Source of the DNA: Cognatundibacterium rivi
GTDB lineage: Bacteria; Pseudomonadota; Gammaproteobacteria; Burkholderiales; Burkholderiaceae_D
Length of the DNA stretch: 64,000 nucleotides
Direction of reading: 5' to 3'
Assembly (NCBI RefSeq): GCF_018139565.1
Contig: NZ_JAGSPK010000003.1
Location: 124,001 to 188,000 of the forward strand
Part shown: in pieces, positions 1 through 64,000 of the stretch
Layout: every line of letters starts with the position of its first letter
How positions within the stretch are numbered: position 1 is the first letter of the stretch
Notes under the pieces: generated by a model
The model's input: the letters and a program-made list of their open reading frames with translations, nothing else
Database searches by the model: none
What the model was told of the DNA's origin: nothing
Translations under genes and position numbers: made by a program

Positions 1-1351
1 GGATTTCTCTTCGATTCAATGGCTGGAAGGTTTGCTGAAAGATTTCAAAGGCAGTGTGCTGTTCATTACGCATGACCGTAGTTTCCTCGACAATGTGGCA
101 ACGCGCATCGTTGAACTCGATCGCGGCAAGCTGACTTCGTATCCCGGCAATTTCACCACCTATCAGACCCGCAAAGCAGAGCAGCTGGAAAATGAAGAAG
201 TCGAAAATGCGAAGTTTGATAAATTTTTGGCGCAGGAAGAAATCTGGATACGCAAGGGCGTGAAAGCGCGCCGCGTGCGCGATGAAGGTCGCGTCAAACG
301 TCTGGAACAATTGCGTCTGGCACGCAGCGCACGACGCGAATTGCAAGGCCAGGTCAAACTCGATGTCACCACCGGCGAGCGTTCCGGCAAGATCGTGGCG
401 GAACTGGAAAACGTCAGCAAATCGTTTGGCGAGAAAGTCATTGTCAAAGATTTTTCCAGCATCATTATGCGTGGCGATAAGATCGGTCTGATCGGTCAGA
501 ACGGCGCAGGTAAAACCACCTTGCTGAAACTGATACTCGGGCAGGAAACACCGGATAGCGGCACCATCAAACAAGGCAGTAAATTGCAGATCGCATATTT
601 CGATCAGATGCGCGCGCAGTTAAATGATGAAATGAGTCTGGCTGAAACGATTGCACCGGGTAGTGATTTCGTTGAAATCAACGGCCAGCGCAAGCATGTG
701 ATGTCGTATCTGGGCGATTTCCTGTTTGCGCCGGAACGCGCCCGTTCACCGGTCAAATCTTTGTCTGGCGGCGAGCGTAACCGCCTGTTGCTGGCGCGCC
801 TGTTTGCCAAACCAGCGAACGTCTTGGTGCTCGATGAACCGACGAATGATCTGGATATCGACACGCTGGAATTACTCGAAGAATTGCTCGAAGAATATAC
901 CGGCACCGTGTTCCTGGTCAGCCATGATCGTACTTTCCTCGACAACGTTGTGACACAGGTGATCGTCTCTGAAGGCGCAGGCCAGTGGCGCGAATATATC
1001 GGCGGTTACAGCGACTGGGAACGTTACAGCAATTCCGTCGCTAAATCTGCAGTGAAAGCAGATAACAAGCCAGCCGCGAATGCTGCCAATTCTGCAGCAA
1101 CGGCGACGGCCACTGCAAAAGCAAAAAAACTCAGCTACAAAGAGCAACGCGAGCTGGAAGAATTGCCTAAGCTGATCGCGCAACTGGAAGCAGAACAAGC
1201 TGCGATTACCGCGAAACTCGCTGATGCTGATTTGTATAAAAATGGCCCGGATGAAGCGAATAAATTGAATGCGCGCTTTGCCGACATCGACGAGGAATTG
1301 CTGACCGCGCTGGATAAATGGGAAACCATCGAAGCCAGAAGCAAAGGCTGA
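1..1351 (+). CDS. uup: ABC-F family ATPase, Uup type (5' truncated)
   Basis: The reading frame is open from base 2, so the gene enters from the left edge and only its second half is seen. The first residues (DFSSIQWLEG, then FITHDRSFLDN) are the end of the first nucleotide-binding domain just after its Walker B. The interdomain linker with many Arg/Glu follows. The second ABC domain has Walker A GQNGAGKTT, signature LSGGERNRLLLARL, Walker B VLVLDEPTNDLD and the switch His (VSHDRTFLDN). An Ala/Thr/Lys-rich spacer leads to a C-terminal coiled coil (about the last 75 residues), the arrangement of Uup rather than EttA. ABC-F proteins are soluble and act on ribosomes or on DNA intermediates; Uup affects precise transposon excision and ribosome function. 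A hairpin with a weak T tail follows at 1372-1398. Confidence 0.9.
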   Translation, partial: DFSSIQWLEGLLKDFKGSVLFITHDRSFLDNVATRIVELDRGKLTSYPGNFTTYQTRKAEQLENEEVENAKFDKFLAQEEIWIRKGVKARRVRDEGRVKRLEQLRLARSARRELQGQVKLDVTTGERSGKIVAELENVSKSFGEKVIVKDFSSIIMRGDKIGLIGQNGAGKTTLLKLILGQETPDSGTIKQGSKLQIAYFDQMRAQLNDEMSLAETIAPGSDFVEINGQRKHVMSYLGDFLFAPERARSPVKSLSGGERNRLLLARLFAKPANVLVLDEPTNDLDIDTLELLEELLEEYTGTVFLVSHDRTFLDNVVTQVIVSEGAGQWREYIGGYSDWERYSNSVAKSAVKADNKPAANAANSAATATATAKAKKLSYKEQRELEELPKLIAQLEAEQAAITAKLADADLYKNGPDEANKLNARFADIDEELLTALDKWETIEARSKG

Positions 1352-1371
1352 ATCCAACCGCAGTAAAACAA

Positions 1372-1398
1372 AGAGAGGTGCACAGATGGCACCTCTCT
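1372..1398 (+). terminator. Hairpin after uup
   Basis: A perfect 10-bp stem (AGAGAGGTGC / GCACCTCTCT) with a 7-base loop lies 20 bases after the uup stop. The T tail is poor (GCATTTGG), so it may be a weak intrinsic terminator or a 3'-end stabiliser. It also argues against starting the next gene at the ATG inside its loop (1386). Confidence 0.55.
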
Positions 1399-1421
1399 GC
1401 ATTTGGACGACAGGAGTCACT

Positions 1422-2045
1422 ATGAAGACGCGACGCGAAATATTCTCAACATCCACAGCTCTCGGCAGCTTGCTGCTGGTTCTCAGTATGGCGACGGGTG
1501 CGCAGGCGCAAACCCTGTATCGCTGCGGAAATTCGTATCAGGACAAGCCCTGCGACAAAGGCCAGAAAGAGCAGATCTTAGGCAAGCTCGCGGCCACGGA
1601 CAATGCGAACAAACCGGTGGTCGATGCATCGTGCCGTTTGCGTGGTGAAGACGCTAAAAAAATTATCTGGATGCGTGAAGCCGGTGCAACGCAGGAACGT
1701 GTTTTGTCCGAAGCCGGCACCGAAGAGCGCAAGAAACTGATCAATGAAATTTACGCGCAACGTGGCAATGCTGCGGATGTGCGGGCAGCGGTTGAAAAAG
1801 AATGCATGGATGAAAAACAGCGTGCAATGAATGCCGCAAGGCCTGCAGCGCCAGCCACGCCAGCGTCTGCCTCTGCACCGGCTGCCAACGAAAAAGCCGC
1901 ATCGGCAAGTGCACCCGACAATGGCGAAGCAGCGCGTAAAAAAGCGATGTGCGATAAGGTGCGTGAAGCACTGACCAGCCTGCGTCAGGGCGGTAATGCT
2001 GGCAATGCGGACAAGGATTTAAAAGGCATGGGTTGCGATCGCTGA
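1422..2045 (+). CDS. Exported DUF4124-like protein
   Basis: A 207-residue protein of unknown function. The ATG at 1422 is preferred because ACAGGAG sits just upstream. Residues 1-30 form a signal peptide (TSTALGSLLLVLSMATGAQA, then Q). The mature part opens with LYRCGNSYQDKPCDKGQ, resembling the DUF4124 start found in many betaproteobacterial periplasmic proteins (Y-C-G-N-x-Y-x-D-x-P-C). The middle is helical and charged, followed by an Ala/Pro/Ser-rich linker and a final Cys-containing segment. Four or more cysteines in the mature protein could form disulfides in the periplasm. No partner genes give it a role. Confidence 0.75.
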   Translation: MKTRREIFSTSTALGSLLLVLSMATGAQAQTLYRCGNSYQDKPCDKGQKEQILGKLAATDNANKPVVDASCRLRGEDAKKIIWMREAGATQERVLSEAGTEERKKLINEIYAQRGNAADVRAAVEKECMDEKQRAMNAARPAAPATPASASAPAANEKAASASAPDNGEAARKKAMCDKVREALTSLRQGGNAGNADKDLKGMGCDR

Positions 2046-2139
2046 CCCGTGTTTGAAACGCATGGCTGTGCTGCCAGCATGGCTGACATTTTTACGATAG
2101 TGCCCAATACGGCCAAAGACGTGCCAAAAGACCTTAAAT

Positions 2140-2217
2140 ATACTCCCCCCAGTATATTTTGAAGCCCTTTATTTATGCTGAGATAAAGGCGATTTCATTA
2201 AAAAAGAGGGGGAGTAT
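2140..2217. repeat. Dispersed ATACTCCCC-ended repeat, copy A
   Basis: An intergenic element of about 78 bp. The ends are inverted: ATACTCCCCCC at 2140-2150 and GGGGGAGTAT at 2208-2217. Inside is a hairpin with a 7-bp stem (CCTTTAT 2166-2172 / ATAAAGG 2183-2189). The reverse complement of copy B (25476-25554) aligns to it over its whole length, with shared blocks AAATATACTCC, AAGCCC, GGCGA and a run of A before the G-rich end. It lies between the DUF4124-like gene and the 3' end of murB. Confidence 0.75.
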
Positions 2218-2284
2218 CTGTCTTGACAGAAAAAAACGACGCATATGTCAGAGCGCCGGCCAACGCGACCGGCAGAGAAATAAA

Positions 2285-3313
2285 TCAGACAAACACCGGT
2301 TCAACTTCCAGCGTGACCGCAAACTTCGCCAGCACATCAGCCTGCACCGCCTGCGCCAGCGCGCGCACTTCTGCGCCACTCGCGCCGCCGCGATTCACCA
2401 GCACCAGCGCCTGTTTTTCATAAACACCGGCACGTCCCAGATTTTTTCCTTTCCAGCCGCAACGCTCGATCAGCCAGCCTGCCGCCAGTTTGTACTCGCC
2501 GGATGCCTGCGGATAACTGACCAGATCGGGATAGTTCAGCAACAGCGCATCACGTTCCGCCGCACTGACCAGCGGATTTTTGAAAAAACTACCGGCATTA
2601 CCGATCACCTGCGGATCAGGTAACTTCGCCTGACGTATCGCGATAATCGCATCGCTGACTGCGCGTGGCGAAGGTGCGCTGATCGCTTGCAGTTGCAAAT
2701 ATCTGGCGACATCGGCATAAGCGATTTTAGGCTGCCATTGTTTAGGCAAAGCAAACTGCACGCTGGTAATTGCCACGCGGTCTTTCAACGCATGTTTGAA
2801 AATACTGTCGCGATAGGCAAACTGACACGCCGCCTTATCCAGCACCCGCATCTCGCCGCTTGCAAAATCAAACGCTTCGAGTTGAAACAAGGCGTCTTGC
2901 ACTTCCATGCCATACGCGCCGATATTCTGTATCGGCGCGGCGCCAACGGTACCGGGAATCAGGGACAAATTTTCCAGTCCGCCCAGCCCCAGCGCCAGCG
3001 TCCATTGCACGAACGCATGCCAGTTTTCACCGGCCTGCGCCTGCACATAAACAAATTCCGCATCTTCACCAACGATGGATTTGCCGAGTAAATCCATCTT
3101 CAGGACCAGCGCATCGACCTGATCTGACAACACCAGATTGCTGCCGCCACCCAAGATCAGACGTGGCATGGCAGCGAGTGCAGGATCGGCACGCAGCGCG
3201 CGCAACTGATCGACGTCGGTAATGGATAAGAAGTAATTCGCCTGCGCCGCAATGCCAAAAGTATTGTACGGTTGCAGCGAAACGTCGCGGGAAAAAGAAA
3301 GATTCGTCGTCAT
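2285..3313 (-). CDS. murB: UDP-N-acetylenolpyruvoylglucosamine reductase
   Basis: MurB reduces UDP-GlcNAc-enolpyruvate to UDP-N-acetylmuramate with NADPH and FAD, the second committed step of peptidoglycan precursor synthesis, in the cytoplasm. The ATG at 3313 gives 342 residues, the usual type I length. Visible motifs are the FAD-binding [13 protein letters not shown] near residue 60, [24 protein letters not shown] around residue 110, YRDSIFK with the catalytic Ser, and [10 protein letters not shown]. The tail LEVEPVFV carries the catalytic Glu. It is divergent from yajQ, sharing an 87-base promoter gap. The ribosome-binding site is weak. Confidence 0.95.
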
Positions 3314-3400
3314 AGGGTGCAAATTATAGCTGCTGCGCTTTGTGACAGCCGCGCATTTGATAAAATGGCGCACGTTTATTTATTTCACCAAGGAAGCACT

Positions 3401-3892
3401 ATGCCCTCATTTGATACCGTCTCTGAAGCAAACATGGAAGAAGTGAAGAATGCGGTCACGCAATCGAACAAAGTTGTCACCAATCGCTTCGACATGAAAG
3501 GCACCAGCGCTAAAATCGAACTCAAAGAAAAAGAGCGCGAAGTCGTGATTTTTGGCGATACAGAATTCCATCTGGATCAGATCATTACCGAGCTGACACA
3601 AACCATGGGGAAACGTAAAGTTGACGTGCGCTTCCTCGATTTCGGCAAAGTCGAAAAAATCAGTGGCGACAAAGTCAAACAAGTCATCAAGGTCAAAAAT
3701 GGCATTGAGACTGAAGATGCGAAGAAAATCGTCAAAGTGCTGAAAGACAGCAAAATGAAAGTGCAAGCTAGCATACAAGGCGATGCCGTGCGCGTTCAGG
3801 GTGCCAAGCGTGATGATCTGCAGGCGGCGATGGCTTTACTGCGCAAGGAAATCAAAGATCTGCCGCTGGAATTTAATAATTTCCGCGACTGA
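3401..3892 (+). CDS. yajQ: YajQ family nucleotide-binding protein (UPF0234)
   Basis: A 163-residue protein matching the YajQ family along its full length: MPSFDTVSE start, [10 protein letters not shown], and the C-terminal [18 protein letters not shown]...[10 protein letters not shown]. The start at 3401 has AAGGA upstream. The family folds as two ferredoxin-like halves. A Xanthomonas member binds cyclic di-GMP and acts through a transcription factor; other members bind nucleotides or RNA. The cytoplasmic role here is unproven. A cyclic di-GMP role would be of interest because a PilZ-controlled cellulose synthase lies 10 kb away, but there is no direct link. Confidence 0.92.
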
Positions 3893-3979
3893 TTGCTGAT
3901 GGACATATCGCGCCGTTTGGTGCGATATGCTGCGCTCCCCGCTTCATTCCGCATGCCGTACTTCATACCGAAAGTCACC

Positions 3980-4609
3980 ATGAAACGCTTTGCCCTGCTG
4001 CCACTTTTCCTGTATTCACTGTCATCATTCGCAACGGATGTCGGCGTAGTCGGTTTATTTCCGGGCAAGGCGATACTGGTGATCGATGGCGCACCGCCTA
4101 AGACTTATGCGGTAGGCAGCGCGCTGAGCAGCGACACCAAACTGGTTGATGCAGATAGGGAATCCGCCACCATCGTCAGCAACGGCAAACGCTACGTGTT
4201 GGTGATGGGACAAACTGTTCACCGCTCTGCCGCCAGCAGCGGTAACAGCGTGGTGCTGAAAGCCGGCGACCGCGGACATTTTATGGCACCGGCGATGATC
4301 AACGGCGTCGGTGTGAATATGATGGTCGATACCGGTGCCAGCCTGATCGCCCTGCCCGCAGCCGATGCGACGCGCATCGGTCTGAATTACAAAGCTGGCC
4401 GCATGGGCCGCGCCAATACCGCTGGTGGCGTCGTCAATACGTATCTGATCAAGCTCGACACCATCAAGATCGGTGATATCGAATTACATCAGGTGGATGC
4501 TTCGGTCATCGAAGCAGGCCTGACGATGCCTTTGCTGGGTATGTCGTTTCTGAACCGCATGGAAATGCGGCGTGAAGGCGATCAGATGACCCTGAGCAAA
4601 CGTTTCTGA
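3980..4609 (+). CDS. Retropepsin-like aspartic protease, exported
   Basis: The ATG at 3980 yields 209 residues with an N-terminal signal peptide (MKRFALLPLFLYSLSSFA). After a region rich in beta strands, the single aspartic-protease signature MVDTGASLIALP appears near residue 117, followed by GLLGMSFLNR-type sequence (PLLGMSFLNRMEM) near the end. This matches the clan AA, TIGR02281-type family of proteobacterial periplasmic or membrane-associated proteases. Only one DTGA motif is present, so activity would need a homodimer, as in retroviral proteases. The substrate is unknown. It follows yajQ by 87 bases in the same direction and may be cotranscribed. Confidence 0.85.
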   Translation: MKRFALLPLFLYSLSSFATDVGVVGLFPGKAILVIDGAPPKTYAVGSALSSDTKLVDADRESATIVSNGKRYVLVMGQTVHRSAASSGNSVVLKAGDRGHFMAPAMINGVGVNMMVDTGASLIALPAADATRIGLNYKAGRMGRANTAGGVVNTYLIKLDTIKIGDIELHQVDASVIEAGLTMPLLGMSFLNRMEMRREGDQMTLSKRF

Positions 4610-4641
4610 TCAGGGTCACAGACACCAATAAGGCAGCACAC

Positions 4642-5709
4642 TTACGCTGGTTGCGCCTCAACGACGCGACGCTGTTTGACCGCCGCTGCCAGACCTTCTA
4701 ACACCTTGACGCTGGAATCCCAGTCGATACAACCATCGGTCACAGACTGACCATACACCAGCTCCTGTCCCGGCACCAGATCCTGACGTCCGGCCACCAG
4801 ATGTGACTCAACCATCACCCCAACAATACGCGTGTCACCAGCAGCAACCTGAGCGCCGATATCGGCACAGACCGGAATCTGGTTCGCCGGATTTTTCGAG
4901 CTGTTAGCATGGGACGCATCGATCATCAGGCGCGCCGCCAGACCGGCTTTCGCGATATCTTTGCAGGCCGCATCGACACTCGCCGCATCGTAATTCGGTG
5001 TTTTTCCGCCGCGCAGAATAATGTGGCAATCTTCGTTACCGTTGGTCGAAACAATCGCTGAATGGCCGCCTTTAGTCACTGATAAAAAATGATGTGACTG
5101 CGATGATGCCTTGATCGCATCGACCGCAATTTTGACGTTGCCATCAGTGCCATTCTTAAAGCCGACAGGGCAAGACAAACCTGATGCCAGCTCGCGGTGA
5201 ACCTGCGATTCTGTGGTGCGGGCACCGATCGCGCCCCAGCTGATCAGGTCAGCAATGTACTGCGGGCTGATTACATCGAGAAATTCTGTCCCCGCTGGCA
5301 AGCCGAGTTCATTGATGTTCAGCAGCAATTCACGCGCAATACGCAGGCCATCGTTGATGCGGAAGCTGTTATCCATGTAGGGATCGTTAATCAGACCTTT
5401 CCAGCCAACGGTGGTACGCGGTTTTTCGAAATACACGCGCATGACGATTTCTAACTCACCGGCAAAACGTGTGCGCTGTTCCGCCAGGCGACGTGCATAT
5501 TCCATCGCGGCTTTGGTATCGTGAATCGAACAAGGACCAATCACCACCATCAGGCGATCATCTTTACCATGCAGAATATCGTGCAAGGCGGTGCGTGCGT
5601 GTGCAGCGGTTTCAGATGCTTTGGCAGAACAGGCAAATTCACGGATCAAATGTGAAGGTGGGACCAGTTCTTTCATTTCGCGTATGCGTAAATCGTCGGT
5701 ACGGTGCAT
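4642..5709 (-). CDS. aroG: 3-deoxy-7-phosphoheptulonate (DAHP) synthase, class I
   Basis: This enzyme condenses phosphoenolpyruvate with erythrose 4-phosphate, the entry step of the shikimate pathway. The start at 5709 (AGGAGA six bases upstream) gives 355 residues, the normal class I-alpha length. Family motifs: VVIGPCSIHDTKAAMEYA with the metal-binding Cys, EIVMRVYFEKPRTTVGWKG, GARTTESQVHRELASGLSCPVGFKNGTDG, LRGGKTPNYD, and IDASHANSSKNP with the metal-binding His. Feedback specificity (Phe or Tyr) cannot be read with certainty. The leader upstream codes for a Phe/Tyr-rich peptide followed by a terminator, which points to control by charged tRNA-Phe. Confidence 0.95.
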   Translation of the reverse strand: MHRTDDLRIREMKELVPPSHLIREFACSAKASETAAHARTALHDILHGKDDRLMVVIGPCSIHDTKAAMEYARRLAEQRTRFAGELEIVMRVYFEKPRTTVGWKGLINDPYMDNSFRINDGLRIARELLLNINELGLPAGTEFLDVISPQYIADLISWGAIGARTTESQVHRELASGLSCPVGFKNGTDGNVKIAVDAIKASSQSHHFLSVTKGGHSAIVSTNGNEDCHIILRGGKTPNYDAASVDAACKDIAKAGLAARLMIDASHANSSKNPANQIPVCADIGAQVAAGDTRIVGVMVESHLVAGRQDLVPGQELVYGQSVTDGCIDWDSSVKVLEGLAAAVKQRRVVEAQPA

Positions 5710-5776
5710 GTTCTCTCCTGTGTCTTTCAAATATAAATAAGTGCAAATGGCTGAATTCGTGGGCTAAATTCGTGGC

Positions 5777-5807
5777 AAAAAAAAACCGCCATGACTGGCG
5801 GTTTTTT
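5777..5807 (-). terminator. Attenuator of aroG
   Basis: Read on the minus strand: AAAAAACCGCC, loop AGTCAT, GGCGGTTTTTTTTT, a strong intrinsic terminator with nine Ts. It lies about 70 bases before the aroG start, inside the aroG leader. Its 5' arm (ACCGCC, 5802-5797) can instead pair with GGCGGT at 5860-5855, within the 3' part of the leader-peptide ORF. That is the alternative antiterminator expected for ribosome-mediated attenuation. Confidence 0.85.
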
Positions 5808-5841
5808 CAGAAATCTGGTTGAGCTTTTTTTCTTTGTGCGC

Positions 5842-5913
5842 TTACCTTCTTCCGACCGCCTGTGGCTTGGAATAGCTAAAGTAAAAAAAGAAAAAGAAGT
5901 GCGCAAGTTTCAT
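5842..5913 (-). CDS. aroG leader peptide, Phe/Tyr-rich
   Basis: A 23-codon ORF on the minus strand: ATG at 5913, stop TAA at 5844-5842. After MKLAH comes FFFFFYFSY, so eight of nine codons are Phe or Tyr (six Phe, two Tyr). The remainder is SKPQAVGRR. This is the composition of a pheA-type leader peptide. It lies directly upstream of the terminator at 5777-5807 and the aroG gene. When Phe-tRNA is scarce the ribosome should stall on the Phe run and leave GGCGGT free to block the terminator. The ribosome-binding site is weak (CGCCTAATTT), which is a reservation. Confidence 0.8.
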   Translation of the reverse strand: MKLAHFFFFFYFSYSKPQAVGRR

Positions 5914-6028
5914 AAATTAGGCGTTTATCTTAAATCGCTATATTAAATTTTGATAAAACTTAAAAAGTTCGGGATTGATATTGCATCAAAAATCAGCAAT
6001 TGGCAAGCCCAATCCCGCCAATTCGTAT

Positions 6029-6448
6029 TTATTTTTTCCAAAGCGCTGGTGGTTCCGGCGGAATATCGCCATCCGGATACACATTCATGATGGGTTTGCT
6101 CTGCTCTTTCAATTTCACTTGTGGTACGTTGCGCGCCATCCATTGCCGCATGCTGGTCAGGTTGGTCGCAATATCACGACGCTCGGGATTAAGCCGGACG
6201 GCGCGCTCCAGCAAATTCAGTGCGTTTTCATAATCGCCCTGCGCTGCCAGCGATACCGCCTGATTATTTAACGCAGATGCATCAAATGGATTTACTTTCG
6301 CTGCTTCAGCAAATTTTTTACTCGCCGCAGCTGCGTCCCCTTCAGCCAGATGTACCCGTCCTTCTGACTGTAAATCCGCAGCACTTACCACGGTTGTTAA
6401 CAGCAGCGCTGCCGATGTGACGATCAGTGTCTTCATGATAGTTTTCAT
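6029..6448 (-). CDS. Small exported TPR protein at the end of the cellulose operon
   Basis: 139 residues, starting 3 bases after the bcsC stop with GGGAA upstream, so it is almost certainly cotranscribed and translationally coupled with bcsC. Residues 1-23 are a signal peptide (LIVTSAALLLTTVVSAA). About two tetratricopeptide repeats follow (GRVHLAEGDAAAASKKFAEA and LNNQAVSLAAQGDYENALNL). The tail is Pro-rich (PDGDIPPEPPALWKK). A periplasmic TPR protein here could work with the TPR scaffold of BcsC, but I do not recognise it as a named Bcs subunit. Confidence 0.75.
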   Translation of the reverse strand: MKTIMKTLIVTSAALLLTTVVSAADLQSEGRVHLAEGDAAAASKKFAEAAKVNPFDASALNNQAVSLAAQGDYENALNLLERAVRLNPERRDIATNLTSMRQWMARNVPQVKLKEQSKPIMNVYPDGDIPPEPPALWKK

Positions 6449-6451
6449 CGG

Positions 6452-9400
6452 TCAATTTCCCAAATAGTAAGGCTTAGGCGCAATCGGCGGGAACGCAACC
6501 TGACCCCGCCGCGGCTCGAACGTGTAACGGATATACAGCATGCCGCTGGCATCGGTAAAGTCACCCGAGTTATCGGCAGAGAATCTGCCGCCCAACGTGA
6601 AATGCGGTGACAGCAAATACTCTAAGGCGCCGGAAATTTTATACTGCAATCCGGTATGCGACTGCCCCGCATAGCTGCTGGCAATATTCAACGCAGGATT
6701 CGCCGCTGCAAATAACTCAAGCTCGGTCTGATCCGCGCTGATCAAAGGGTAATACGGTGTCGCATCTTCACGGAAATGCTGAACACCGACCGATGCACCA
6801 GCCTGATACGACAATTTGCCATAACGTCCGCTGATCTCCAGCGGCACATTCAGCGCGATATATGATTGCGGGCTGAAATAGCCACCGTGACCGTAAGTGA
6901 AATAACGCAGATTCTTTTTATAGAAACTTGAATTTAAACCCAGCCCGGTCGTGACTGTGGTGTCTTTGGTGCGGTAAGCCCGCCAGTAAATGCCGGCACC
7001 CGCATCAACCTGCGTGTTTTTGACGACGTTTTTACCATTGATGCCATACACGCCGAGAGCACCGTAAACACCGCCGTCCTCGCCATCGTAAGATGTATCC
7101 AGACGTAAGCCATTTCTGGTAACGCCGCCCCAGTTCAGTCCGTACAGGCTGTCTTTTGCTCCCGCATACGACAGATAACTATCCGTCACAGAACGACGGG
7201 ACACTTCTGCACTGAAATTGAGACCGTCCGACTGCGTGCTCCAGCGAAGTCCACCAACAACATTCTGGATAGGAAAGTTCAGTGGACTGGAACCGACATC
7301 AAGCTTCACACCTGCCAACTCATAACTCAGATTCAGCGCCACACCTTTCGCCACTTGCTCGATGGAAGAAGCATCCGATAAGCCACGTGTTCTGGCTTGA
7401 GTTGAAAAAGCGACTTTGGCGAATTTTGCCTGTTCATTGAGTATAGTATTGCGCCCGAACTGACCTGCGACATTCGCATCATTCAGTTGCAAAGTTCCGG
7501 CATCAATCACGACAGGAATCACCTTCAAGCCAAACTGGCCGTAACCCAATGTCGTGATATGCGCTTCTATCGGTGTTTCCAGATCTTTTAACTGAGATAA
7601 ACCGCTTTGACCACTGCGTGCTCTGGCAGAAAACCCGGCGGTGACTTCAGAACGATTAAGCTCATTGAGTGCATCAATCTCTTTGATCAGTGCAGCCTCT
7701 TCGGCGCTGACAGGCGCCGTTGACGCGGCTGAATCTGTTTTGCGCCCGGTGACTGATGAAAACGGTGAGGCTTTTTTTACATCAGCGCCGCTGACTGCAT
7801 TTCCAGCCACAGGCTTCGCTACTGGCAAAGGGTTGCTGCGTATCACCGCAGAGCTTTGTGATACTGGTGGCACAGCAGGCACGCTGAGTAATGCTGGTGC
7901 GTTAACTGATTTGTTGCTGACATTGCCAGCAACAGCGACGCCAGTTGAGTTACTGACGGCTGCCGGTACAACTATCGTATTTGTTGTACCTGATGTACTT
8001 GTCGCGCCGGGTGCAGATCCATTCGCAACAAGCGGTGTTGCTGAGACCGGCGTGACTACTGCGGACGTTGTGCTTGCAGGCTTCGCCGCGGCAGCATATT
8101 GCGGCGCAAGCTGTGGCACCTCTTTTAATACTGGTGGTGTGCGCGTCGCTGCCGCAGTCACTAACGCCGCTGGTGCGGCGACTTGCGTCACCGCGGCAAC
8201 AGGATCCTCCTTACGTTCAGCAAAAGGATTGACTTTGAAATTGTTGAGGTTGTTAGCAACCGAACCCGGTGTGACCAGGCGCAAACCGTCGACACCAGCG
8301 CCGGACAATGGTCGCTGCGCCTGCTCCAGTGCCAGGGCTTTTTTGAAGTAACCCAGCGCCTTGCTATTGTGTCCCTGCGCGCGCGCAACATTACCCGCCA
8401 GCGCAATAAAGCGTGGATTCTCCGGCTGCATGCGCATTAACTTCTCAAGATAATTTTCGGCACCGCTGAAATCTTTGATTTGTATCGCCGCAAAGACCAG
8501 GCCTTGTAATACCTCGGGATTATCCGGATCGGTTTCCAGTACTTTGGTATACAACTCTTTTGCCGGTTCGCTATCACCGGCGGACGAATAAATACGCGCC
8601 AGGGTCAGCAGCAATAAATTATCGTCCGGCGTCTCGATCAGATAAGGCTGGATATAAGCGTAAGCCGCCGCGTAGTCTTTCGCCTCTCTGGCACGCTCGG
8701 AGTAACGCATGGACAAAGCCTTTTGCAATTGCTTGAAGGATTTTACTTCGTCCTCCTGCAATTTCGGCATCGCGGCGACCTTACGCATCACGGCGTCCAG
8801 CTCAGCTTCCTGATTCGCCTGCATCAAGGTGCTGGCGTATTGCAGCAAAAGGCTGGCAGACGGTTGCTGCGTATTTTGCACTGCCTGCCGTATCATGGCA
8901 AAACCGCGTTCGGTATCGCCTAACTTGATGTACAAGGCTGCAAGGGTGCCAATATACTCACTATCCGTTCCTGCAGCCGCTTCAATCTCTGCTAGGATGC
9001 CCCTGACCTGATCGACGTAGCCACGTTTGTTCAAAAGATCAATCCGGTCAAGCTGGACGCGTATCCACAATTGCTTTTGCAGAGCAAACATTTCCGGCTT
9101 GCGCGCATTGGCAGGAATGCGCTCCAGTGTTTGCAAACCTTCCCACCACAGTTGCTGCATCTGACTGAGCAAGGCACTGACGTAGAGCGCCTCTGCATCG
9201 GGTTTTTCAACATTCGTCAGCGCATCTAACAATGCCTGCGCCTGCGGTGCCATATCCCGTTTCAGATAAATTTTGGCCAGCGACATTCTTAACCAGGCAT
9301 CGTCCGGCTTGATCAGTACCGCGTCTTCCAACACCCTTTGTGCACCAACGATGTCGCCCGCGGCTTCAAGTTGTTTTGCCTGCGCCGCCATTTGCTCCGA

Positions 9401-10813
9401 CTTCAGATTCGCGACGATCGCCAGATGACGAGGCAATAAATATTCACCCAGCGCCTCCAGATCACTAAGCCGTTTTTGTAAAACATAGATGCCGATCAGG
9501 CCATCGAGCGCGCGCATTTCTTTTTTATCTGCATTAAAAACACGTTTAAAGTTTTCTTCTGCGCCTGCCATATCGTTTTCAGCCTGCAACGCGTCGGCGA
9601 GTTGTAAAAGCCCGGATGGTTCAGTGCCGTTGATCTCAACCGCTTTACGCAATAAAGCAATGCCTTTTACGCTGTCAGCATCTTCAAAAGCGGTGCGTGC
9701 ATCTTCGATCAGCGCCCAGTAATTGGCACCGTCAAATGCCTGCTTCCAATTCGATTTCGCTTTTGCGGATGAAAAATCTAAGGCTTTTTGCAGGAATTTA
9801 CGTGCCTCAATAAATTCTTCCTGTCGCATTTTGACCAGCCCCATGCCACCATAACCAACAGGATCTTTAGGATGAGACTTGATCAGTGACTGGAATTCTT
9901 TCTCTGCAGTCGGCACATCATTGGCATCCAGTGCCTTAAAGCCGAGTGCAGATCCTTTTGCTAACGGGCTTTCGGGTTTTGGCTTACTGACGGGACGGCG
10001 CTCTTCCGGCACCTCATTCCTGACCGGACGATTCACGCTCGCGAGTTTGTCTTGTATGGTTTTATCCTGCGGATGTTTTTCCAGATAATTTCTGAAATAC
10101 TTACTGTTGCTGCTTTGCAGCCCCATCCAGGTCAAAGCCTGACGCCATGCCTCTTCCGCCTGTCTGGATACGTCAGCTTTACTGGTCAGACTTTCCAGTA
10201 AGGCGATTCCTTCTGGTCTGCTGGCATCGCGGTAAGTCAGTACCTGCGCGTAAGCCAACGCATATTTATGATTGGAGGGATTTTCTTTCGCCAGCTTTTC
10301 AAGGCCGCGTTTTGCCTCGGCATAACCAGATTTAGTACCGGCCAGCACCTGATAATATTCAAGTGCCGCATCGCCTTTCAGGCGGGATGCATCACCGATC
10401 ATACGATAACTGTCGGCTGCGGCTTCGGTATCGCCTTGTTGCGCCAGTCGTCTGGCATTTTCAAGCTGAGACTTCCCCCCGGCAGTACCGAGACTGAGCG
10501 CTTTTTCTACCAAACGAATTTGCGCACTGCCTGCTTTGATCTCTCTCAGCTTATCAAGGTGATTTTTCGCTAAATCCGCATTGCCGCTGTGAGCGTCGAA
10601 GATACCCAGTGCAACCAATGCCTCGATATTATTCGCATCGACTTTCAGTACCTTGCGCCAGGCATCGGCTGCATTATCGTCACGACCGCGCTGCTCCCAA
10701 AAATGTGCCTGTTCCACTAATTTCTGGGTCAGAGGAGAGTTTGCAAAAGCAGTGCTGCATTCCACACACATCGCTAAAAGCGCCAACGCCATCGCTTTTC
10801 TTTTGAAAACCAT
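6452..10813 (-). CDS. bcsC: Cellulose synthase outer-membrane subunit BcsC
   Basis: 1453 residues; the ATG at 10813 is preferred over 10819 because AGGGG then has proper spacing. BcsC forms the outer-membrane exit pore for the glucan. The order is: signal peptide (residues about 1-25), a long series of TPR repeats (to about residue 870), a low-complexity Ala/Val/Thr/Pro/Ser-rich stretch (about 880-1080), then a C-terminal beta-barrel of the BCSC_C type. The barrel ends in aromatic-rich strands (GMLYIRYTFEPRRG). The unusually long disordered linker is worth noting. bcsZ, often placed between bcsB and bcsC, is absent. Confidence 0.92.
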   Translation of the reverse strand: MVFKRKAMALALLAMCVECSTAFANSPLTQKLVEQAHFWEQRGRDDNAADAWRKVLKVDANNIEALVALGIFDAHSGNADLAKNHLDKLREIKAGSAQIRLVEKALSLGTAGGKSQLENARRLAQQGDTEAAADSYRMIGDASRLKGDAALEYYQVLAGTKSGYAEAKRGLEKLAKENPSNHKYALAYAQVLTYRDASRPEGIALLESLTSKADVSRQAEEAWRQALTWMGLQSSNSKYFRNYLEKHPQDKTIQDKLASVNRPVRNEVPEERRPVSKPKPESPLAKGSALGFKALDANDVPTAEKEFQSLIKSHPKDPVGYGGMGLVKMRQEEFIEARKFLQKALDFSSAKAKSNWKQAFDGANYWALIEDARTAFEDADSVKGIALLRKAVEINGTEPSGLLQLADALQAENDMAGAEENFKRVFNADKKEMRALDGLIGIYVLQKRLSDLEALGEYLLPRHLAIVANLKSEQMAAQAKQLEAAGDIVGAQRVLEDAVLIKPDDAWLRMSLAKIYLKRDMAPQAQALLDALTNVEKPDAEALYVSALLSQMQQLWWEGLQTLERIPANARKPEMFALQKQLWIRVQLDRIDLLNKRGYVDQVRGILAEIEAAAGTDSEYIGTLAALYIKLGDTERGFAMIRQAVQNTQQPSASLLLQYASTLMQANQEAELDAVMRKVAAMPKLQEDEVKSFKQLQKALSMRYSERAREAKDYAAAYAYIQPYLIETPDDNLLLLTLARIYSSAGDSEPAKELYTKVLETDPDNPEVLQGLVFAAIQIKDFSGAENYLEKLMRMQPENPRFIALAGNVARAQGHNSKALGYFKKALALEQAQRPLSGAGVDGLRLVTPGSVANNLNNFKVNPFAERKEDPVAAVTQVAAPAALVTAAATRTPPVLKEVPQLAPQYAAAAKPASTTSAVVTPVSATPLVANGSAPGATSTSGTTNTIVVPAAVSNSTGVAVAGNVSNKSVNAPALLSVPAVPPVSQSSAVIRSNPLPVAKPVAGNAVSGADVKKASPFSSVTGRKTDSAASTAPVSAEEAALIKEIDALNELNRSEVTAGFSARARSGQSGLSQLKDLETPIEAHITTLGYGQFGLKVIPVVIDAGTLQLNDANVAGQFGRNTILNEQAKFAKVAFSTQARTRGLSDASSIEQVAKGVALNLSYELAGVKLDVGSSPLNFPIQNVVGGLRWSTQSDGLNFSAEVSRRSVTDSYLSYAGAKDSLYGLNWGGVTRNGLRLDTSYDGEDGGVYGALGVYGINGKNVVKNTQVDAGAGIYWRAYRTKDTTVTTGLGLNSSFYKKNLRYFTYGHGGYFSPQSYIALNVPLEISGRYGKLSYQAGASVGVQHFREDATPYYPLISADQTELELFAAANPALNIASSYAGQSHTGLQYKISGALEYLLSPHFTLGGRFSADNSGDFTDASGMLYIRYTFEPRRGQVAFPPIAPKPYYLGN

Positions 10814-10902
10814 TACCATCCCCTATTCAACACTTTAATGAAGCGATCTCTACCTCAATTGGAGATTTTGAAATCTGCTTTAAAACTGGCATTAAATTAT
10901 AA

Positions 10903-10934
10903 ACAGGCAGACCACAATGATGTGGTCTGCCTGT
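10903..10934 (-). terminator. Perfect 14-bp hairpin between bcsB and bcsC
   Basis: Stem ACAGGCAGACCACA / TGTGGTCTGCCTGT with a four-base loop (ATGA). On the minus strand it lies 37 bases after the bcsB stop and is followed by TTTATAATTT. It could be a partial terminator lowering bcsC expression relative to bcsAB, or a 3' stabiliser of the bcsAB message. The remaining ~90 bases to bcsC leave room for a second promoter. Confidence 0.65.
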
Positions 10935-10970
10935 GTAAATTTACTCTTTTATTCAGTTATTTTTGATGCA

Positions 10971-13349
10971 TCAATGTTGATCTTTGGGCTCATTCGCTTT
11001 CAAGCGCTGGGCTGCCTTTTTACGTAAATAGCGGAACAGTAAAGCGGCGGCAATCAATGACGCTAACATCAGGAAAGCAATCAGCAAAACAGGTTTCGTT
11101 GACAGATTCCACTTCAGCCAGGTCCATAAAGGCAGATGACCGGAATAATAGGTATTACCGATCAATGCATTGATGACCTTATCACCTTTAATCAACACCA
11201 GATCGCCCTGGAATTGGCTGCGAAGATCAGCTTTGTTCAAACCATCTGTCACATCCAGTAAGCCGCGGGGGCTGCCCGAAGTCACAACGACAACGCTGTG
11301 ACCGGCAGACAGTGGCGATTCAAACTGCATGACGGTGCCAAATGCACTTCCGGTACTGGCTAACATTTCGCCGGATTTACGCTCCAGCTCATCCAGATCT
11401 TTACCAGCCCAACGCGCTAGAACACGTAAAAATCCGGTCGGCAATTGCAAACGATTCCCTGTTTCATCAATGGTCAGTGGCATATATTTCGACCATTGTT
11501 TCAGAAGCGGCTGGTTACCGTTAGTCGCAATCACGAGCAAATCTTTATTGCTGTGTTTTTCGACATCGCTACCGTAGATCACAGTATTGTTGGTGACCGG
11601 ATAGCCGGTTGATTCTCCCATGCGTCCCATCAGATTGAAAAAGACTTCCAGCTCCTGATTACTGGCACGCTCAGGAAGAATGACTGCCGTTTCAGATAAG
11701 TCTGCCAATTTGGTAAAGGGAAACCCGGCATTCGCAATGTAGGCGAGGTTGGGGTAAGTCGCGTAATGCGGCATGTGTGAAAAATCGATGGTCGAATCTG
11801 GGTCAATCGTGGAGCGCACGTTATCCAGATACACATCTTTACAAGCGCCTTGCTTAGGATAGTCGTAGAAGAAGTGAAATTGCAGCTGATTTTCAGCACC
11901 GATTCGGAATGTCGGTACTTGGATTTCCTCCTGAGCGTAACGCAGGCCCGACTTAAAGAAAAGCATCACAGATTCTTTGATCTTGCCTTTTTCCGGTTCT
12001 GCACCAGACAAAGACAATGCGCGGACAAAACCATCGTTAATACCGATATTTAACGTTGACTTGTCTATCGTTGGTCTGGGCGTGAAGCGATAACGCAGAT
12101 CCATAGGAACGCCCTCGGTCTGCCAGGTGAACAAATCAGGTGCCACCCGCATGTTAATCCGGATCAGATCGGGCGTCAGGCCATTCACCTGCAAACTTTG
12201 CAGCGGAGTCAGTTCGCCGAATTTAACCGGCCGCGAAGTTGGCAGCCATTTAGGGGCATCATAGGCTTTACGCAGCGCTGGCTCTTTAAAGTTACGGATA
12301 ATCGCTGTCTGTCCCGCCAATGCCGTTTGTCCCAGTGTCAACGCTTGCGTCGCAATTTTCAGCTCTGCATTGTCACGCCCTAAAACTAACAACAACTTTG
12401 TTTTCGGGTTTTGCGGATTTGGTACCACCATCAAGGTCGGACCATTAATCACAGGTAATTGCACACCGGCGGGGGCTTCTTTCGTCGTTGCGAATACGAT
12501 CGCATGCGATTTAGGCATGCCGTCAGCGACCGGAAAACGAGCACCGCGATAGGACGCCAACTGACCGAACCAGGAAGCAACAACACCCGCATTGCGCAAC
12601 AGTTCCAATGATGCGCCATTGGGCAACACAAACGGCAACTCCAGCAATTTGGAGTCACGCTTGTCAAAAAATGGCCCAGGCAGCAGCGCCAGATCATTCG
12701 CCAGATCGATTGTGCTGACGGTCAGTTCCAATTGTGTCGTATTACTGATTTTTGCCCACAAGCTGGAATGATAGGGATCTTCACATTCTCTGGTGTAATG
12801 CCCTATCAGTTTGAAACTGAGCTGATTAAAATCCGCAAAAAATCGCGGATCGATATTGTCTTCGCGGACGATACCCTTAGGATTATCTTTAGGCAGAGGT
12901 ACAACGCTGACCAGCTCATTGTTAACCGAAACTTTGATATGCGACAAATCCGGCAACAGCGCTGGCGAATACGCAATGCCATAACGTATTTTTGCAGAGG
13001 TAATCACTTCGTCACTGCGGACGGTGAAAGGAAATGTACGCTCACCTTCAACGCCACGCAATTCGATATTCGAGCCCTGCCCCATCTGCTTGAGGCTGAT
13101 GGTATACACTTTCTGGCCAGGAACCGGTGTTGAGGCACCGACAGCAACGTCGCTTGCCGATGTTTTTTCCGATTCTTCCGTTTGCGTTTCAGCAGATTTT
13201 GCGCGCTTCGATTTCGCAAAAACGTCATCATGCGCAATCACACTCATACCAAATGCAATTGCCAGGGCAAGCGTGGTTTTGACAGTTTTTTTCCAAGGCA
13301 ATGTTGATTTCATGTTTTTCACAATGTTCGCTTCAGTAAGTGTATTCAT
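10971..13349 (-). CDS. bcsB: Cellulose synthase periplasmic subunit BcsB
   Basis: 792 residues, starting 3 bases after the bcsA stop. BcsB is the periplasmic partner of BcsA that guides the nascent glucan; its C-terminal membrane helix is needed for BcsA activity. Visible: a signal sequence after a basic segment (KKTVKTTLALAIAFGMSVIA), a charged Lys/Glu/Ser linker, the large periplasmic carbohydrate-binding and flavodoxin-like domains (for example VPLPKDNPKG, HFFYDYPKQGACKDVY, IDFSHMPHY), and a C-terminal transmembrane helix (VLLIAFLMLASLIAAALLF) with a basic cytoplasmic tail. No fusion to BcsA. Confidence 0.93.
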   Translation of the reverse strand: MNTLTEANIVKNMKSTLPWKKTVKTTLALAIAFGMSVIAHDDVFAKSKRAKSAETQTEESEKTSASDVAVGASTPVPGQKVYTISLKQMGQGSNIELRGVEGERTFPFTVRSDEVITSAKIRYGIAYSPALLPDLSHIKVSVNNELVSVVPLPKDNPKGIVREDNIDPRFFADFNQLSFKLIGHYTRECEDPYHSSLWAKISNTTQLELTVSTIDLANDLALLPGPFFDKRDSKLLELPFVLPNGASLELLRNAGVVASWFGQLASYRGARFPVADGMPKSHAIVFATTKEAPAGVQLPVINGPTLMVVPNPQNPKTKLLLVLGRDNAELKIATQALTLGQTALAGQTAIIRNFKEPALRKAYDAPKWLPTSRPVKFGELTPLQSLQVNGLTPDLIRINMRVAPDLFTWQTEGVPMDLRYRFTPRPTIDKSTLNIGINDGFVRALSLSGAEPEKGKIKESVMLFFKSGLRYAQEEIQVPTFRIGAENQLQFHFFYDYPKQGACKDVYLDNVRSTIDPDSTIDFSHMPHYATYPNLAYIANAGFPFTKLADLSETAVILPERASNQELEVFFNLMGRMGESTGYPVTNNTVIYGSDVEKHSNKDLLVIATNGNQPLLKQWSKYMPLTIDETGNRLQLPTGFLRVLARWAGKDLDELERKSGEMLASTGSAFGTVMQFESPLSAGHSVVVVTSGSPRGLLDVTDGLNKADLRSQFQGDLVLIKGDKVINALIGNTYYSGHLPLWTWLKWNLSTKPVLLIAFLMLASLIAAALLFRYLRKKAAQRLKANEPKDQH

Positions 13350-13352
13350 GTG

Positions 13353-15512
13353 CTAAGCGCTTTTTCCTAAGTATTGCCTCAACCCGGCTCCGAACCGGAT
13401 AAAACCACGCATACTATGAAAGGCAATTTCTTTTAAACCATTCAAAGGATGATCCAGATCGCGCTCCTCAGACCAATTCAACCAGACATCAGCGCGACCA
13501 ATTGTGCAACTGATCAGATCCATCTGTTGCTGTAAACTCAGATCCAAAAATTGCAGACTCAATAAATTCTCTTTTGAGAAAATGACTTTCGATGGAAATA
13601 AACATTCCCCATTCGTGCCATACAGCGAAATCATTGCCTCTTGGCCTTTCTCCATTTTGAAACCTTCAGGTACTTTGAGGGACATGCCACCCATAGAAAA
13701 ATCCTCGGTCTGACAAACAAAGGAGTGTCCATTTGGCAAGCGCAATGTGGCGCTCAATTCTGCACGGACGCGGTGGGAGCGCCGTACCTGTTTGGACTCG
13801 GTTGCCACGGCAAGAGTCGCGCCAAGAATAACCAGGTTATAAATCGTCCATAACATGTTCAGCAAAACCGTATCGAGCTCATAGCTATTCCACCAGATAG
13901 CCCGCCCGATACCAACGATGAAACCTAAAATATTCAAGGCCAGCATCACCAGATAGGGTTTAGAAATCACCCAGTCAAAGTGTTCCTCTTCAACTAAACC
14001 ACCTTTGGCAGTAACGTTGAACTTACCTAATTTAGGATTAATCAACGCCACCATCGTTGGCCGGAAGATATACCAGGCAAGGGTTGCCTCATAGACTTCT
14101 GCCCAGAATGAATGCCGGTGAGCGCCCTGAATACGGGAGTTGGTCAAGTTGGCGTGCAGCAAATGCGGCAACGAATATGCCGCAATAGAAATCGCCGACG
14201 CCTTGATGATATGAACTTCAAAAAACAGATACGAAATGGGCGCCAACAGGAACACCATGCGCGGCAGGCCGTAGAAAAAATGCAGCATCGCATTGCTGTA
14301 GCAAAGTCGCTGCCCAAAAGTCAGCCCCTTACCTAACAAAGGATTATCCACCCTGAAAATCTGTGCCATTCCACGCGCCCAGCGTATGCGCTGCCCCACG
14401 TGCGCGGACAAACTTTCGGTTGCCAGCCCCGCCGCTTGCGGCAGTGCCAGATACGCCGTGTTATACCCGAGCCTTTGCATTTTTAATGCGGTGTGCGCAT
14501 CTTCAGTCACGGTTTCAACGGCGATACCACCAATCTCTTCGAGATAAGTACGCCGCAAAATTGCGCACGAACCGCAAAAAAAAGTCGCGTTCCATAAATC
14601 ATTTCCATCCTGAATCAAGCCGTAAAACAGCTCGCCTTCGTTGGGTACATGTCGGAACGTATGCAGATTTCTTTCAAATGGATCTGGTGATAAAAAATGA
14701 TGGGGCGTCTGTATCATCGCCAGTTTCGGATCAACCAGAAACCATCCCATCGTGTATTGCAAAAACGAACGGGTCGGCATGTGATCGCAGTCAAAAATCG
14801 CGACAAATTCACCGGTAGTGCGCTTCAGCGCAGCGTTAATATTGCCCGCCTTGGCGTGGTTATTATCGGAGCGCGTAAAACACTGGACACCGATAGTCTC
14901 AGCGAACTCAGCAAATTCGGGGCGCCGTCCATCGTCCAGAATAATGATATTCAGTTTGTCTTTAGGCCAGTCTATGCCCATCGCCGCCATGACAGTAGGT
15001 TTGACCACAGCCAAATCTTCGTTATAAGTCGGGATAAACAGATCAACAACCGGCCAGCTTGATGTATCGGTCGGCAAGATGACCGGTTTGCGCCGCAAAG
15101 GCCAGGCAGTTTGCAAATATCCCAGCAGCAGCACCAGCCACGCGTAAACTTCTGCGAGGATCAGTACCAACGCAAAAAACAAATCGACCAGATTTTCAGT
15201 ATCGATTGTGTAGTTAACCCGCCAGTAAATATAACGGCTGGTTGCGCTGACAGAAAACATCACCATGATCAGTGAAATCAGCGTTCCCGTGTATCGGCGT
15301 AAATACATCGCAGTGGAAAATATCACTGCCGAGAAAAAGGTCTGGTATGGTAACTCCATTGGAATACTGATCGAAATCCAGAACAGCACGGCGGCAACAA
15401 TCAGCGCCAACACGCGCGGCAACTTCGAATTCCACCCGGACCAGTTAACCATCAATCGTCCAAATTCATTGAGCCGGCCGTATAAATATCTGGAGTTCAG
15501 TATTGAGCGCAT
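13353..15512 (-). CDS. bcsA: Cellulose synthase catalytic subunit (UDP-forming)
   Basis: BcsA polymerises UDP-glucose into beta-1,4-glucan and moves it across the inner membrane. The ATG at 15512 overlaps the bcsQ stop (TAATG) and gives 719 residues; an in-frame ATG at 15545 is possible. Several membrane helices flank a GT2 domain with DDG (~193), DCDHMP (~241), TED (~336) and QRIRW (~374), the full processive-GT signature. FNVTAKGG is the gating loop. A C-terminal PilZ domain has RRSHR and DFSMGG, the cyclic di-GMP-binding residues. So the enzyme should be activated by cyclic di-GMP. Confidence 0.96.
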   Translation of the reverse strand: MRSILNSRYLYGRLNEFGRLMVNWSGWNSKLPRVLALIVAAVLFWISISIPMELPYQTFFSAVIFSTAMYLRRYTGTLISLIMVMFSVSATSRYIYWRVNYTIDTENLVDLFFALVLILAEVYAWLVLLLGYLQTAWPLRRKPVILPTDTSSWPVVDLFIPTYNEDLAVVKPTVMAAMGIDWPKDKLNIIILDDGRRPEFAEFAETIGVQCFTRSDNNHAKAGNINAALKRTTGEFVAIFDCDHMPTRSFLQYTMGWFLVDPKLAMIQTPHHFLSPDPFERNLHTFRHVPNEGELFYGLIQDGNDLWNATFFCGSCAILRRTYLEEIGGIAVETVTEDAHTALKMQRLGYNTAYLALPQAAGLATESLSAHVGQRIRWARGMAQIFRVDNPLLGKGLTFGQRLCYSNAMLHFFYGLPRMVFLLAPISYLFFEVHIIKASAISIAAYSLPHLLHANLTNSRIQGAHRHSFWAEVYEATLAWYIFRPTMVALINPKLGKFNVTAKGGLVEEEHFDWVISKPYLVMLALNILGFIVGIGRAIWWNSYELDTVLLNMLWTIYNLVILGATLAVATESKQVRRSHRVRAELSATLRLPNGHSFVCQTEDFSMGGMSLKVPEGFKMEKGQEAMISLYGTNGECLFPSKVIFSKENLLSLQFLDLSLQQQMDLISCTIGRADVWLNWSEERDLDHPLNGLKEIAFHSMRGFIRFGAGLRQYLGKSA

Positions 15513-16279
15513 TAATCGATCAGTCCAAAATTTTCCTGCAGCCATGCAGCAAGTTGCTGCACATCATGTGTTGCTGAACTGTGTTGCGCATAGTAAGAAA
15601 CCGGCATCTGGCACGCCAGTGCCTCACTCACGGCTTCATCCTTATGAATCGTGGAAGGCACAAATTTGTCGCCCAAGGTTGTCCGCAGCATGCCATGGAC
15701 ATCACGACATAATTGTCTTGATGCATCCATTTGATTCAAGACGTAACAGTAGCCGAGAAAATCTTTTCTTCCTGCTGTGTAATATTGAATCAGGGACTCA
15801 ATAGAAGGGATAGTCGAATAGGAAGCAGCGTCGGGCTTCAGCACAACCAGCCCGATATGTGCAACGCTGAGCACTTGCTGCAAATAAATGCTTGGACCCG
15901 GCGGTGTGTCAATTAAAACGATGGTCTCTGGCCCCAGAAATAAATTCTGTAAATGAGAAAGCAACCAATCCGGATTTCCCCTGACCGCATCTTCAAATAC
16001 CGCGCGCTGATCTTCCTCCACCGTTCCGTATGGTAAAAAATCAACGCCATAAGTGCTTTGGTACAACACGTGCGACCAGCGATCATCAGCCAGATTGCGG
16101 ATTGCAATGCCAGAAGCATCCTCGTAGGGTATTCCGAAATGCAATCTCAGCGCATTCTGAGGATCGAGATCCAACACAACCACCTTAGCCCCCATGCGCG
16201 CAAGCGATGCCGCGAGGTTAGCCGTGACCGTTGTCTTTCCTACCCCTCCTTTGGGAGAAATGACCGCAACTATCCTCAT
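15512..16279 (-). CDS. bcsQ: Cellulose biosynthesis MinD/ParA-like ATPase BcsQ, copy 1
   Basis: 255 residues. Deviant Walker A with the signature Lys: SPKGGVGKTT; LDLDPQNALRLHFG after strand 2; Walker B region VLIDTPPGPS. The DPQNAL and DTPPGPS pattern is that of BcsQ/YhjQ rather than chromosomal ParA. BcsQ is a membrane-associated regulatory subunit of the synthase, working with BcsR-type proteins. It overlaps the upstream bcsP-like gene by ATGA and the downstream bcsA by one base, so all three should be translated together. A second, equally long paralogue lies at 17927-18694. Confidence 0.92.
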   Translation of the reverse strand: MRIVAVISPKGGVGKTTVTANLAASLARMGAKVVVLDLDPQNALRLHFGIPYEDASGIAIRNLADDRWSHVLYQSTYGVDFLPYGTVEEDQRAVFEDAVRGNPDWLLSHLQNLFLGPETIVLIDTPPGPSIYLQQVLSVAHIGLVVLKPDAASYSTIPSIESLIQYYTAGRKDFLGYCYVLNQMDASRQLCRDVHGMLRTTLGDKFVPSTIHKDEAVSEALACQMPVSYYAQHSSATHDVQQLAAWLQENFGLID

Positions 16280-16911
16280 GATTTGAAGATTTTTTTGAAA
16301 AAGGAATTCACTGAAGTATCGACGGTTTTAGCTGGCTCCGGTTGCTTAGCCAGTCGTTTAAAAATGTCAGAGACAGCTTGGTCTTTATCTGCATGAACAG
16401 GTAAAACTGCTACTTTTTCCTGAGAGGCCGATCCGTACCCTTTCGCACTCATTGTATCCACAGGCAAAGGGCGAAACAAACTGCTGCTTTGTTGCAGTTG
16501 CTCATCCGTATGAGGTAACGTAACTTTTGGCTGACGCTCAGATCTGAATAAGCTTGCAGAACCGTTGATCTGTTCAGGGGCAGCAACGACTGCCCCTGTC
16601 GGTGTCAGGTCTTTTTTTCTGCCGAAAATATCACTCGTTCCTTGATAACTGCTACCGATACTTTCTTTTAACACTGGCTTACGATCAATTCCGGGCATAA
16701 TTTCTGGCCTTATTGATGGCGGGACTTGCGGTGCCGGGAGTGGCTCCATGTCTTCGGACATCGAGTTATCAGGAATTGCGTGTACCCTGACATCGCGCAA
16801 AAGCGGCCAGCGCATTTTAGCCTGCTCGCTTTCGACATCACGATTTATCTCTTGGTATGCTGTCGCTGGTTGCCCAAACTTTTGAAAAAGATTTTTAACG
16901 TCATCATCCAT
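16276..16911 (-). CDS. bcsP: BcsP-like protein: BcsR-type N-terminus with a disordered tail
   Basis: 211 residues from the ATG at 16911; a TTG at 16932 is the alternative. Residues ~3-45 (DDVKNLFQKFG ... MRWPLLRDV) resemble E. coli BcsR, which pairs with BcsQ; the spacing from the Phe helix to RWPLL is the same. The rest is low-complexity, Pro- and Ser-rich, and carries five short motifs with an S-x-[IL]-F-[RGK] pattern at residues ~93, ~118, ~142, ~180 and ~201 (the last is NSFFKKIF). It overlaps bcsQ by four bases, consistent with a BcsR-BcsQ-like pair. The name BcsP is by analogy with betaproteobacterial operons. Confidence 0.75.
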   Translation of the reverse strand: MDDDVKNLFQKFGQPATAYQEINRDVESEQAKMRWPLLRDVRVHAIPDNSMSEDMEPLPAPQVPPSIRPEIMPGIDRKPVLKESIGSSYQGTSDIFGRKKDLTPTGAVVAAPEQINGSASLFRSERQPKVTLPHTDEQLQQSSSLFRPLPVDTMSAKGYGSASQEKVAVLPVHADKDQAVSDIFKRLAKQPEPAKTVDTSVNSFFKKIFKS

Positions 16912-16957
16912 AATCTTTACAGCCCTTTTCAATACTTAATACTTCTTTATCCGACAA

Positions 16958-17449
16958 TCAACGACGTGTGAAATATGTCGGCTCATCGAGCTGTTTCTTT
17001 AATTCAAAAACAAACAACTGACCATCTTCTAAAGCATCACCGCGCTGCCTCAAGCAAAGCGATTTATCCATCCCGAGGTTATCAAACAGCTGCGCATAAA
17101 CACCTTCGAGTAGCGCAGATGACCATACCAGTGCGTCCTCACCAAAAGCCACTTTTAACGGAGAAGCATGGTGTTCAACAACGAGACTCTCCGCTTGCTC
17201 TATCAGTGCCACCCAGCCCCAATCAATTTGCGACCAGTGAGAATTAATACTATCCTCAAGTGCTTGCAAACTACTGCCATTGGGCGCAGGAAAAGCCGCT
17301 GCCATCGTCCGTCCCATCTGATACATAAACGCACGTAAATCAGACACCTCGCCTTTAGAGGCAAACTCAGCAGAAAACGCAGCAAGAAATGTTCTCCATT
17401 GATTCGAGCACTGTTGAGACTCGTAATACTGCAGGTTTTTCTTCAACAT
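16958..17449 (-). CDS. bcsD: Cellulose synthase subunit D
   Basis: 163 residues from the ATG at 17449, which has GGAAG upstream; a GTG at 17491 lacks a ribosome-binding site. It matches the BcsD/AcsD family (about 156 residues): GRTMAAAFPAPNGSSLQALEDSIN, then IDWGWVALIEQAESLVVEHHASP, then WSSALLEGVYAQLF. In Komagataeibacter BcsD forms ring or filament scaffolds that line up synthase complexes for crystalline cellulose. It is the first gene of the compact bcs block, 46 bases before the bcsP-like gene. Disordered Phe motifs in that neighbour are candidate BcsD ligands, by analogy with BcsH. Confidence 0.85.
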   Translation of the reverse strand: MLKKNLQYYESQQCSNQWRTFLAAFSAEFASKGEVSDLRAFMYQMGRTMAAAFPAPNGSSLQALEDSINSHWSQIDWGWVALIEQAESLVVEHHASPLKVAFGEDALVWSSALLEGVYAQLFDNLGMDKSLCLRQRGDALEDGQLFVFELKKQLDEPTYFTRR

Positions 17450-17926
17450 ACTTAAACACTTCCATTCATTATTTTGCTGATCTTTCTGCACCCGGCATCT
17501 GAAACCAAACCAAGTTCATCGGCTGAAACTTTAACACCCACCAGAATTGATCGTCTAGCGATACACAGTAAACAAATGTCAACAATTTATAACTAGGAAT
17601 ATCCAAACATCAATGCAGAGTCATTTTTTCTCAATAAGTTTCAAAGCAAAAACATTTGTTTGCGATAAATCAGAATTCATCAGAAGTAAATAATCATTTC
17701 ATTTACTTACAATTACCCGCCATTTGAACATGGCAGATGACAAAAAACATTGTTACATTAATAATTAATTGATTTTTATTTTCTGATAGCTCGCTTATAT
17801 GGCGTAACTATCCATCTGAGCTGGCAAACGCTAGATGGTTTTCACGGAGAATATCTTCAGGCGCAGAACGGAGGTCATCCAACCATCCACTCAAACAGAG
17901 GAGAAAAGAGGAGGAAATTTATTCAT
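17450..17926. other. AT-rich gap upstream of bcsD
   Basis: No supported gene. This 477-base gap probably carries the main bcs promoter on the minus strand. One candidate -35 (TTGACA) is at 17582-17577, but no good -10 is seen 16-18 bases on, so an activator or alternative sigma factor may be needed. Two adjoining hairpins lie at 17785-17838: GATAG..CGC/GCG..CTATC, then CCATCT.AGC/GCT-AGATGG with loop TGGCAAAC. A short dyad GCCAT/ATGGC is near 17720. Confidence 0.5.
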
Positions 17927-18694
17927 TCAATGAGATTTCGGGGCGCGCAAAAGCAACCAATCAACGACAGACTGTATTTTCTTTGTGGCCGGATTATCAG
18001 GGCGATAATGCAAAAGCGGACACTCGTAGGCTAAAGCTTCTTCAACTTCAGCATCTTCCGGTATCACCCAAGGCACCATGCGCTCACCTAATTGCGTGTG
18101 AAACAGTGCTAATACATCTTGCGCCAACTGCCGCTTCGCCGATTGATTAATCACATAGGCGGATCCTGTAATCTGCGCGCTTGGCGGCCTGTAGGCAGAG
18201 ATCAATTCTTCCATCTCAGGTAAGGTGGAGTAGGACGCCGCGTCAGCCAATACCACGGCAAGAACATAATCTGCGGCATGAATTGCCTGCTTCAGATATA
18301 CGGAAGGCCCAGGCGGGGTATCCAATAACACGATCGCGTTTTCCGACAAATTTGCTTTTTGTAACTTACCGCGCAGCCAATCGTCTTGTTTTTCCAGAAT
18401 GCTCTCAAAACGCTGACGCTGCACCTCTCCTCCACGTCCATAAGGAGAAAAATAAACGTGATAAGGGCTGGCATGTGTCACTCCTGCAAGTCTGGTGCGT
18501 GTACCGGTCAATGCACTGATCCCCTTGCATTCGTTCTGATCCAGCCCGCCGAGATGCCATTGCAACGCATTTTGCGGATCGAGATCAACCACCAGAGTGG
18601 GGTGACCACGCTGCGCAATACCAACCGCAAGGTTGGCTGATAGCGTAGTCTTTCCTACGCCACCTTTTGCTGACACGACAGCAATCACAAACAT
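17927..18694 (-). CDS. MinD/ParA-like ATPase, second BcsQ paralogue
   Basis: 255 residues, exactly the length of the other BcsQ, with the same landmarks: SAKGGVGKTT, VVDLDPQNALQWHLGG, LLDTPPGPSVYLKQ and DAASYSTLPEMEEL. All nucleotide-binding residues look intact, so it should be a working ATPase. It starts 41 bases after the tldD stop with GAGGA at a good distance, so it may be read from the yhdP-nit-tldD unit as well as belonging to the bcs locus. The gap of nearly 480 bases to bcsD separates it from the rest. It may form a heterodimer with BcsQ or have its own partner. Confidence 0.85.
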   Translation of the reverse strand: MFVIAVVSAKGGVGKTTLSANLAVGIAQRGHPTLVVDLDPQNALQWHLGGLDQNECKGISALTGTRTRLAGVTHASPYHVYFSPYGRGGEVQRQRFESILEKQDDWLRGKLQKANLSENAIVLLDTPPGPSVYLKQAIHAADYVLAVVLADAASYSTLPEMEELISAYRPPSAQITGSAYVINQSAKRQLAQDVLALFHTQLGERMVPWVIPEDAEVEEALAYECPLLHYRPDNPATKKIQSVVDWLLLRAPKSH

Positions 18695-18735
18695 GGGGCG
18701 TCGTCCTCAATCAAAACCAGAAACCAATCGCAAAA

Positions 18736-20196
18736 TTACGCAGTCCCACCGACGGTCAGGCCATCAATACGCAGACTCGGCTGACCAACTCCCACCGGCA
18801 GACTCTGACCTTCTTTTCCGCAGACACCAATACCGGAATCAAGACGTAAATCATTACCGATCATAGATACATGATTCAATACTTCCGGTCCGTTACCGAT
18901 CAGTGTTGCGCCTTTCACCGGGTAACTAAGCTTACCGTTTTCTATCATATAGGCTTCACTAGCAGAAAATACAAATTTGCCATTGGTGATATCAACCTGA
19001 CCACCGCCAAAATTCACCGCATATAAGCCATTTTTCACTGAAGCGAGAATCTCAGCCGGATCTTTATCTCCGGCCAGCATATAGGTGTTGGTCATGCGCG
19101 GCATAGGCAAATGCGCGAACGACTCTCGCCGGGCATTCCCAGTGACGGCCATCTTCATCAGGCGCGCATTCATCGTATCCTGCATGTATCCCTTGAGTAT
19201 CCCGTCTTCAATCAGCGTACTGCATTGGGTAGGATTCCCCTCATCGTCGATATTGAGCGAACCACGGCGATGTTGCATCGTGCCATCATCAACGACAGTC
19301 ACCCCTTTTGCGGCAACGCGTTCACCGATACGGCCAGAAAACGTACTGGATCCTTTGCGATTGAAGTCACCTTCCAGACCGTGCCCTATCGCTTCATGCA
19401 ACAACACTCCAGGCCAGCCTGGCCCAAGCACAACTGTCATCGGTCCCGCCGGCGCAGGACGGGCATCCAGATTCACCAGAGCCGATTTCACGGCTTCATC
19501 CGCGTACTGTTCAAGCAAGACATCGGAAAAATAAGAGTAATCATAACGACCACCGCCACCACTGGAACCCATCTCACGACGACCATTCTGCTCCGCGATC
19601 ACGGTCAGGGAAACGCGCACCAGAGGGCGGATATCTGCCGCCAACGCGCCATCACTACGGGCCACCAGAATAACGTCATACTCGCCAGCCAGCGATGCCA
19701 TCACCTGTACGATGCGCGGATCTTTTGCCCGCGCAATTTTTTCTATACGCTCAAGCAAACGCACTTTTTCGTTTGCGTCAAGAGAATGCAAAGGATCATC
19801 TCGCAAATATAAATCCCGTCCCTGAATTCCGTGCAAAGCAGAAGCCACTTTAATCTTGCCAGCGCCCTGAACTGCAATCGTTCTGGTTGCTTTGGCTGCG
19901 TCAGACAACGCCTTTTCAGAAATTTCATCGGAGTAAGCAAAAGCGGTCTTATCCCCTGAAACAGCGCGAACGCCAACGCCCTGATCAATCGAAAAACTAC
20001 CTGTTTTGACTATACCTTCCTCAAGACTCCAGCCTTCGCTGCGAGTAAACTGAAAATACAGATCAGCATAGTCCACACGGTGAGTGAACATAGAACCAAG
20101 CACTTTCGACAATTTATGGTCGTCCAGGCCAAATGGCGTCAATAAAATGTCGCGAGCAATCGCAAGGTGGTTCAAGGCTGAATTTGAAGAACTCAT
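18736..20196 (-). CDS. tldD: Metalloprotease TldD
   Basis: 486 residues from the ATG at 20196. TldD with TldE forms a zinc peptidase that degrades unfolded peptides; in E. coli it matures microcin B17 and clears CcdA. The active-site motif [11 protein letters not shown] (HExxxH) is near residue 260, preceded by [15 protein letters not shown]. The C-terminal part has [26 protein letters not shown] and [10 protein letters not shown], both typical of the family. It sits in the common betaproteobacterial order yhdP - nitrilase - tldD, read from right to left. Confidence 0.95.
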
Positions 20197-20320
20197 AAAG
20201 TAGATTAACCAATACAAAAGAATGCAATATATGCATTGTAAAACAACTCAGTGACGACAACAGTATCCTGATAACTTACACTTGAAGTTGAACCGTCCTG
20301 AGAGGTAAGCAGGGAAGAAA

Positions 20321-21115
20321 CTATAATTTCCGGTGTTGCAACGCGGGCAGGCTGGCGCGGATCTGCTGCAGAAGTTCAGCATCAATTTCACCGCTGACCA
20401 TACCTTCGCCTTCCGGCAATTCTGCGACGATCTTCCCCCAAGGGTCAATCAGCATACTATGTCCCCAGGTGCGACGCCCATTCAGATGTTTGCCGCCCTG
20501 CCCCGATGCCAGAACGTAACACTGATTCTCTATCGCTCTGGCGCGCAATAGAATTTCCCAGTGCGCCTGACCTGTGGTGTAAGTAAAAGCAGCAGGAACA
20601 ACGATCAGAGAACAAGGCCCCATCGCACGGAATAATTCCGGAAAGCGTAAGTCATAGCAAATAGACAGACCAACCCGCCCGGCGTCGGTTTCAAATGTTG
20701 TCACCTGTTCCCCGGCGGTAATCGTGCGCGCCTCTTCGTAAGACTCCTCGCCTTTAGAGAAACCAAATAAATGAATTTTGTCATAGCGGACGCGCTGCAC
20801 GCCCTGCGGGTCAAATACCAGTGTCGAATTCATGACTTTGCCGGCTTCAGCTGACTGCAACGGAATTGTGCCGCCGATGATCCAGACCTTCAATGAGCGC
20901 GCCATCTCCGCTAAAAATTCCTGCATAGGGCCGCTACCGGCTGGTTCCGCGATCGCCAGTTTGTCGGTATCCTGCAAGCCCATTAAAGGCCAGTACTCCG
21001 GTAACAACAATAATCCGGCACCCTCGCCCGCCGCTGCGATCAACAAGCGTTTTGCGGTTGCCATATTGTCGGCCAGAACGTTGGAAGAAACCATCTGTAT
21101 AGCTGCAACTTTCAT
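20321..21115 (-). CDS. Carbon-nitrogen hydrolase (nitrilase family, Nit1-like)
   Basis: 264 residues from the ATG at 21115, which has AAGG at the best spacing; ATG 21118 overlaps the yhdP stop. The Glu-Lys-Cys triad is visible: LLLLPEYWPLMG, RVRYDKIHLFGF and GLSICYDLRFPELFR. The short length and lack of extra domains fit the Nit subfamily; characterised members hydrolyse deaminated glutathione or omega-amides, so metabolite repair is the likeliest role. It is translationally coupled to yhdP and followed by tldD. Confidence 0.88.
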   Translation of the reverse strand: MKVAAIQMVSSNVLADNMATAKRLLIAAAGEGAGLLLLPEYWPLMGLQDTDKLAIAEPAGSGPMQEFLAEMARSLKVWIIGGTIPLQSAEAGKVMNSTLVFDPQGVQRVRYDKIHLFGFSKGEESYEEARTITAGEQVTTFETDAGRVGLSICYDLRFPELFRAMGPCSLIVVPAAFTYTTGQAHWEILLRARAIENQCYVLASGQGGKHLNGRRTWGHSMLIDPWGKIVAELPEGEGMVSGEIDAELLQQIRASLPALQHRKL

Positions 21116-24100
21116 CATTCACCTTTCTTGGCATCTTGCACGCGATGCTCACCTGCAACGTCCTGATTGTCCTGACGTTCAATTTTTTTCACCAGAGGAT
21201 CTTTCCACGGGCCACTCACCATATATTCGAAGGTGAAAGCCTTTGCCAGCGGTTCACGTAAGAACAATTGCGCCAGGAAAGTACCCAAGCCGATCACAGG
21301 ATTGACCGCCAGCCCATACACAACTGACGCTGCACCGGCATTGATAACAGGAATAACCACAACATGCAATTGCTGAGATTCATTCACGATATCAGCGTTG
21401 CCAGCCATCACCACCGTCGCATTCACTCCGCGCATTTTCAGATTATCGGTACGCGCCACACCCTGCAGAATTTGTGCGCTGCCGGTAATCGCATCAAAAG
21501 CGAATCCCTCAGAAAATATATCCCGGAAATCGAGGGTCAGACGTCGTGGCAACGACTGCATACTCAGCACACCCAGCAGCTTTGCGGCTCCCGGATCGAC
21601 CTTTAAAAACTGCCCGGCGGCCAGATCAAGCTGGACCTTGCCACTCATGCTGGGAATATCCATCGCATAAGGCAAACCATTCCATTTCACGTCACCGTCG
21701 AGACGTCCGCGTCCACCGCGTACGACATTCGCAAAACCCAGCCTGTCCAGCAATTGCCCGGCGTTCGCAATATCTAGCACGTAATTGAGTTGAGTCACGC
21801 TATTCCCAGTGCTATTCCCGGTGCTATTCCCGGTGCTATTCCCGGTACGATTGCCCCAGCGTCCGGTCGCCCTGAGTTCCGCATCCGGATTTTTCAGTAA
21901 CACCTTACTGAGCAGCCATTCATTCGAAGTACCACTCATCTGATTACTGGCTTGCAGCTCTAATCTGCCCAGTTTTTTGTTGAATAACTCAACATTATCC
22001 GCAACGATATCGAGCCCCGGGATCTGGGTACTGCTCCGCTTTTCATCGAACAAATCACCAGCATCGCTTGCCGCCGTTTGCGGGATAATCAGCTTGCTTA
22101 ACCGTGCCGTCACGGTGCCCGGCCCCGATCCCACTCCCGCGGCGCCAGCTTTTGCGCTGCCGTCATTCCAACTGATATGACCCGAAACCTGGCTGGCATC
22201 AATATTCGCCTGCCAGAGATCATTGTGATGAGAAACGCCCATCACGACATGATCCAGTTGCTTGCCCATGATATGCAACTGACCGGTTTTTAATGCCAGT
22301 GTGCTGACGTCCAGATACGGTGCAATATTTAAAGCGGTGATGCCCTGTACCACTTTGCCAGCAGCGCCGTTCGGCACAGAAGTCGCTGTATTGGTATTCG
22401 GCACTAACGTGCCGGTGGAACTTGCGCTCAAGACGCTGCGCCACTCATCAACATGCAGTACGTTCGCTTCAATATTGACCGCCACCCCGCGCAAAGGCTC
22501 AGGCGCAGGTAAATTCACACCGATACCGCCACGCAAGAGCTGCCAGTTGGCCTGCTTATCGGTGCTTTTCTGACGTACATATTTTGCATGCACCGCATTG
22601 CCAAGATGAATCCGCAACTCATCCTGCAAAACACCGCTGTCAGCTGTGTTCTGTGGCACCAGTTCGATGCGCAAGGGCATCACTTCTGTCGCATTTTTTT
22701 TCAGAGGTGCGGGAAAATTGAATGCCATTCCCTGTAAATTCGATTCAATCACGATTTCCGGTAATTGCTTTTTCACGGCGATCGTTGCGATGTAGCGGCT
22801 GGTACCATCTATCTTGATCTGCTCGCGATTCGCTGCTGGCAGCATCTGCCGCAAGCCCTCACCAGTGACGCTGCCATCAAGCCGGACGCGAATACTGTTA
22901 TCTTTTTGCGAGCCGCCGCTGATCACAATTGGCCCACCCAGCGCAGTTCCTTTCAGCGTCCCGAGATTAACACCGCGCTCGTTAAATTCGAGTTTGCCGT
23001 TGACGCCGGTGACCAGTGGAATGCCGGGTTGCAGCACCACGTCATTATTGGCAAACTGCAGCACGCCGTTGACTTTGGCATCAATCATGTGTCGCAACGG
23101 TAATTGCAGCTTTAATGTTAAACCGGCGTTCGCGCTGGCTTTCGATTCCGCCAGAAAATGCCCCAACCAGCCATCGACAGGACTGGCGCTGACATAAGCC
23201 AGCATGGTCTGCAGTTGCCCGCTGGCGTTGCCATCGATATTCAGAACCGATCCCGCACTTAATAAATCGGGAATCACCGCTTTCACCTTACGCAGATCAG
23301 CGCCCAGGGTTTTCGCCGTATCGCCGTTAATTTCCATTCTGGCGCGCTCAAAGATGAAATTCCCTTTGATGTCGTCGATGACTGGCCATAAAGGTGCTTT
23401 GCCACCTTCCGCCAACTCACCTGCAGTGAAATCCAGTTTGCCGCCGCTCAGATTACCTCTGACCAGAAATTCACCTTTGTTTCTGGAATGAGGTTCACTG
23501 GCTGAAAATGGGAAATGCGCGAGGTCGCCGCGAATGCGCACGGTAACATCGTCAGCGCGCCCATCAAGGATACTTTTCGTCAGCCAATGACGTAAATCCG
23601 GCTCGGCGACCGTAGGAATATAGCGATCCAGCTGTTTCAGATCGAAACCATCAAGATGCGCGGTTAAATCGACGTCACCGGGCTGCGGCTGTGCCGATGC
23701 ACGCATAGACATAATGTGTTTACCAGATAAAGTGGCGTGCATACTCTCCTGCACCATATCCATCTTATTGATCTGAAACATCAGCTTGTCGTCGGCTTGA
23801 AATTTCCAGTTTGCCTGCATTTGCAAACGGTTAAACGGCATGACCGGATCAATGAAATAGCTGGCAAGGCGCAAGGACAAGTCTTTTGAATCCAGCAAAA
23901 ATGCCCCGCCTCGGTCACTGGCATCAACGGTACCGGATAAATTTTCAAAGCCAGGAATCGCCGGAACCGCTGCTTTCGCCGGTGTTTTTGTAGTTTTGGC
24001 ACGAGCTAACTGGGCTGGCTGTGGCTGCATGGACAAATTGATAAATTCGCCCTTCACTTTGTAGGCCGCGACATCCGGATAAGTCCCTTGCCACGACGCG

Positions 24101-25413
24101 GAGAATTCTTTTAATTGCCCCTTGGGCGCAAAATCTGCCAGCATCTGCCGCTGATCTGCGGGTAAAGGCAGATGTCCGGCAAAATTGGCCAGAATTTGCA
24201 AATCAAGAAATTTGGCATACAACTCAACCTTCGCTGGCTGATTTCCTATGCCGGGGGTAAAACTTTCCCTGATAGTGGTTGCGGGCATGACCGCACCATC
24301 TCTGGCTTTCATGTAAAAATCGGTCAGTGCAATCGTGTGTCCCGCTTTGCCGAACAAAGATGGCAGATACTTTTTCCCCAGATCAGCTTTTTCACTGGCA
24401 GTCACCCGACCACGAATTTCTGCCATATCCAGCTCAGGCAAGTCTTTGGCAAATTTCCCCTGCACATCCGCGAGTTTCAGGTCGGCGCTGACATCAGCAA
24501 CGCGGCCGCGATCGAGTCGCAACCATGATCTTACTGCGCCATACCCCTGACTGATATCGGCCGGATAATCAATATACGAGCGCAATGCGTGCAGGTCGGT
24601 ACTTTGCAGATCGGCATACAGCTCACCGCTCCAGTTAGAAAAATCCGATACTTGTCTGCTGAATGGCGGATGCTGCAAATCGCCGCGAATATCGATCGGT
24701 GCGGTCAGTGCCGCAGGCGGGGTTGCACGTAGTGCAAACTGATGATGCTGCCAACGATTGCGCAAAATCAGACTGACATCATTGAGCTGTAATTCCGGTG
24801 CCTTACGTGCCTGGTCATTCCAGCGCAACAAGCCTTGTTTAATCACAATCTGATGCTGCGCCAACACCCAATCGAGGCCTTTGCCGTCGCTCTTCTTTTT
24901 CGGATCGATAAAAAACCCACCGATATACAATTTGCCATCGGCATCACGCTGTATATCGAGTACCGGCTGATGCAGCTCGATGTTGTCGAAGCGCAGATCA
25001 AGCAACGCCAGACTCCACCACGACAGCGTCGTCCTGACTTCGGGCAAACGCAAGGCCGCTTTGCCATGCTGATCAAGCATCTCTACATTTTGCAATACCA
25101 GCTGCGGATTCAGCCCTTGCCATGACGCCTGCAAAGACGCCATGTGCAATTCGCGGCCGATCGCACGACTGACCATCGCTTCCACTTCCGGCTTGTAATC
25201 GGCAACATGTGGCAATACCAGATAGCGCAACACCAGCACGAGGATGCAGAACACAAAGTACAGCAATAAAGCGGCGCGGAAAACGAAGCGAATGCTGCCA
25301 CCGCAAGCGGCAAAAGTATGCGACGACAGCCGACGCCAGCGCGAGCGCGCAGGCAATACTGGCTCCTGATCCGGGAGCGCGGATGGCTGAGAGGCGGGAA
25401 TATCCGTTTTCAT
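21115..25413 (-). CDS. yhdP: AsmA-like envelope protein YhdP
   Basis: 1432 residues with an N-terminal cytoplasmic segment and one membrane helix (about residues 37-65: FVFRAALLLYFVFCILVLVL). A long periplasmic AsmA-like/DUF3971 repeat-beta-groove region follows. C-terminal family signatures include GRLDGDVKWNGLPYAMDIPSMSGKVQLDLAAGQFLKVDPG-type sequence and LFLREPLAKAFTFEYMVSGPWKDP. YhdP, with TamB and YdbH, carries phospholipids to the outer membrane. The coding region contains a 12-bp tandem repeat (21799-21846) giving TGNS repeats in a surface loop. It heads the yhdP-nit-tldD unit and is divergent from glnE. Confidence 0.92.
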   Translation of the reverse strand: MKTDIPASQPSALPDQEPVLPARSRWRRLSSHTFAACGGSIRFVFRAALLLYFVFCILVLVLRYLVLPHVADYKPEVEAMVSRAIGRELHMASLQASWQGLNPQLVLQNVEMLDQHGKAALRLPEVRTTLSWWSLALLDLRFDNIELHQPVLDIQRDADGKLYIGGFFIDPKKKSDGKGLDWVLAQHQIVIKQGLLRWNDQARKAPELQLNDVSLILRNRWQHHQFALRATPPAALTAPIDIRGDLQHPPFSRQVSDFSNWSGELYADLQSTDLHALRSYIDYPADISQGYGAVRSWLRLDRGRVADVSADLKLADVQGKFAKDLPELDMAEIRGRVTASEKADLGKKYLPSLFGKAGHTIALTDFYMKARDGAVMPATTIRESFTPGIGNQPAKVELYAKFLDLQILANFAGHLPLPADQRQMLADFAPKGQLKEFSASWQGTYPDVAAYKVKGEFINLSMQPQPAQLARAKTTKTPAKAAVPAIPGFENLSGTVDASDRGGAFLLDSKDLSLRLASYFIDPVMPFNRLQMQANWKFQADDKLMFQINKMDMVQESMHATLSGKHIMSMRASAQPQPGDVDLTAHLDGFDLKQLDRYIPTVAEPDLRHWLTKSILDGRADDVTVRIRGDLAHFPFSASEPHSRNKGEFLVRGNLSGGKLDFTAGELAEGGKAPLWPVIDDIKGNFIFERARMEINGDTAKTLGADLRKVKAVIPDLLSAGSVLNIDGNASGQLQTMLAYVSASPVDGWLGHFLAESKASANAGLTLKLQLPLRHMIDAKVNGVLQFANNDVVLQPGIPLVTGVNGKLEFNERGVNLGTLKGTALGGPIVISGGSQKDNSIRVRLDGSVTGEGLRQMLPAANREQIKIDGTSRYIATIAVKKQLPEIVIESNLQGMAFNFPAPLKKNATEVMPLRIELVPQNTADSGVLQDELRIHLGNAVHAKYVRQKSTDKQANWQLLRGGIGVNLPAPEPLRGVAVNIEANVLHVDEWRSVLSASSTGTLVPNTNTATSVPNGAAGKVVQGITALNIAPYLDVSTLALKTGQLHIMGKQLDHVVMGVSHHNDLWQANIDASQVSGHISWNDGSAKAGAAGVGSGPGTVTARLSKLIIPQTAASDAGDLFDEKRSSTQIPGLDIVADNVELFNKKLGRLELQASNQMSGTSNEWLLSKVLLKNPDAELRATGRWGNRTGNSTGNSTGNSTGNSVTQLNYVLDIANAGQLLDRLGFANVVRGGRGRLDGDVKWNGLPYAMDIPSMSGKVQLDLAAGQFLKVDPGAAKLLGVLSMQSLPRRLTLDFRDIFSEGFAFDAITGSAQILQGVARTDNLKMRGVNATVVMAGNADIVNESQQLHVVVIPVINAGAASVVYGLAVNPVIGLGTFLAQLFLREPLAKAFTFEYMVSGPWKDPLVKKIERQDNQDVAGEHRVQDAKKGE
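21799..21846 (+). repeat. 12-bp tandem repeat x4 inside yhdP
   Basis: Four copies of GCTATTCCC(A/G)GT in direct tandem; the first differs at one base. On the coding (minus) strand it encodes repeated Thr-Gly-Asn-Ser. Copy-number change would keep the frame and only alter loop length. Confidence 0.9.
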
Positions 25414-25475
25414 TTAAGCAATGACACTATTCTGCCGACAAGGCGCTGGTCACTGGATATACCGCTATTTTCAAC

Positions 25476-25554
25476 ATACCCCCCTATATTTTTCTTGATT
25501 TCGCCCAATTGTCCGCAGAAACATTGGGCTTTAAATAATACTCCCCCGGAGTAT
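25476..25554. repeat. Dispersed ATACTCCCC-ended repeat, copy B
   Basis: About 79 bp between the divergent yhdP and glnE starts. The left end is ATACCCCCC and the right end the palindrome ATACTCC-CCC-GGAGTAT (25538-25554). The centre is a hairpin with stem GCCCAAT (25503-25509) / ATTGGGC (25523-25529). It is inverted relative to copy A and in the same orientation as copy C, with which it shares ACATTGGG preceded by an A-rich, CCGC-like block. Confidence 0.75.
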
Positions 25555-25691
25555 ATTTACGCCTTCCAGGAGGAACTTCACACTTCTTTGATTAACACGC
25601 CCGCAGCCGATCAACATGACTTAGAATCGAAGCAACGCCGCAACAAGAATTGCTGCCACACCACGACACCGCGCTTTTCCGACGACTGACT

Positions 25692-28442
25692 ATGACTCTC
25701 ACGCCACCCACCCAAGCTGACATCCCCGATATTCTGCATGCATCGCGCTTTTTGCAACGCTGGCTACAAGGCGGCAGCGACCGTCAGGCAATGTTGGACG
25801 AGATTTCAAGATTATCCTTGACCCCGGCAATTTTTGCTCAGATTTTACAAAAAGAAATTTCATCTGGCGCGACACTGAACAAAGCCATGCGTCGTTTGCG
25901 CAACCTCGTCGTCTGCACTCTGATCAAGCGTGATCTGTGCGGCGACGCTGATATGCACGAAGTGGTGACGACCATCAGCGAATTTGCCGACTTCGTGGTG
26001 CAGCAGCATCTGGCCGCACTCAGCGCTGAAATGCAGAGTTTATACGGTACGCCGACCGGGGAAGACAGCGGCCGCGTGCAGGAAATGATCGTACTCGGCA
26101 TGGGTAAGCTGGGCGGCTACGAACTCAATGTGTCGTCGGATATTGATCTGATTTTTTGCTACGCCGAGGATGGCGATACCGTTACCAGCGACAGTACGCA
26201 ACGCAGTCTGTCGAATCACGAATACTTCACCCGCCTCGGTAAAAAGCTGATTGCCGCTATTTCTGAAGTGACCGAAGACGGTTTCAGCTTCCGCGTTGAT
26301 ATGGCATTGCGCCCGAATGGTGCCTCCGGCCCGCTTGTTGCAAGCTTTGGTATGGTTGAGGAATATTTTCTGATTCAGGGTCGCGAATGGGAACGTTACG
26401 CCTGGGTCAAAGCGCGCGCCATGACCGGCCATGCAGACGATATTGCGACGCTGGAAAAAATCATCCGCCCGTTTGTCTATCGGCGCTATCTCGATTATGG
26501 CTCGATTGATTCGCTACGCTCCATGCATGCGCAGATCCGTGCCGAAGTGGTACGCCAGGAAAGCAAACATCCTGAACGCAGCAACAATGTAAAGCTGGGG
26601 CGCGGCGGCATCCGGGAAGTGGAATTTCTGGCACAGGTATTTCAACTGATACGTGGCGGCCGCGACACCAGCCTGCGTGACCGCTCAACCCGCAATACCT
26701 TACTGACGCTGGCTGAAAAAGGGATACTCGACACCCGGATGGTGCAGCAGTTAATTACTTCCTACACTTTTTTGCGGAATCTCGAACATCGTTTGCAATA
26801 TCTGGATGATGCGCAAACGCATACCTTCCCGGCGCAAACCGAAGACCAGTTGCGCATTGCACAGATGATGCGCTGCCAGAGTGTGGAAGAACTGCTGGCG
26901 CAATTGCAGCCGCATCGCGCCTTTGTCGCGGAACAGTTCGACGCCATTTTCAAAGACAAAGCAGACAATAGTACGGAAGCAGCCCAATACCTGCTGACAG
27001 CCAATCTCGGCAGCAGCGAGAGCGAAGAATTACTGACATCACAATTGAGTAACGCCGGTTTCCATGAGGCGGGCGATGTTGCACGCCGACTGATCGCCAG
27101 TTGGCAGTCGGGAAAAATACAGAGCTTGTCTGAATCCAGCCGCAATAAAATGATTGCGCTGATCAACAATGCTTTGCCGCAGATTGCCAGACAAGAAGAA
27201 ATGCAACTGGCTTGCTGGAACCGTCTGCTCGATTTTCTCGAAACCATTGCGCGCCGCTCGGCCTATCTTTCCTTACTCACCGAATATCCGCATGCGCTGG
27301 CACGCGTCATCCGCATGATGGCAGCCAGCGACTGGGCCGCCAAATTTTTGACCCGCCATCCCATTCTGCTGGACGAACTGCTCGATGAATCATCGCTGCA
27401 CCAGCGTCCTGACTGGGGCAGTTTTGAGCAGGATCTGCAGCGCCAACTCAGCCAGCACCAGGGCGATACGGAACGCCAGATGGAGACCTTGCGCGAGCTG
27501 CACCATGCAATGCAATTCCGCTTGCTGGCACAAGATCTGGAAGGCCAACTCAGCGTTGAGCATCTGGCGGATGAGCTCTCGAAACTCGCTGATTTGATCG
27601 TAGCGGCAACCATACAGGCGGCATGGGAAACCATCGCCAGCCGGCATCGCGAAGTGCCACGCTTTGCCGTCATTGCCTACGGCAAACTGGGCGGTAAAGA
27701 ACTCAGTTACGCGTCGGATCTGGATGTGATTTTTCTGTACGATGATGACGATCAGGAAGCCCCCGGCAATTACGCCAAACTCGCGCAACGCTTCATCACC
27801 TGGATGACCAGCCACACACCGGCCGGCATATTGTTCGACATTGATATCGCGCTGCGCCCGGATGGTGCGAGCGGTTTATTGGTGTCTTCGCTAGCCTCAT
27901 TCGCCCGTTATCAGGAACAATCCGCCTGGTTATGGGAACATCAGGCGCTGACCCGCGCCCGCTTTTGCGCCGGCGACAGTGCGATCGCACAGGAATTTGA
28001 ACGTATCCGCGATCAGGTATTGCGTCAGACCAGAGATGCCGCGGCATTATCGGAGGAAGTCGTCAGCATGCGTAAAAAAATGCGTGACGCCAACATTAAC
28101 CGCAGCGAATTATTCGATCTCAAGCATGACGCTGGCGGCATGATCGATATCGAATTTATGGTGCAGTATTTAGTGCTCAGATATGCGCACCAATATCCGC
28201 AACTGACTGCCAATATCGGCAATATCGCCTTGCTGAAACTCTGCGGCGAGCTCGGTCTGATTGATGCCGATCTGGCTGGACAGACTGCAAAAGCCTATCG
28301 CTGGCTGCGTAAATTGCAACACGGCATCCGCCTGCAAGGCGAAGACCGTGCCCGCATTGCCATCAGCAAAGTTACTCAGGAAGTGGCAGCAACGCGGCAA
28401 TTATGGGCGTCGCTGTTTGGCGACGACATCCCTCCGGCATAA
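25692..28442 (+). CDS. glnE: Bifunctional glutamine synthetase adenylyltransferase/adenylyl-removing enzyme
   Basis: GlnE turns glutamine synthetase off by adenylylation and on by deadenylylation in response to PII and glutamine. The ATG at 25692 gives 916 residues. Two nucleotidyltransferase domains are clear: the N-terminal one with GMGKLGGYELNVSSDIDLIF (~residue 140) and the C-terminal one with AYGKLGGKELSYASDLDVIFLYDDDD (~660). Both keep the G-x-D-x-D metal ligands. Each is followed by its helical domain (RGGIREVEFLAQ and GGMIDIEFMVQY). It is monocistronic as far as can be seen. Confidence 0.95.
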   Translation: MTLTPPTQADIPDILHASRFLQRWLQGGSDRQAMLDEISRLSLTPAIFAQILQKEISSGATLNKAMRRLRNLVVCTLIKRDLCGDADMHEVVTTISEFADFVVQQHLAALSAEMQSLYGTPTGEDSGRVQEMIVLGMGKLGGYELNVSSDIDLIFCYAEDGDTVTSDSTQRSLSNHEYFTRLGKKLIAAISEVTEDGFSFRVDMALRPNGASGPLVASFGMVEEYFLIQGREWERYAWVKARAMTGHADDIATLEKIIRPFVYRRYLDYGSIDSLRSMHAQIRAEVVRQESKHPERSNNVKLGRGGIREVEFLAQVFQLIRGGRDTSLRDRSTRNTLLTLAEKGILDTRMVQQLITSYTFLRNLEHRLQYLDDAQTHTFPAQTEDQLRIAQMMRCQSVEELLAQLQPHRAFVAEQFDAIFKDKADNSTEAAQYLLTANLGSSESEELLTSQLSNAGFHEAGDVARRLIASWQSGKIQSLSESSRNKMIALINNALPQIARQEEMQLACWNRLLDFLETIARRSAYLSLLTEYPHALARVIRMMAASDWAAKFLTRHPILLDELLDESSLHQRPDWGSFEQDLQRQLSQHQGDTERQMETLRELHHAMQFRLLAQDLEGQLSVEHLADELSKLADLIVAATIQAAWETIASRHREVPRFAVIAYGKLGGKELSYASDLDVIFLYDDDDQEAPGNYAKLAQRFITWMTSHTPAGILFDIDIALRPDGASGLLVSSLASFARYQEQSAWLWEHQALTRARFCAGDSAIAQEFERIRDQVLRQTRDAAALSEEVVSMRKKMRDANINRSELFDLKHDAGGMIDIEFMVQYLVLRYAHQYPQLTANIGNIALLKLCGELGLIDADLAGQTAKAYRWLRKLQHGIRLQGEDRARIAISKVTQEVAATRQLWASLFGDDIPPA

Positions 28443-28710
28443 ATCCATCTCTACAGATACAGGGCACAGCCGGCATCGCAACGCTTTGCCCTGTATCTGG
28501 CTCCGACAGATATCCGTCGGTATTTCCTCTAGCATGCGTTGGCGCGCCCCCTTCAAATCTAGCAACTCAACGTATCAGCGCCAATACCTTGGCAGACACT
28601 CGTTAACTGAAACAAGTAACAACAATGCAAATGAGACTAATTCCTATTTACATTCATTAAAATGTTGTTTACACTACGCGCAAACCTTTAACCTCAACCA
28701 GGAGCACACC
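28443..28710 (+). other. glnE-fiu intergenic region
   Basis: 268 bases without a gene. It holds a small hairpin CCGAC/GTCGG at 28503-28520 followed by TATTTCCT, possibly the end of the glnE transcript, and the Fur-like dyad listed separately. Confidence 0.5.
28624..28654 (+). promoter_or_regulatory. Fur-box-like dyad upstream of the TonB receptor
   Basis: The half-sites AATGCAAATGAGA and (reversed) AATGTAAATAGGA match at 10 of 13 positions around a CTAAT centre. This AT-rich dyad fits a Fur operator, 57 bases before the receptor start, and iron repression is expected for this gene cluster. Confidence 0.6.
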
Positions 28711-31080
28711 TTGAGAAATAAGCAAACGCGCCAGCCAAATAGCCTACGCACCAATGACACGACATTCATTTCCATGAATAAAACCAGCATTGCTATGGGC
28801 ATTTCCACCGCGATGTTTATTCCATTAGTGGCGATGGCGCAGACAGCACCAACAAAACCAGCCGATGACAAAACGCAGGCACTGCCAGAAGTACAAATTT
28901 ATGGCAAAGCACTGGATCCGAACCCGAATGCAGAATCAGGCGTCCCTTACAAAGCAAAAACATCTGGTGATTCCCGTCACACTCGTCCGCTGGCTGAGAC
29001 ACCACAAACCATCTCTGTCATTACTAAAGCCGCTATCGATGATTCCGGTCTGACTGAACTGAAACAGATTCTGAGCGCACAGCCTGGCATTACCCTCGGT
29101 ACCGGTGAAAATGGTAACGCCTTTGGCGACCGTTACATCATCCGCGGTCAGGAAGCGCGTAGTGACGTATTCGTTGACGGTCTGCGTGACCCAGGCATGA
29201 CGACACGTGAAAGTTTCGCGATTGAACAATTAGAAATTTCCAAGGGACCAAGCTCCAGTTTTGCTGGCCGCGGCAGCGCTGGTGGTGCGGTGAACGCCAT
29301 CACAAAGCAGGCAACTTTAGATAAAGATTTCTCCAAAGTCTCTATCGGCGCAGGTACTGATAATCAGAAACGTGTGACTGCCGATATTAACAAAGGCTTT
29401 GGCGATAACTTCGCTTTGCGTGCCAACGTTCTCTACGGTGATGAAGGTATCCCAGACCGCTCTCCATCAAACCGCAATCGCAAAGGTGTGGCGCTGTCTG
29501 GTCTGTGGGAAGCGAATGAAAATCTGTTTGTGACGCTGGATTACTACGGTTTGCGTACCGAAGATAAAGCACCGGATCTTGGTTATTATCTGGTTGGCAC
29601 CGTGCCCGACCGCGTTCCGGCAAAAAATGTTCCAGTGTATGCGCAAGCTAATGATTTCCTCAAGTCGGATGTTGATACGCTGACCGCACGCGTTAAGTGG
29701 AAAATCGCACCGGCACTCACGCTCAACAGCCTGACACGTTATGGCAAATCAGGTAATTCCTATGTCACGACCGGCGCATCCAGTGCAACCCGTTACGATG
29801 GCGCGACTGGCAAAGCGTACACGACAGGCGTGCTGGATGGTGGGCATACCGGCTGGCAAGACGTTGACTATTTCGCGCACCAAAGCAATCTGCGCTGGGA
29901 TAAAGAACTGCTGGGTCTGAAACACGAATTCATCTTCGGTGCAGAATACACAGATCACAAAGTGGTTTCTGGTAACTTTGCCGTCAGCAACAGCGGCGCT
30001 TTTAACTGTAAAACAACCGCGGGTATCGGTGCGAATAATGGCTTTTGCTTTACTGATAGCAATGGTGTCCCCGTCAGCAACCTGAATACACTCGCTGGTC
30101 GTAACGGCACCCGTCAGGGCTGGACACAGAACTGGCAGGTAAAAACGATCGCACTGACGGCGATGGATACCGTTGATCTGACGGATCGCTTTACGGCATT
30201 TGGTGGCTTGCGCGCCGATTATTTTGACCTGTCACTGATCCGCCGTAACAATACAACCGCCGCGATCACTGGCGACTACAGCTACAACGACACGCTGGTC
30301 AACGGTCACCTTGGTCTGAGCTATAAAGTCACGCCAAAACTGATCGTTTACGGCAGCATGGCAAGTGCGCAGGATATCAACGGTGGTGAAGCCGATGCCG
30401 GTACCAGCAGCGGTTACGGTGGCGCTGTCTTGTATCAGAATCAGATCGCAGGTGCTAAGCCTGAAACCTCGATCAATCTGGAACTGGGTGCAAAATGGAA
30501 TCTGTTTGACGACAAATTGCTCGCAACGGCAGCGATATTCCAGACCAAAAAATCTGACGTGATGGAAGGTGCCAATTACGACACCATCGGTACATTCAAC
30601 ACGGGTAAAAATCGTGTACAAGGTATCGAGTTTGGCCTCGCTGGTGACGTAACTGAAAAATTGTCAGCGCAAGTCGGCCTGGCAATACTCAGATCGAAAG
30701 TGCTGGACTCTGCAACCGCATCGAATATTGGTCGTCCTTTGAGTAACTTTGCAGAAAAATCATTCTCTGCACAAGCGAAGTATCAGTTGACAAACGCATT
30801 CTCGTTCGGCGCTACTGCCCGCTACGAAAGCGATCGTTGTGGTGGTCAGCCAGACACTGCGGCTGGTTACACAGCGACAGGCTATTGCTCACAACCGGTG
30901 CCGTCATTTGCAGTCTATGATGTCTTTGCTGCGTATCGTTTTTCCAAGAAACTGGATCTGCGCGTGAACGTATTAAACGCCACGAACAAGGACTACTACA
31001 CAGCGGTTTATCGTTCCGGCTCATTCCTGTATAAAGGCGATGCCCGTGCAGTCCGGTTAACGCTGAACTATGAAATGTAA
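28711..31080 (+). CDS. fiu: TonB-dependent siderophore receptor, Fiu-type
   Basis: Outer-membrane receptor for ferric catecholate-type siderophores, energised by TonB-ExbB-ExbD. A TTG at 28711 has AGGAG six bases upstream and gives 789 residues; the first ATG in the likely signal region (28774) has no ribosome-binding site. Residues 1-43 would be an extended signal peptide ending in MAQ. Then come the plug domain (RPLAETPQTISVITKAAIDD, YIIRGQEARSDVFVDGLRDPG, ISKGPSSSFAGRGSAGGAVN) and a 22-strand barrel ending NATNKDYYTAVYRSG...LTLNYEM, the usual terminal aromatic strand. The PiuC/YbiX gene nearby supports the Fiu assignment. Confidence 0.88.
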   Translation: MRNKQTRQPNSLRTNDTTFISMNKTSIAMGISTAMFIPLVAMAQTAPTKPADDKTQALPEVQIYGKALDPNPNAESGVPYKAKTSGDSRHTRPLAETPQTISVITKAAIDDSGLTELKQILSAQPGITLGTGENGNAFGDRYIIRGQEARSDVFVDGLRDPGMTTRESFAIEQLEISKGPSSSFAGRGSAGGAVNAITKQATLDKDFSKVSIGAGTDNQKRVTADINKGFGDNFALRANVLYGDEGIPDRSPSNRNRKGVALSGLWEANENLFVTLDYYGLRTEDKAPDLGYYLVGTVPDRVPAKNVPVYAQANDFLKSDVDTLTARVKWKIAPALTLNSLTRYGKSGNSYVTTGASSATRYDGATGKAYTTGVLDGGHTGWQDVDYFAHQSNLRWDKELLGLKHEFIFGAEYTDHKVVSGNFAVSNSGAFNCKTTAGIGANNGFCFTDSNGVPVSNLNTLAGRNGTRQGWTQNWQVKTIALTAMDTVDLTDRFTAFGGLRADYFDLSLIRRNNTTAAITGDYSYNDTLVNGHLGLSYKVTPKLIVYGSMASAQDINGGEADAGTSSGYGGAVLYQNQIAGAKPETSINLELGAKWNLFDDKLLATAAIFQTKKSDVMEGANYDTIGTFNTGKNRVQGIEFGLAGDVTEKLSAQVGLAILRSKVLDSATASNIGRPLSNFAEKSFSAQAKYQLTNAFSFGATARYESDRCGGQPDTAAGYTATGYCSQPVPSFAVYDVFAAYRFSKKLDLRVNVLNATNKDYYTAVYRSGSFLYKGDARAVRLTLNYEM

Positions 31081-31125
31081 GCTCGCTGCAAAAACCAACA
31101 TCAACGCTACATAACGTTCGATACA

Positions 31126-31147
31126 ATGTCGGGCACTTGCCCGACAT
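31126..31147 (+). terminator. Hairpin after the TonB receptor
   Basis: A perfect 9-bp stem ATGTCGGGC / GCCCGACAT with loop ACTT, starting 45 bases after the receptor stop. The T tail is short (TT), so termination may be partial, lowering expression of the four downstream genes. Confidence 0.6.
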
Positions 31148-31155
31148 TTGCTGAT

Positions 31156-32334
31156 ATGACTAATACCACCACACCGGCGCAAGCTGCGCTCAGCACTATT
31201 CCACCGGACATACGCTGCGCACAGGATTACGAGCGTCTGGCGCAACAATTCATGGTGCTCCCCCACTATGAATATGTTGCCGGTGGCTGCGGTCGCGACA
31301 TCACTGTCGCGGCAAATCTGAATGCCTTCGCACTATGGGCGATTTATCCCCGTCTGCTACGAGACGTCACCGCTGGTCATACCAGGCTGACGCTGGGTCA
31401 GCAAACTTTCCATCACCCGGTTTTCATGGCACCGGTCGCATTTCAGCAACTCGCTCACCCAGCCGGAGAAATAGATACTGCCCGTGCCGCACAGGCAATG
31501 CAAAGCTGTATGGTCAGCAGCACGCTGTCATCTGTACGCATGGAAGACGTTGCCACTGTCGCCAATAATGGTGGCTCGCCGCGCTGGTTCCAGCTGTATT
31601 TTCAGCCCCAACAAAATGACACACTGGATCTCATCAACAGAGCCGCCAATACAGGCTACAGCGCCATTGTTGTCACTTTAGATGCATCAATTCAGGCTGC
31701 AAGCTTACGCGCGCAACGCGCCGGTTTTCGTATGCCACCGGGTTGTGTGGCAGCCAATCTGCGCGATCATAGTGCACCTGCGAGCATCACTCTCAGCCCC
31801 GGTGAAAGCCGCGTCTTTCAGGGCATCATGCGTGACGCGCCAACCTGGAAAGATCTTGAGTGGCTGATGACTCAGACATCGCTGCCGGTCTGGGTAAAAG
31901 GCGTGTTACATCCTGACGATGCACGCGCACTGCAAAACATGGGCGTGGCTGGCATCATCGTCTCGAATCACGGCGGGCGCAGCCTGGACGGCGCCCCTGC
32001 CAGTCTCGATGCGCTGCCAGCCATTCGTGCTGCCGTCGGTAGCAGTTTTCCCTTGTTGCTCGATAGCGGCATACGCTCTGGCAGCGATATATTCAAAGCC
32101 CTGGCATTGGGTGCAGATGCCGTCCTCATAGGCCGTTTGCAAATGTACGCACTGAGCGTCGCCGGTGCTCTGGGCGTCGCCCACATGATCAAGCTACTGT
32201 GCGAAGAACTCGAAATATGTATGTCGCTGGCTGGTTGCGCGACACTGAAAGAAATCAATCGCGGCGCGTTAGTGCGATGCGGCGCGTCGGCCACGTCCAC
32301 GGATTGCCCGCCTCACGACAACAGTCACGAATAA
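31156..32334 (+). CDS. FMN-dependent alpha-hydroxy-acid dehydrogenase/oxidase
   Basis: 392 residues from the ATG at 31156; an upstream ATG at 31126 lies in a hairpin and is rejected. The family oxidises L-2-hydroxy acids such as lactate or mandelate with FMN. Motifs: [12 protein letters not shown] with the active-site Tyr, [35 protein letters not shown] with the FMN-binding Lys, [19 protein letters not shown] with the catalytic His and Arg, and [27 protein letters not shown]. The context (receptor upstream, PiuC downstream) suggests a link to iron or siderophore use rather than carbon catabolism. The substrate cannot be told. Confidence 0.87.
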
Positions 32335-32347
32335 ACGAGATGAAATT

Positions 32348-33031
32348 ATGCTGATTACTATTGATAACGTATTGAGTAAGGATGAAGTAAAACAATTTCG
32401 CCACCATCTGGATGCAGCGGAATGGAATGACGGTACCAAAACAGCAGGAACGCTGGCGCGGAATGTCAAACGTAACGCGCAGATTGACGATAATTCAGAA
32501 GTTGCAATCAGTCTTGGTAATCATATTCTGCGTTCGCTTGGGAATAATCCGCTGTTCGTCTCGGCGGCGTTACCGCGCAAAATATATCCACCAAAATTCA
32601 ATCGCTATGCTGACGGTGGCACTTACGGCACGCATGTGGACAGCGCGATCATGCAGATACCCGGCACAAATCTGAGCCTGCGCACCGACTTATCAGCCAC
32701 ATTGTTTCTGGCCGAGCCGGATGAATATGAAGGCGGCGAGCTGGAGATCGAAACGGAATTCGGTGTGCAGGCAGTCAAACTGGAAGCCGGCAACATGGTG
32801 CTGTACCCATCATCCAGCCTGCACCGCGTCATGCCGGTCACTGACGGTGCCAGAGTCGCTTCATTTTTTTGGATAGAAAGCCTGGTTCGTGACGAAGGCG
32901 AACGTGCGATGCTGTTCGATCTCGACCAAACCATACAAAAACTGACACCAGCAATTGCTGCAAACGATCCTCGTTTGCTCAGTCTGACCGGCGTTTACCA
33001 TAATCTGCTGCGCCGCTGGACGATTACCTGA
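32348..33031 (+). CDS. piuC: Fe(II)/2-oxoglutarate-dependent oxygenase PiuC/YbiX
   Basis: 227 residues, the normal length of the PKHD-type hydroxylase family next to catecholate receptors. Iron and 2-oxoglutarate ligands are visible: GTHVDSAIM (H-x-D), then [21 protein letters not shown] (distal His and the Arg that holds 2-oxoglutarate). The opening [18 protein letters not shown] is typical. Members are iron-regulated and co-occur with Fiu or PiuA receptors; the hydroxylated substrate is unknown. It starts 13 bases after the dehydrogenase stop. Confidence 0.9.
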
Positions 33032-33067
33032 ATAACCGTTTCACATTACCTTCATGAAGGAGTTTGT

Positions 33068-33340
33068 ATGATATCGACAATCAAAAAAATTATTCCACTG
33101 CTGCTCGCTTTTTCAGCCAGCTACGCCTCTGCTCACGGCGACGTGAAGTGCACAACACAGCCGAAATCGGAATGGCGACCACACACAGAATTGCACCAGA
33201 AACTGACCAAGGAGGGCTGGGTCATACGCCGCATGGAAATGACTTCAAGCTGCTACGAAGTCTATGCCAAAGACCCGCAAGGCAAGCGCATCGAAGCTTT
33301 TTTTGACCCGGTGACATTCAAGCGTGTTGAAGAAAATTAA
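33068..33340 (+). CDS. PepSY-like exported protein
   Basis: 90 residues with a signal peptide (IKKIIPLLLAFSASYASA) and a short domain: ELHQKLTKEGWVIRRMEMTSSCYEVYAKDPQGKRIEAFFDPVTFKRV, the PepSY pattern of basic, strand-forming residues. GGAG lies seven bases before the start. Such proteins often sit with cytochrome b561 genes near iron receptors and are thought to assist periplasmic electron transfer. The last 17 bases overlap the cytochrome gene, so the two are coupled. Confidence 0.8.
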   Translation: MISTIKKIIPLLLAFSASYASAHGDVKCTTQPKSEWRPHTELHQKLTKEGWVIRRMEMTSSCYEVYAKDPQGKRIEAFFDPVTFKRVEEN

Positions 33341-33869
33341 GCAGCCAGTCTGGGATCTGCCAGTCCGCCTGCTGCACTGGCTGTTAGTTGCAACGATCAC
33401 AGCAGCCTGGATCAGCAGCCATCGTACTGGCGCAGCGCACGAATACATTGGCTACGGTGCTGGCGCTATCGTTTTGCTACGGTTGCTGTGGGGATTTACT
33501 GGCAACCGTTATGCCCGCTTCACGCAATTCGTTCGCCCAGCCCCACTGACGCTGCAGTATCTGCGTGAAGTGATGCAAGGTCACGCAGCTCGCTACCTGG
33601 GACATAATCCTTTGGGCGGATGGATGGTCATTGCATTGCTGAGCTGTGTCGGTTTGCTCGTTGTCAGCGGCTGGCTCACGACCACCGATTTGTTGTGGGG
33701 CTATGCCTGGCCTGTGCTGTTACACACCACCATCGCCTGGACCTTAATCGGATTGATTGCTTTGCATATCAGCGGCGTCTTGTTTACCAGTTGGCAGCAC
33801 CATGAAAACCTGATCGCCGCCATGCTCACTGGGAAGAAAGCGCCTGCTGGCGACGATGATATTGAGTGA
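33324..33869 (+). CDS. Cytochrome b561 family membrane protein
   Basis: 181 residues with four predicted membrane helices. Histidines sit at the helix positions that bind two b-type hemes: LLHWLLVATITAAW, AHEYIGYGAG, VLLHTTIAW and ALHISGVLFTSWQHHENL. The start is GTG 33324 or TTG 33327 inside the preceding gene. In this context it may pass electrons from quinol to ferric iron or another periplasmic acceptor. No terminator follows closely, but an 11-bp inverted repeat lies at 34023-34057. Confidence 0.85.
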   Translation: MLKKIKQPVWDLPVRLLHWLLVATITAAWISSHRTGAAHEYIGYGAGAIVLLRLLWGFTGNRYARFTQFVRPAPLTLQYLREVMQGHAARYLGHNPLGGWMVIALLSCVGLLVVSGWLTTTDLLWGYAWPVLLHTTIAWTLIGLIALHISGVLFTSWQHHENLIAAMLTGKKAPAGDDDIE

Positions 33870-34022
33870 CATCTCAGTAAGGGCACTGTAAGAGCAACGA
33901 ACACAGTGTTAGCGTCTGAGCTCGCGACAGCTGAGCCCCAAACATATCGATGATGCAATCCAGATGCGTGGAAGAAGAGGGAATAATCAGCAATGACGGG
34001 TGAGAAACATCAGCGGATATTT

Positions 34023-34057
34023 GATGGCATCACAGACAAAAAGACGGTGATGCCATC
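34023..34057. terminator. Inverted repeat between convergent genes
   Basis: GATGGCATCAC / GTGATGCCATC, 11 bp with a 13-base loop, between the cytochrome b561 gene (+) and pbpG (-). No T run on either side, so its role as a shared transcript end is likely but not certain. Confidence 0.5.
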
Positions 34058-34098
34058 TGTGCTGATTTCAATTAAATCAGCATTGCCGAGGTACAGCC

Positions 34099-35118
34099 TC
34101 AGACTTGCGGCTTAGCACTTTCCAGCCATTTTTTAATACGGCCAGCATCTGCTAAACGAGAGTATTTTCCCTTGGAATCAAGGAATACCATGACGATCGC
34201 ACGACCTTCTATCATCGCCTGCATTACGAGACAGCGACCTGCCTCTGCAATGTAACCGGTTTTTTGTAAACCGATTTCCCATGCAGGATTCGAAACCAGC
34301 TTATTCGAGGTACCGTATTCAAGCTGACGACCACCAGGGTTGACCACATATTTAGAGTCGGTTGAATACTCGCGAATGACAGGATGCTGATATGCAGCAT
34401 TAACCAGCTTGACCAGGTCTTTTGCACTCGCACGGTTCTGGCTCGATAAACCACTGGAATCAACATAGTGCGTTTCCGACATTCCCAGTTGGTGCGCTTT
34501 CGCATTCATCGCATTGACAAAGGCGGGCAAGCCACCTGGGTAATTCCGCCCCAACGCCGATGCAGCGCGATTCTCTGAACTCATTAAAGCGATATGCAAC
34601 ATATCTGAGCGCGACAACTTCGCACCTATCTTCAGACGGGAGCCAGTTCCCTTTTCTTTATCGATGTCGTCTGTCGTGATTTCTATCAGTTCATTCAAAT
34701 CCTGATTCGCTTCGACGACAACCAGACTCGTCATGAGTTTGGTAATGGAGGCAATCGGCAAGGATACATTGGAATTTTTTTCAAACAAAACCTTGGAACT
34801 CGCCTGATCAACCACATAGGCAACATTTGACTGTAATGCTAAAGGATCGTGTGAATGATTGAGCCCCACCGTATCGCCAACACTGGGTTTTTCTGGCACC
34901 ACAGGTGCCGCAGCAACACGTTCAGTAATCACCCTGCGTTTACCGTTAACAACGACATAACGTTTAGTCGTTTTCGCAGCGGCTGTTTTGACCACTTTTT
35001 TGTGAACAATATATTTCTTATGCGAGGTGTGTTTATGTTCGGTCGCCTGCGCCGATAAAATCGTGGCGGGAAACAGGCTCACAAAAGAAAGAATTAAAGC
35101 TTGACGGGCAAATTTCAC
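34099..35118 (-). CDS. pbpG: D-alanyl-D-alanine endopeptidase, PBP7/8 type
   Basis: 339 residues from the GTG at 35118 (AGGAG nine bases away); a GTG at 35124 is too close. A periplasmic low-molecular-weight penicillin-binding protein that cleaves D-Ala-meso-DAP cross-links. It has a signal peptide, an unusual Lys/His-rich basic segment (residues ~30-70), then the serine-acylase motifs SITK (active Ser), SSEN and KTG. The basic segment could hold it to peptidoglycan or to acidic envelope polymers. It is a single-gene unit. Confidence 0.92.
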   Translation of the reverse strand: MKFARQALILSFVSLFPATILSAQATEHKHTSHKKYIVHKKVVKTAAAKTTKRYVVVNGKRRVITERVAAAPVVPEKPSVGDTVGLNHSHDPLALQSNVAYVVDQASSKVLFEKNSNVSLPIASITKLMTSLVVVEANQDLNELIEITTDDIDKEKGTGSRLKIGAKLSRSDMLHIALMSSENRAASALGRNYPGGLPAFVNAMNAKAHQLGMSETHYVDSSGLSSQNRASAKDLVKLVNAAYQHPVIREYSTDSKYVVNPGGRQLEYGTSNKLVSNPAWEIGLQKTGYIAEAGRCLVMQAMIEGRAIVMVFLDSKGKYSRLADAGRIKKWLESAKPQV

Positions 35119-35226
35119 TGTCACTAACTCCTATTAAAATATGCCAAAAAATTTGATGCAGTTTAGCAAATCTCAAAAAAATCGCAAGATAATTAATAAC
35201 TTAGCGTAAGTTTTTGAAGCAATACA

Positions 35227-35925
35227 TCATGTTAAAAACTTAACGAACGCAGTGACTGACTCACGTTCAGTCGCAAGCGAATTTTCTACTTTCGACATAT
35301 CTGCGTAACCCAGAGCCATGCCGCACACCAGCATTTCATTTTCAGGAAACTGTAGTTGCTCACGGATAATTTTATGATACTGGGTAAAAGCGGCTTGCGG
35401 ACAAGTATCCAGACCACGGGCTTTTGCCGCCAACATGATATTTTGCAAAAACATGCCGTAGTCTAACCAAGAGCCCTGCTCCATTACGCGATCAATGGTG
35501 AAAATCAATCCCACCGGCGCATCAAAAAAAGCATAATTCCTGCCATGCTGCGCATGCATCCCTTGCTTATTTTCGCGTGCAAGTCCAAGTAAGGCGTATA
35601 AGTCCCAGCCAACTTTACGCCGCCGCTCCAGATACGGACTAACCCATTTTACGGGGTAATAATTGTATTCCTCAGTATGCGCTTCTTCTGTCGAGGGATG
35701 CTGATGGGCATGCAGAATTTTTTCAGACAGTTGCGTCAGACTATTGCTCGTCAATACATAGACTTTCCATGGCTGCGTATTGCTCCCGGATGGTGCGCGC
35801 GATGCCACCTCCAGAATGCGCTGTATCTCTTCTGGCGCCACTACATCAGGTAAAAATGCACGAACCGAACGACGTTCTGTAATGACCTGATCAACAATTT
35901 GCTGGGAAGGGGAAGTTATCATCAT
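35227..35925 (-). CDS. Nitroreductase family FMN enzyme
   Basis: 232 residues (ATG 35925 or 35922). The N-terminal ITERRSVRAFLPD and SRAPSGSNTQPWKVYVLT are the FMN-binding marks of the family; the C-terminal part has GLDTCPQAAFTQYHKIIREQLQFPENEMLVCGMALGYAD. Members are dimeric NAD(P)H-dependent reductases of nitroaromatics, quinones or flavins; the natural substrate is unknown. It overlaps the upstream thioesterase gene by four bases, so the two are translationally coupled. Confidence 0.88.
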   Translation of the reverse strand: MMITSPSQQIVDQVITERRSVRAFLPDVVAPEEIQRILEVASRAPSGSNTQPWKVYVLTSNSLTQLSEKILHAHQHPSTEEAHTEEYNYYPVKWVSPYLERRRKVGWDLYALLGLARENKQGMHAQHGRNYAFFDAPVGLIFTIDRVMEQGSWLDYGMFLQNIMLAAKARGLDTCPQAAFTQYHKIIREQLQFPENEMLVCGMALGYADMSKVENSLATERESVTAFVKFLT

Positions 35926-36359
35926 GAATCACTTTTTATTGATTGCAAAAGTAAGCGTAAAGGCTCTGGGAGAGGAACAGGACGGCGGCTTTCCCTATCC
36001 ACATAGACGTGGACGAAATGACCTTGCGCGCATGCTTCAGTCTCATCTGCTTTAAAAATACCCAGTTCGTAACGCACACTGGAATTTCCTAATTTACTGA
36101 CAGAAACACCCGCGGTCACCTTTTCAGGGAAAGCAACGGAGGCAAAGTAATTACACTGCGTTTCTATCACGAGTCCAATCACATTACTTTTTTCAATATT
36201 AAGCACCTGATGACTGATCAGAAATTGATTGACCACCGTATCAAACCAGCTGTAATACACCACATTATTCACATGTCCATACGCATCGTTATCCATCCAG
36301 CGTGTGGTTATTTCATGGAAATGGCCGAAGTCGCTACGGCGTTTCGCTTGTATCTTCAT
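35922..36359 (-). CDS. Acyl-CoA thioesterase (4-hydroxybenzoyl-CoA thioesterase-like)
   Basis: 145 residues, a single hotdog fold. The motif RWMDNDAYGHVNNVVYYSWFD carries the catalytic Asp and the G-H-V-N-N pattern of the 4HBT/YbgC family. The substrate is unknown; short or medium acyl-CoA is likely. It is coupled to the nitroreductase downstream by an ATGA overlap, and lies beside a phasin gene on the other strand, which hints at acyl-CoA or storage-lipid metabolism but does not show it. Confidence 0.87.
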   Translation of the reverse strand: MKIQAKRRSDFGHFHEITTRWMDNDAYGHVNNVVYYSWFDTVVNQFLISHQVLNIEKSNVIGLVIETQCNYFASVAFPEKVTAGVSVSKLGNSSVRYELGIFKADETEACAQGHFVHVYVDRESRRPVPLPEPLRLLLQSIKSDS

Positions 36360-36703
36360 TAGTCCCCTTTTACGTCGACTCAGTGTCGCTTTTTTCTTAG
36401 ATAAAAGTCTAACATAAGCTTACAAATTCATAATCCTGTCATACAGGAAAGAGAAACTATGGCTTGAGAATCAACTTTTCTCCTGACTGAGCCTGCAAGG
36501 TCAGAGTTTCATCACAAAACGACAACGTTAAAATATTGCATTAATTACATAATTACGCTTGATTAAGCGCGATGAAGCAATATAATAATTACTGCATAGC
36601 ACAAATTTAACAAGCGACTGCATTTATCGATTGTATTTGTTCTGTTTCAATAAATGCTGAAAACACCCTCTGTCTGATTCGCCCTTTTAAACAGGAGATC
36701 ACT
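36360..36703. other. Divergent promoter gap, thioesterase/phasin
   Basis: 344 AT-rich bases without a gene. A strong sigma-70 promoter for the phasin is at 36559-36586. The rest shows no ORF or hairpin I would support. Confidence 0.6.
36559..36586 (+). promoter_or_regulatory. Sigma-70 promoter of the phasin gene
   Basis: -35 TTGATT (36559-36564), 16-base spacer, perfect -10 TATAAT (36581-36586). It leaves a leader of about 110 bases before the phasin ATG. Confidence 0.7.
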
Positions 36704-37270
36704 ATGTTTTCCGTACCTGAACAACTTTCTAATGCAACTAAAGCAAACTTAGATGCACAATTGGCCTTATTCTCTAACCTGAGCGGTAAAACTATCGAAG
36801 GCGTTGAGAAGTTAATTGAATTAAATCTGAACGCCATTAAAAGCTCATTCGAGTCGACCGCGACAACAACAAAGCAATTGTTAGCAGCAAAAGACCCTCA
36901 GGATTTTTTTGCTTTGAGCAGCTCACATGCCCAGCCAAGTGCAGAAAAATTACTTGATTACAGCCGACATCTGACATCCATCGCATCGGCCGCGCAAGCG
37001 GAGCTCACGCATGCCGCAGAAGCACAAATAGCGGAAAGTAGCCGCAAATTTCAGGCTTTGTTTGACGAAGTGTCAAAAAATGCGCCTGCAGGATCAGAAC
37101 AATTTGTGTCGTTTTTTAAAACAGCGATCACAAATATGAATTCCGGATATGAGCAATTAAGTAAAACCACGAAACAAGCCGTCGATGCAATAGAAGCGAA
37201 TCTGAACAACACGGTCGCGCAAATCTCACAAGCAACAGAAAAGGCGACTCCTCGTACTACAAAGAAATAA
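36704..37270 (+). CDS. phaP: Phasin family protein
   Basis: 188 residues, all helical, with no membrane segment. It opens MFSVPEQLSNATKANLDAQLALF and contains KTIEGVEKLIELNLNAIKSSFE, the phasin family core, then an Ala/Ser/Gln-rich coiled-coil region and a basic tail (PRTTKK). Phasins coat polyhydroxyalkanoate granules and control their size and number. AGGAG precedes the ATG, the promoter is strong, and a strong terminator follows, so it is a single, well-expressed gene. No phaC, phaA or phaB lies in the window. Confidence 0.9.
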   Translation: MFSVPEQLSNATKANLDAQLALFSNLSGKTIEGVEKLIELNLNAIKSSFESTATTTKQLLAAKDPQDFFALSSSHAQPSAEKLLDYSRHLTSIASAAQAELTHAAEAQIAESSRKFQALFDEVSKNAPAGSEQFVSFFKTAITNMNSGYEQLSKTTKQAVDAIEANLNNTVAQISQATEKATPRTTKK

Positions 37271-37306
37271 TGGATATAAGCCCCGACATTCAAGGGCTTC
37301 AGTTAT

Positions 37307-37338
37307 AAAAAAGCCCCGGAATTTTCCGGGGCTTTTTT
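37307..37338 (+). terminator. Terminator between phaP and livF
   Basis: AAAAAAGCCCCGGAA / TTCCGGGGCTTTTTT, a 13-15 bp stem with T and A runs on both sides, so it works for both the phasin (+) and liv (-) transcripts. A smaller GCCC/GGGC hairpin precedes it at 37279-37299. Confidence 0.9.
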
Positions 37339-37352
37339 ATGAAGGGAAATAA

Positions 37353-38078
37353 TCAGGCCTCGCCTAAATACGCCGCCTGGACTTTTGGGTCATCCAGCAT
37401 GTCTTTGGCGTTGCCGCTCATAGTGATATTGCCTGACTCCATCACATAACCACGATGAGCGGCCTGCAGAGCTAATTTTGCATTTTGTTCTACCAGTAAA
37501 ATGGTAATGCCTTGTGCCGAGACGTTGCGGATCACTTCAAAAATCTTCTCAACCATAATGGGTGACAAGCCCATTGACGGCTCGTCCAGCAACAATAATT
37601 CAGGGTGACTCATTAATGCCCTCGCCATCGCCAGCATCTGTTGCTCACCACCGGAAAGAGTGCCTGCCAGCTGCGCAGAGCGCTCTTTCAGGCGAGGGAA
37701 AATCGAGAACCATTTATCGATATCGCTTTCAATTCCAGCTTTATCATTTCTGGTAAAAGCACCCATCATCAAATTCTCAAGAATCGTCATGCGGGTAAAT
37801 ACGCCACGCCCTTCAGGTACCATTGCCAGATGATTCGCCACCAGCTCAAAAGAGTTTTTTCCTCTGATGGATTTACCTAAGTAAGAGATATCGCCTTCCA
37901 CCGTACAGCTCGGCAAAGTCCCGGTGACCGCTTTTAACGTGGTGGTCTTTCCCGCACCATTCGCGCCAATCAACGTGATCAATTCGCCCTTATTCACCTC
38001 AAGGTCTATGCCTTTAACGGCTTTAATACCACCGTAAGCAACCTTCAGATTACTGATTTTTAAAATGTTCTCAGCCAT
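37353..38078 (-). CDS. livF: Branched-chain amino acid ABC transporter, ATPase LivF
   Basis: 241 residues. Walker A GANGAGKTTTLKAVTG, Q-loop region, signature LSGGEQQMLAMARALM, Walker B LLLLDEPSMGL. GMAVP-type sequence (LAMVPEGRGVF) distinguishes LivF from LivG. It starts on the stop of livG (TAATG) with GGGAGG upstream and is the last gene of livHMGF. No periplasmic binding protein is in the cluster, so substrate specificity (Leu/Ile/Val, urea or others) is open. Confidence 0.93.
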   Translation of the reverse strand: MAENILKISNLKVAYGGIKAVKGIDLEVNKGELITLIGANGAGKTTTLKAVTGTLPSCTVEGDISYLGKSIRGKNSFELVANHLAMVPEGRGVFTRMTILENLMMGAFTRNDKAGIESDIDKWFSIFPRLKERSAQLAGTLSGGEQQMLAMARALMSHPELLLLDEPSMGLSPIMVEKIFEVIRNVSAQGITILLVEQNAKLALQAAHRGYVMESGNITMSGNAKDMLDDPKVQAAYLGEA

Positions 38079-38848
38079 TAATGAGCACCTCCCAAATATG
38101 CTTCGATTACCGCAGGATTTTTCTGAATATCAGCCGGAACACCTTCTGCAATCGGTTTGCCATAATCCAATACGGTAATACGGTCACACAAGCCCATCAT
38201 CAATTTCACATCATGCTCAATCAAAAGTACGGTCTTTCCTTCTGCCTTGATTTTAACGAGCAGCTCTCTGAGTGCGAGTTTTTCAGTCGCATTCATACCT
38301 GCCGCAGGCTCATCAAGAGCAAGTAATTTCGGATCAGTTGCTAATGCGCGGGCAATTTCAAGCCTGCGCTGATCACCGTAAGAAAGAAACTTGGATGTAC
38401 GTCCGGCGAATTGTCCAATACCGACGAAATCGAGCAATTCCTGTGCGCGGCGACGGATTGCAGCCTCTTCTTCACGCGCAGCGGCGTGTTGGAATATAGC
38501 GCCAAAGACACCTTGCTTGGTACGGATATGACGCCCCACCATCACGTTTTCGAGCGCAGTCATTTCGCCAAACAGACGGATATTCTGAAAGGTACGGGCA
38601 ATCCCCGCCTTAGCAACCTCATGTGGTGCCGACGGCGAATACGGCTTACCATCCAGCTCGAAGCTGCCGGTATCAGGTTGATACAGGCCTGTGATCACAT
38701 TAAAAAAAGTTGTTTTACCAGCGCCATTCGGGCCGATCAAACCGTAAATCTGACCTTTCTTGATGTCAATCCCTACGTTTGACAATGCTTGCAAACCACC
38801 AAAACGCTTGTTCGCACCCTCAATTTTCAACATTGTTTGTTCAGTCAT
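38078..38848 (-). CDS. livG: Branched-chain amino acid ABC transporter, ATPase LivG
   Basis: 256 residues. Walker A GPNGAGKTTFFNVITG, the LivG-specific ARTFQNIRLF, signature region LSYGDQRRLEIARALA, Walker B LLALDEPAAGMN. AAGGAAG lies at a good distance from the ATG at 38848. It follows livM by 11 bases. Confidence 0.93.
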   Translation of the reverse strand: MTEQTMLKIEGANKRFGGLQALSNVGIDIKKGQIYGLIGPNGAGKTTFFNVITGLYQPDTGSFELDGKPYSPSAPHEVAKAGIARTFQNIRLFGEMTALENVMVGRHIRTKQGVFGAIFQHAAAREEEAAIRRRAQELLDFVGIGQFAGRTSKFLSYGDQRRLEIARALATDPKLLALDEPAAGMNATEKLALRELLVKIKAEGKTVLLIEHDVKLMMGLCDRITVLDYGKPIAEGVPADIQKNPAVIEAYLGGAH

Positions 38849-38859
38849 CTTGATCTTCC

Positions 38860-40050
38860 TTATGCTGCTGCGTCATTCGTTTTGGCCATTCTGTCTTCAT
38901 GTTTCGGCGCTGGCCATAAACCGGCCGGACGATTCAACATGACAACCACCATTGCCAGACCGTACAACAGTTGACGCAATACCTCAGCATCAATCCAGAT
39001 TTTTCCGAATATCAACATCTGCACTGGCTCAACCACGTGACGTAACACTTCAGGTAATGCCGCGATCAGAATCGCGCCCAGAATCACGCCTGGAATATGA
39101 CCAATACCACCTAACACGACCATAGCGAGAATCACCATAGACTCGGTCAGAGAAAAAGACTCTGGCGAAACGAATCCCTGAAACGATGCGAACATGGCAC
39201 CAGAAATACCGCCAAATGATGCGCCCATGGAAAACGCCAGCAATTTCACGTTACGCGTATTGATACCCATTGCTTTTGCAGCGATTTCATCTTCACGAAT
39301 CGCTACCCAGGCTCTTCCGAGACGCGAATGCTGTAAACGTGTCGATACAATCACGATAGCGATACACAAAAATAAGAACAAGAAATAATAGGCATTCACC
39401 GATGGCATGCTAAAACCAGCCAGATTAATCGTCGCATTGGAACCCGCTTCACCTGCCAGCGAAACACCTAAGATGCTGACCGGATCAATCATGTTGATCC
39501 CCTGAGGCCCGTTCGTGATATTGACCGGCGCATTCATATTATTCATAAAAATGCGGATAATCTCACCGAAACCCAGCGTGACGATTGCAAGGTAATCACC
39601 GCGCAGCTTTAATGTCGGCGCGCCAAGCAATGCACCAAATAAGCCCGCAATGGCTGCGGCAAAAGGAATAATGATCCAGACCGAAAGATGAATACCCTTT
39701 TCTGCGATTTCCGGGCCAAACAGCGTTACCAGAAAATTCCCAAGTGCAGGGTAATTTTCAACAAACGACGCCAGAACAGTCGCAAACTGTGGTGAACCAA
39801 AGAGTGCTGCCAGATAAGCCCCGACCGCGTAAAACGCGATATAGCCTAAATCGAGCAAGCCGGCAAAACCGACCACAATATTTAAACCCAGCGCCAGCAT
39901 AATATAAAGCAACGCAAAATCGATAATACGAACCCAGGAGTTACCAAAATTTGCAGCAATAAACGGAAAAAGAACCAGCACTAATCCCAACACAGCAAAG
40001 CTGGTGTAGGCCTTTTCAGGATTCGCTTTGACATCAAATATAGTTGACAT
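38860..40050 (-). CDS. livM: Branched-chain amino acid ABC transporter, permease LivM
   Basis: 396 residues with about ten membrane helices. The permease coupling motif appears as AFYAVGAYLAALFGSP near the N-terminus and AGISGAMFASFQGFVSPESFSL (ASFGGISGAMFAS) further on. The C-terminal tail (NRPAGLWPAPKHEDRM) is typical of LivM. GGGGAAG before the ATG. Second gene of the operon. Confidence 0.93.
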   Translation of the reverse strand: MSTIFDVKANPEKAYTSFAVLGLVLVLFPFIAANFGNSWVRIIDFALLYIMLALGLNIVVGFAGLLDLGYIAFYAVGAYLAALFGSPQFATVLASFVENYPALGNFLVTLFGPEIAEKGIHLSVWIIIPFAAAIAGLFGALLGAPTLKLRGDYLAIVTLGFGEIIRIFMNNMNAPVNITNGPQGINMIDPVSILGVSLAGEAGSNATINLAGFSMPSVNAYYFLFLFLCIAIVIVSTRLQHSRLGRAWVAIREDEIAAKAMGINTRNVKLLAFSMGASFGGISGAMFASFQGFVSPESFSLTESMVILAMVVLGGIGHIPGVILGAILIAALPEVLRHVVEPVQMLIFGKIWIDAEVLRQLLYGLAMVVVMLNRPAGLWPAPKHEDRMAKTNDAAA

Positions 40051-40061
40051 TGATCTTCCCC

Positions 40062-40991
40062 TTATGCACGGTCAGCAACGCGTTCACCCATGATGCCGGA
40101 TGGTCGCAATGTCAGTACGATAATCAAAACAATAAAAGCAAAAATATCCTGGTATTGGCTACCGAGCACACCTCCGGTTAAATCACCGATATATCCTGCT
40201 CCCATACTTTCGATCAACCCAAGAATGATGCCACCAACCATTGCACCATAAATATTACCGATTCCGCCTAATACGGCCGCCGAGAAGGCTTTTAAGCCGG
40301 GAACAAATCCCATGGCGAACTGTGCAGATGAATAATTGGCAGCCCACATTACGCCTGCAATAGCAGCAAGTGCGGCACCAATCGCGAACGTGGCGACGAT
40401 CACCTTATTCGAATCAACCCCCATTAAGCCAGCAACACGAGGGTTTTCAGCCGTGGCCCGCATCGCGCGCCCCATCTTGGTTTTTTCTACCAGCAGCACC
40501 AACCCTATCATCGCCACCGTGGCCAGCACCAGCAGTAAAATTTGCACCTGAGAAATCACTGCTCCGCCAACCTCAACAGGGATAGTCGGCATGACGGATG
40601 GGAATGAGATGGGACTACGCCCCCAGATCATCATGGCAAAGGTCTGCACCAGAAGTGAAACACCAATTGCCGTGATCAATGGCGCCAGACGAGGCGCATT
40701 GCGCAAACGGCGATAGGCCACACGTTCGATCAGCAGATTGACAGCAATACAGACTGGAATGGCGCCAAGAATTGCAATTAGCAACATGACGAAACCAGGA
40801 AGTCCGGGCGCATAGACCTGCAAAAGCTTGATGATACTCAGCCCCGCCATCGCACCCACCATCAGCACGTCACCGTGCGCAAAGTTAATCAGATTCAGTA
40901 CCCCATAGACCATGGTGTACCCCAGGGCAACCAGAGCGTACATGCTGCCTAAGACAAGCCCATTAATAATTTGTTGGATAAAGGTATCCAT
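40062..40991 (-). CDS. livH: Branched-chain amino acid ABC transporter, permease LivH
   Basis: 309 residues from the ATG at 40991, preceded by GAGAGA. MDTFIQQIINGLVLGSMYALVALGYTMVYG and LINFAHGDVLMVGAM are hallmark LivH sequences, and VLGGIGNIYGAMVGG is the cytoplasmic coupling loop. First gene of livHMGF, behind a 200-base leader that carries a possible leader peptide and an intrinsic terminator. Confidence 0.92.
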   Translation of the reverse strand: MDTFIQQIINGLVLGSMYALVALGYTMVYGVLNLINFAHGDVLMVGAMAGLSIIKLLQVYAPGLPGFVMLLIAILGAIPVCIAVNLLIERVAYRRLRNAPRLAPLITAIGVSLLVQTFAMMIWGRSPISFPSVMPTIPVEVGGAVISQVQILLLVLATVAMIGLVLLVEKTKMGRAMRATAENPRVAGLMGVDSNKVIVATFAIGAALAAIAGVMWAANYSSAQFAMGFVPGLKAFSAAVLGGIGNIYGAMVGGIILGLIESMGAGYIGDLTGGVLGSQYQDIFAFIVLIIVLTLRPSGIMGERVADRA

Positions 40992-41091
40992 ATTTCGCAT
41001 CTCTCTCTATAAACGAATCGGAATTTCAGCTAAACGACGACTTAGAACTGGATAAGCTAGTTCGTAATCAGCAAAAATCATTCCTGTTAAC

Positions 41092-41121
41092 AAAAAACGG
41101 CTCCCTTTAATCAGGGGGCCG
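41092..41121 (-). terminator. Intrinsic terminator in the liv leader
   Basis: On the minus strand: CGGCCCCCT / AGGGAGCCG (9 bp, one G-T pair), loop GATTAA, then six Ts. It lies 100 bases before livH, too far from ispH (about 350 bases) to be that gene's usual terminator. With the small ORF at 41141-41197 it may be an attenuator. Confidence 0.75.
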
Positions 41122-41140
41122 CTCGTGTTTTAACAATTTG

Positions 41141-41197
41141 CTATCCGAAAAGGCGCGTCATCATATCGAGAGTGCCAATAGTACGTGTAATGCACAT
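41141..41197 (-). CDS. Possible liv leader peptide
   Basis: An 18-codon ORF with a very good ribosome-binding site (AGAGGAG, eight bases before the ATG). The peptide is MCITRTIGTLDMMTRLFG, ending 20 bases before the terminator at 41092-41121. It has two Ile and two Leu codons and four Thr, which is suggestive but not the strong bias of classic ilv or leu leaders. Expression control of livHMGF is the obvious role. Confidence 0.45.
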   Translation of the reverse strand: MCITRTIGTLDMMTRLFG

Positions 41198-41468
41198 GAT
41201 CAATTCTCCTCTGCAACTTTTTGTAAAAGTTTTTCTAATATTTAGACTTCTTTGTTACGCCATTGAAGTGGGCGGAATTATACAGATGCAACACACTGTG
41301 CGAGTGGTAAAAAAACCACCCCATGCTACGTATTTTCCACAAAAATCAATGGCGACTGTCAACACTTGATCAATTTGGTAAATATCCGCATTGATGTGCG
41401 GAACAATCTTAAATACGAATTAGCAAAATAAAATATTGAATATCGACATAAAACAAATTTTTCAATTG
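41198..41468 (-). promoter_or_regulatory. Upstream region of the liv operon
   Basis: No gene is visible. A perfect -10 TATAAT lies on the minus strand at 41282-41277, with no good -35 (ACTCGC), which fits an activator-dependent promoter. Just upstream is a small GTGGT/ACCAC hairpin with a T-rich loop (about 41304-41318). Another isolated TTGACA is near 41360. Confidence 0.45.
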
Positions 41469-42434
41469 TTATGTCGATGAGTTTGCCTCGCGTGATACTT
41501 CCTTACTAGCACTGAGTCCTTTTGGCATAGGAAACGTCACGTGCTCCTGAACACCGTCTAAAGCCCGGACGCTGCGTGCACCAAGATCGCGCAACCGGGC
41601 AATCACCTCAGCCACCAATACCTCCGGCGCAGACGCGCCCGCAGTAACACCGATGCGCAAAACATTTTCCAGCCATGCAGGATTGATCTGTGCCGCATTG
41701 TCGACCATAAATGCAGGTACCCCGATTTTTTCAGCGAGTTCGCGTAGACGATTTGAATTCGAACTGTTTGGACTTCCAACCACCAACACCAGATCGACTT
41801 GAGGTGCCATGAACTTTACAGCCTCCTGACGGTTGGTTGTTGCGTAACAGATGTCGCCCTTTTTGGGTTCACTGATCAATGGAAATCGCTTTTTTAAAGC
41901 AGCAATAATTTCAGCAGTATCGTCAACGGACAAGGTCGTCTGCGAAACATAAGCCAGCATGGCAGGATCAGCAACAGACAAATGCTCTACATCGTCGATC
42001 GTCTCGACCAGATACATTCCCCCCTCTGATTGTCCCATTGTGCCTTCGACCTCAGGATGTCCCTGGTGGCCGATCATAATAATTTCCCGGCCCTCATCAC
42101 GCATCTTAACAACTTCAGAATGAACCTTTGAGACCAAAGGACAGGTCGCATCAAAAATCTGTACGCCACGTTCTTCTGCTTCCTTACGGACTGCCTGCGA
42201 TACTCCGTGCGCAGAAAAAACCAAGGTATTTCCACGAGGAACATCATTCAGGTCTTCGATAAAAATAGCCCCTTTTTCTTTCAAATCATTCACAACATAA
42301 GCGTTGTGGACAATTTCATGCCTGACATAGATAGGTGCACCGAATTTCTCCAGCGCCCTCTCCACGATTTCAATCGCACGATCTACCCCAGCGCAAAAAC
42401 CGCGGGGTTGAGCCAATAAAATCTCTTTTTCCAT
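41469..42434 (-). CDS. ispH: 4-hydroxy-3-methylbut-2-enyl diphosphate reductase
   Basis: 321 residues. Last step of the MEP isoprenoid pathway: HMBPP to IPP and DMAPP with a 4Fe-4S cluster. The three cluster cysteines are in [22 protein letters not shown] and [16 protein letters not shown] and HGVSQAV carry the substrate-binding His residues, and TEFLP-type sequence is replaced by [15 protein letters not shown]. It follows the FKBP gene by four bases, the conserved fkpB-ispH pair. Confidence 0.95.
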
Positions 42435-42438
42435 GTGC

Positions 42439-42894
42439 TTACAAAATCCCTATGATTTTTGTTTCAAATAATAAGGTCTGACCGGCAAGGGGATGATTGA
42501 AATCAAAAATATATCCCTGTTCATCCACTGAACGTAACACTCCGGCAAAACGTCCACCGGAAGGAGCAGCAAAATCAACCAGATCTCCGACGACGTATTG
42601 TTCGCCAGATGCCGAATTTTCTTTTAAAGTAGCGATAGATACACGCTGAACCAAATCAGGATTACGTGGACCGAACGCTTTTTCTGGCGATAACTCTTGC
42701 GTTACATGAGCGCCCTCTGCCAAGCCGATCAGAGACAATTCAAGCTCAGGAGCCAGTTGGCCAGTTCCCATCTGCAATGTAGCCGGGCTTTCTTTGAATG
42801 TGCTGATAATGTCTTCACCATCTAAGGTTGCAAGCCGATAATGCAAAGTAAGATAAGCATCTTTAGTAACAATGGGGGTGTTCGTAGTGGTCAT
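42439..42894 (-). CDS. fkpB: FKBP-type peptidyl-prolyl cis-trans isomerase (SlpA/FkpB-like)
   Basis: 151 residues from the ATG at 42894. The N-terminal [19 protein letters not shown] and METG-type [19 protein letters not shown] match the FKBP domain with an inserted chaperone flap ([15 protein letters not shown]). Catalyses proline isomerisation and has chaperone activity in the cytoplasm. It is directly upstream of ispH, an arrangement kept in many proteobacteria. The ribosome-binding site is weak. Confidence 0.9.
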
Positions 42895-42980
42895 GATCAA
42901 TGGCTTTAACAAATAAGGTTCTATTGTAAGCCAGCTTTTGTACTTCGATTCTTTTCTCAAAATTCCGGAGTGGCGTAAAT

Positions 42981-43655
42981 ATGGCAATTAACGATTGGCC
43001 TGAAGATCAGAGGCCAAGGGAAAGACTGATCAGATTTGGCGCGTCTGCGTTATCAGACGCAGAACTCCTGGCGGTGTTTTTACGAACTGGCGTTACCGGG
43101 AAAAGCGCGGTGGACCTGGGGCGTGAGATGATCAATAGCTTCGGCTCTTTATCAAAGTTGTTTAACGCCAGCATTACCGAATTCTCTGCCATTCACGGAT
43201 TAGGGCATGCTAAGTATGCACAATTGCAAGCTGTGCTCGAATTGGCCAGAAGGTCTATTTACGAAGAGTTACAGAGCAACGCCTCCCTGTCTTCACCGCA
43301 AGCCGTCAAGCATTATCTGCAACTCTTAATCGGAAACAAAGCACATGAATCATTTGCGGTTCTGTTTCTCGACACGAAAAACAGACTGATTACATCAGAA
43401 GAATTATTTCGGGGCACACTCAATCACGCCAGCGTATACCCCAGAGAAGTAGTTAAAACGGCCTTACAACACAATGCGGCAGCCATTATCCTTGCACACA
43501 ATCACCCGTCAGGCTCCTGCGAACCCAGTGATGCCGATGTGCGACTAACCCAAACTCTGAAGCAGGCACTGGCACTGGTCGATATACGAGTACTGGATCA
43601 TTTTATTATTGCAAACCCAGATGTTTACTCCTTCGCAGAGCATGGTTTACTCTGA
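42981..43655 (+). CDS. radC: RadC family JAB-domain protein
   Basis: 224 residues. The N-terminal helix-hairpin-helix region is [25 protein letters not shown], and the JAMM metal-binding motif is [16 protein letters not shown], preceded by the conserved Glu ([17 protein letters not shown]). The biological role is unsettled; early claims of a DNA-repair function are not firmly supported. Complete family length. Divergent from fkpB. Confidence 0.92.
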
Positions 43656-43711
43656 ATTTTAAATTGTTAAATTAATTTTTAAACTAAGACACAATTGTTT
43701 TTCGCAAGTCA

Positions 43712-43740
43712 TTGATAATTCATGAGATTTTGTTTATACT
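43712..43740 (+). promoter_or_regulatory. Sigma-70 promoter of rpmB-rpmG
   Basis: -35 TTGATA (43712-43717), 17-base spacer, -10 TATACT (43735-43740), ending 40 bases before the rpmB ATG. Close to consensus, as expected for ribosomal protein genes. Confidence 0.75.
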
Positions 43741-43780
43741 CTCATTTTTTCCAATTTCGGAAACTATCAAGGAGTTAAAT

Positions 43781-44017
43781 ATGGCACGTGTCTGCCAAGT
43801 AACTGGGAAAGGGCCGATGGTTGGCAACAACGTTTCCCACGCTAATAACAAAACAAAACGTCGCTTTTTGCCTAACCTGCAAAACCGTCGCTTTTTCGTA
43901 GAATCAGAAAACCGTTGGGTTTCTCTGCGTTTATCTAACGCTGGTCTGCGCGTCATTGACAAAATCGGTATTGATGCGGTTTTGGCTGACCTGCGTGCTC
44001 GCGGCGAAAAAGTTTAA
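43781..44017 (+). CDS. rpmB: Large ribosomal subunit protein bL28
   Basis: 78 residues from the ATG at 43781 (AAGGAG ten bases before). [29 protein letters not shown] is the standard bL28 start. The first of the usual rpmB-rpmG pair; transcribed from the promoter at 43712-43740. Confidence 0.97.
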
Positions 44018-44042
44018 GCTAAACTATTGTTAGGAAATCATC

Positions 44043-44210
44043 ATGGCTAAATCTGGTCGCGACAAAATCAAACTGGAATCGACTGCTGGTACAGGTCACT
44101 TCTACACAACATCCAAAAACAAGCGCACGATGCCTGAAAAAATGGAGATCATGAAATTTGATCCTAAGGCACGTAAGCATGTCATCTACAAAGAAACCAA
44201 AATTAAATAA
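44043..44210 (+). CDS. rpmG: Large ribosomal subunit protein bL33
   Basis: 55 residues, from the ATG at 44043 to the TAA at 44208-44210. It reads [20 protein letters not shown], then [21 protein letters not shown] and [14 protein letters not shown]. This is the Cys-free form of bL33 common in proteobacteria (no zinc ribbon). It follows rpmB by 25 bases and ends in a strong terminator. Confidence 0.96.
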
Positions 44211-44230
44211 TTTTGTGTTTTAGTAGCAAT

Positions 44231-44260
44231 AAAAAAACCTCGCATTGCGAGGTTTTTTTT
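44231..44260 (+). terminator. rpmBG terminator
   Basis: AAAAAACCTCGC / GCGAGGTTTTTT with a three-base loop and eight Ts, 20 bases after rpmG. Confidence 0.93.
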
Positions 44261-44295
44261 CATCTTTCGTTTCCCGGAATGTTCTCGATGAACCA

Positions 44296-44325
44296 TAAAA
44301 AAACGGCGCTACTAACGCCGTTTCT
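44296..44325 (-). terminator. Desaturase terminator
   Basis: On the minus strand AACGGCG, loop, CGCCGTT and seven Ts, 17 bases after the desaturase stop. A separate hairpin from the rpmBG terminator that faces it. Confidence 0.88.
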
Positions 44326-44342
44326 TATACGCTACTCAGTAA

Positions 44343-45545
44343 TCAGGCGTAGGTGCGCAACCTGCGGGAAAAATCGTGTAAAGCCTGAATACCCGATGCT
44401 TCAGCACGCAGACACCAATCCTGCAGTTGATGCACCAGTTGCTCGCGGCTGACTGTCGAGCGCTCCCAGATCAGCCCTAATTCAACACGCATATCATGCA
44501 TCGTCTGCAATACCGTACTGTGTGCCAACACTTCCGACAATTCTTGTTTCTGAGATACTTCCAGCTTGGTCGGTTCACGCTGCAACAGCTTTTTTGTGAC
44601 TTTCAGGCGTGCCGCTTCAAACTGTGCTTTCTCGCGTAATAAAACAACTTCATCGTGCCAGGTTTTGCGCAAAGATTTTGCATACTTAGCCATGACATCG
44701 TAGCGATTAGTGATCACCGCCTGCAAAGTTTCCATATCAACTGAGGATTTCAACTCGACGAATTTGGGTTCCGGCGCCACTTTTTTTACCGTCGCCCAGC
44801 CAACCATTTCCATGGAGCGGATATACATCCAACCAATATCAAACTCGTACCACTTAGAGGACAACTTCGCCGAAGTGCCAAACGTGTGGTGGTTATTGTG
44901 CAATTCTTCACCACCAATCAATATTCCCAACGGAAATATATTGGTCGAAGCATCAACACAATCGTAATTACGATAGCCCCAGTAGTGACCGATACCGTTA
45001 ATGATTCCTGCAGCAGTAATCGGAATCCAAACCATCTGCACTGCCCAGACAGTAATGCCAATCACACCAAACAAGAGAAAATCGATAAGCAGCATTAAAA
45101 CAATGCCTCGCCCACTGAAGCGGGTGTAGACGTTCCTCTCCAACCAATCGTCTGGGGTACCATGGCCGTATTTCTGCATGGTTTCCAGATTCTTGCATTC
45201 GCTACGATATAATTCCGCGCCCTCAAACAACACTTTCTTGATACCGCGCGTTTGTGGGCTATGCGGATCTTCTTCAGTCTCGCATTTTGCGTGATGTTTA
45301 CGATGGATGGCAGCCCATTCTTTGGTGACTTGACCAGTGGTCAGCCACAACCAGAAGCGGAAAAAATGACTAGGAATAGCGTGCAATTCCAGTGCGCGAT
45401 GCGCCTGACAGCGATGGAGAAAAATCGTTACGCTGGCAATCGTAATATGAGTAACGATTGCTGTGAATACGAAAACTTGCCAGCCAGTAGCACGGGTAAT
45501 GCCATTGGAAAGAAAATCTATTGCGGTTTCAATAAAAGTGCTCAA
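44343..45545 (-). CDS. Fatty-acid (acyl-CoA type) desaturase
   Basis: About 400 residues if the TTG at 45545 is used; no ATG lies in a sensible position and the start is uncertain (upper limit 45620). Four membrane helices and the three histidine boxes of the membrane di-iron desaturases are clear: HRCQAH, HRKHH and HNNHH. A long C-terminal helical extension (about 130 residues with many Arg, Glu and Gln) follows, as in related bacterial delta-9 desaturases. It probably introduces a double bond into membrane acyl chains, which would help cold adaptation. Confidence 0.87.
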   Translation of the reverse strand: MSTFIETAIDFLSNGITRATGWQVFVFTAIVTHITIASVTIFLHRCQAHRALELHAIPSHFFRFWLWLTTGQVTKEWAAIHRKHHAKCETEEDPHSPQTRGIKKVLFEGAELYRSECKNLETMQKYGHGTPDDWLERNVYTRFSGRGIVLMLLIDFLLFGVIGITVWAVQMVWIPITAAGIINGIGHYWGYRNYDCVDASTNIFPLGILIGGEELHNNHHTFGTSAKLSSKWYEFDIGWMYIRSMEMVGWATVKKVAPEPKFVELKSSVDMETLQAVITNRYDVMAKYAKSLRKTWHDEVVLLREKAQFEAARLKVTKKLLQREPTKLEVSQKQELSEVLAHSTVLQTMHDMRVELGLIWERSTVSREQLVHQLQDWCLRAEASGIQALHDFSRRLRTYA

Positions 45546-45674
45546 AATATCATGTACTCCGTCGTTATCGCTTGCTTCGTAGCTTATGTTGTATAAATAT
45601 ACGCACAACCTTAGTGGCACGTGCGCGGGTATTGTACGCGTTTTTAGAGGGGTTCCACCAATTTATAGCGTTCA

Positions 45675-46991
45675 TCAGCTCAACTTTGCCGCCTCCGATG
45701 GCTCATTTTTGAGTAATGTCACCACTCTTTGTGGGAACGGCAGATCAATATTGTGCTCTTTAATGACTTGCCAAATCGCCAGATTAACCTCGGACAGCAC
45801 GCCGACACGCCCATTTTCTGGATCAGATATCCAGAATCCTACACGGATATCAAAACCATCCGCACCAAACTTTATCAGCGACGCCGACGGGGCAGGATCT
45901 TGTGCAACCCGCGCAACTTTAGCGGCCGCTGATGCTAACAGAGCCAGCAGAGTATCCAGATCAGTCTGATAGGAAACCGTCAGATCCGTCGACATCGCCA
46001 CCTTGCTATTGGTTAACGAATAATTTTGTACCGGAGTTGATACCAGCATTTCGTTTGGAATCACGGATTCCGAACCATCGGGCCCCAGCACAACGGTGTA
46101 TCGGGTATTGATCTGAGTGACTTTTCCGCTGAATTTATCTACGGTAATCATATCTCCGATAGACATGCTGCGGTCGAGCAAAATAATAAACCCCGAAACA
46201 TAACTACTGGCAATTTTCTGTAAACCAAATCCTAGGCCAACCCCAAGCGCACCACCAAATACGGAGAGAACGGTTAAGTCTATTCCGACTATGGTCAGAC
46301 TCATCAGAATTGCGATGAGAATCAGCAATGCGCGCCCGACACGGGAGAGAACAACTTTCAACGATGTATGCACCGTTGGCAACATCATCAGCCGGGTTTC
46401 AAGTGCGGCGCTGGCCCACAATGCAACAATTAAAGTAATCGCGACGGAAATACTTGCCTGAAAAATCGTCAGCAAGGAAATTTTATTCTTACCAACAGGA
46501 ATGACCAGGTCATCCATTGCTTCCAGTAAATCTGGCCACAAACCACTGAAGTGCAAAACAACCCCGACCCACACCAAGCCCGCGAATAGCTTTTCAAAAA
46601 GAGCCAGAAACTTACCTAAGTTTCCATCCCTGGCAAAAGTCTTACGTACAACATAAAACCCAAAGCGTATAAGTGCCAGAGAACCTATCACTGGAAATAG
46701 TAATCGGATCAGATTGGTATGCTGCCATTGCCCCAAAATCGCTTTACCTATCAGTAAAAACAATAAGGTCAGCGCAGGAGTCAGTACACGTGAAAAGCTA
46801 CCGACACCTAATTGAACGACACCCGAACTGGCCCGCTCATGAGTTCCGGCAACACTAGTTTTAAGGAGGCGTGAAACTCCCCAGGCGAGCGCAAAACAAC
46901 ATAACACGGTCCCCACTTGCCAAAAAAACTGAGGCTCACGAAAATCGGTGGCCAGATCAGACAATAAACTGGCGAGTAATGGTGCGCTCAT
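45675..46991 (-). CDS. MscS family mechanosensitive channel
   Basis: 438 residues. Several N-terminal membrane helices precede the MscS core: the pore helix GGALGVGLGFGLQKIASSYVSG is Gly/Ala-rich as in TM3, followed by LDRSMSIGDMITVDKFSGKVTQINTRYTVV and ESVIPNEMLVSTPVQNYS, the beta domain. Opens under membrane tension to release solutes on osmotic downshock. It is larger than E. coli MscS (286 residues) through extra N-terminal helices, closer to YbdG-like channels. Confidence 0.9.
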   Translation of the reverse strand: MSAPLLASLLSDLATDFREPQFFWQVGTVLCCFALAWGVSRLLKTSVAGTHERASSGVVQLGVGSFSRVLTPALTLLFLLIGKAILGQWQHTNLIRLLFPVIGSLALIRFGFYVVRKTFARDGNLGKFLALFEKLFAGLVWVGVVLHFSGLWPDLLEAMDDLVIPVGKNKISLLTIFQASISVAITLIVALWASAALETRLMMLPTVHTSLKVVLSRVGRALLILIAILMSLTIVGIDLTVLSVFGGALGVGLGFGLQKIASSYVSGFIILLDRSMSIGDMITVDKFSGKVTQINTRYTVVLGPDGSESVIPNEMLVSTPVQNYSLTNSKVAMSTDLTVSYQTDLDTLLALLASAAAKVARVAQDPAPSASLIKFGADGFDIRVGFWISDPENGRVGVLSEVNLAIWQVIKEHNIDLPFPQRVVTLLKNEPSEAAKLS

Positions 46992-47050
46992 ATCGGGAAA
47001 ATAAAAATGTCCTCATCGCATAACGAAGAGGACTAGATAGAAGGAACAAA

Positions 47051-48307
47051 TTATTTATTGCGTTCTAATATCGCAGCAAAGAAACCGTCAGTCTGATGAA
47101 TATGTGGATACAATTTCAGATAGTCACCCATCTCCAGTTCTATCTTTTGCTCAGCCAAAACTTTTGATGCTGGAACTAAAGTGAAATCAGCATGTTCCGC
47201 CAGGAAAGCCTGAACAATCGCTTCATTCTCTTCGTCCAGAATACTGCATGTTGCATATACCAGACGGCCACCAGCTTTCACCATGCGAGAAGCACTCGCC
47301 AGAATAGAAGATTGCTTTACATTCAGTTCCGCCACACCTTCGACCGTCTGCCGCCATTTGACATCTGGATTACGGCGCAAAGTCCCGAGACCACTGCATG
47401 GTGCATCGACCAGCACGCGATCAAGCTTCCCCGCCAAGCGCTTAATTTTTGCGTCTTTTTCATGTGCAATCACAACCGGATGCACGTTTGATAAACCGCT
47501 GCGCGCGAGTCGTGGTTTCAGCTTCGCCAGACGCTTCTCAGAAATATCAAATGCATACAAACGACCTGTGTTGCGCATCGTCGCACCTAACGCCAATGTC
47601 TTACCGCCGGCACCGGCACAAAAATCTGCCACCATTTCACCGCGACGAGCGCCAACCAGTTGTGCGAGTAGCTGACTGCCTTCGTCCTGAACTTCTATCG
47701 TGCCATCTTTAAATAAGGGCAAATTCTGTATGGATGGCTTTTTCTTTACCCGCAAACAAGTGCTGGAATACGGTGTCGGCTCAGCAATAATCGGTGCCTG
47801 CGCAAGAGCCGCAGCCACGTCATCACGATTAGCCTTCATCGAGTTCACACGTAAATCAAGAGAAGCCGGTGTATTCAATGATTCAGCCAGAGCCAGCGCC
47901 TTCTCTTCACCAAAACGTTCACTTAATTTTTCCCACAGCCAGGCGGGTAAATTTGACTTCATTACGACAGGTAAATGTGAGCGATCAATTTGCATTACCC
48001 GTTCTAACCAGCTGGTTTCTTCTTCGCTGAGCCCACCCAAGGATTCAGCTCCGACAGCATCGGCCAGGCCAAGTAAGGTCAGACGTCGCATCGGCGAACC
48101 AGAGCCAGATTCAGCAAAATTGGTGTACACCGATTTATTCCGCAACAAGCCATAAATCGCTTCTGCGATCACGCCGCGTTCGCGCGAACCAAGGCGCGGA
48201 TGTTCACGGAAATAGCGAGATAAAGTACCATCGGCTGGACCGGTAAAACGTAAAATCTCGCGTAAAACTTCTTCTGTGTGGCCAGTAATGGCGGGAGGTA
48301 ATCTCAT
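47051..48307 (-). CDS. RsmB/NOP family rRNA cytosine-5 methyltransferase
   Basis: 418 residues. An N-terminal RNA-binding region precedes a SAM-dependent domain: VADFCAGAGGKTLALG (SAM site), YAFDISEKRLAKL, LVDAPCSGLGTLRRNPD (Cys that releases product) and YATCSILDEENE (catalytic Cys). This pair of cysteines marks m5C methyltransferases. It is immediately upstream of purN in the same direction, as is common in Burkholderiales. I do not assign it to RsmB itself, since that gene normally lies near fmt. Confidence 0.88.
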   Translation of the reverse strand: MRLPPAITGHTEEVLREILRFTGPADGTLSRYFREHPRLGSRERGVIAEAIYGLLRNKSVYTNFAESGSGSPMRRLTLLGLADAVGAESLGGLSEEETSWLERVMQIDRSHLPVVMKSNLPAWLWEKLSERFGEEKALALAESLNTPASLDLRVNSMKANRDDVAAALAQAPIIAEPTPYSSTCLRVKKKPSIQNLPLFKDGTIEVQDEGSQLLAQLVGARRGEMVADFCAGAGGKTLALGATMRNTGRLYAFDISEKRLAKLKPRLARSGLSNVHPVVIAHEKDAKIKRLAGKLDRVLVDAPCSGLGTLRRNPDVKWRQTVEGVAELNVKQSSILASASRMVKAGGRLVYATCSILDEENEAIVQAFLAEHADFTLVPASKVLAEQKIELEMGDYLKLYPHIHQTDGFFAAILERNK

Positions 48308-48348
48308 ACTGCTTCCTTAAAATTCTATATCGGTCAATGTTGACCTGT

Positions 48349-48954
48349 TTATTCACTGACCTTAACGATATGGCCAGTAATATTGATTTTGTCTTCCACA
48401 AACAGGCGTACCGCCTGTGGATAAATGACATGCTCCTGCTCCAGTACGCGAAGAGCCAGACTGTCCTCGGTATCATCCGCTTTGACCGGAACTACAGCCT
48501 GCGCAACAATCGGCCCGTGATCGAGCTCTGCAGTCACAAAATGCACCGTTGCACCATGCACCTTGACGCCAGCGTCCAGTGCCTGCCGGTGTGTCGCGAG
48601 GCCAGTAAAACTCGGCAGCAATGATGGATGTATATTCAGCAAACGCCCCGCATAATGCTCGACGAATGCAGGTGTGAGAATCCGCATAAAACCGGCCAGA
48701 ACAACAAGATCAGGCGAATATTCGTCAATCGTCTGCTGCAGCACACAATCAAATGCTTCGCGAGATGAAAATTCCTTACTGACGACAACGGCTGTATCTA
48801 TGCCAAGTCCGGCAGCATAAGCCAAACCACTGGCATCGGCTTTGTTACTGATGACGGCAGCAATCTGTGCTGGCCATTTTTGTGACATGCAGGCGTCAAC
48901 GATTGCCCGCATATTACTACCACGACCAGAAATGAGAATAACGATCTTTTTCAT
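48349..48954 (-). CDS. purN: Phosphoribosylglycinamide formyltransferase
   Basis: 201 residues from the ATG at 48954. Third step of purine synthesis: transfers formyl from 10-formyl-THF to GAR. The phosphate loop GRGSNMRAI, the catalytic Asn-His of NIHPSLLPSFTG and the Asp of ELDHGPIVAQ are all present. Ends 41 bases before the RNA methyltransferase start, so the two are likely cotranscribed. Confidence 0.95.
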   Translation of the reverse strand: MKKIVILISGRGSNMRAIVDACMSQKWPAQIAAVISNKADASGLAYAAGLGIDTAVVVSKEFSSREAFDCVLQQTIDEYSPDLVVLAGFMRILTPAFVEHYAGRLLNIHPSLLPSFTGLATHRQALDAGVKVHGATVHFVTAELDHGPIVAQAVVPVKADDTEDSLALRVLEQEHVIYPQAVRLFVEDKINITGHIVKVSE

Positions 48955-49043
48955 GGCGGCATTGTAACGCTGTAAGGCACTGACTCCCAAATAAAAATGC
49001 CGGTCATCAGCGCCGGCATTTTAGTCTGGCAACATCAAGATGA

Positions 49044-49466
49044 TTATTCAAATGAATAAAATACCCGAAAGGCAACTTTCTTTTCTGCCCAGAAATCGGC
49101 GGCATCACGAAACACATCTAATAAAATTTCACGCGCTTCTTTATCGAATTTCGGAGTATTCGGTAATTGCTCCAGAACAATGACAAAGCCGGGTTGTGGG
49201 CCAGCCTGATGAATCATATCTGTCAGACAATCATACAGAGCGTCAAAATTTTTCCCGAAATGCTTTGGAAAACCGAAAGATGCAGCAATTTTAGCCAAAA
49301 CTTGTTGCTTGGTCGTCGTGTCAAGACAGTATGCGTACAAAAAATGCTGTCCCAGATGCGCCGCTTCAGCCTGCAGATCAGGAACACGGAAAGCCCGAAT
49401 CGACTGCACGACATTCGGCGCCACTGTTACTAATAAATCCATTTCTCCCTCAGGTGATGAGATCAT
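49044..49466 (-). CDS. Barstar-family ribonuclease inhibitor
   Basis: 140 residues. The core KIAASFGFPKHFGKNFDALYDCLTDM has the conserved helix of barstar in which Asp and neighbouring residues plug the RNase active site, and the C-terminal AEKKVAFRVFYSFE is the closing strand. No signal peptide, so it acts in the cytoplasm. It follows the secreted RNase gene by two bases and is clearly cotranscribed with it. An N-terminal extension of about 40 residues is longer than classical barstar (about 90 residues). Confidence 0.9.
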   Translation of the reverse strand: MISSPEGEMDLLVTVAPNVVQSIRAFRVPDLQAEAAHLGQHFLYAYCLDTTTKQQVLAKIAASFGFPKHFGKNFDALYDCLTDMIHQAGPQPGFVIVLEQLPNTPKFDKEAREILLDVFRDAADFWAEKKVAFRVFYSFE

Positions 49467-49468
49467 AA

Positions 49469-49840
49469 TTATTCTCTGATACGCCGAAAACTTTCGTAAT
49501 GGTCATCGGTATAGTAATACTCCCCGGATTGCGCCGGTATCCCGCCAGCGATGATGCGACGAGCACCACGATTGCGGGCTCTCGGGGTTTTGACTGTGTA
49601 TTCGTGATAATAGCCACGCTTTTGCTTGGGGAGTCTGGACTCGTAATTACCAAAAACAACGCCATCTTTTTCGTATGGAAACGGGCCACCTTGCTTAATC
49701 AGCATCAAGGTTGTCTGTGCCTCGCGCGGAAGCTCGCTGACGAACACGATGCCGACATTATCTTTTGCAAATGCAACAGAAGCAAGTAAAGCAATCGTCA
49801 AAAAGAGAAAGTACTGGCGAAAAAAGCGAAAATTTCTCAT
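49469..49840 (-). CDS. Secreted guanyl-specific ribonuclease (barnase/Sa family)
   Basis: 123 residues with a signal peptide (FLFLTIALLASVAFA). The mature part of about 95 residues keeps the N1/T1/Sa-type catalytic set: Glu in YYHEYTVKTP, Arg in RGARRIIAGG, and His in YTDDHYESFRRI. It should cut RNA after G with a cyclic phosphate intermediate. Barstar directly downstream protects the cell until export. A secreted, antibacterial or nutrient-scavenging role is inferred. Confidence 0.9.
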   Translation of the reverse strand: MRNFRFFRQYFLFLTIALLASVAFAKDNVGIVFVSELPREAQTTLMLIKQGGPFPYEKDGVVFGNYESRLPKQKRGYYHEYTVKTPRARNRGARRIIAGGIPAQSGEYYYTDDHYESFRRIRE

Positions 49841-49940
49841 TAACTACTCATTAATTTAGCATGATGCAAACGGTGAACTAAACCGTAGATTAACGGTTTG
49901 CTCGCCATGTATCAACCTTCATTCATCGCTGACTAGCCTG

Positions 49941-51134
49941 CTATCGTTTGAGAATGTCGTCTTCTGAACGGAAAAAATTTAATACCTCTTCTTGTTTTGC
50001 CCTGGTATCACGTCTACCCAACTCAATCAGTTCGCGCGTGTAACTTGCCTCAAACAAAAGATAGGATGCCAGTGCCGCGCCACGTGCCTCGGTTGCACCG
50101 ACGCCTCCCAACATGGTGCGAACGGGCAAAGGTAAGCTGCCGGTATGGCGACTCGCAATTTCATCCAGACGTTCAGAAGGTGCAATCACCAGCAACTCTA
50201 CTGGGCGCAACGGCGCATTTGCAAGGGCTTCTTTGGGCAACAAGGACAGGGTTTTATTAATCCGCGTCAGCCGTTCAATATCAACGGCGAGACTGTCGAG
50301 AAAAATACTTGAAAGCGCATGGCCGGCAATTTGCGCAAGGCTGGGGTATTGCACATGATCTGCACTCGTAGCAGGAGGTTCTGCCAGTCTACCTGCACCC
50401 ACGATCAGCACTTTCTTTGCCCCCAGATGGATCGCCGGGGAAATCGGTGCCAACTGGCGCATAGAACCGTCACCGCAATATTGAAGATGGCCTTCCCAAT
50501 TCAAAGGAACCGCCGGAAAAATAAATGGAATTGCTGCCGATGCCATTAAATGCGAGACAGCGATAAAGTCACGTTGCGACAAACGCTGACTTCTTACCCA
50601 TGGTGCAATGTCCGCCAGAGTCTGATAAAAAGTTAAGTGATGTCCAGACGTGTACGACGACGCCGTCACCGCCAACGCCCGCAAAGCGCCCGATTGCAGT
50701 GCAGCGTCTAATCGCGGCAAATCCAGCATCCGGTTCAGCAAATCTGCGAGCGGTGAACTATCGAGCAGAGAATTGGGGGGCGACTGACGCCATTTGTTCA
50801 ACAACCAGCCAAATGACCACAGAGTCAGCCAGCGCGCGCCTGTCCGGATGACCCCTAAAGAATCAGACCGGTAGACTTGTGCTGCTTCAAAGTTTTCCCA
50901 GACCTTGAGCACATGCGCGACCGATTCAGCAAAGTGATCTGCTCGACAAGCCAGAGCGGTCGCATTGATGGCACCGGCAGAGGTGCCGCAGATAATGCCA
51001 AAAGGGTTAGTAGCAGGCGACCAGGATGCTTCCTCAACTAAAATCCTGGCAATTTCGTCCAGCACGCCCATCTGATAAGCGGCGCGGGCACCACCACCGG
51101 TCAGGATCAATCCAGTTTCAGAATGAGGATTCAT
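49941..51134 (-). CDS. Patatin-like phospholipase
   Basis: 397 residues from the ATG at 51134. The oxyanion motif GGGARAAYQMGVL, the nucleophile elbow GTSAGAIN and a later Asp in YCGDGSMRQL (DGx) form the patatin Ser-Asp dyad. C-terminal part is helical with LLVIAPSERLDEIASRH. Such proteins hydrolyse membrane phospholipids or neutral lipids; no signal peptide, so a cytoplasmic or membrane-surface location is likely. A serine hydrolase of the RssA-like group; the substrate is unknown. Confidence 0.88.
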   Translation of the reverse strand: MNPHSETGLILTGGGARAAYQMGVLDEIARILVEEASWSPATNPFGIICGTSAGAINATALACRADHFAESVAHVLKVWENFEAAQVYRSDSLGVIRTGARWLTLWSFGWLLNKWRQSPPNSLLDSSPLADLLNRMLDLPRLDAALQSGALRALAVTASSYTSGHHLTFYQTLADIAPWVRSQRLSQRDFIAVSHLMASAAIPFIFPAVPLNWEGHLQYCGDGSMRQLAPISPAIHLGAKKVLIVGAGRLAEPPATSADHVQYPSLAQIAGHALSSIFLDSLAVDIERLTRINKTLSLLPKEALANAPLRPVELLVIAPSERLDEIASRHTGSLPLPVRTMLGGVGATEARGAALASYLLFEASYTRELIELGRRDTRAKQEEVLNFFRSEDDILKR

Positions 51135-51256
51135 CAGACTCCGACAATAAAAAAGGGCAAACAAGTGTTCGCCCTAGTGTATTAGCCTGCAACGAAATTG
51201 TCATCAGATCAAACGCAGACGTTGCGCTCGCTGACAACATCAACGGCACCGCGAGG

Positions 51257-52015
51257 TTATTTGGGCTGCATGCGAATAGCGCCATCCAGACGGATAGTTT
51301 CGCCATTCAGCATCACATTTTCAATAATCGTTTTGGATAAATGTGCATATTCTTCCGGCTTACCGAGACGAGGTGGGAACGGCACCATTTTTCCTAACGC
51401 GTCCTGTACTTCTTGCGGCATGCCCAGCAACATCGGTGTTTCAAAAATACCTGGAGCAATCGTCATAACACGAATCCCACTGCGGGATAAATCACGTGCC
51501 ATCGGCAAGGTCAGTCCAACCACCGCCGCTTTAGAGGATGCATAAGCCGCCTGACCGATTTGTCCGTCATACGCCGCGACCGACGCGGTATTAATAATCA
51601 CACCGCGCTCGCCTTGTTCTGTCGCGTCTGTTTTTGCCATCGCATCGGCGGCCAGTCGACACATATTGAACGTGCCAATCAGATTAATATTAACGACACG
51701 CTGAAATACATCGAGCGGATGTGGGCCATCTTTACCGACTGTTTTAACGGCTGGCGCAACGCCTGCACAATTTACCAGGCCGCGCACGGTGCCCAATGCA
51801 GTCGCGGCATCGACAACTGCTTTGCCATCCGCTTCTGAAGTTACATCACACTTCACGAAGATCCCGCCCAGTTCGGCAGCCAGTTTCTCACCAGCTTCCA
51901 CCTGTAAATCCGCTAAAACGACTTTACCGCCATTGGCAGCTATCATCTTTGCCGTCGCGGCACCCAAGCCGGAAGCACCACCAGTAATAATAAAAACACC
52001 ATGTTGGATTTGCAT
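51257..52015 (-). CDS. Short-chain dehydrogenase, 3-hydroxyacyl-CoA dehydrogenase type II-like
   Basis: 252 residues. NAD-binding [19 protein letters not shown], and the Ser-Tyr-Lys triad ([23 protein letters not shown]). [21 protein letters not shown] is typical of the 17-beta-HSD type 10 group, which oxidises 2-methyl-3-hydroxyacyl-CoA in isoleucine and branched fatty-acid breakdown. A perfect palindrome 105 bases upstream (52120-52135) is a likely operator. Monocistronic. Confidence 0.88.
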
Positions 52016-52119
52016 GTTCTGCCTCTTTCGTTTTGGTTAAGAAATAGCAAAGTTATGCTATTGATGTGAAAATCTGACCGGAATTGGGCTTGCATTTCAA
52101 CGTGCAATGCAAACACGTT

Positions 52120-52135
52120 ACGTTTACGTAAACGT
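52120..52135. promoter_or_regulatory. 16-bp palindrome, LiuR-like operator
   Basis: ACGTTTACGTAAACGT is perfectly self-complementary and lies 105 bases upstream of the SDR gene. It resembles sites of LiuR, the MerR-family regulator of branched-chain amino acid catabolism in beta- and gammaproteobacteria. The match is from memory and the regulator itself is not in the window. Confidence 0.5.
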
Positions 52136-52175
52136 CATCTCTGTATTGTATCCAACTTTGCCGCGCCGCTAAAAG

Positions 52176-52212
52176 AAAAAAGATGCTCCGCTGTTCTGGT
52201 ACGCATCTTTTT
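52176..52212 (-). terminator. hppA terminator
   Basis: AAAAAGATGC / GCATCTTTTT, 10 bp with a 17-base loop, 62 bases after hppA on the minus strand, with a T run extending past the stem. Confidence 0.75.
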
Positions 52213-52273
52213 AAGCTGAATCAAATAATCGTTTATGTTTATGTCTGTGTCTTTTTCTGATTTGATTTTGTAT

Positions 52274-54436
52274 CTATTTTTGTGCTGACACTGCCAGGCT
52301 CACTACGTGTGGAGGTGCCGCTGAAACGACGACGGCAGCGACAGATGAGGCAGGAGCACTTGCAGCAATACCGCCAGCCGACTGCGACACCGGATGCGGC
52401 AGCAGTGGCACAAGCAGCAAGGCAACAATATTAATAATTTTGATCAGCGGGTTCACAGCCGGTCCGGCGGTGTCTTTGTATGGGTCACCCACCGTATCCC
52501 CGGTCACGGCCGCCTTATGCGTCTCGGAACCTTTGCCACCGTAATGACCATCCTCGATATATTTCTTTGCATTATCCCAGGCACCACCGCCAGTCGTCAT
52601 CGAAATAGCGACGAATAATCCTGTCACTATCGTTCCCATTAATAATCCACCCAGCGCTGCCGGCCCCAGCAGCAAACCAACGAGCAGCGGCACAATCACA
52701 GGCAGCAGCGAGGGCAATATCATTTCCCGTATAGCTGATGTCGTCAGCATATCGACAGCCTTGTCGTACTCTGGTTTGCCACTACCATCCATAATCCCTT
52801 TGATTTCGCTGAACTGGCGGCGCACCTCCACCACCACAGCACCAGCGGCACGCCCAACAGCTTCCATTGCCATCGCACCAAACAGATAAGGAATCAAGCC
52901 ACCTATAAACAGACCGACAATGACCTGCGGATTCGACAAATCAAATACAGTCGATTTACCGACAGCATCTAAAGCATGGGTGTAATCGGCAAACAAGACC
53001 AATGCGGCCAGACCTGCTGAGCCTATCGCATAGCCTTTAGTCACTGCTTTGGTGGTGTTGCCAACCGCATCCAGCGGATCGGTAATGGCTCTGACTGAAG
53101 CAGGCATTTCTGACATTTCAGCGATACCGCCGGCGTTATCTGTAATCGGGCCATACGCATCTAGCGCAACGATGATACCTGCCATCGACAGCATCGCTGT
53201 CGCTGCGATCGCGATGCCATATAAACCACTAAAGCTGTAAGAAGTCAGAATGGCAGCGCACACCGCCAGCACCGGCCACGCGGTCGATTTCATCGACACG
53301 CCCAGACCAGCAATAATGTTGGTGCCGTGGCCAGTAGTTGATGCCTGCGCCACATGCTGCACCGGCTTGAAATCGGTTCCTGTGTAATATTCAGTGATGT
53401 ACACCATCAGGCCAGTCAGGGTGATACCCACCACGGTTGCCCCCATCATGCGCCAGCGCATTGCATCGTCGGGCCACACCAGCCAGGTCACAATCGCAAA
53501 GCCGATCAGCGACAAACCAGCCGCCCACCACAAGCCGGTATACAGCGCTGACATGATTTTTTTACCGGGCCGGGCTTTGACGGCAGAACAACCGACGATA
53601 GAGGCAAGTATCGACACCGCGCCGAGCAGCAAGGGATAAACAATCGCTTGCGTGACAGCGTTAGTGACGACCAGCGCGCCCAGTAACATCGTCGCAATCA
53701 GCGTCACGACATACGTTTCAAATAAATCTGCTGCCATCCCCGCACAATCACCGACATTATCGCCAACGTTATCGGCAATCACGGCGGGGTTACGCGGGTC
53801 ATCCTCAGGAATACCTGCTTCGACTTTCCCGACCAGATCCGCACCGACGTCGGCGCCTTTAGTGAAAATACCACCGCCCAGCCGGGCAAAAATGGAAATC
53901 AGCGAAGCACCGAAGGCAAGTCCGATCAAGGGCTGAATCACATCGTGCTGACTCAGCGTCAGCCCCATCCCATGCGGCGCGGAGAGTATGAGTAGCGAGT
54001 AAAAACCGGTAACGCCTAACAAGCCCAGCCCGACAACCAACATGCCGGTAATTGCACCGCCACGAAAGGCAACATCAAGCGCTTCGTTCATCCCTTTGGT
54101 CGCCGCCTGCGCAGTACGCACGTTCGCCCGCACCGACACATTCATACCGATAAAACCACAGGCTCCCGACAAGACTGCGCCAATCAGAAAGCCACAGGCG
54201 GTTGTCAGTCCCAACCCGGGAATCGCAGCAATCGCAATGAACAGGATCACGCCTACCAGCGCTATCGTACGGTATTGTCTCGCCAGATAAGCTGATGCGC
54301 CTTGCTGTATCGCCGCTGCAATCTCCTGCATACGCGGGGTGCCGGCATCCTGCTTTAATATCCAGCGGCGCGACAGCAAACCGTATAACACGGCAATCAC
54401 GCCGCATGCGATCACAAACCAGAGACTCGTTACCAT
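52274..54436 (-). CDS. hppA: Membrane proton-translocating pyrophosphatase
   Basis: 720 residues, about 16 membrane helices. Couples PPi hydrolysis to proton export. The pyrophosphate/metal motifs are complete: [47 protein letters not shown] and [15 protein letters not shown]. The ionic selectivity region reads [17 protein letters not shown]: a Lys at the position that is Ala in potassium-dependent forms, so this is a potassium-independent H+-PPase. A 40-residue Ala/Val/Ser-rich tail after the last helix is unusual. AGGAGG is strong. Confidence 0.95.
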
Positions 54437-54550
54437 GGTGACTCCTCCTGTTGTTGTAGTTGTCAGACAGCGTCATCCGGGGCAAATGCTCAGAGACGAC
54501 AGAAAAACTCAGCACATAAGTTAATCATGCACAACAGGAGCAGAGACGAA

Positions 54551-54575
54551 AAAAAAGCGGACATATTGTCCGCTT
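54551..54575 (-). terminator. adk terminator
   Basis: On the minus strand AAGCGGACA / TGTCCGCTT and eight Ts, 12 bases after the adk stop. It separates adk from hppA. Confidence 0.92.
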
Positions 54576-54586
54576 CCTTACTTCTC

Positions 54587-55306
<720 letters not shown>

Positions 55307-55444
55307 TTAATTTACTGTGGAACACTACGGAATTGTTTTTCTTTTAGTAGTAATAACACAGAATCTTTTCACGAAACTTACCACAATTTCCGCCACTATT
55401 GCTGTCTGAATATGAAATCAATCCAGAGTCATCAATGTTTTAGC

Positions 55445-56200
55445 TCATTTTCCTGAAAAAATACGACGAACCCGTTCCAGATCTTCCAGCGTATCCACAC
55501 CGGGCGCCGGGCTGGCCTGCGTCACATGCACTGCAATCGGATAGCCGTGCCACAGCACGCGTAACTGTTCCAGTGCTTCGATCTGTTCCAGAGGCGAGAT
55601 GTCGAGTTGTGGATACTGTTGTAAAAAATCGTTGCGGTACGCATACAGACCGATGTGACGCAGCGGCGTGTAGCCAGCTGGCAGCTGCTCACGACTCGCC
55701 GCAAACGCGTCGCGATGCCAGGGGATCGTTGCGCGTGAAAAATACAAAGCGCGGCCGGATTTATCGAGCACCACTTTCACCACATTCGGATTAAAAACTT
55801 CAGCGACGTCATGCAAGGGATGCGCTGCGGTCGCCATCGGCACCTGCGCATTCACCAATGCCGCCGTAGCACCGATCAATGCCGGATCAATTAAGGGTTC
55901 GTCGCCCTGCACATTGACCACCACGGCGTCTGCAGGCAATTGCATGCTGGCAGCCACCTCCGCAATCCTATCGGTGCCAGACGGATGGTCTGAGCGCGTC
56001 ATGCGCACAGGCACACCATGCGCCTCACAGGCAGCCACAATATCGGCGTGATCAGTTGCCACCATAATCGCGCTGGCGCCAGATGCGAGCGCACGTTCAG
56101 CGGTGCGCACCACCATCGGTTTACCAGCGATATCAGCAAGCGGTTTATTTGGCAGGCGACTCGATGCCAGTCGCGCCGGAATAATGGCGATAAAACTCAT
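55445..56200 (-). CDS. kdsB: 3-deoxy-manno-octulosonate cytidylyltransferase
   Basis: 251 residues. Activates Kdo with CTP for lipid A core addition. The opening [30 protein letters not shown] is diagnostic, with [13 protein letters not shown] (metal Asp) and the Kdo-binding HIGLYAYR. It overlaps nothing but follows the Trm112-like gene by 12 bases, in the usual lpxK-Trm112-kdsB order. Confidence 0.96.
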
Positions 56201-56212
56201 ACGGCGCCCCGC

Positions 56213-56398
56213 TTAGCGCGCGTCGATTTCTTCTTGTGTCAGGGTGCGAGCCTGATCTGTCCACATAACAGGAATATCGTCACGCACAGGAAACGCCAGT
56301 TTATCGGCATAGCAAATTAGTTCTTGCGCAGCTTTGTTATAGACCAATGGTCCCTTGCAGACAGGACAAACTAAAATATCAAGCAGGCGAGCTTCCAT
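56213..56398 (-). CDS. Trm112/YcaR family small protein
   Basis: 61 residues. [45 protein letters not shown] is the family pattern with a zinc-ribbon-like CPVC and later Cys. Partner or activator roles are known for eukaryotic Trm112; the bacterial role is unknown. The first 20 bases overlap the lpxK end, so translation is coupled. Confidence 0.92.
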
Positions 56399-57422
56399 GC
56401 TTTTTCTCCGAAATCATTTGAAGTAGATCTGCTGCAAACGTGCCGTCCAGTTGCGCCTCAACAGGCACAACCCAGATGCGGGCATCTGTTTGCAATGCAG
56501 GAATTTGTCGACATTTTACTGCATCCTTTTCCGTGATCAGAATGCAATCGGCAGCGATGGCCTGAAAAGTCGCGGCATCAAAAGCGAAATGATCCGGCAA
56601 CGCCACGCCTTCACATTGCAATCCTGCATTAGCCAGTGTCGTGAAAAAACGCTGCGGATGACCGATGCCTGCAACCGCGCACAAACGCTTCGCCGCAAAA
56701 TTAGCAAGAGGCTGACGACATTCAGGCGCCGCCAGTTGATACGCCTGCTGCGCCTGCAATTGCATACGAACCGCATCAGCAGGAATACCCGGCACAGCTG
56801 CGGCGCTGATCTCTTCAGATGCATTGAGTACGGTGAAATCACGTCGTCTTTGTACCGGTTCGCGTAAAGGCCCCGCAGGCAACATCCAGCCGTTACCAGC
56901 ACCACGCTGATCGAACAGCATGATCTCGATATCGCGCGCCAGAAAGTAATGCTGCAAACCATCGTCGGCAATCACGATATCTACTTCCGTATGCGACGCC
57001 AGCAATGCGCGCCCCGCCGCAACGCGATCCCGCCCGACAGCCACCGGAACACCGGTACGTTGCGCGATCAACAGCGGCTCATCGCCGACCTGTGACGCCA
57101 GCGCATCCGCCGTCAGCAGCGTCACGTTGTCAGCTTGCGCCCCATAACCGCGCGAAATGACGCCAGGTCGATAACCTGCCGCCTGCAATTGCTGCACCAG
57201 CCAGATCACCAACGGGGTTTTGCCGGTGCCACCGACATAGATATTGCCGACCACAATCACCGGCACACTGAGTTTCGCTTGCGCTTTGTAACCCAGCACA
57301 AACAAGCCGAAGCGGAACGTGACGATGAGCTGAAACAGTCTGGACAGCGGCCACAACAAGCACGCCACGAGACCGCGCTTTTGCCACGCCTGCAACAGCC
57401 AGGATTCCAGCCAGACCCGCAT
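56379..57422 (-). CDS. lpxK: Tetraacyldisaccharide 4'-kinase
   Basis: 347 residues. Phosphorylates lipid A disaccharide at the 4' position at the inner membrane. An N-terminal membrane-associated helix, then Walker [34 protein letters not shown]-type sequence ([19 protein letters not shown]) and LRE. The first gene of lpxK-Trm112-kdsB. The dispersed repeat copy C lies in its upstream region. Confidence 0.95.
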
Positions 57423-57447
57423 CTTTTTCCCTCTGCTAAAAACAAGC

Positions 57448-57540
57448 GGGGAGTATGATACTCCCCGGTAGTATGCTATTCAAAAATGAAATTGCCCGCT
57501 AAAACATTGGGGTATAGGGTGTTGTATTCACATACTCCCC
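57448..57540. repeat. Dispersed ATACTCCCC-ended repeat, copy C
   Basis: 93 bp between lpxK and exbD. It begins with a perfect palindrome GGGGAGTAT-G-ATACTCCCC (57448-57466), then a core related to copy B (TTGCCCGCTAAAACATTGGGG), and ends with ATACTCCCC at 57532-57540. The internal stem is less clear than in copies A and B. Confidence 0.72.
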
Positions 57541-57562
57541 AAAATCACCATGCTGGAGAGGC

Positions 57563-58012
57563 TTATTTACTGCGGCTTCCAGCCTGGGCTGCGAATGTCA
57601 CTTTGGCTAATCCTGCAATACGCGCCGCTTCCAGCACATCGATCACCGACTGGTGCGTCGCAGCGCGATCTGCATTGATGATCACAACGGGCTCAGCCTG
57701 CGCGCCAGTCGAGCCCTCGGCCAGTGCGGCACTGGCACGGCGCAAATCCTCGGCCAGCGTTGCAGTATCCAGAAAAGAAACCGCCTGATTATTGATCTTG
57801 TATCGTCCTTGCGCATCGATACCGATATCGATCTGATTCGGCTTTTCCTGTGCTTTTTCGGCGTCGGCCGTTGGCAGCGTGATCTGTAATTCGGTGAAAC
57901 GGCTATATGTCGTCGTCACCATCAGAAAAATCAGGATCACTAACAGCACGTCAATAAACGGGATCAGGTTAATTTCAGGCTCTTCCCTGCCCTTTCCTTT
58001 GCGAAAGTTCAT
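57563..58012 (-). CDS. exbD: ExbD/TolR-type biopolymer transport protein
   Basis: 149 residues with one membrane helix (INLIPFIDVLLVILIFLMV) holding the conserved Asp that carries protons, then a periplasmic domain. Works with ExbB to energise TonB (or Tol) from the proton gradient. It starts two bases after the exbB stop. The Fiu-type receptor 26 kb away would use such a complex; no tonB is in the window. Confidence 0.92.
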   Translation of the reverse strand: MNFRKGKGREEPEINLIPFIDVLLVILIFLMVTTTYSRFTELQITLPTADAEKAQEKPNQIDIGIDAQGRYKINNQAVSFLDTATLAEDLRRASAALAEGSTGAQAEPVVIINADRAATHQSVIDVLEAARIAGLAKVTFAAQAGSRSK

Positions 58013-58014
58013 AT

Positions 58015-58620
58015 TTACTTTCTGGCGCTGTGAACAACGTCAACAAATTTGACGGCCTGTTGTTCCATATCGACCACGAGACTATCGACCAGGGCTCGGA
58101 AATGGCGATAAGCGACCAGCGCCGGCATCGCGATCAGCAGACCAAAACCCGTGTTGTACAAGGCCACCGAAATACCATGCGCCAATTGCGCCGGATTCGC
58201 GCCGGTCGCCGTTTGCGAACCGAAAATTTCTATCATCCCAACCACCGTACCGAACAAGCCCATCAGCGGCGCCAATGAAGCTATCGTGCCCAGTGTCGTC
58301 AGGAAACGTTCGAGCTCATGTGCGACCGCAGCACCAGCTTCTTCGATGGACTCTTTCATCACTTCGCGTGGCGCGCTGACGTTGCGCAAACCCGCAGCCA
58401 GCACTTTACCCAAAGGGGAATTGCCTGCAAGTTGTTGTATCACTTCCGGCTTTACCTTACCTGACTGATACACCCGTATCACTTCATCAAGCAGCGTCGC
58501 TGGCAGAATTTTATTGCGGCGCAAGGAAAAACTGCGCTCAATAATCAGCGTTAAGGCGATCACAGAAGAAATCAACAACAGATAAATAGGCCAGCCGGCG
58601 GCTTGAATAATGGCGAACAA
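58015..58620 (-). CDS. exbB: ExbB/TolQ-type proton channel protein
   Basis: 201 residues from a TTG at 58620, with AGGAG seven bases away. Three membrane helices; the MotA/TolQ/ExbB core has PLMGLFGTVVGMIEIF and NPAQLAHGISVALYNTGFGLLIAMPAL, the proton-channel helices. It pairs with the downstream exbD. The 1.1-kb repeat-filled gap lies directly upstream. Confidence 0.93.
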   Translation of the reverse strand: MFAIIQAAGWPIYLLLISSVIALTLIIERSFSLRRNKILPATLLDEVIRVYQSGKVKPEVIQQLAGNSPLGKVLAAGLRNVSAPREVMKESIEEAGAAVAHELERFLTTLGTIASLAPLMGLFGTVVGMIEIFGSQTATGANPAQLAHGISVALYNTGFGLLIAMPALVAYRHFRALVDSLVVDMEQQAVKFVDVVHSARK

Positions 58621-58720
58621 AGCGCACTCCTAGTAGGTTCAGAAATCCAACCCCGCAATGTAGCGCTTTGTGTGCTGACGGGCAAGGGTACTGATGAAAA
58701 AAACGACGTCTGTGCATATC

Positions 58721-59765
58721 TCTCATGTTTTACACAAAATCTGTGCGCAAGCTTGTGGATAAGTATGGCATAGCACCGTAAGCCTTTGAAATAAAAAAGA
58801 TTTCCGATAACGCTCAAGAATTAGGCAACGTTGATCGGGGTAGATACCGGGTTTTTCCGGCCATATTTTTTCCTATTTCTGCACACTTTATGTGGACAAG
58901 CTTGTGCACAAGCGCTGCGAAACAAGTTAAGTCCCTGATTTATAAATAGATTAATCTTCTGCAAATTATTTAGGCAAAGTGCTTTTTTTCAGTCATTTTG
59001 CTCAAAATAACAGCAAGGCTGCGCATGCAGTGGACAACTCCATTGTTTTGCACAAATTATGTGGACAAATTTGTGCAGAATGCCGAAAAAGATCTGCAAT
59101 TAATTGATTTATATAGATAAATATAATCAGCTTAAAAATTGGGCAAATCCGGTTTTGAGGCGATTCAATACCTTTTTATCATCATGAAACCGATAGCATT
59201 CAGCCGCTGTCGGGGATAACTCTGACTTTTTGCACATTTTTTGTGGACAACATTGTGAAAAAGACTGGGGAATCACATTAAGTCCATGATTTATATCAAC
59301 TATTTTATAAAGCCTGTTTTTTAAGCACGGACTAAAAAGATGAGATCACAAAGAAATAATTACTTACAAAGCAAGTTTTTCTGTGAACAAGTCCATTTTT
59401 CTCACATTTTTTGTGGACAAGACTGTGCAAAAGGAAAAGAAAACGCACTAACTCCATGATTTTATTCAGAAATACTGTTCTGCATAAAATATAAGCAAAA
59501 CCTGGTTTCCGTCACTGCGCTGAAGATACCCACAGTTTATGCACTTATTCTGTGGATAAGTTTGTGCACAAGCCTTGTATCGTTCTGTAACTCCTTTGAT
59601 TTGTAAGGATTTTTTCATATTGCCTGATTTACTTGCAGAGAGATAGATAATAAAAATCAAGGACTTATATTCGGAATTTGCATTTCTTTTGACTTATGAC
59701 TGTCGTAATGACATGCTGGAGACCGCCACAAGCTTCTGTGGACAGCTTTTTTGATTGTATGCCAC
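58721..59765. repeat. Degenerate tandem array of TGTGGACAA/TGTGGATAA units
   Basis: A 1.1-kb AT-rich gap without a gene, divergent promoters at both ends. Core boxes TGTGGAYAA start at 58891, 59060, 59242, 59412 and 59551 (spacing 169, 182, 170, 139), with outliers at 58754 (a perfect DnaA box in reverse, TGTGGATAA) and 59737 (TGTGGACAG). Most core boxes sit in a dyad GCACA...TGTGC; at 59050-59076 it is perfect (GCACAAATT / AATTTGTGC). A second box like GTGGACAAC lies 30 bases before three of the cores. The block (A)CTCCATGATTTATA follows at +39 or +40, and GGCAAA..TGGTTTT at about +70 to +82. The common phase shows that whole units were duplicated. Confidence 0.82.
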
Positions 59766-61130
59766 ATGAACACTGAATCCCGCCCTTCAAACTCAATTGC
59801 GACAAGCGCTGTCATCAGTGTTTCGGCGCTCAACAGCGCCGTAGCTCAATTATTGGAACGCAATATCCCGCTGACCTGGGTTTCCGGCGAAATATCGAAT
59901 TTCACCCGCGCCAGCTCTGGACATTGGTATTTCACTCTCAAAGACAGCGCGGCTCAGGTACGTGCAGTCATGTTTCGTGGCCGCGCCCAGTATGCGGATT
60001 TCCAACCGCGCGAGGGCGATAAAGTCGAGGTGCGGGCACTGGTGACGCTGTATGCGCCGCGCGGTGATTATCAGCTCAGCGTCGAAGCGATACGTCGTGC
60101 CGGGGTCGGCAACCTGTATGAAGCTTTTTTACGTCTGAAGGCGCAACTGACTCAGGAGGGCTTATTTGATCCTGAGCGCAAACGCGCGCTACCCGTTTTT
60201 CCAAAAACCATAGGCATCGTCACCAGCCCGCAGGCAGCCGCATTGCGCGATGTGCTGACGACGCTGCGGCGCCGGGTGCCGCAGATTCAGGTCATCTTGT
60301 ATCCGACGCCGGTACAAGGCGAAGGCGCCGGTGCCAAAATTGCCCAGGCAATCGCCACTGCTGCCGCACGCGAAGAATGCGATGTGCTGCTGGTCTGCCG
60401 CGGTGGTGGCAGCATAGAAGATTTGTGGGCATTCAATGAAGAAATCATCGCCCGCACCATCGCCAACTGCCCCATGCCAGTGATTGCCGGCATCGGCCAT
60501 GAAACCGACTTTACGATTGCCGACTTCGCCGCCGATATCCGCGCTGCAACGCCAACGGCCGCCGCAGAACTTGCCGCCACACCGCGTGCCGACTGGATCG
60601 CCGGGCTAGAACAGCAACAACACCGTATGCAAAGAGCAATGCGCCGACAAATAGCGACCCAGAATCAGACGCTGGACTGGCTGTCCCGTCGTCTGCTGAG
60701 TCCGGCGGCAGCGATCAATTTAAAACGACAGCAATTGCAGCATTGTCTGCAAACGCTGCGTTACAGCAGCGGCATTCCCTTGCAACGTTCACGCCATGCA
60801 CTGGCGCAGCTGGATATGCGGCTGAAAAGCCAGCGCCCTGATGTGCATTCGGCACGTACACAATTAAACGAACTCCGACATCGGCTGCAGCAATGCCAAC
60901 GCCACGCGCTTTCGCAGCAACGCCAACAACTCAGCGCGCTGCAGACACAGCTGGAATTACTGAATCCGCAACGCACGCTGGATCGTGGTTACGCGATTAT
61001 CCGCGACCACAAAGGCAAACTCCTGCGTTCAACTCAAGAGTTACACCCGCAAAGCCTGATCAACATCCATCTGGCAAACGGCAGTGCTGAAGTGGGCATC
61101 AGCAGCGTCCAGACCAGTCTGGATCAGTGA
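59766..61130 (+). CDS. xseA: Exodeoxyribonuclease VII large subunit
   Basis: 454 residues from the ATG at 59766. An N-terminal OB-fold ([28 protein letters not shown]) and the catalytic domain with [34 protein letters not shown], and [32 protein letters not shown] are full. A long Gln/Arg-rich coiled coil and a C-terminal [15 protein letters not shown] complete it. With XseB it degrades single-stranded DNA. The last unit of the upstream repeat array ends next to its start. Confidence 0.95.
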
Positions 61131-61310
61131 TGACAAAATATGCGACCGGCATGACACGTTCAGCGACCGCTGACATAAGCTTGCGACCGCTTCCTGATCC
61201 GAAAATCGCACAGTTGCGCTGCAAGCTTTTGCACAAACGCTTACAATGGTCGTTTTACCCGTTCGTAGTCATAAAACGGAACCCACTGAAGAAAACTAAA
61301 AGGACACATC

Positions 61311-61889
61311 ATGGAACATACCTTACCGGCATTGCCCTATGCATTGGACGCTCTGGCTCCGCACATTTCCAAAGAAACACTGGAATATCACTACGGCAAA
61401 CATCACCAGACTTATGTGACCAACCTGAACAACCTGATCAAAGGTACAGAGTTCGAAAATTCCACACTCGAAGAAATCGTTAAAAAATCTTCCGCTGGCG
61501 TCTTCAACAATGCTGCGCAAATCTGGAATCACACTTTCTACTGGAATGGCCTGAAACCGAATGGCGGCGGCGCTCCTACTGGTGCACTGGCTGACGCGAT
61601 CAACGCAAAATGGGGTTCTTTCGATGCATTCAAAGAAGCCTTCAATAAATCCGCAGTCGGCAATTTCGGTTCTTCATGGACATGGCTGGTGAAAAAAGCG
61701 GACGGTACATTGGATATCGTCAACACATCGAATGCAGCGACACCACTGACAACAACAGACAAACCACTGATCACCTGCGATCTGTGGGAACACGCTTACT
61801 ACATCGACTACCGCAATGCGCGTCCAAAATATCTGGAAGCATTCTGGGCGTTGGTTAACTGGGATTTCGCTGCAGCGAACCTGGCGTAA
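61311..61889 (+). CDS. sodB: Superoxide dismutase (Fe)
   Basis: 192 residues from the ATG at 61311 (AAAGGA upstream). Metal ligands: His in [11 protein letters not shown], His in [14 protein letters not shown], Asp and His in [13 protein letters not shown]. The sequence AAQIWNH..FYW and FGSSWTWLV are those of iron-type rather than manganese SODs. Cytoplasmic, removes superoxide. Monocistronic with a strong terminator. Confidence 0.95.
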
Positions 61890-61930
61890 GTTACCGTGTT
61901 ACCGGGTCTGTTCTGACATCAGTTGGAACA

Positions 61931-61978
61931 GATGAAAAAAACCTGTGCATGTTTCGGCATCACAGGTTTTTTTTCATC
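61931..61978 (+). terminator. sodB terminator
   Basis: GATGAAAAAAACCTGTG / CACAGGTTTTTTTTCATC: a long stem with A and T runs, 41 bases after sodB. Could act in both directions. Confidence 0.9.
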
Positions 61979-62104
61979 TATACCCAAAATGCTTTATGCG
62001 AAGATATAAAAAAATGGTCGCCAATATCCGGTAACGACGCTCGTATCCCAAACCCGGGCGACAATAAAAAACCAATACATCCACCCTGAACGAATGAATC
62101 TCGT

Positions 62105-62977
62105 ATGCAATCAAACCAGAGTTTGTTACTGAAATCTTTGCCCGCTACTTTCATCTTTATCTGGGCATCCGGCTATGTGGTCGCCAAGTACGGTCTGCCT
62201 TATGCAGAGCCACTGACATTTTTGTGCATGCGCTATCTGGGCGTGGTCGTTATGATGCTGACGCTCGCGATACTCATGCGCGCACCGTGGCCCGCCCGCA
62301 AAGATCTGTTGCCGATTGCCATCGCCGGCATACTGATGCAAGCCTTGTATCTCGGCGGTATCTGGTGCGCCGTGAAGCTCGGCATGCCAGCTGGTGTGGC
62401 AGCGCTGATCGCTAATATCCAACCCATACTGACAGCGGTCATGGGGCCGTTCATCGGCGAGCGCATACGTGGCAAACAATGGCTGGGGCTGGCTTTCGGT
62501 ATCGCTGGTGTGGGTCTGGTGGTGGCGAACAAAATTTCTGTCGTCGCTTTGTCGCTGACCAGTGTCAGTCTGGCAGTGATGGCCTTATTTGCGATGACGA
62601 TAGGCACGCTGTATCAGAAAAAAACCTGCCCTTCGTTTGATGTACGGACCGGGCAAGTAATTCAATTTGCGGCGTCGCTGTTGGTGACCGCACCATTTGC
62701 ATGGATGCTGGAAACGCAAACCATCCTATGGACGCCACAATTTTTCGGTGCACTCGCATGGTCCGTTCTGGTGTTATCCGGTATCGGAATCTCCGTTTTG
62801 TACATCATGATACGGCACGGCGAAGCAACCAAAGTCACCAGCTATATGTATCTGGTACCTGCCGTCACTGCTGCGATGGCGTGGCTGATGTTTGGTGAGC
62901 AATTCACCATGATCGCATTAGCAGGTATGTGTATCGCGCTGGCGGGTGTGGCCTTAGTCGTCAGACCGGCACGCTGA
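62105..62977 (+). CDS. EamA/DMT-family membrane transporter
   Basis: 290 residues with ten membrane helices in two EamA repeats. FIWASGYVVAKYGLPYAEPLTFLCMRY and LGGIWCAVKLGMPAGVAALIANIQPILTAV are in the first; the second ends FGEQFTMIALAGMCIALAGVALVV. The drug/metabolite transporter superfamily exports amino acids, metabolites or drugs; the substrate is not predictable. Confidence 0.9.
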   Translation: MQSNQSLLLKSLPATFIFIWASGYVVAKYGLPYAEPLTFLCMRYLGVVVMMLTLAILMRAPWPARKDLLPIAIAGILMQALYLGGIWCAVKLGMPAGVAALIANIQPILTAVMGPFIGERIRGKQWLGLAFGIAGVGLVVANKISVVALSLTSVSLAVMALFAMTIGTLYQKKTCPSFDVRTGQVIQFAASLLVTAPFAWMLETQTILWTPQFFGALAWSVLVLSGIGISVLYIMIRHGEATKVTSYMYLVPAVTAAMAWLMFGEQFTMIALAGMCIALAGVALVVRPAR

Positions 62978-63000
62978 CATAAAAATGAAGACTGAAAATC

Positions 63001-63034
63001 AAAAGGCCTGAAACCGACGTGTTTCAGGCCTTTT
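63001..63034. terminator. Bidirectional terminator
   Basis: AAAAGGCCTGAAAC / GTTTCAGGCCTTTT: a perfect 14-bp stem with a six-base loop, between the EamA gene (+) and the ABC permease (-). Confidence 0.93.
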
Positions 63035-63040
63035 TAACGA

Positions 63041-63970
63041 TCACTCGCGATAATTCCGCATACGGATCGCACCGTAAATGAACAATGCACCGACCAGCAC
63101 TCCGCACCAGATATTCAGATGCAGGAATGTATCCCAGCTATCCGTTGGTGTAGACCGCATTGCATCTAACACATGTTTAAAATCATAATGCTGACGGATA
63201 AATTCGCCATTCAATAACCAACTGAATGGCAACAGACTGAACAGCATACGCCCCAGCCACAAATAGGCAAAAGGATCGAGCGTTACATTCAGCGATTTGC
63301 AGAGCAGAACCAGCAGAAAAAAGACGGCGACCGGCCCCAGTACTGCCCACAAACCGCCCCGTTTGGTCAGCACGCTGGAGACCAGTAACAACCAACCCAC
63401 CGTTGGTAATGACCACAAAATAAACACGGGAAAAACTCTGATGGCATCCAGAACCGGCGACCAGAGTCCTGCATGACTGAATACTGATAAAAACAGCCAG
63501 CGCCCTTGTAAAGCATGGCCAATACACACGATGCTTAACGCCAGAATATTGGAAATGACCGAAGCAAACAACATGAACAGAGGAAGAGCAATCACTCCGA
63601 ACAATACTTTGGCAAGTACCGACTGTGCGTCAGAGACAGGCAATGATTTCCAGAACAGAATGCTACGGTCTTTTCTTTCCTCACTCAGGGCTCCGGAAAA
63701 ATACGAGTACATGATAAAAATCATGGCAACGCAAAAACCGAACATCCGTCCAACCAAGCTATGTCCGGCAATGCCATCCACTTCTTTACTCAGTTGTTCT
63801 GCCGTCAGTACTGCACCTGGCAAGATGCGGGAAGTGTCTGGACTTTGCATCACGACGGCAGAAATAATTGCAGACACAACAGATAAAGCGATCAGAATCA
63901 AACCCGTCCGGATAAATAACTGACGGTTTTCCCACCATTCCCGCAACAATAAAAACTTCATCGTTTTCAT
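63041..63970 (-). CDS. ABC-2 type transporter permease
   Basis: 309 residues with six membrane helices. It opens MKTMKFLLLREWWENRQLFIRTGL and has a cytoplasmic loop LSEERKDRSILFWKSLPVSDAQSVLAKVLFG, the ABC-2 coupling pattern. GGAG lies eight bases before the ATG at 63970. The ATP-binding subunit should be the gene entering from the right edge. The substrate is unknown. Confidence 0.85.
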   Translation of the reverse strand: MKTMKFLLLREWWENRQLFIRTGLILIALSVVSAIISAVVMQSPDTSRILPGAVLTAEQLSKEVDGIAGHSLVGRMFGFCVAMIFIMYSYFSGALSEERKDRSILFWKSLPVSDAQSVLAKVLFGVIALPLFMLFASVISNILALSIVCIGHALQGRWLFLSVFSHAGLWSPVLDAIRVFPVFILWSLPTVGWLLLVSSVLTKRGGLWAVLGPVAVFFLLVLLCKSLNVTLDPFAYLWLGRMLFSLLPFSWLLNGEFIRQHYDFKHVLDAMRSTPTDSWDTFLHLNIWCGVLVGALFIYGAIRMRNYRE

Positions 63971-64000
63971 ACTTTATCTCCCTTCATCATCGCCACAAAT
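63967..64000 (-). CDS. Possible end of the partner ABC ATPase gene
   Basis: On the minus strand the sequence reads FVAMMKGDKV-stop with a TGA overlapping the permease ATG (ATGA). An overlap of this sort is usual for ABC ATPase-permease pairs. An alternative frame ends GDDEGR at 63974. Too short to be sure. Confidence 0.35.
   Translation of the reverse strand, partial: FVAMMKGDKV

What the first reader, a model, noticed from the sequence alone, without database searches (positions are those of the whole stretch)
58721..59765. Tandem array of DnaA-box-like dyads in a 1.1-kb gap between exbB and xseA
Seen: at least five phased degenerate units of 140-182 bp. Each has a TGTGGACAA or TGTGGATAA core, most in a GCACA...TGTGC dyad, a CTCCATGATTTATA block at +39/+40 and a GGCAAA..TGGTTTT block at +70 to +82. 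Two cores are perfect DnaA boxes in reverse (TGTGGATAA at 58754 and 59551); the others have one change. Known: TTWTNCACA boxes bind DnaA, and clusters outside oriC can titrate (datA) or reactivate (DARS) DnaA. Inference: a DnaA-binding or iteron-type locus controlling replication or segregation in this group. No dnaA, rpmH or rep gene is near.
Basis: partly seen in the sequence, partly recalled or inferred. Interest (0 to 1): 0.82.

Follow-up and report, generated by a model that had tools for sequence, protein, structure and literature searches.

The report
Tandem array of DnaA-recharging-like sites
Between two ordinary genes this bacterium carries six copies, in a row, of a DNA module built like the E. 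coli sites that recharge the replication-starting protein DnaA, and most relatives examined carry one to eight copies at the same place, so it probably helps set when the chromosome is copied.

Summary
The array is real. The exbB-xseA gap (58621-59750) holds six units, each a three-box DnaA core: box I >, 5 bp, < box II, 3 bp, < box III. That is the layout of E. coli DARS1 and DARS2; the same scan found none in datA. Each unit has an IHF-like site 16/17 bp after box III and a Fis-like dyad 32 bp after the IHF start. Of 80 named exbB loci, 68 have at least one core and 54 at least two. IHF matches with at most 1 mismatch occur in 149 of 246 units, all at offset 16 or 17. An unbiased box-pair count peaks at the same 5- and 3-bp gaps. 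Unit spacing is helically phased at 10.55 bp. The genome encodes IHF-alpha and a Fis homologue.

Best reading: a tandem DARS2-like array that binds DnaA with IHF and Fis and recharges ADP-DnaA. DnaA binding is very likely; recharging is inferred; titration is the main rival. Tandem copies, compact IHF spacing, phasing and location differ from E. coli DARS2: a new variant of a known kind. No biochemistry was possible.

The parts
58728..58762 (+). Unit 1 DARS-type core: box I 58728-58736 (TTTTACACA), degenerate box II 58742-58750 (2 mismatches), box III 58754-58762 (perfect)
58779..58791 (+). Unit 1 IHF-like site TAAGCCTTTGAAA (1 mismatch), 16 bp after box III
58811..58827 (.). Unit 1 Fis-like dyad (GCTCAAGAATTAGGC fits the Fis consensus without mismatch)
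58877..58911 (+). Unit 2 core: box I 58877-58885, box II 58891-58899, box III 58903-58911
58928..58940 (+). Unit 2 IHF-like site TAAGTCCCTGATT (1 mismatch)
58960..58976 (.). Unit 2 Fis-like dyad TGC-N11-GCA (Fis consensus, 1 mismatch)
59046..59080 (+). Unit 3 core: TTTTGCACA > 5 bp < TGTGGACAA 3 bp < TGTGCAGAA
59097..59109 (+). Unit 3 IHF-like site CAATTAATTGATT (1 mismatch)
59129..59145 (.). Unit 3 Fis-like dyad (GCTTAAAAATTGGGC, no mismatch)
59228..59262 (+). Unit 4 core
59279..59291 (+). Unit 4 IHF-like site TAAGTCCATGATT (1 mismatch)
59311..59327 (.). Unit 4 Fis-like dyad (GCCTGTTTTTTAAGC, 1 mismatch)
59398..59432 (+). Unit 5 core
59449..59461 (+). Unit 5 IHF-like site TAACTCCATGATT (1 mismatch)
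59481..59497 (.). Unit 5 Fis-like dyad (GCATAAAATATAAGC, no mismatch)
59537..59571 (+). Unit 6 core: TTATGCACT > 5 bp < TGTGGATAA (perfect box II) 3 bp < TGTGCACAA
59589..59601 (+). Unit 6 IHF-like site AACTCCTTTGATT, offset 17 (2 mismatches)
59621..59637 (.). Unit 6 dyad TGC-N11-GCA at offset 49 (no Fis consensus match with 1 mismatch or fewer)
58015..58620 (-). exbB (MotA_ExbB), flanking gene, transcribed away from the array; exbD and lpxK follow
59751..61130 (+). xseA (exonuclease VII large subunit), flanking gene, transcribed away from the array; its start may be the later ATG at 59766

Best explanation
The gap is a tandem array of six DARS2-like modules. In each, box I faces boxes II and III, so two DnaA molecules meet head to head. 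IHF binds 16-17 bp after box III and bends the DNA, and a Fis-type protein probably binds about 20 bp beyond the IHF site. By analogy with E. coli DARS, this assembly would release ADP from DnaA so that it picks up ATP, raising ATP-DnaA and promoting initiation at oriC. The near whole-turn spacing of units suggests that several act on one face of the DNA in one large complex. Shown by sequence: architecture, positions, conservation, phasing, and that the genome encodes DnaA, IHF-alpha and a Fis homologue. Inferred: binding, bending, recharging and the effect on initiation.
For: (1) The 9-5-9-3-9 layout with box I inverted is the same in E. coli DARS1, DARS2 and five window units with the strict scan, six with the relaxed one. 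Papers say box I opposes II and III, spacing is the same in DARS1 and DARS2, and head-to-head contact of DnaA on I and II drives ADP release (passages read). (2) Unbiased count over 81 gaps: opposed pairs 5 bp apart 227, like pairs 3 bp apart 88, opposed pairs 17 bp apart (=5+9+3) 64; next highest 14; three Markov resamplings gave 0 at the 5- and 3-bp peaks. (3) IHF consensus TAAnnnnTTGATW with at most 1 mismatch in 149 of 246 units, all at offset 16 or 17; 200 shuffles mean 6.9, maximum 13; opposite orientation 7. Orientation as in the IBS1-like match of DARS2. (4) Dyad TGC-N11-GCA at one fixed offset in 141 of 233 units; exact Fis consensus 31 times at +33, while shuffles gave a mean of 7.7 units with an exact match anywhere. 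The order core-IHF-Fis is that of DARS2. (5) Helical phasing: R=0.56 over 83 non-redundant spacings, 0 of 2000 nulls. (6) DARS-core pattern (up to 3 mismatches) in 114 of 115 family genomes, control 0. IHF-alpha and a Fis homologue in 4 of 4 genomes searched. (7) Arrays lie 0.42-0.63 of a chromosome arm from dnaA in the seven genomes computed.
Against: No biochemistry. The IHF site is 16-17 bp from box III, not 58 as for the IBS1-like match in E. coli DARS2, where moving IBS1-2 by 5 or 10 bp toward the core lowered activity. Box II is TTGTCCACA in four of six units, one change from TTWTNCACA, and unit 1 has two changes. The window's IHF sites each have 1-2 mismatches. The Fis evidence rests on position: with 1 mismatch allowed at any offset, 143 of 233 units match against a shuffle mean of 96, maximum 113. 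Of 80 loci 12 have no core, among them four of six labelled Herbaspirillum. In G014 GC skew puts the origin 262 kb from dnaA and the array 0.69 of an arm away, so the position match to DARS2 is loose. The location is not the E. coli DARS2 locus.
Confidence: 0.62

Rival explanations
1. A DnaA titration sink: up to 18 boxes in 1.1 kb hold DnaA and delay initiation without changing its nucleotide.
For: High local box density: 7 TTWTNCACA in 1147 bp against 6 in the other 62.9 kb. Copy number varies from 0 to 7 between the 80 loci, as expected if only total capacity matters. A 2025 E. coli paper has a section headed that DARS1, DARS2 and datA account for a large fraction of chromosomal titration power (heading seen; of that paper I read section 6).
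Against: A plain sink needs no inverted box I, no fixed 5- and 3-bp gaps, no IHF at a fixed 16/17 bp and no helical phasing. Titration could also be a side effect of a DARS array.
Confidence: 0.2
2. A datA-like site: DnaA and IHF promote ATP hydrolysis (DDAH), lowering ATP-DnaA.
For: IHF-like sites lie between like-oriented boxes II/III of neighbouring units (sequence).
Against: Essential datA boxes all point one way (passage read). The E. coli datA stretch has no 9-5-9-3-9 core, and its IHF consensus has the orientation of its perfect boxes. Here the IHF-like site is opposite to boxes II and III and in the direction of box I, as in DARS2.
Confidence: 0.08
3. A DnaA-controlled divergent promoter for exbB-exbD-lpxK and xseA.
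For: The array fills the gap between two divergent genes.
Against: In L118 a 173-aa gene lies inside the array and in L140 an open frame of 325 codons separates units, yet modules persist on both sides. Up to eight fixed modules (L117, L120) seem more than promoter control needs. A module of the same kind stands in the priA-hemE gap of two other families.
Confidence: 0.07
4. An origin of replication or plasmid-type iteron origin.
For: DnaA boxes plus AT-rich DNA.
Against: GC skew keeps one sign over the window except the first 4-kb bin, with no switch at this end. In G014 the skew minimum and a four-box cluster are near 2.68-2.69 Mb while the array is near 4.13 Mb. I saw no rep gene among the nearby frames looked at.
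Confidence: 0.02

Closest known systems
E. coli DARS2 (rppH-mutH gap)
   Same: Core 9-5-9-3-9 with inverted box I; order core, IHF, Fis; IHF site in the orientation of the IBS1-like match; intergenic, between origin and terminus.
   Different: Six tandem copies instead of one; IHF 16/17 bp instead of 58 bp after box III; helical phasing between units; exbB-xseA location. The distance to FBS2-3 was not compared, since I did not locate those sites in the E. coli sequence.
E. coli DARS1 (bioD-uvrB gap)
   Same: Identical core layout.
   Different: One core only, and no IHF consensus match with at most one mismatch in its gap.
E. coli datA
   Same: DnaA boxes plus IHF outside oriC.
   Different: Essential boxes in one direction, no DARS core, IHF consensus in the orientation of the perfect boxes.
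DnaA-box clusters outside oriC that titrate DnaA, such as those of Bacillus and Streptomyces (recalled, from no call)
   Same: Several DnaA boxes away from oriC.
   Different: I know of no fixed inverted-box core with IHF there; not compared by sequence.

Membership tests
DARS (DnaA-reactivating sequence) | Three DnaA boxes, box I opposed to II and III, with the spacing shared by DARS1 and DARS2 | tested here: met
   five units, strict; six units; unbiased spacing peaks at 5 and 3 bp
DARS (DnaA-reactivating sequence) | Stimulates ADP release from DnaA | not testable with these tools
   needs purified proteins
DARS (DnaA-reactivating sequence) | Prefers ADP-DnaA over ATP-DnaA | not testable with these tools
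   needs binding assays
DARS2 | IHF site after the core | tested here: met
   by sequence only, at 16/17 bp
DARS2 | Core-to-IHF distance as in E. coli (58 bp) | tested here: not met
   a 58-bp pattern hit 2 of 276 genomes of the class sample, own not among them
DARS2 | Fis site beyond the IHF site | tested here: inconclusive
   dyad in six of six window units, Fis consensus with at most 1 mismatch there in five of six; fixed position in relatives but modest total enrichment
DARS2 | Genomic position as in E. coli (mutH locus) | tested here: not met
   flanks are exbB and xseA; E. coli flanks
datA | Essential boxes in one direction around one IHF site | tested here: not met
oriC | GC-skew switch at the site | tested here: not met
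DnaA titration cluster | Local excess of DnaA boxes | tested here: met
DnaA titration cluster | Removing it raises free DnaA without nucleotide exchange | not testable with these tools
   needs experiments

The most novel reading that the evidence does not exclude
The array is a repeated DnaA-reactivation machine: IHF-bent modules set near whole helical turns stack their head-to-head DnaA pairs into one superhelical complex, and the evolvable number of modules (one to eight seen) tunes how fast ADP-DnaA is recharged and so the cell size at initiation. Single-module forms at exbB-xseA and priA-hemE in other Burkholderiales would be the ancestral state.
Probability: 0.35. Interest if true: 0.88.

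Novelty: new variant of a known kind. Interest (0 to 1): 0.8.

Why it matters
DARS is worked out in E. coli. One paper calls the DARS2 core specific to gamma-proteobacteria related to E. coli (passage), though a review says beta or gamma relatives (passage). The same core geometry, with fixed IHF and Fis-like sites and tandem copies, across a betaproteobacterial family would show that DnaA reactivation sites are older and more plastic than E. coli suggests. It also offers a natural series of copy numbers for testing whether reactivation or titration sets initiation timing.

Tried and rejected
Second origin: no skew switch in the window and a separate skew minimum in G014. Dispersed repeat family: in the own genome the pattern is nearly confined to this locus. 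datA: geometry differs. Pure promoter role: reading frames lie inside the arrays of L118 and L140. I assumed at first that oriC lies at dnaA. G014 speaks against that for one genome, coarse skew in G062 fits it, and the own genome has one TTDTNCACA box and no core in the 16 kb around dnaA, so its own oriC is not located. The contig G015:C2 had two short matches but no core in L124. Literature: the listings show no title on DARS-like arrays in Oxalobacteraceae or on the exbB-xseA gap. One search was swamped by unrelated papers, the two papers (DARS1, DARS2, Burkholderia) were not opened, and most subscription journals are not held, so absence from print is not shown. Two primary DARS papers whose DOIs I recalled (2009, 2019) were not held.

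Full report
WHAT IS THERE. The window lies in an Undibacterium-like genome of the Oxalobacteraceae: its ExbB is 95% identical to that of U. oligocarboniphilum (family). Between exbB (-, 58015-58620) and xseA (+, from 59751) lies a gap of about 1.1 kb with six repeated units spaced 149, 169, 182, 170 and 139 bp.

UNIT ANATOMY. Each unit has box I (forward, TTWTNCACA type), 5 bp, box II (reverse), 3 bp, box III (reverse). Five units pass a scan allowing 2, 1 and 2 mismatches; the sixth, at 58728, has two mismatches in box II and is found when three are allowed in total. The strict scan found no other core in the window, and 1000 Markov resamplings of the gap gave none. An IHF-like site starts 16 bp after box III in five units (1 mismatch each) and 17 bp in the last (2 mismatches). 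A 17-bp dyad follows 32 bp after the IHF start in six of six (arms relaxed to GC..GC in three); in five the Fis consensus fits there with at most 1 mismatch.

COMPARISON WITH E. COLI. I fetched the E. coli K-12 stretches around rppH-mutH, bioD-uvrB and datA. The same scan found one core in the DARS2 stretch (mismatches 1,1,1), one in the DARS1 stretch (1,0,1) and none in the datA stretch. So the geometry of the window units is that of both DARS sites. In DARS2 two IHF matches with 1 mismatch lie 3 bp apart, as the paper says of IBS1 and IBS2; taking the first as IBS1, it starts 58 bp after box III in the same orientation as here. The difference of 41-42 bp is about four helical turns (inference). 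Papers state that box I opposes II and III with the same spacing at DARS1 and DARS2, that head-to-head contact releases ADP, and that DARS2 needs IHF and Fis (passages read: PMC5742627, PMC8682772, PMC4245941, PMC4585315).

CONSERVATION. A genome-contig scan with ExbB kept the best 80 loci of 544, from a capped pattern list. By tblastn 76 of 80 have xseA divergent to exbB; L032, L044, L082 and L099 gave no xseA hit. In up to 2 kb upstream of exbB (160 kb in all) I found 249 cores (at most 4 mismatches in total, 1 in box II), against 10 in the other 804 kb. Those 10 are in L054, L065 and L071, whose exbB-xseA gaps exceed 2 kb. Of 80 loci 68 have a core, and 246 of 249 cores are on the same strand. 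On that strand 54 loci have two or more, 14 one and 12 none. Tandem arrays occur in Undibacterium, Massilia, Duganella, Pseudoduganella, Rugamonas, Janthinobacterium and Collimonas. Single units occur in both Herminiimonas loci, Keguizhuia and one of three Noviherbaspirillum. Five of six Rhodocyclales loci (order recalled) have one core, none with the IHF site at 16/17. Of six loci labelled Herbaspirillum four have none, one has one and one has seven; one of six labelled Janthinobacterium has none. All 24 other genomes of the genus did, several of them weakly, and matches outside this locus are included.

TESTS NOT TIED TO MY MODEL. Counting all box pairs (at most 1 mismatch per box) in 81 gaps of up to 1.5 kb, opposed pairs 5 bp apart (227), like pairs 3 bp apart (88) and opposed pairs 17 bp apart (64) stand out; the next is 14, and three Markov resamplings gave 0 at the two main peaks. 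The best IHF match within 80 bp has at most 1 mismatch in 149 of 246 units: 42 at offset 16, 107 at 17, none elsewhere; 200 shuffles gave 6.9 on average. With 2 mismatches allowed, 234 of 246 have it at 16 or 17. For the Fis-like dyad 13 of 246 units were left out (no such IHF site, or too little sequence). Of 233, 141 have TGC-N11-GCA at one offset, and 112 a Fis match with at most 1 mismatch at +33. Against this, such matches at any offset are in 143 of 233 units and in a mean of 96 (maximum 113) after shuffling, so it is the fixed position that is strong.

PHASING. Of consecutive core spacings, 155 between 60 and 300 bp were taken; 83 remained after removing near-identical pairs. They cluster at a period of 10.55 bp (R=0.56; all 155: R=0.47). 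None of 2000 jittered sets reached it (maximum 0.40; their periods were scanned on a coarser grid). The window's own spacings leave 0.06, 0.94, 0.17, 0.04 and 0.11 of a turn at 10.6 bp.

GENOME-WIDE AND TAXONOMIC SPREAD. The core pattern (up to 3 mismatches) is in 114 of 115 family genomes, control 0; those hits include sites outside exbB-xseA, and the match list was cut. Core plus IHF at 17 (up to 3 mismatches) is in 25 of 250 genomes of the order, control 0; the three with more than one match are all of the window's family, and many single hits elsewhere have a poor IHF part. This test misses the 16-bp form common in Undibacterium. L148, from another family, has one module between exbB and xseA, its IHF part with 2 mismatches. 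In a class-wide sample the 17-bp form (up to 2 mismatches) is in 8 of 276 genomes, own included, never twice. Three of the seven others (G404, G442, G582) carry an exact IHF consensus, so the single module may reach beyond the order. The 58-bp form hit 2 of 276, but the printed matches were cut before the IHF part.

POSITION. Distance from dnaA in the seven genomes computed: G005 0.42, G014 0.57, G016 0.56, G015 0.57, G062 0.55, G132 0.60 and G054 0.63 of an arm. Flanking exbB and xseA were confirmed in six of these, not in G132. E. coli DARS2 gives 0.41 with a recalled oriC position. In G014 skew and a box cluster place the origin near 2.686 Mb, 262 kb from dnaA, giving 0.69; in G062 coarse skew fits an origin near dnaA. 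Mid-arm position is therefore approximate.

MECHANISM. Shown by sequence: architecture, conservation, phasing, and genes for DnaA, IHF-alpha and a Fis homologue (41% identity). Inferred: DnaA, IHF and Fis bind; the opposed DnaA pair releases ADP; recharged DnaA promotes initiation. I hold DnaA binding at about 0.95, a DARS-like reactivating role at 0.62, and titration as the main role at 0.2. Spacers vary while core, IHF and dyad positions stay constant, which indicates selection. In L117 five units lie 245-246 bp apart and look recently duplicated, which suggests growth by unequal exchange (inference).

NOVELTY. A known kind (DARS) in a new variant: tandem, compact, helically phased, at a new locus in another group. 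Whether it has been described elsewhere is not settled, because the paper library lacks most subscription journals.

Noticed in passing
L115 position 6721 (G000:C5 near 126720), priA-hemE gap; also L123, L138, L142, L146, L147: A second conserved DARS-type core lies between hemE and priA (family match in L115; by eye in the others). In the own genome it lacks IHF at 16/17 bp, but in two other families (L146, L147) it has an IHF-like site at 17.
   Followed up: partly
G014 contig 1, 2685886-2686630: GC-skew minimum with a four-box DnaA cluster about 262 kb from dnaA: a likely oriC apart from dnaA in this relative.
   Followed up: partly
L139 position 2977 (G062:C1 near 1644976): A second module (core plus IHF at 17 bp) about 216 kb from the exbB-xseA array of the same genome.
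   Followed up: no
L117 3735-4752 and L118 3826-4347: L117 has five near-identical units 245-246 bp apart; L118 has a 173-aa gene (Pfam 3-dmu-9_3-mt) between units of the array.
   Followed up: partly
G015:C2 137626-137663 and 143500-143537 (L124): Short matches to the array on a 171-kb second contig, perhaps a plasmid; no core found.
   Followed up: partly
window 21799-21846: Four copies of a 12-bp tandem repeat (GCTATTCCCGGT, 97% matches).
   Followed up: no
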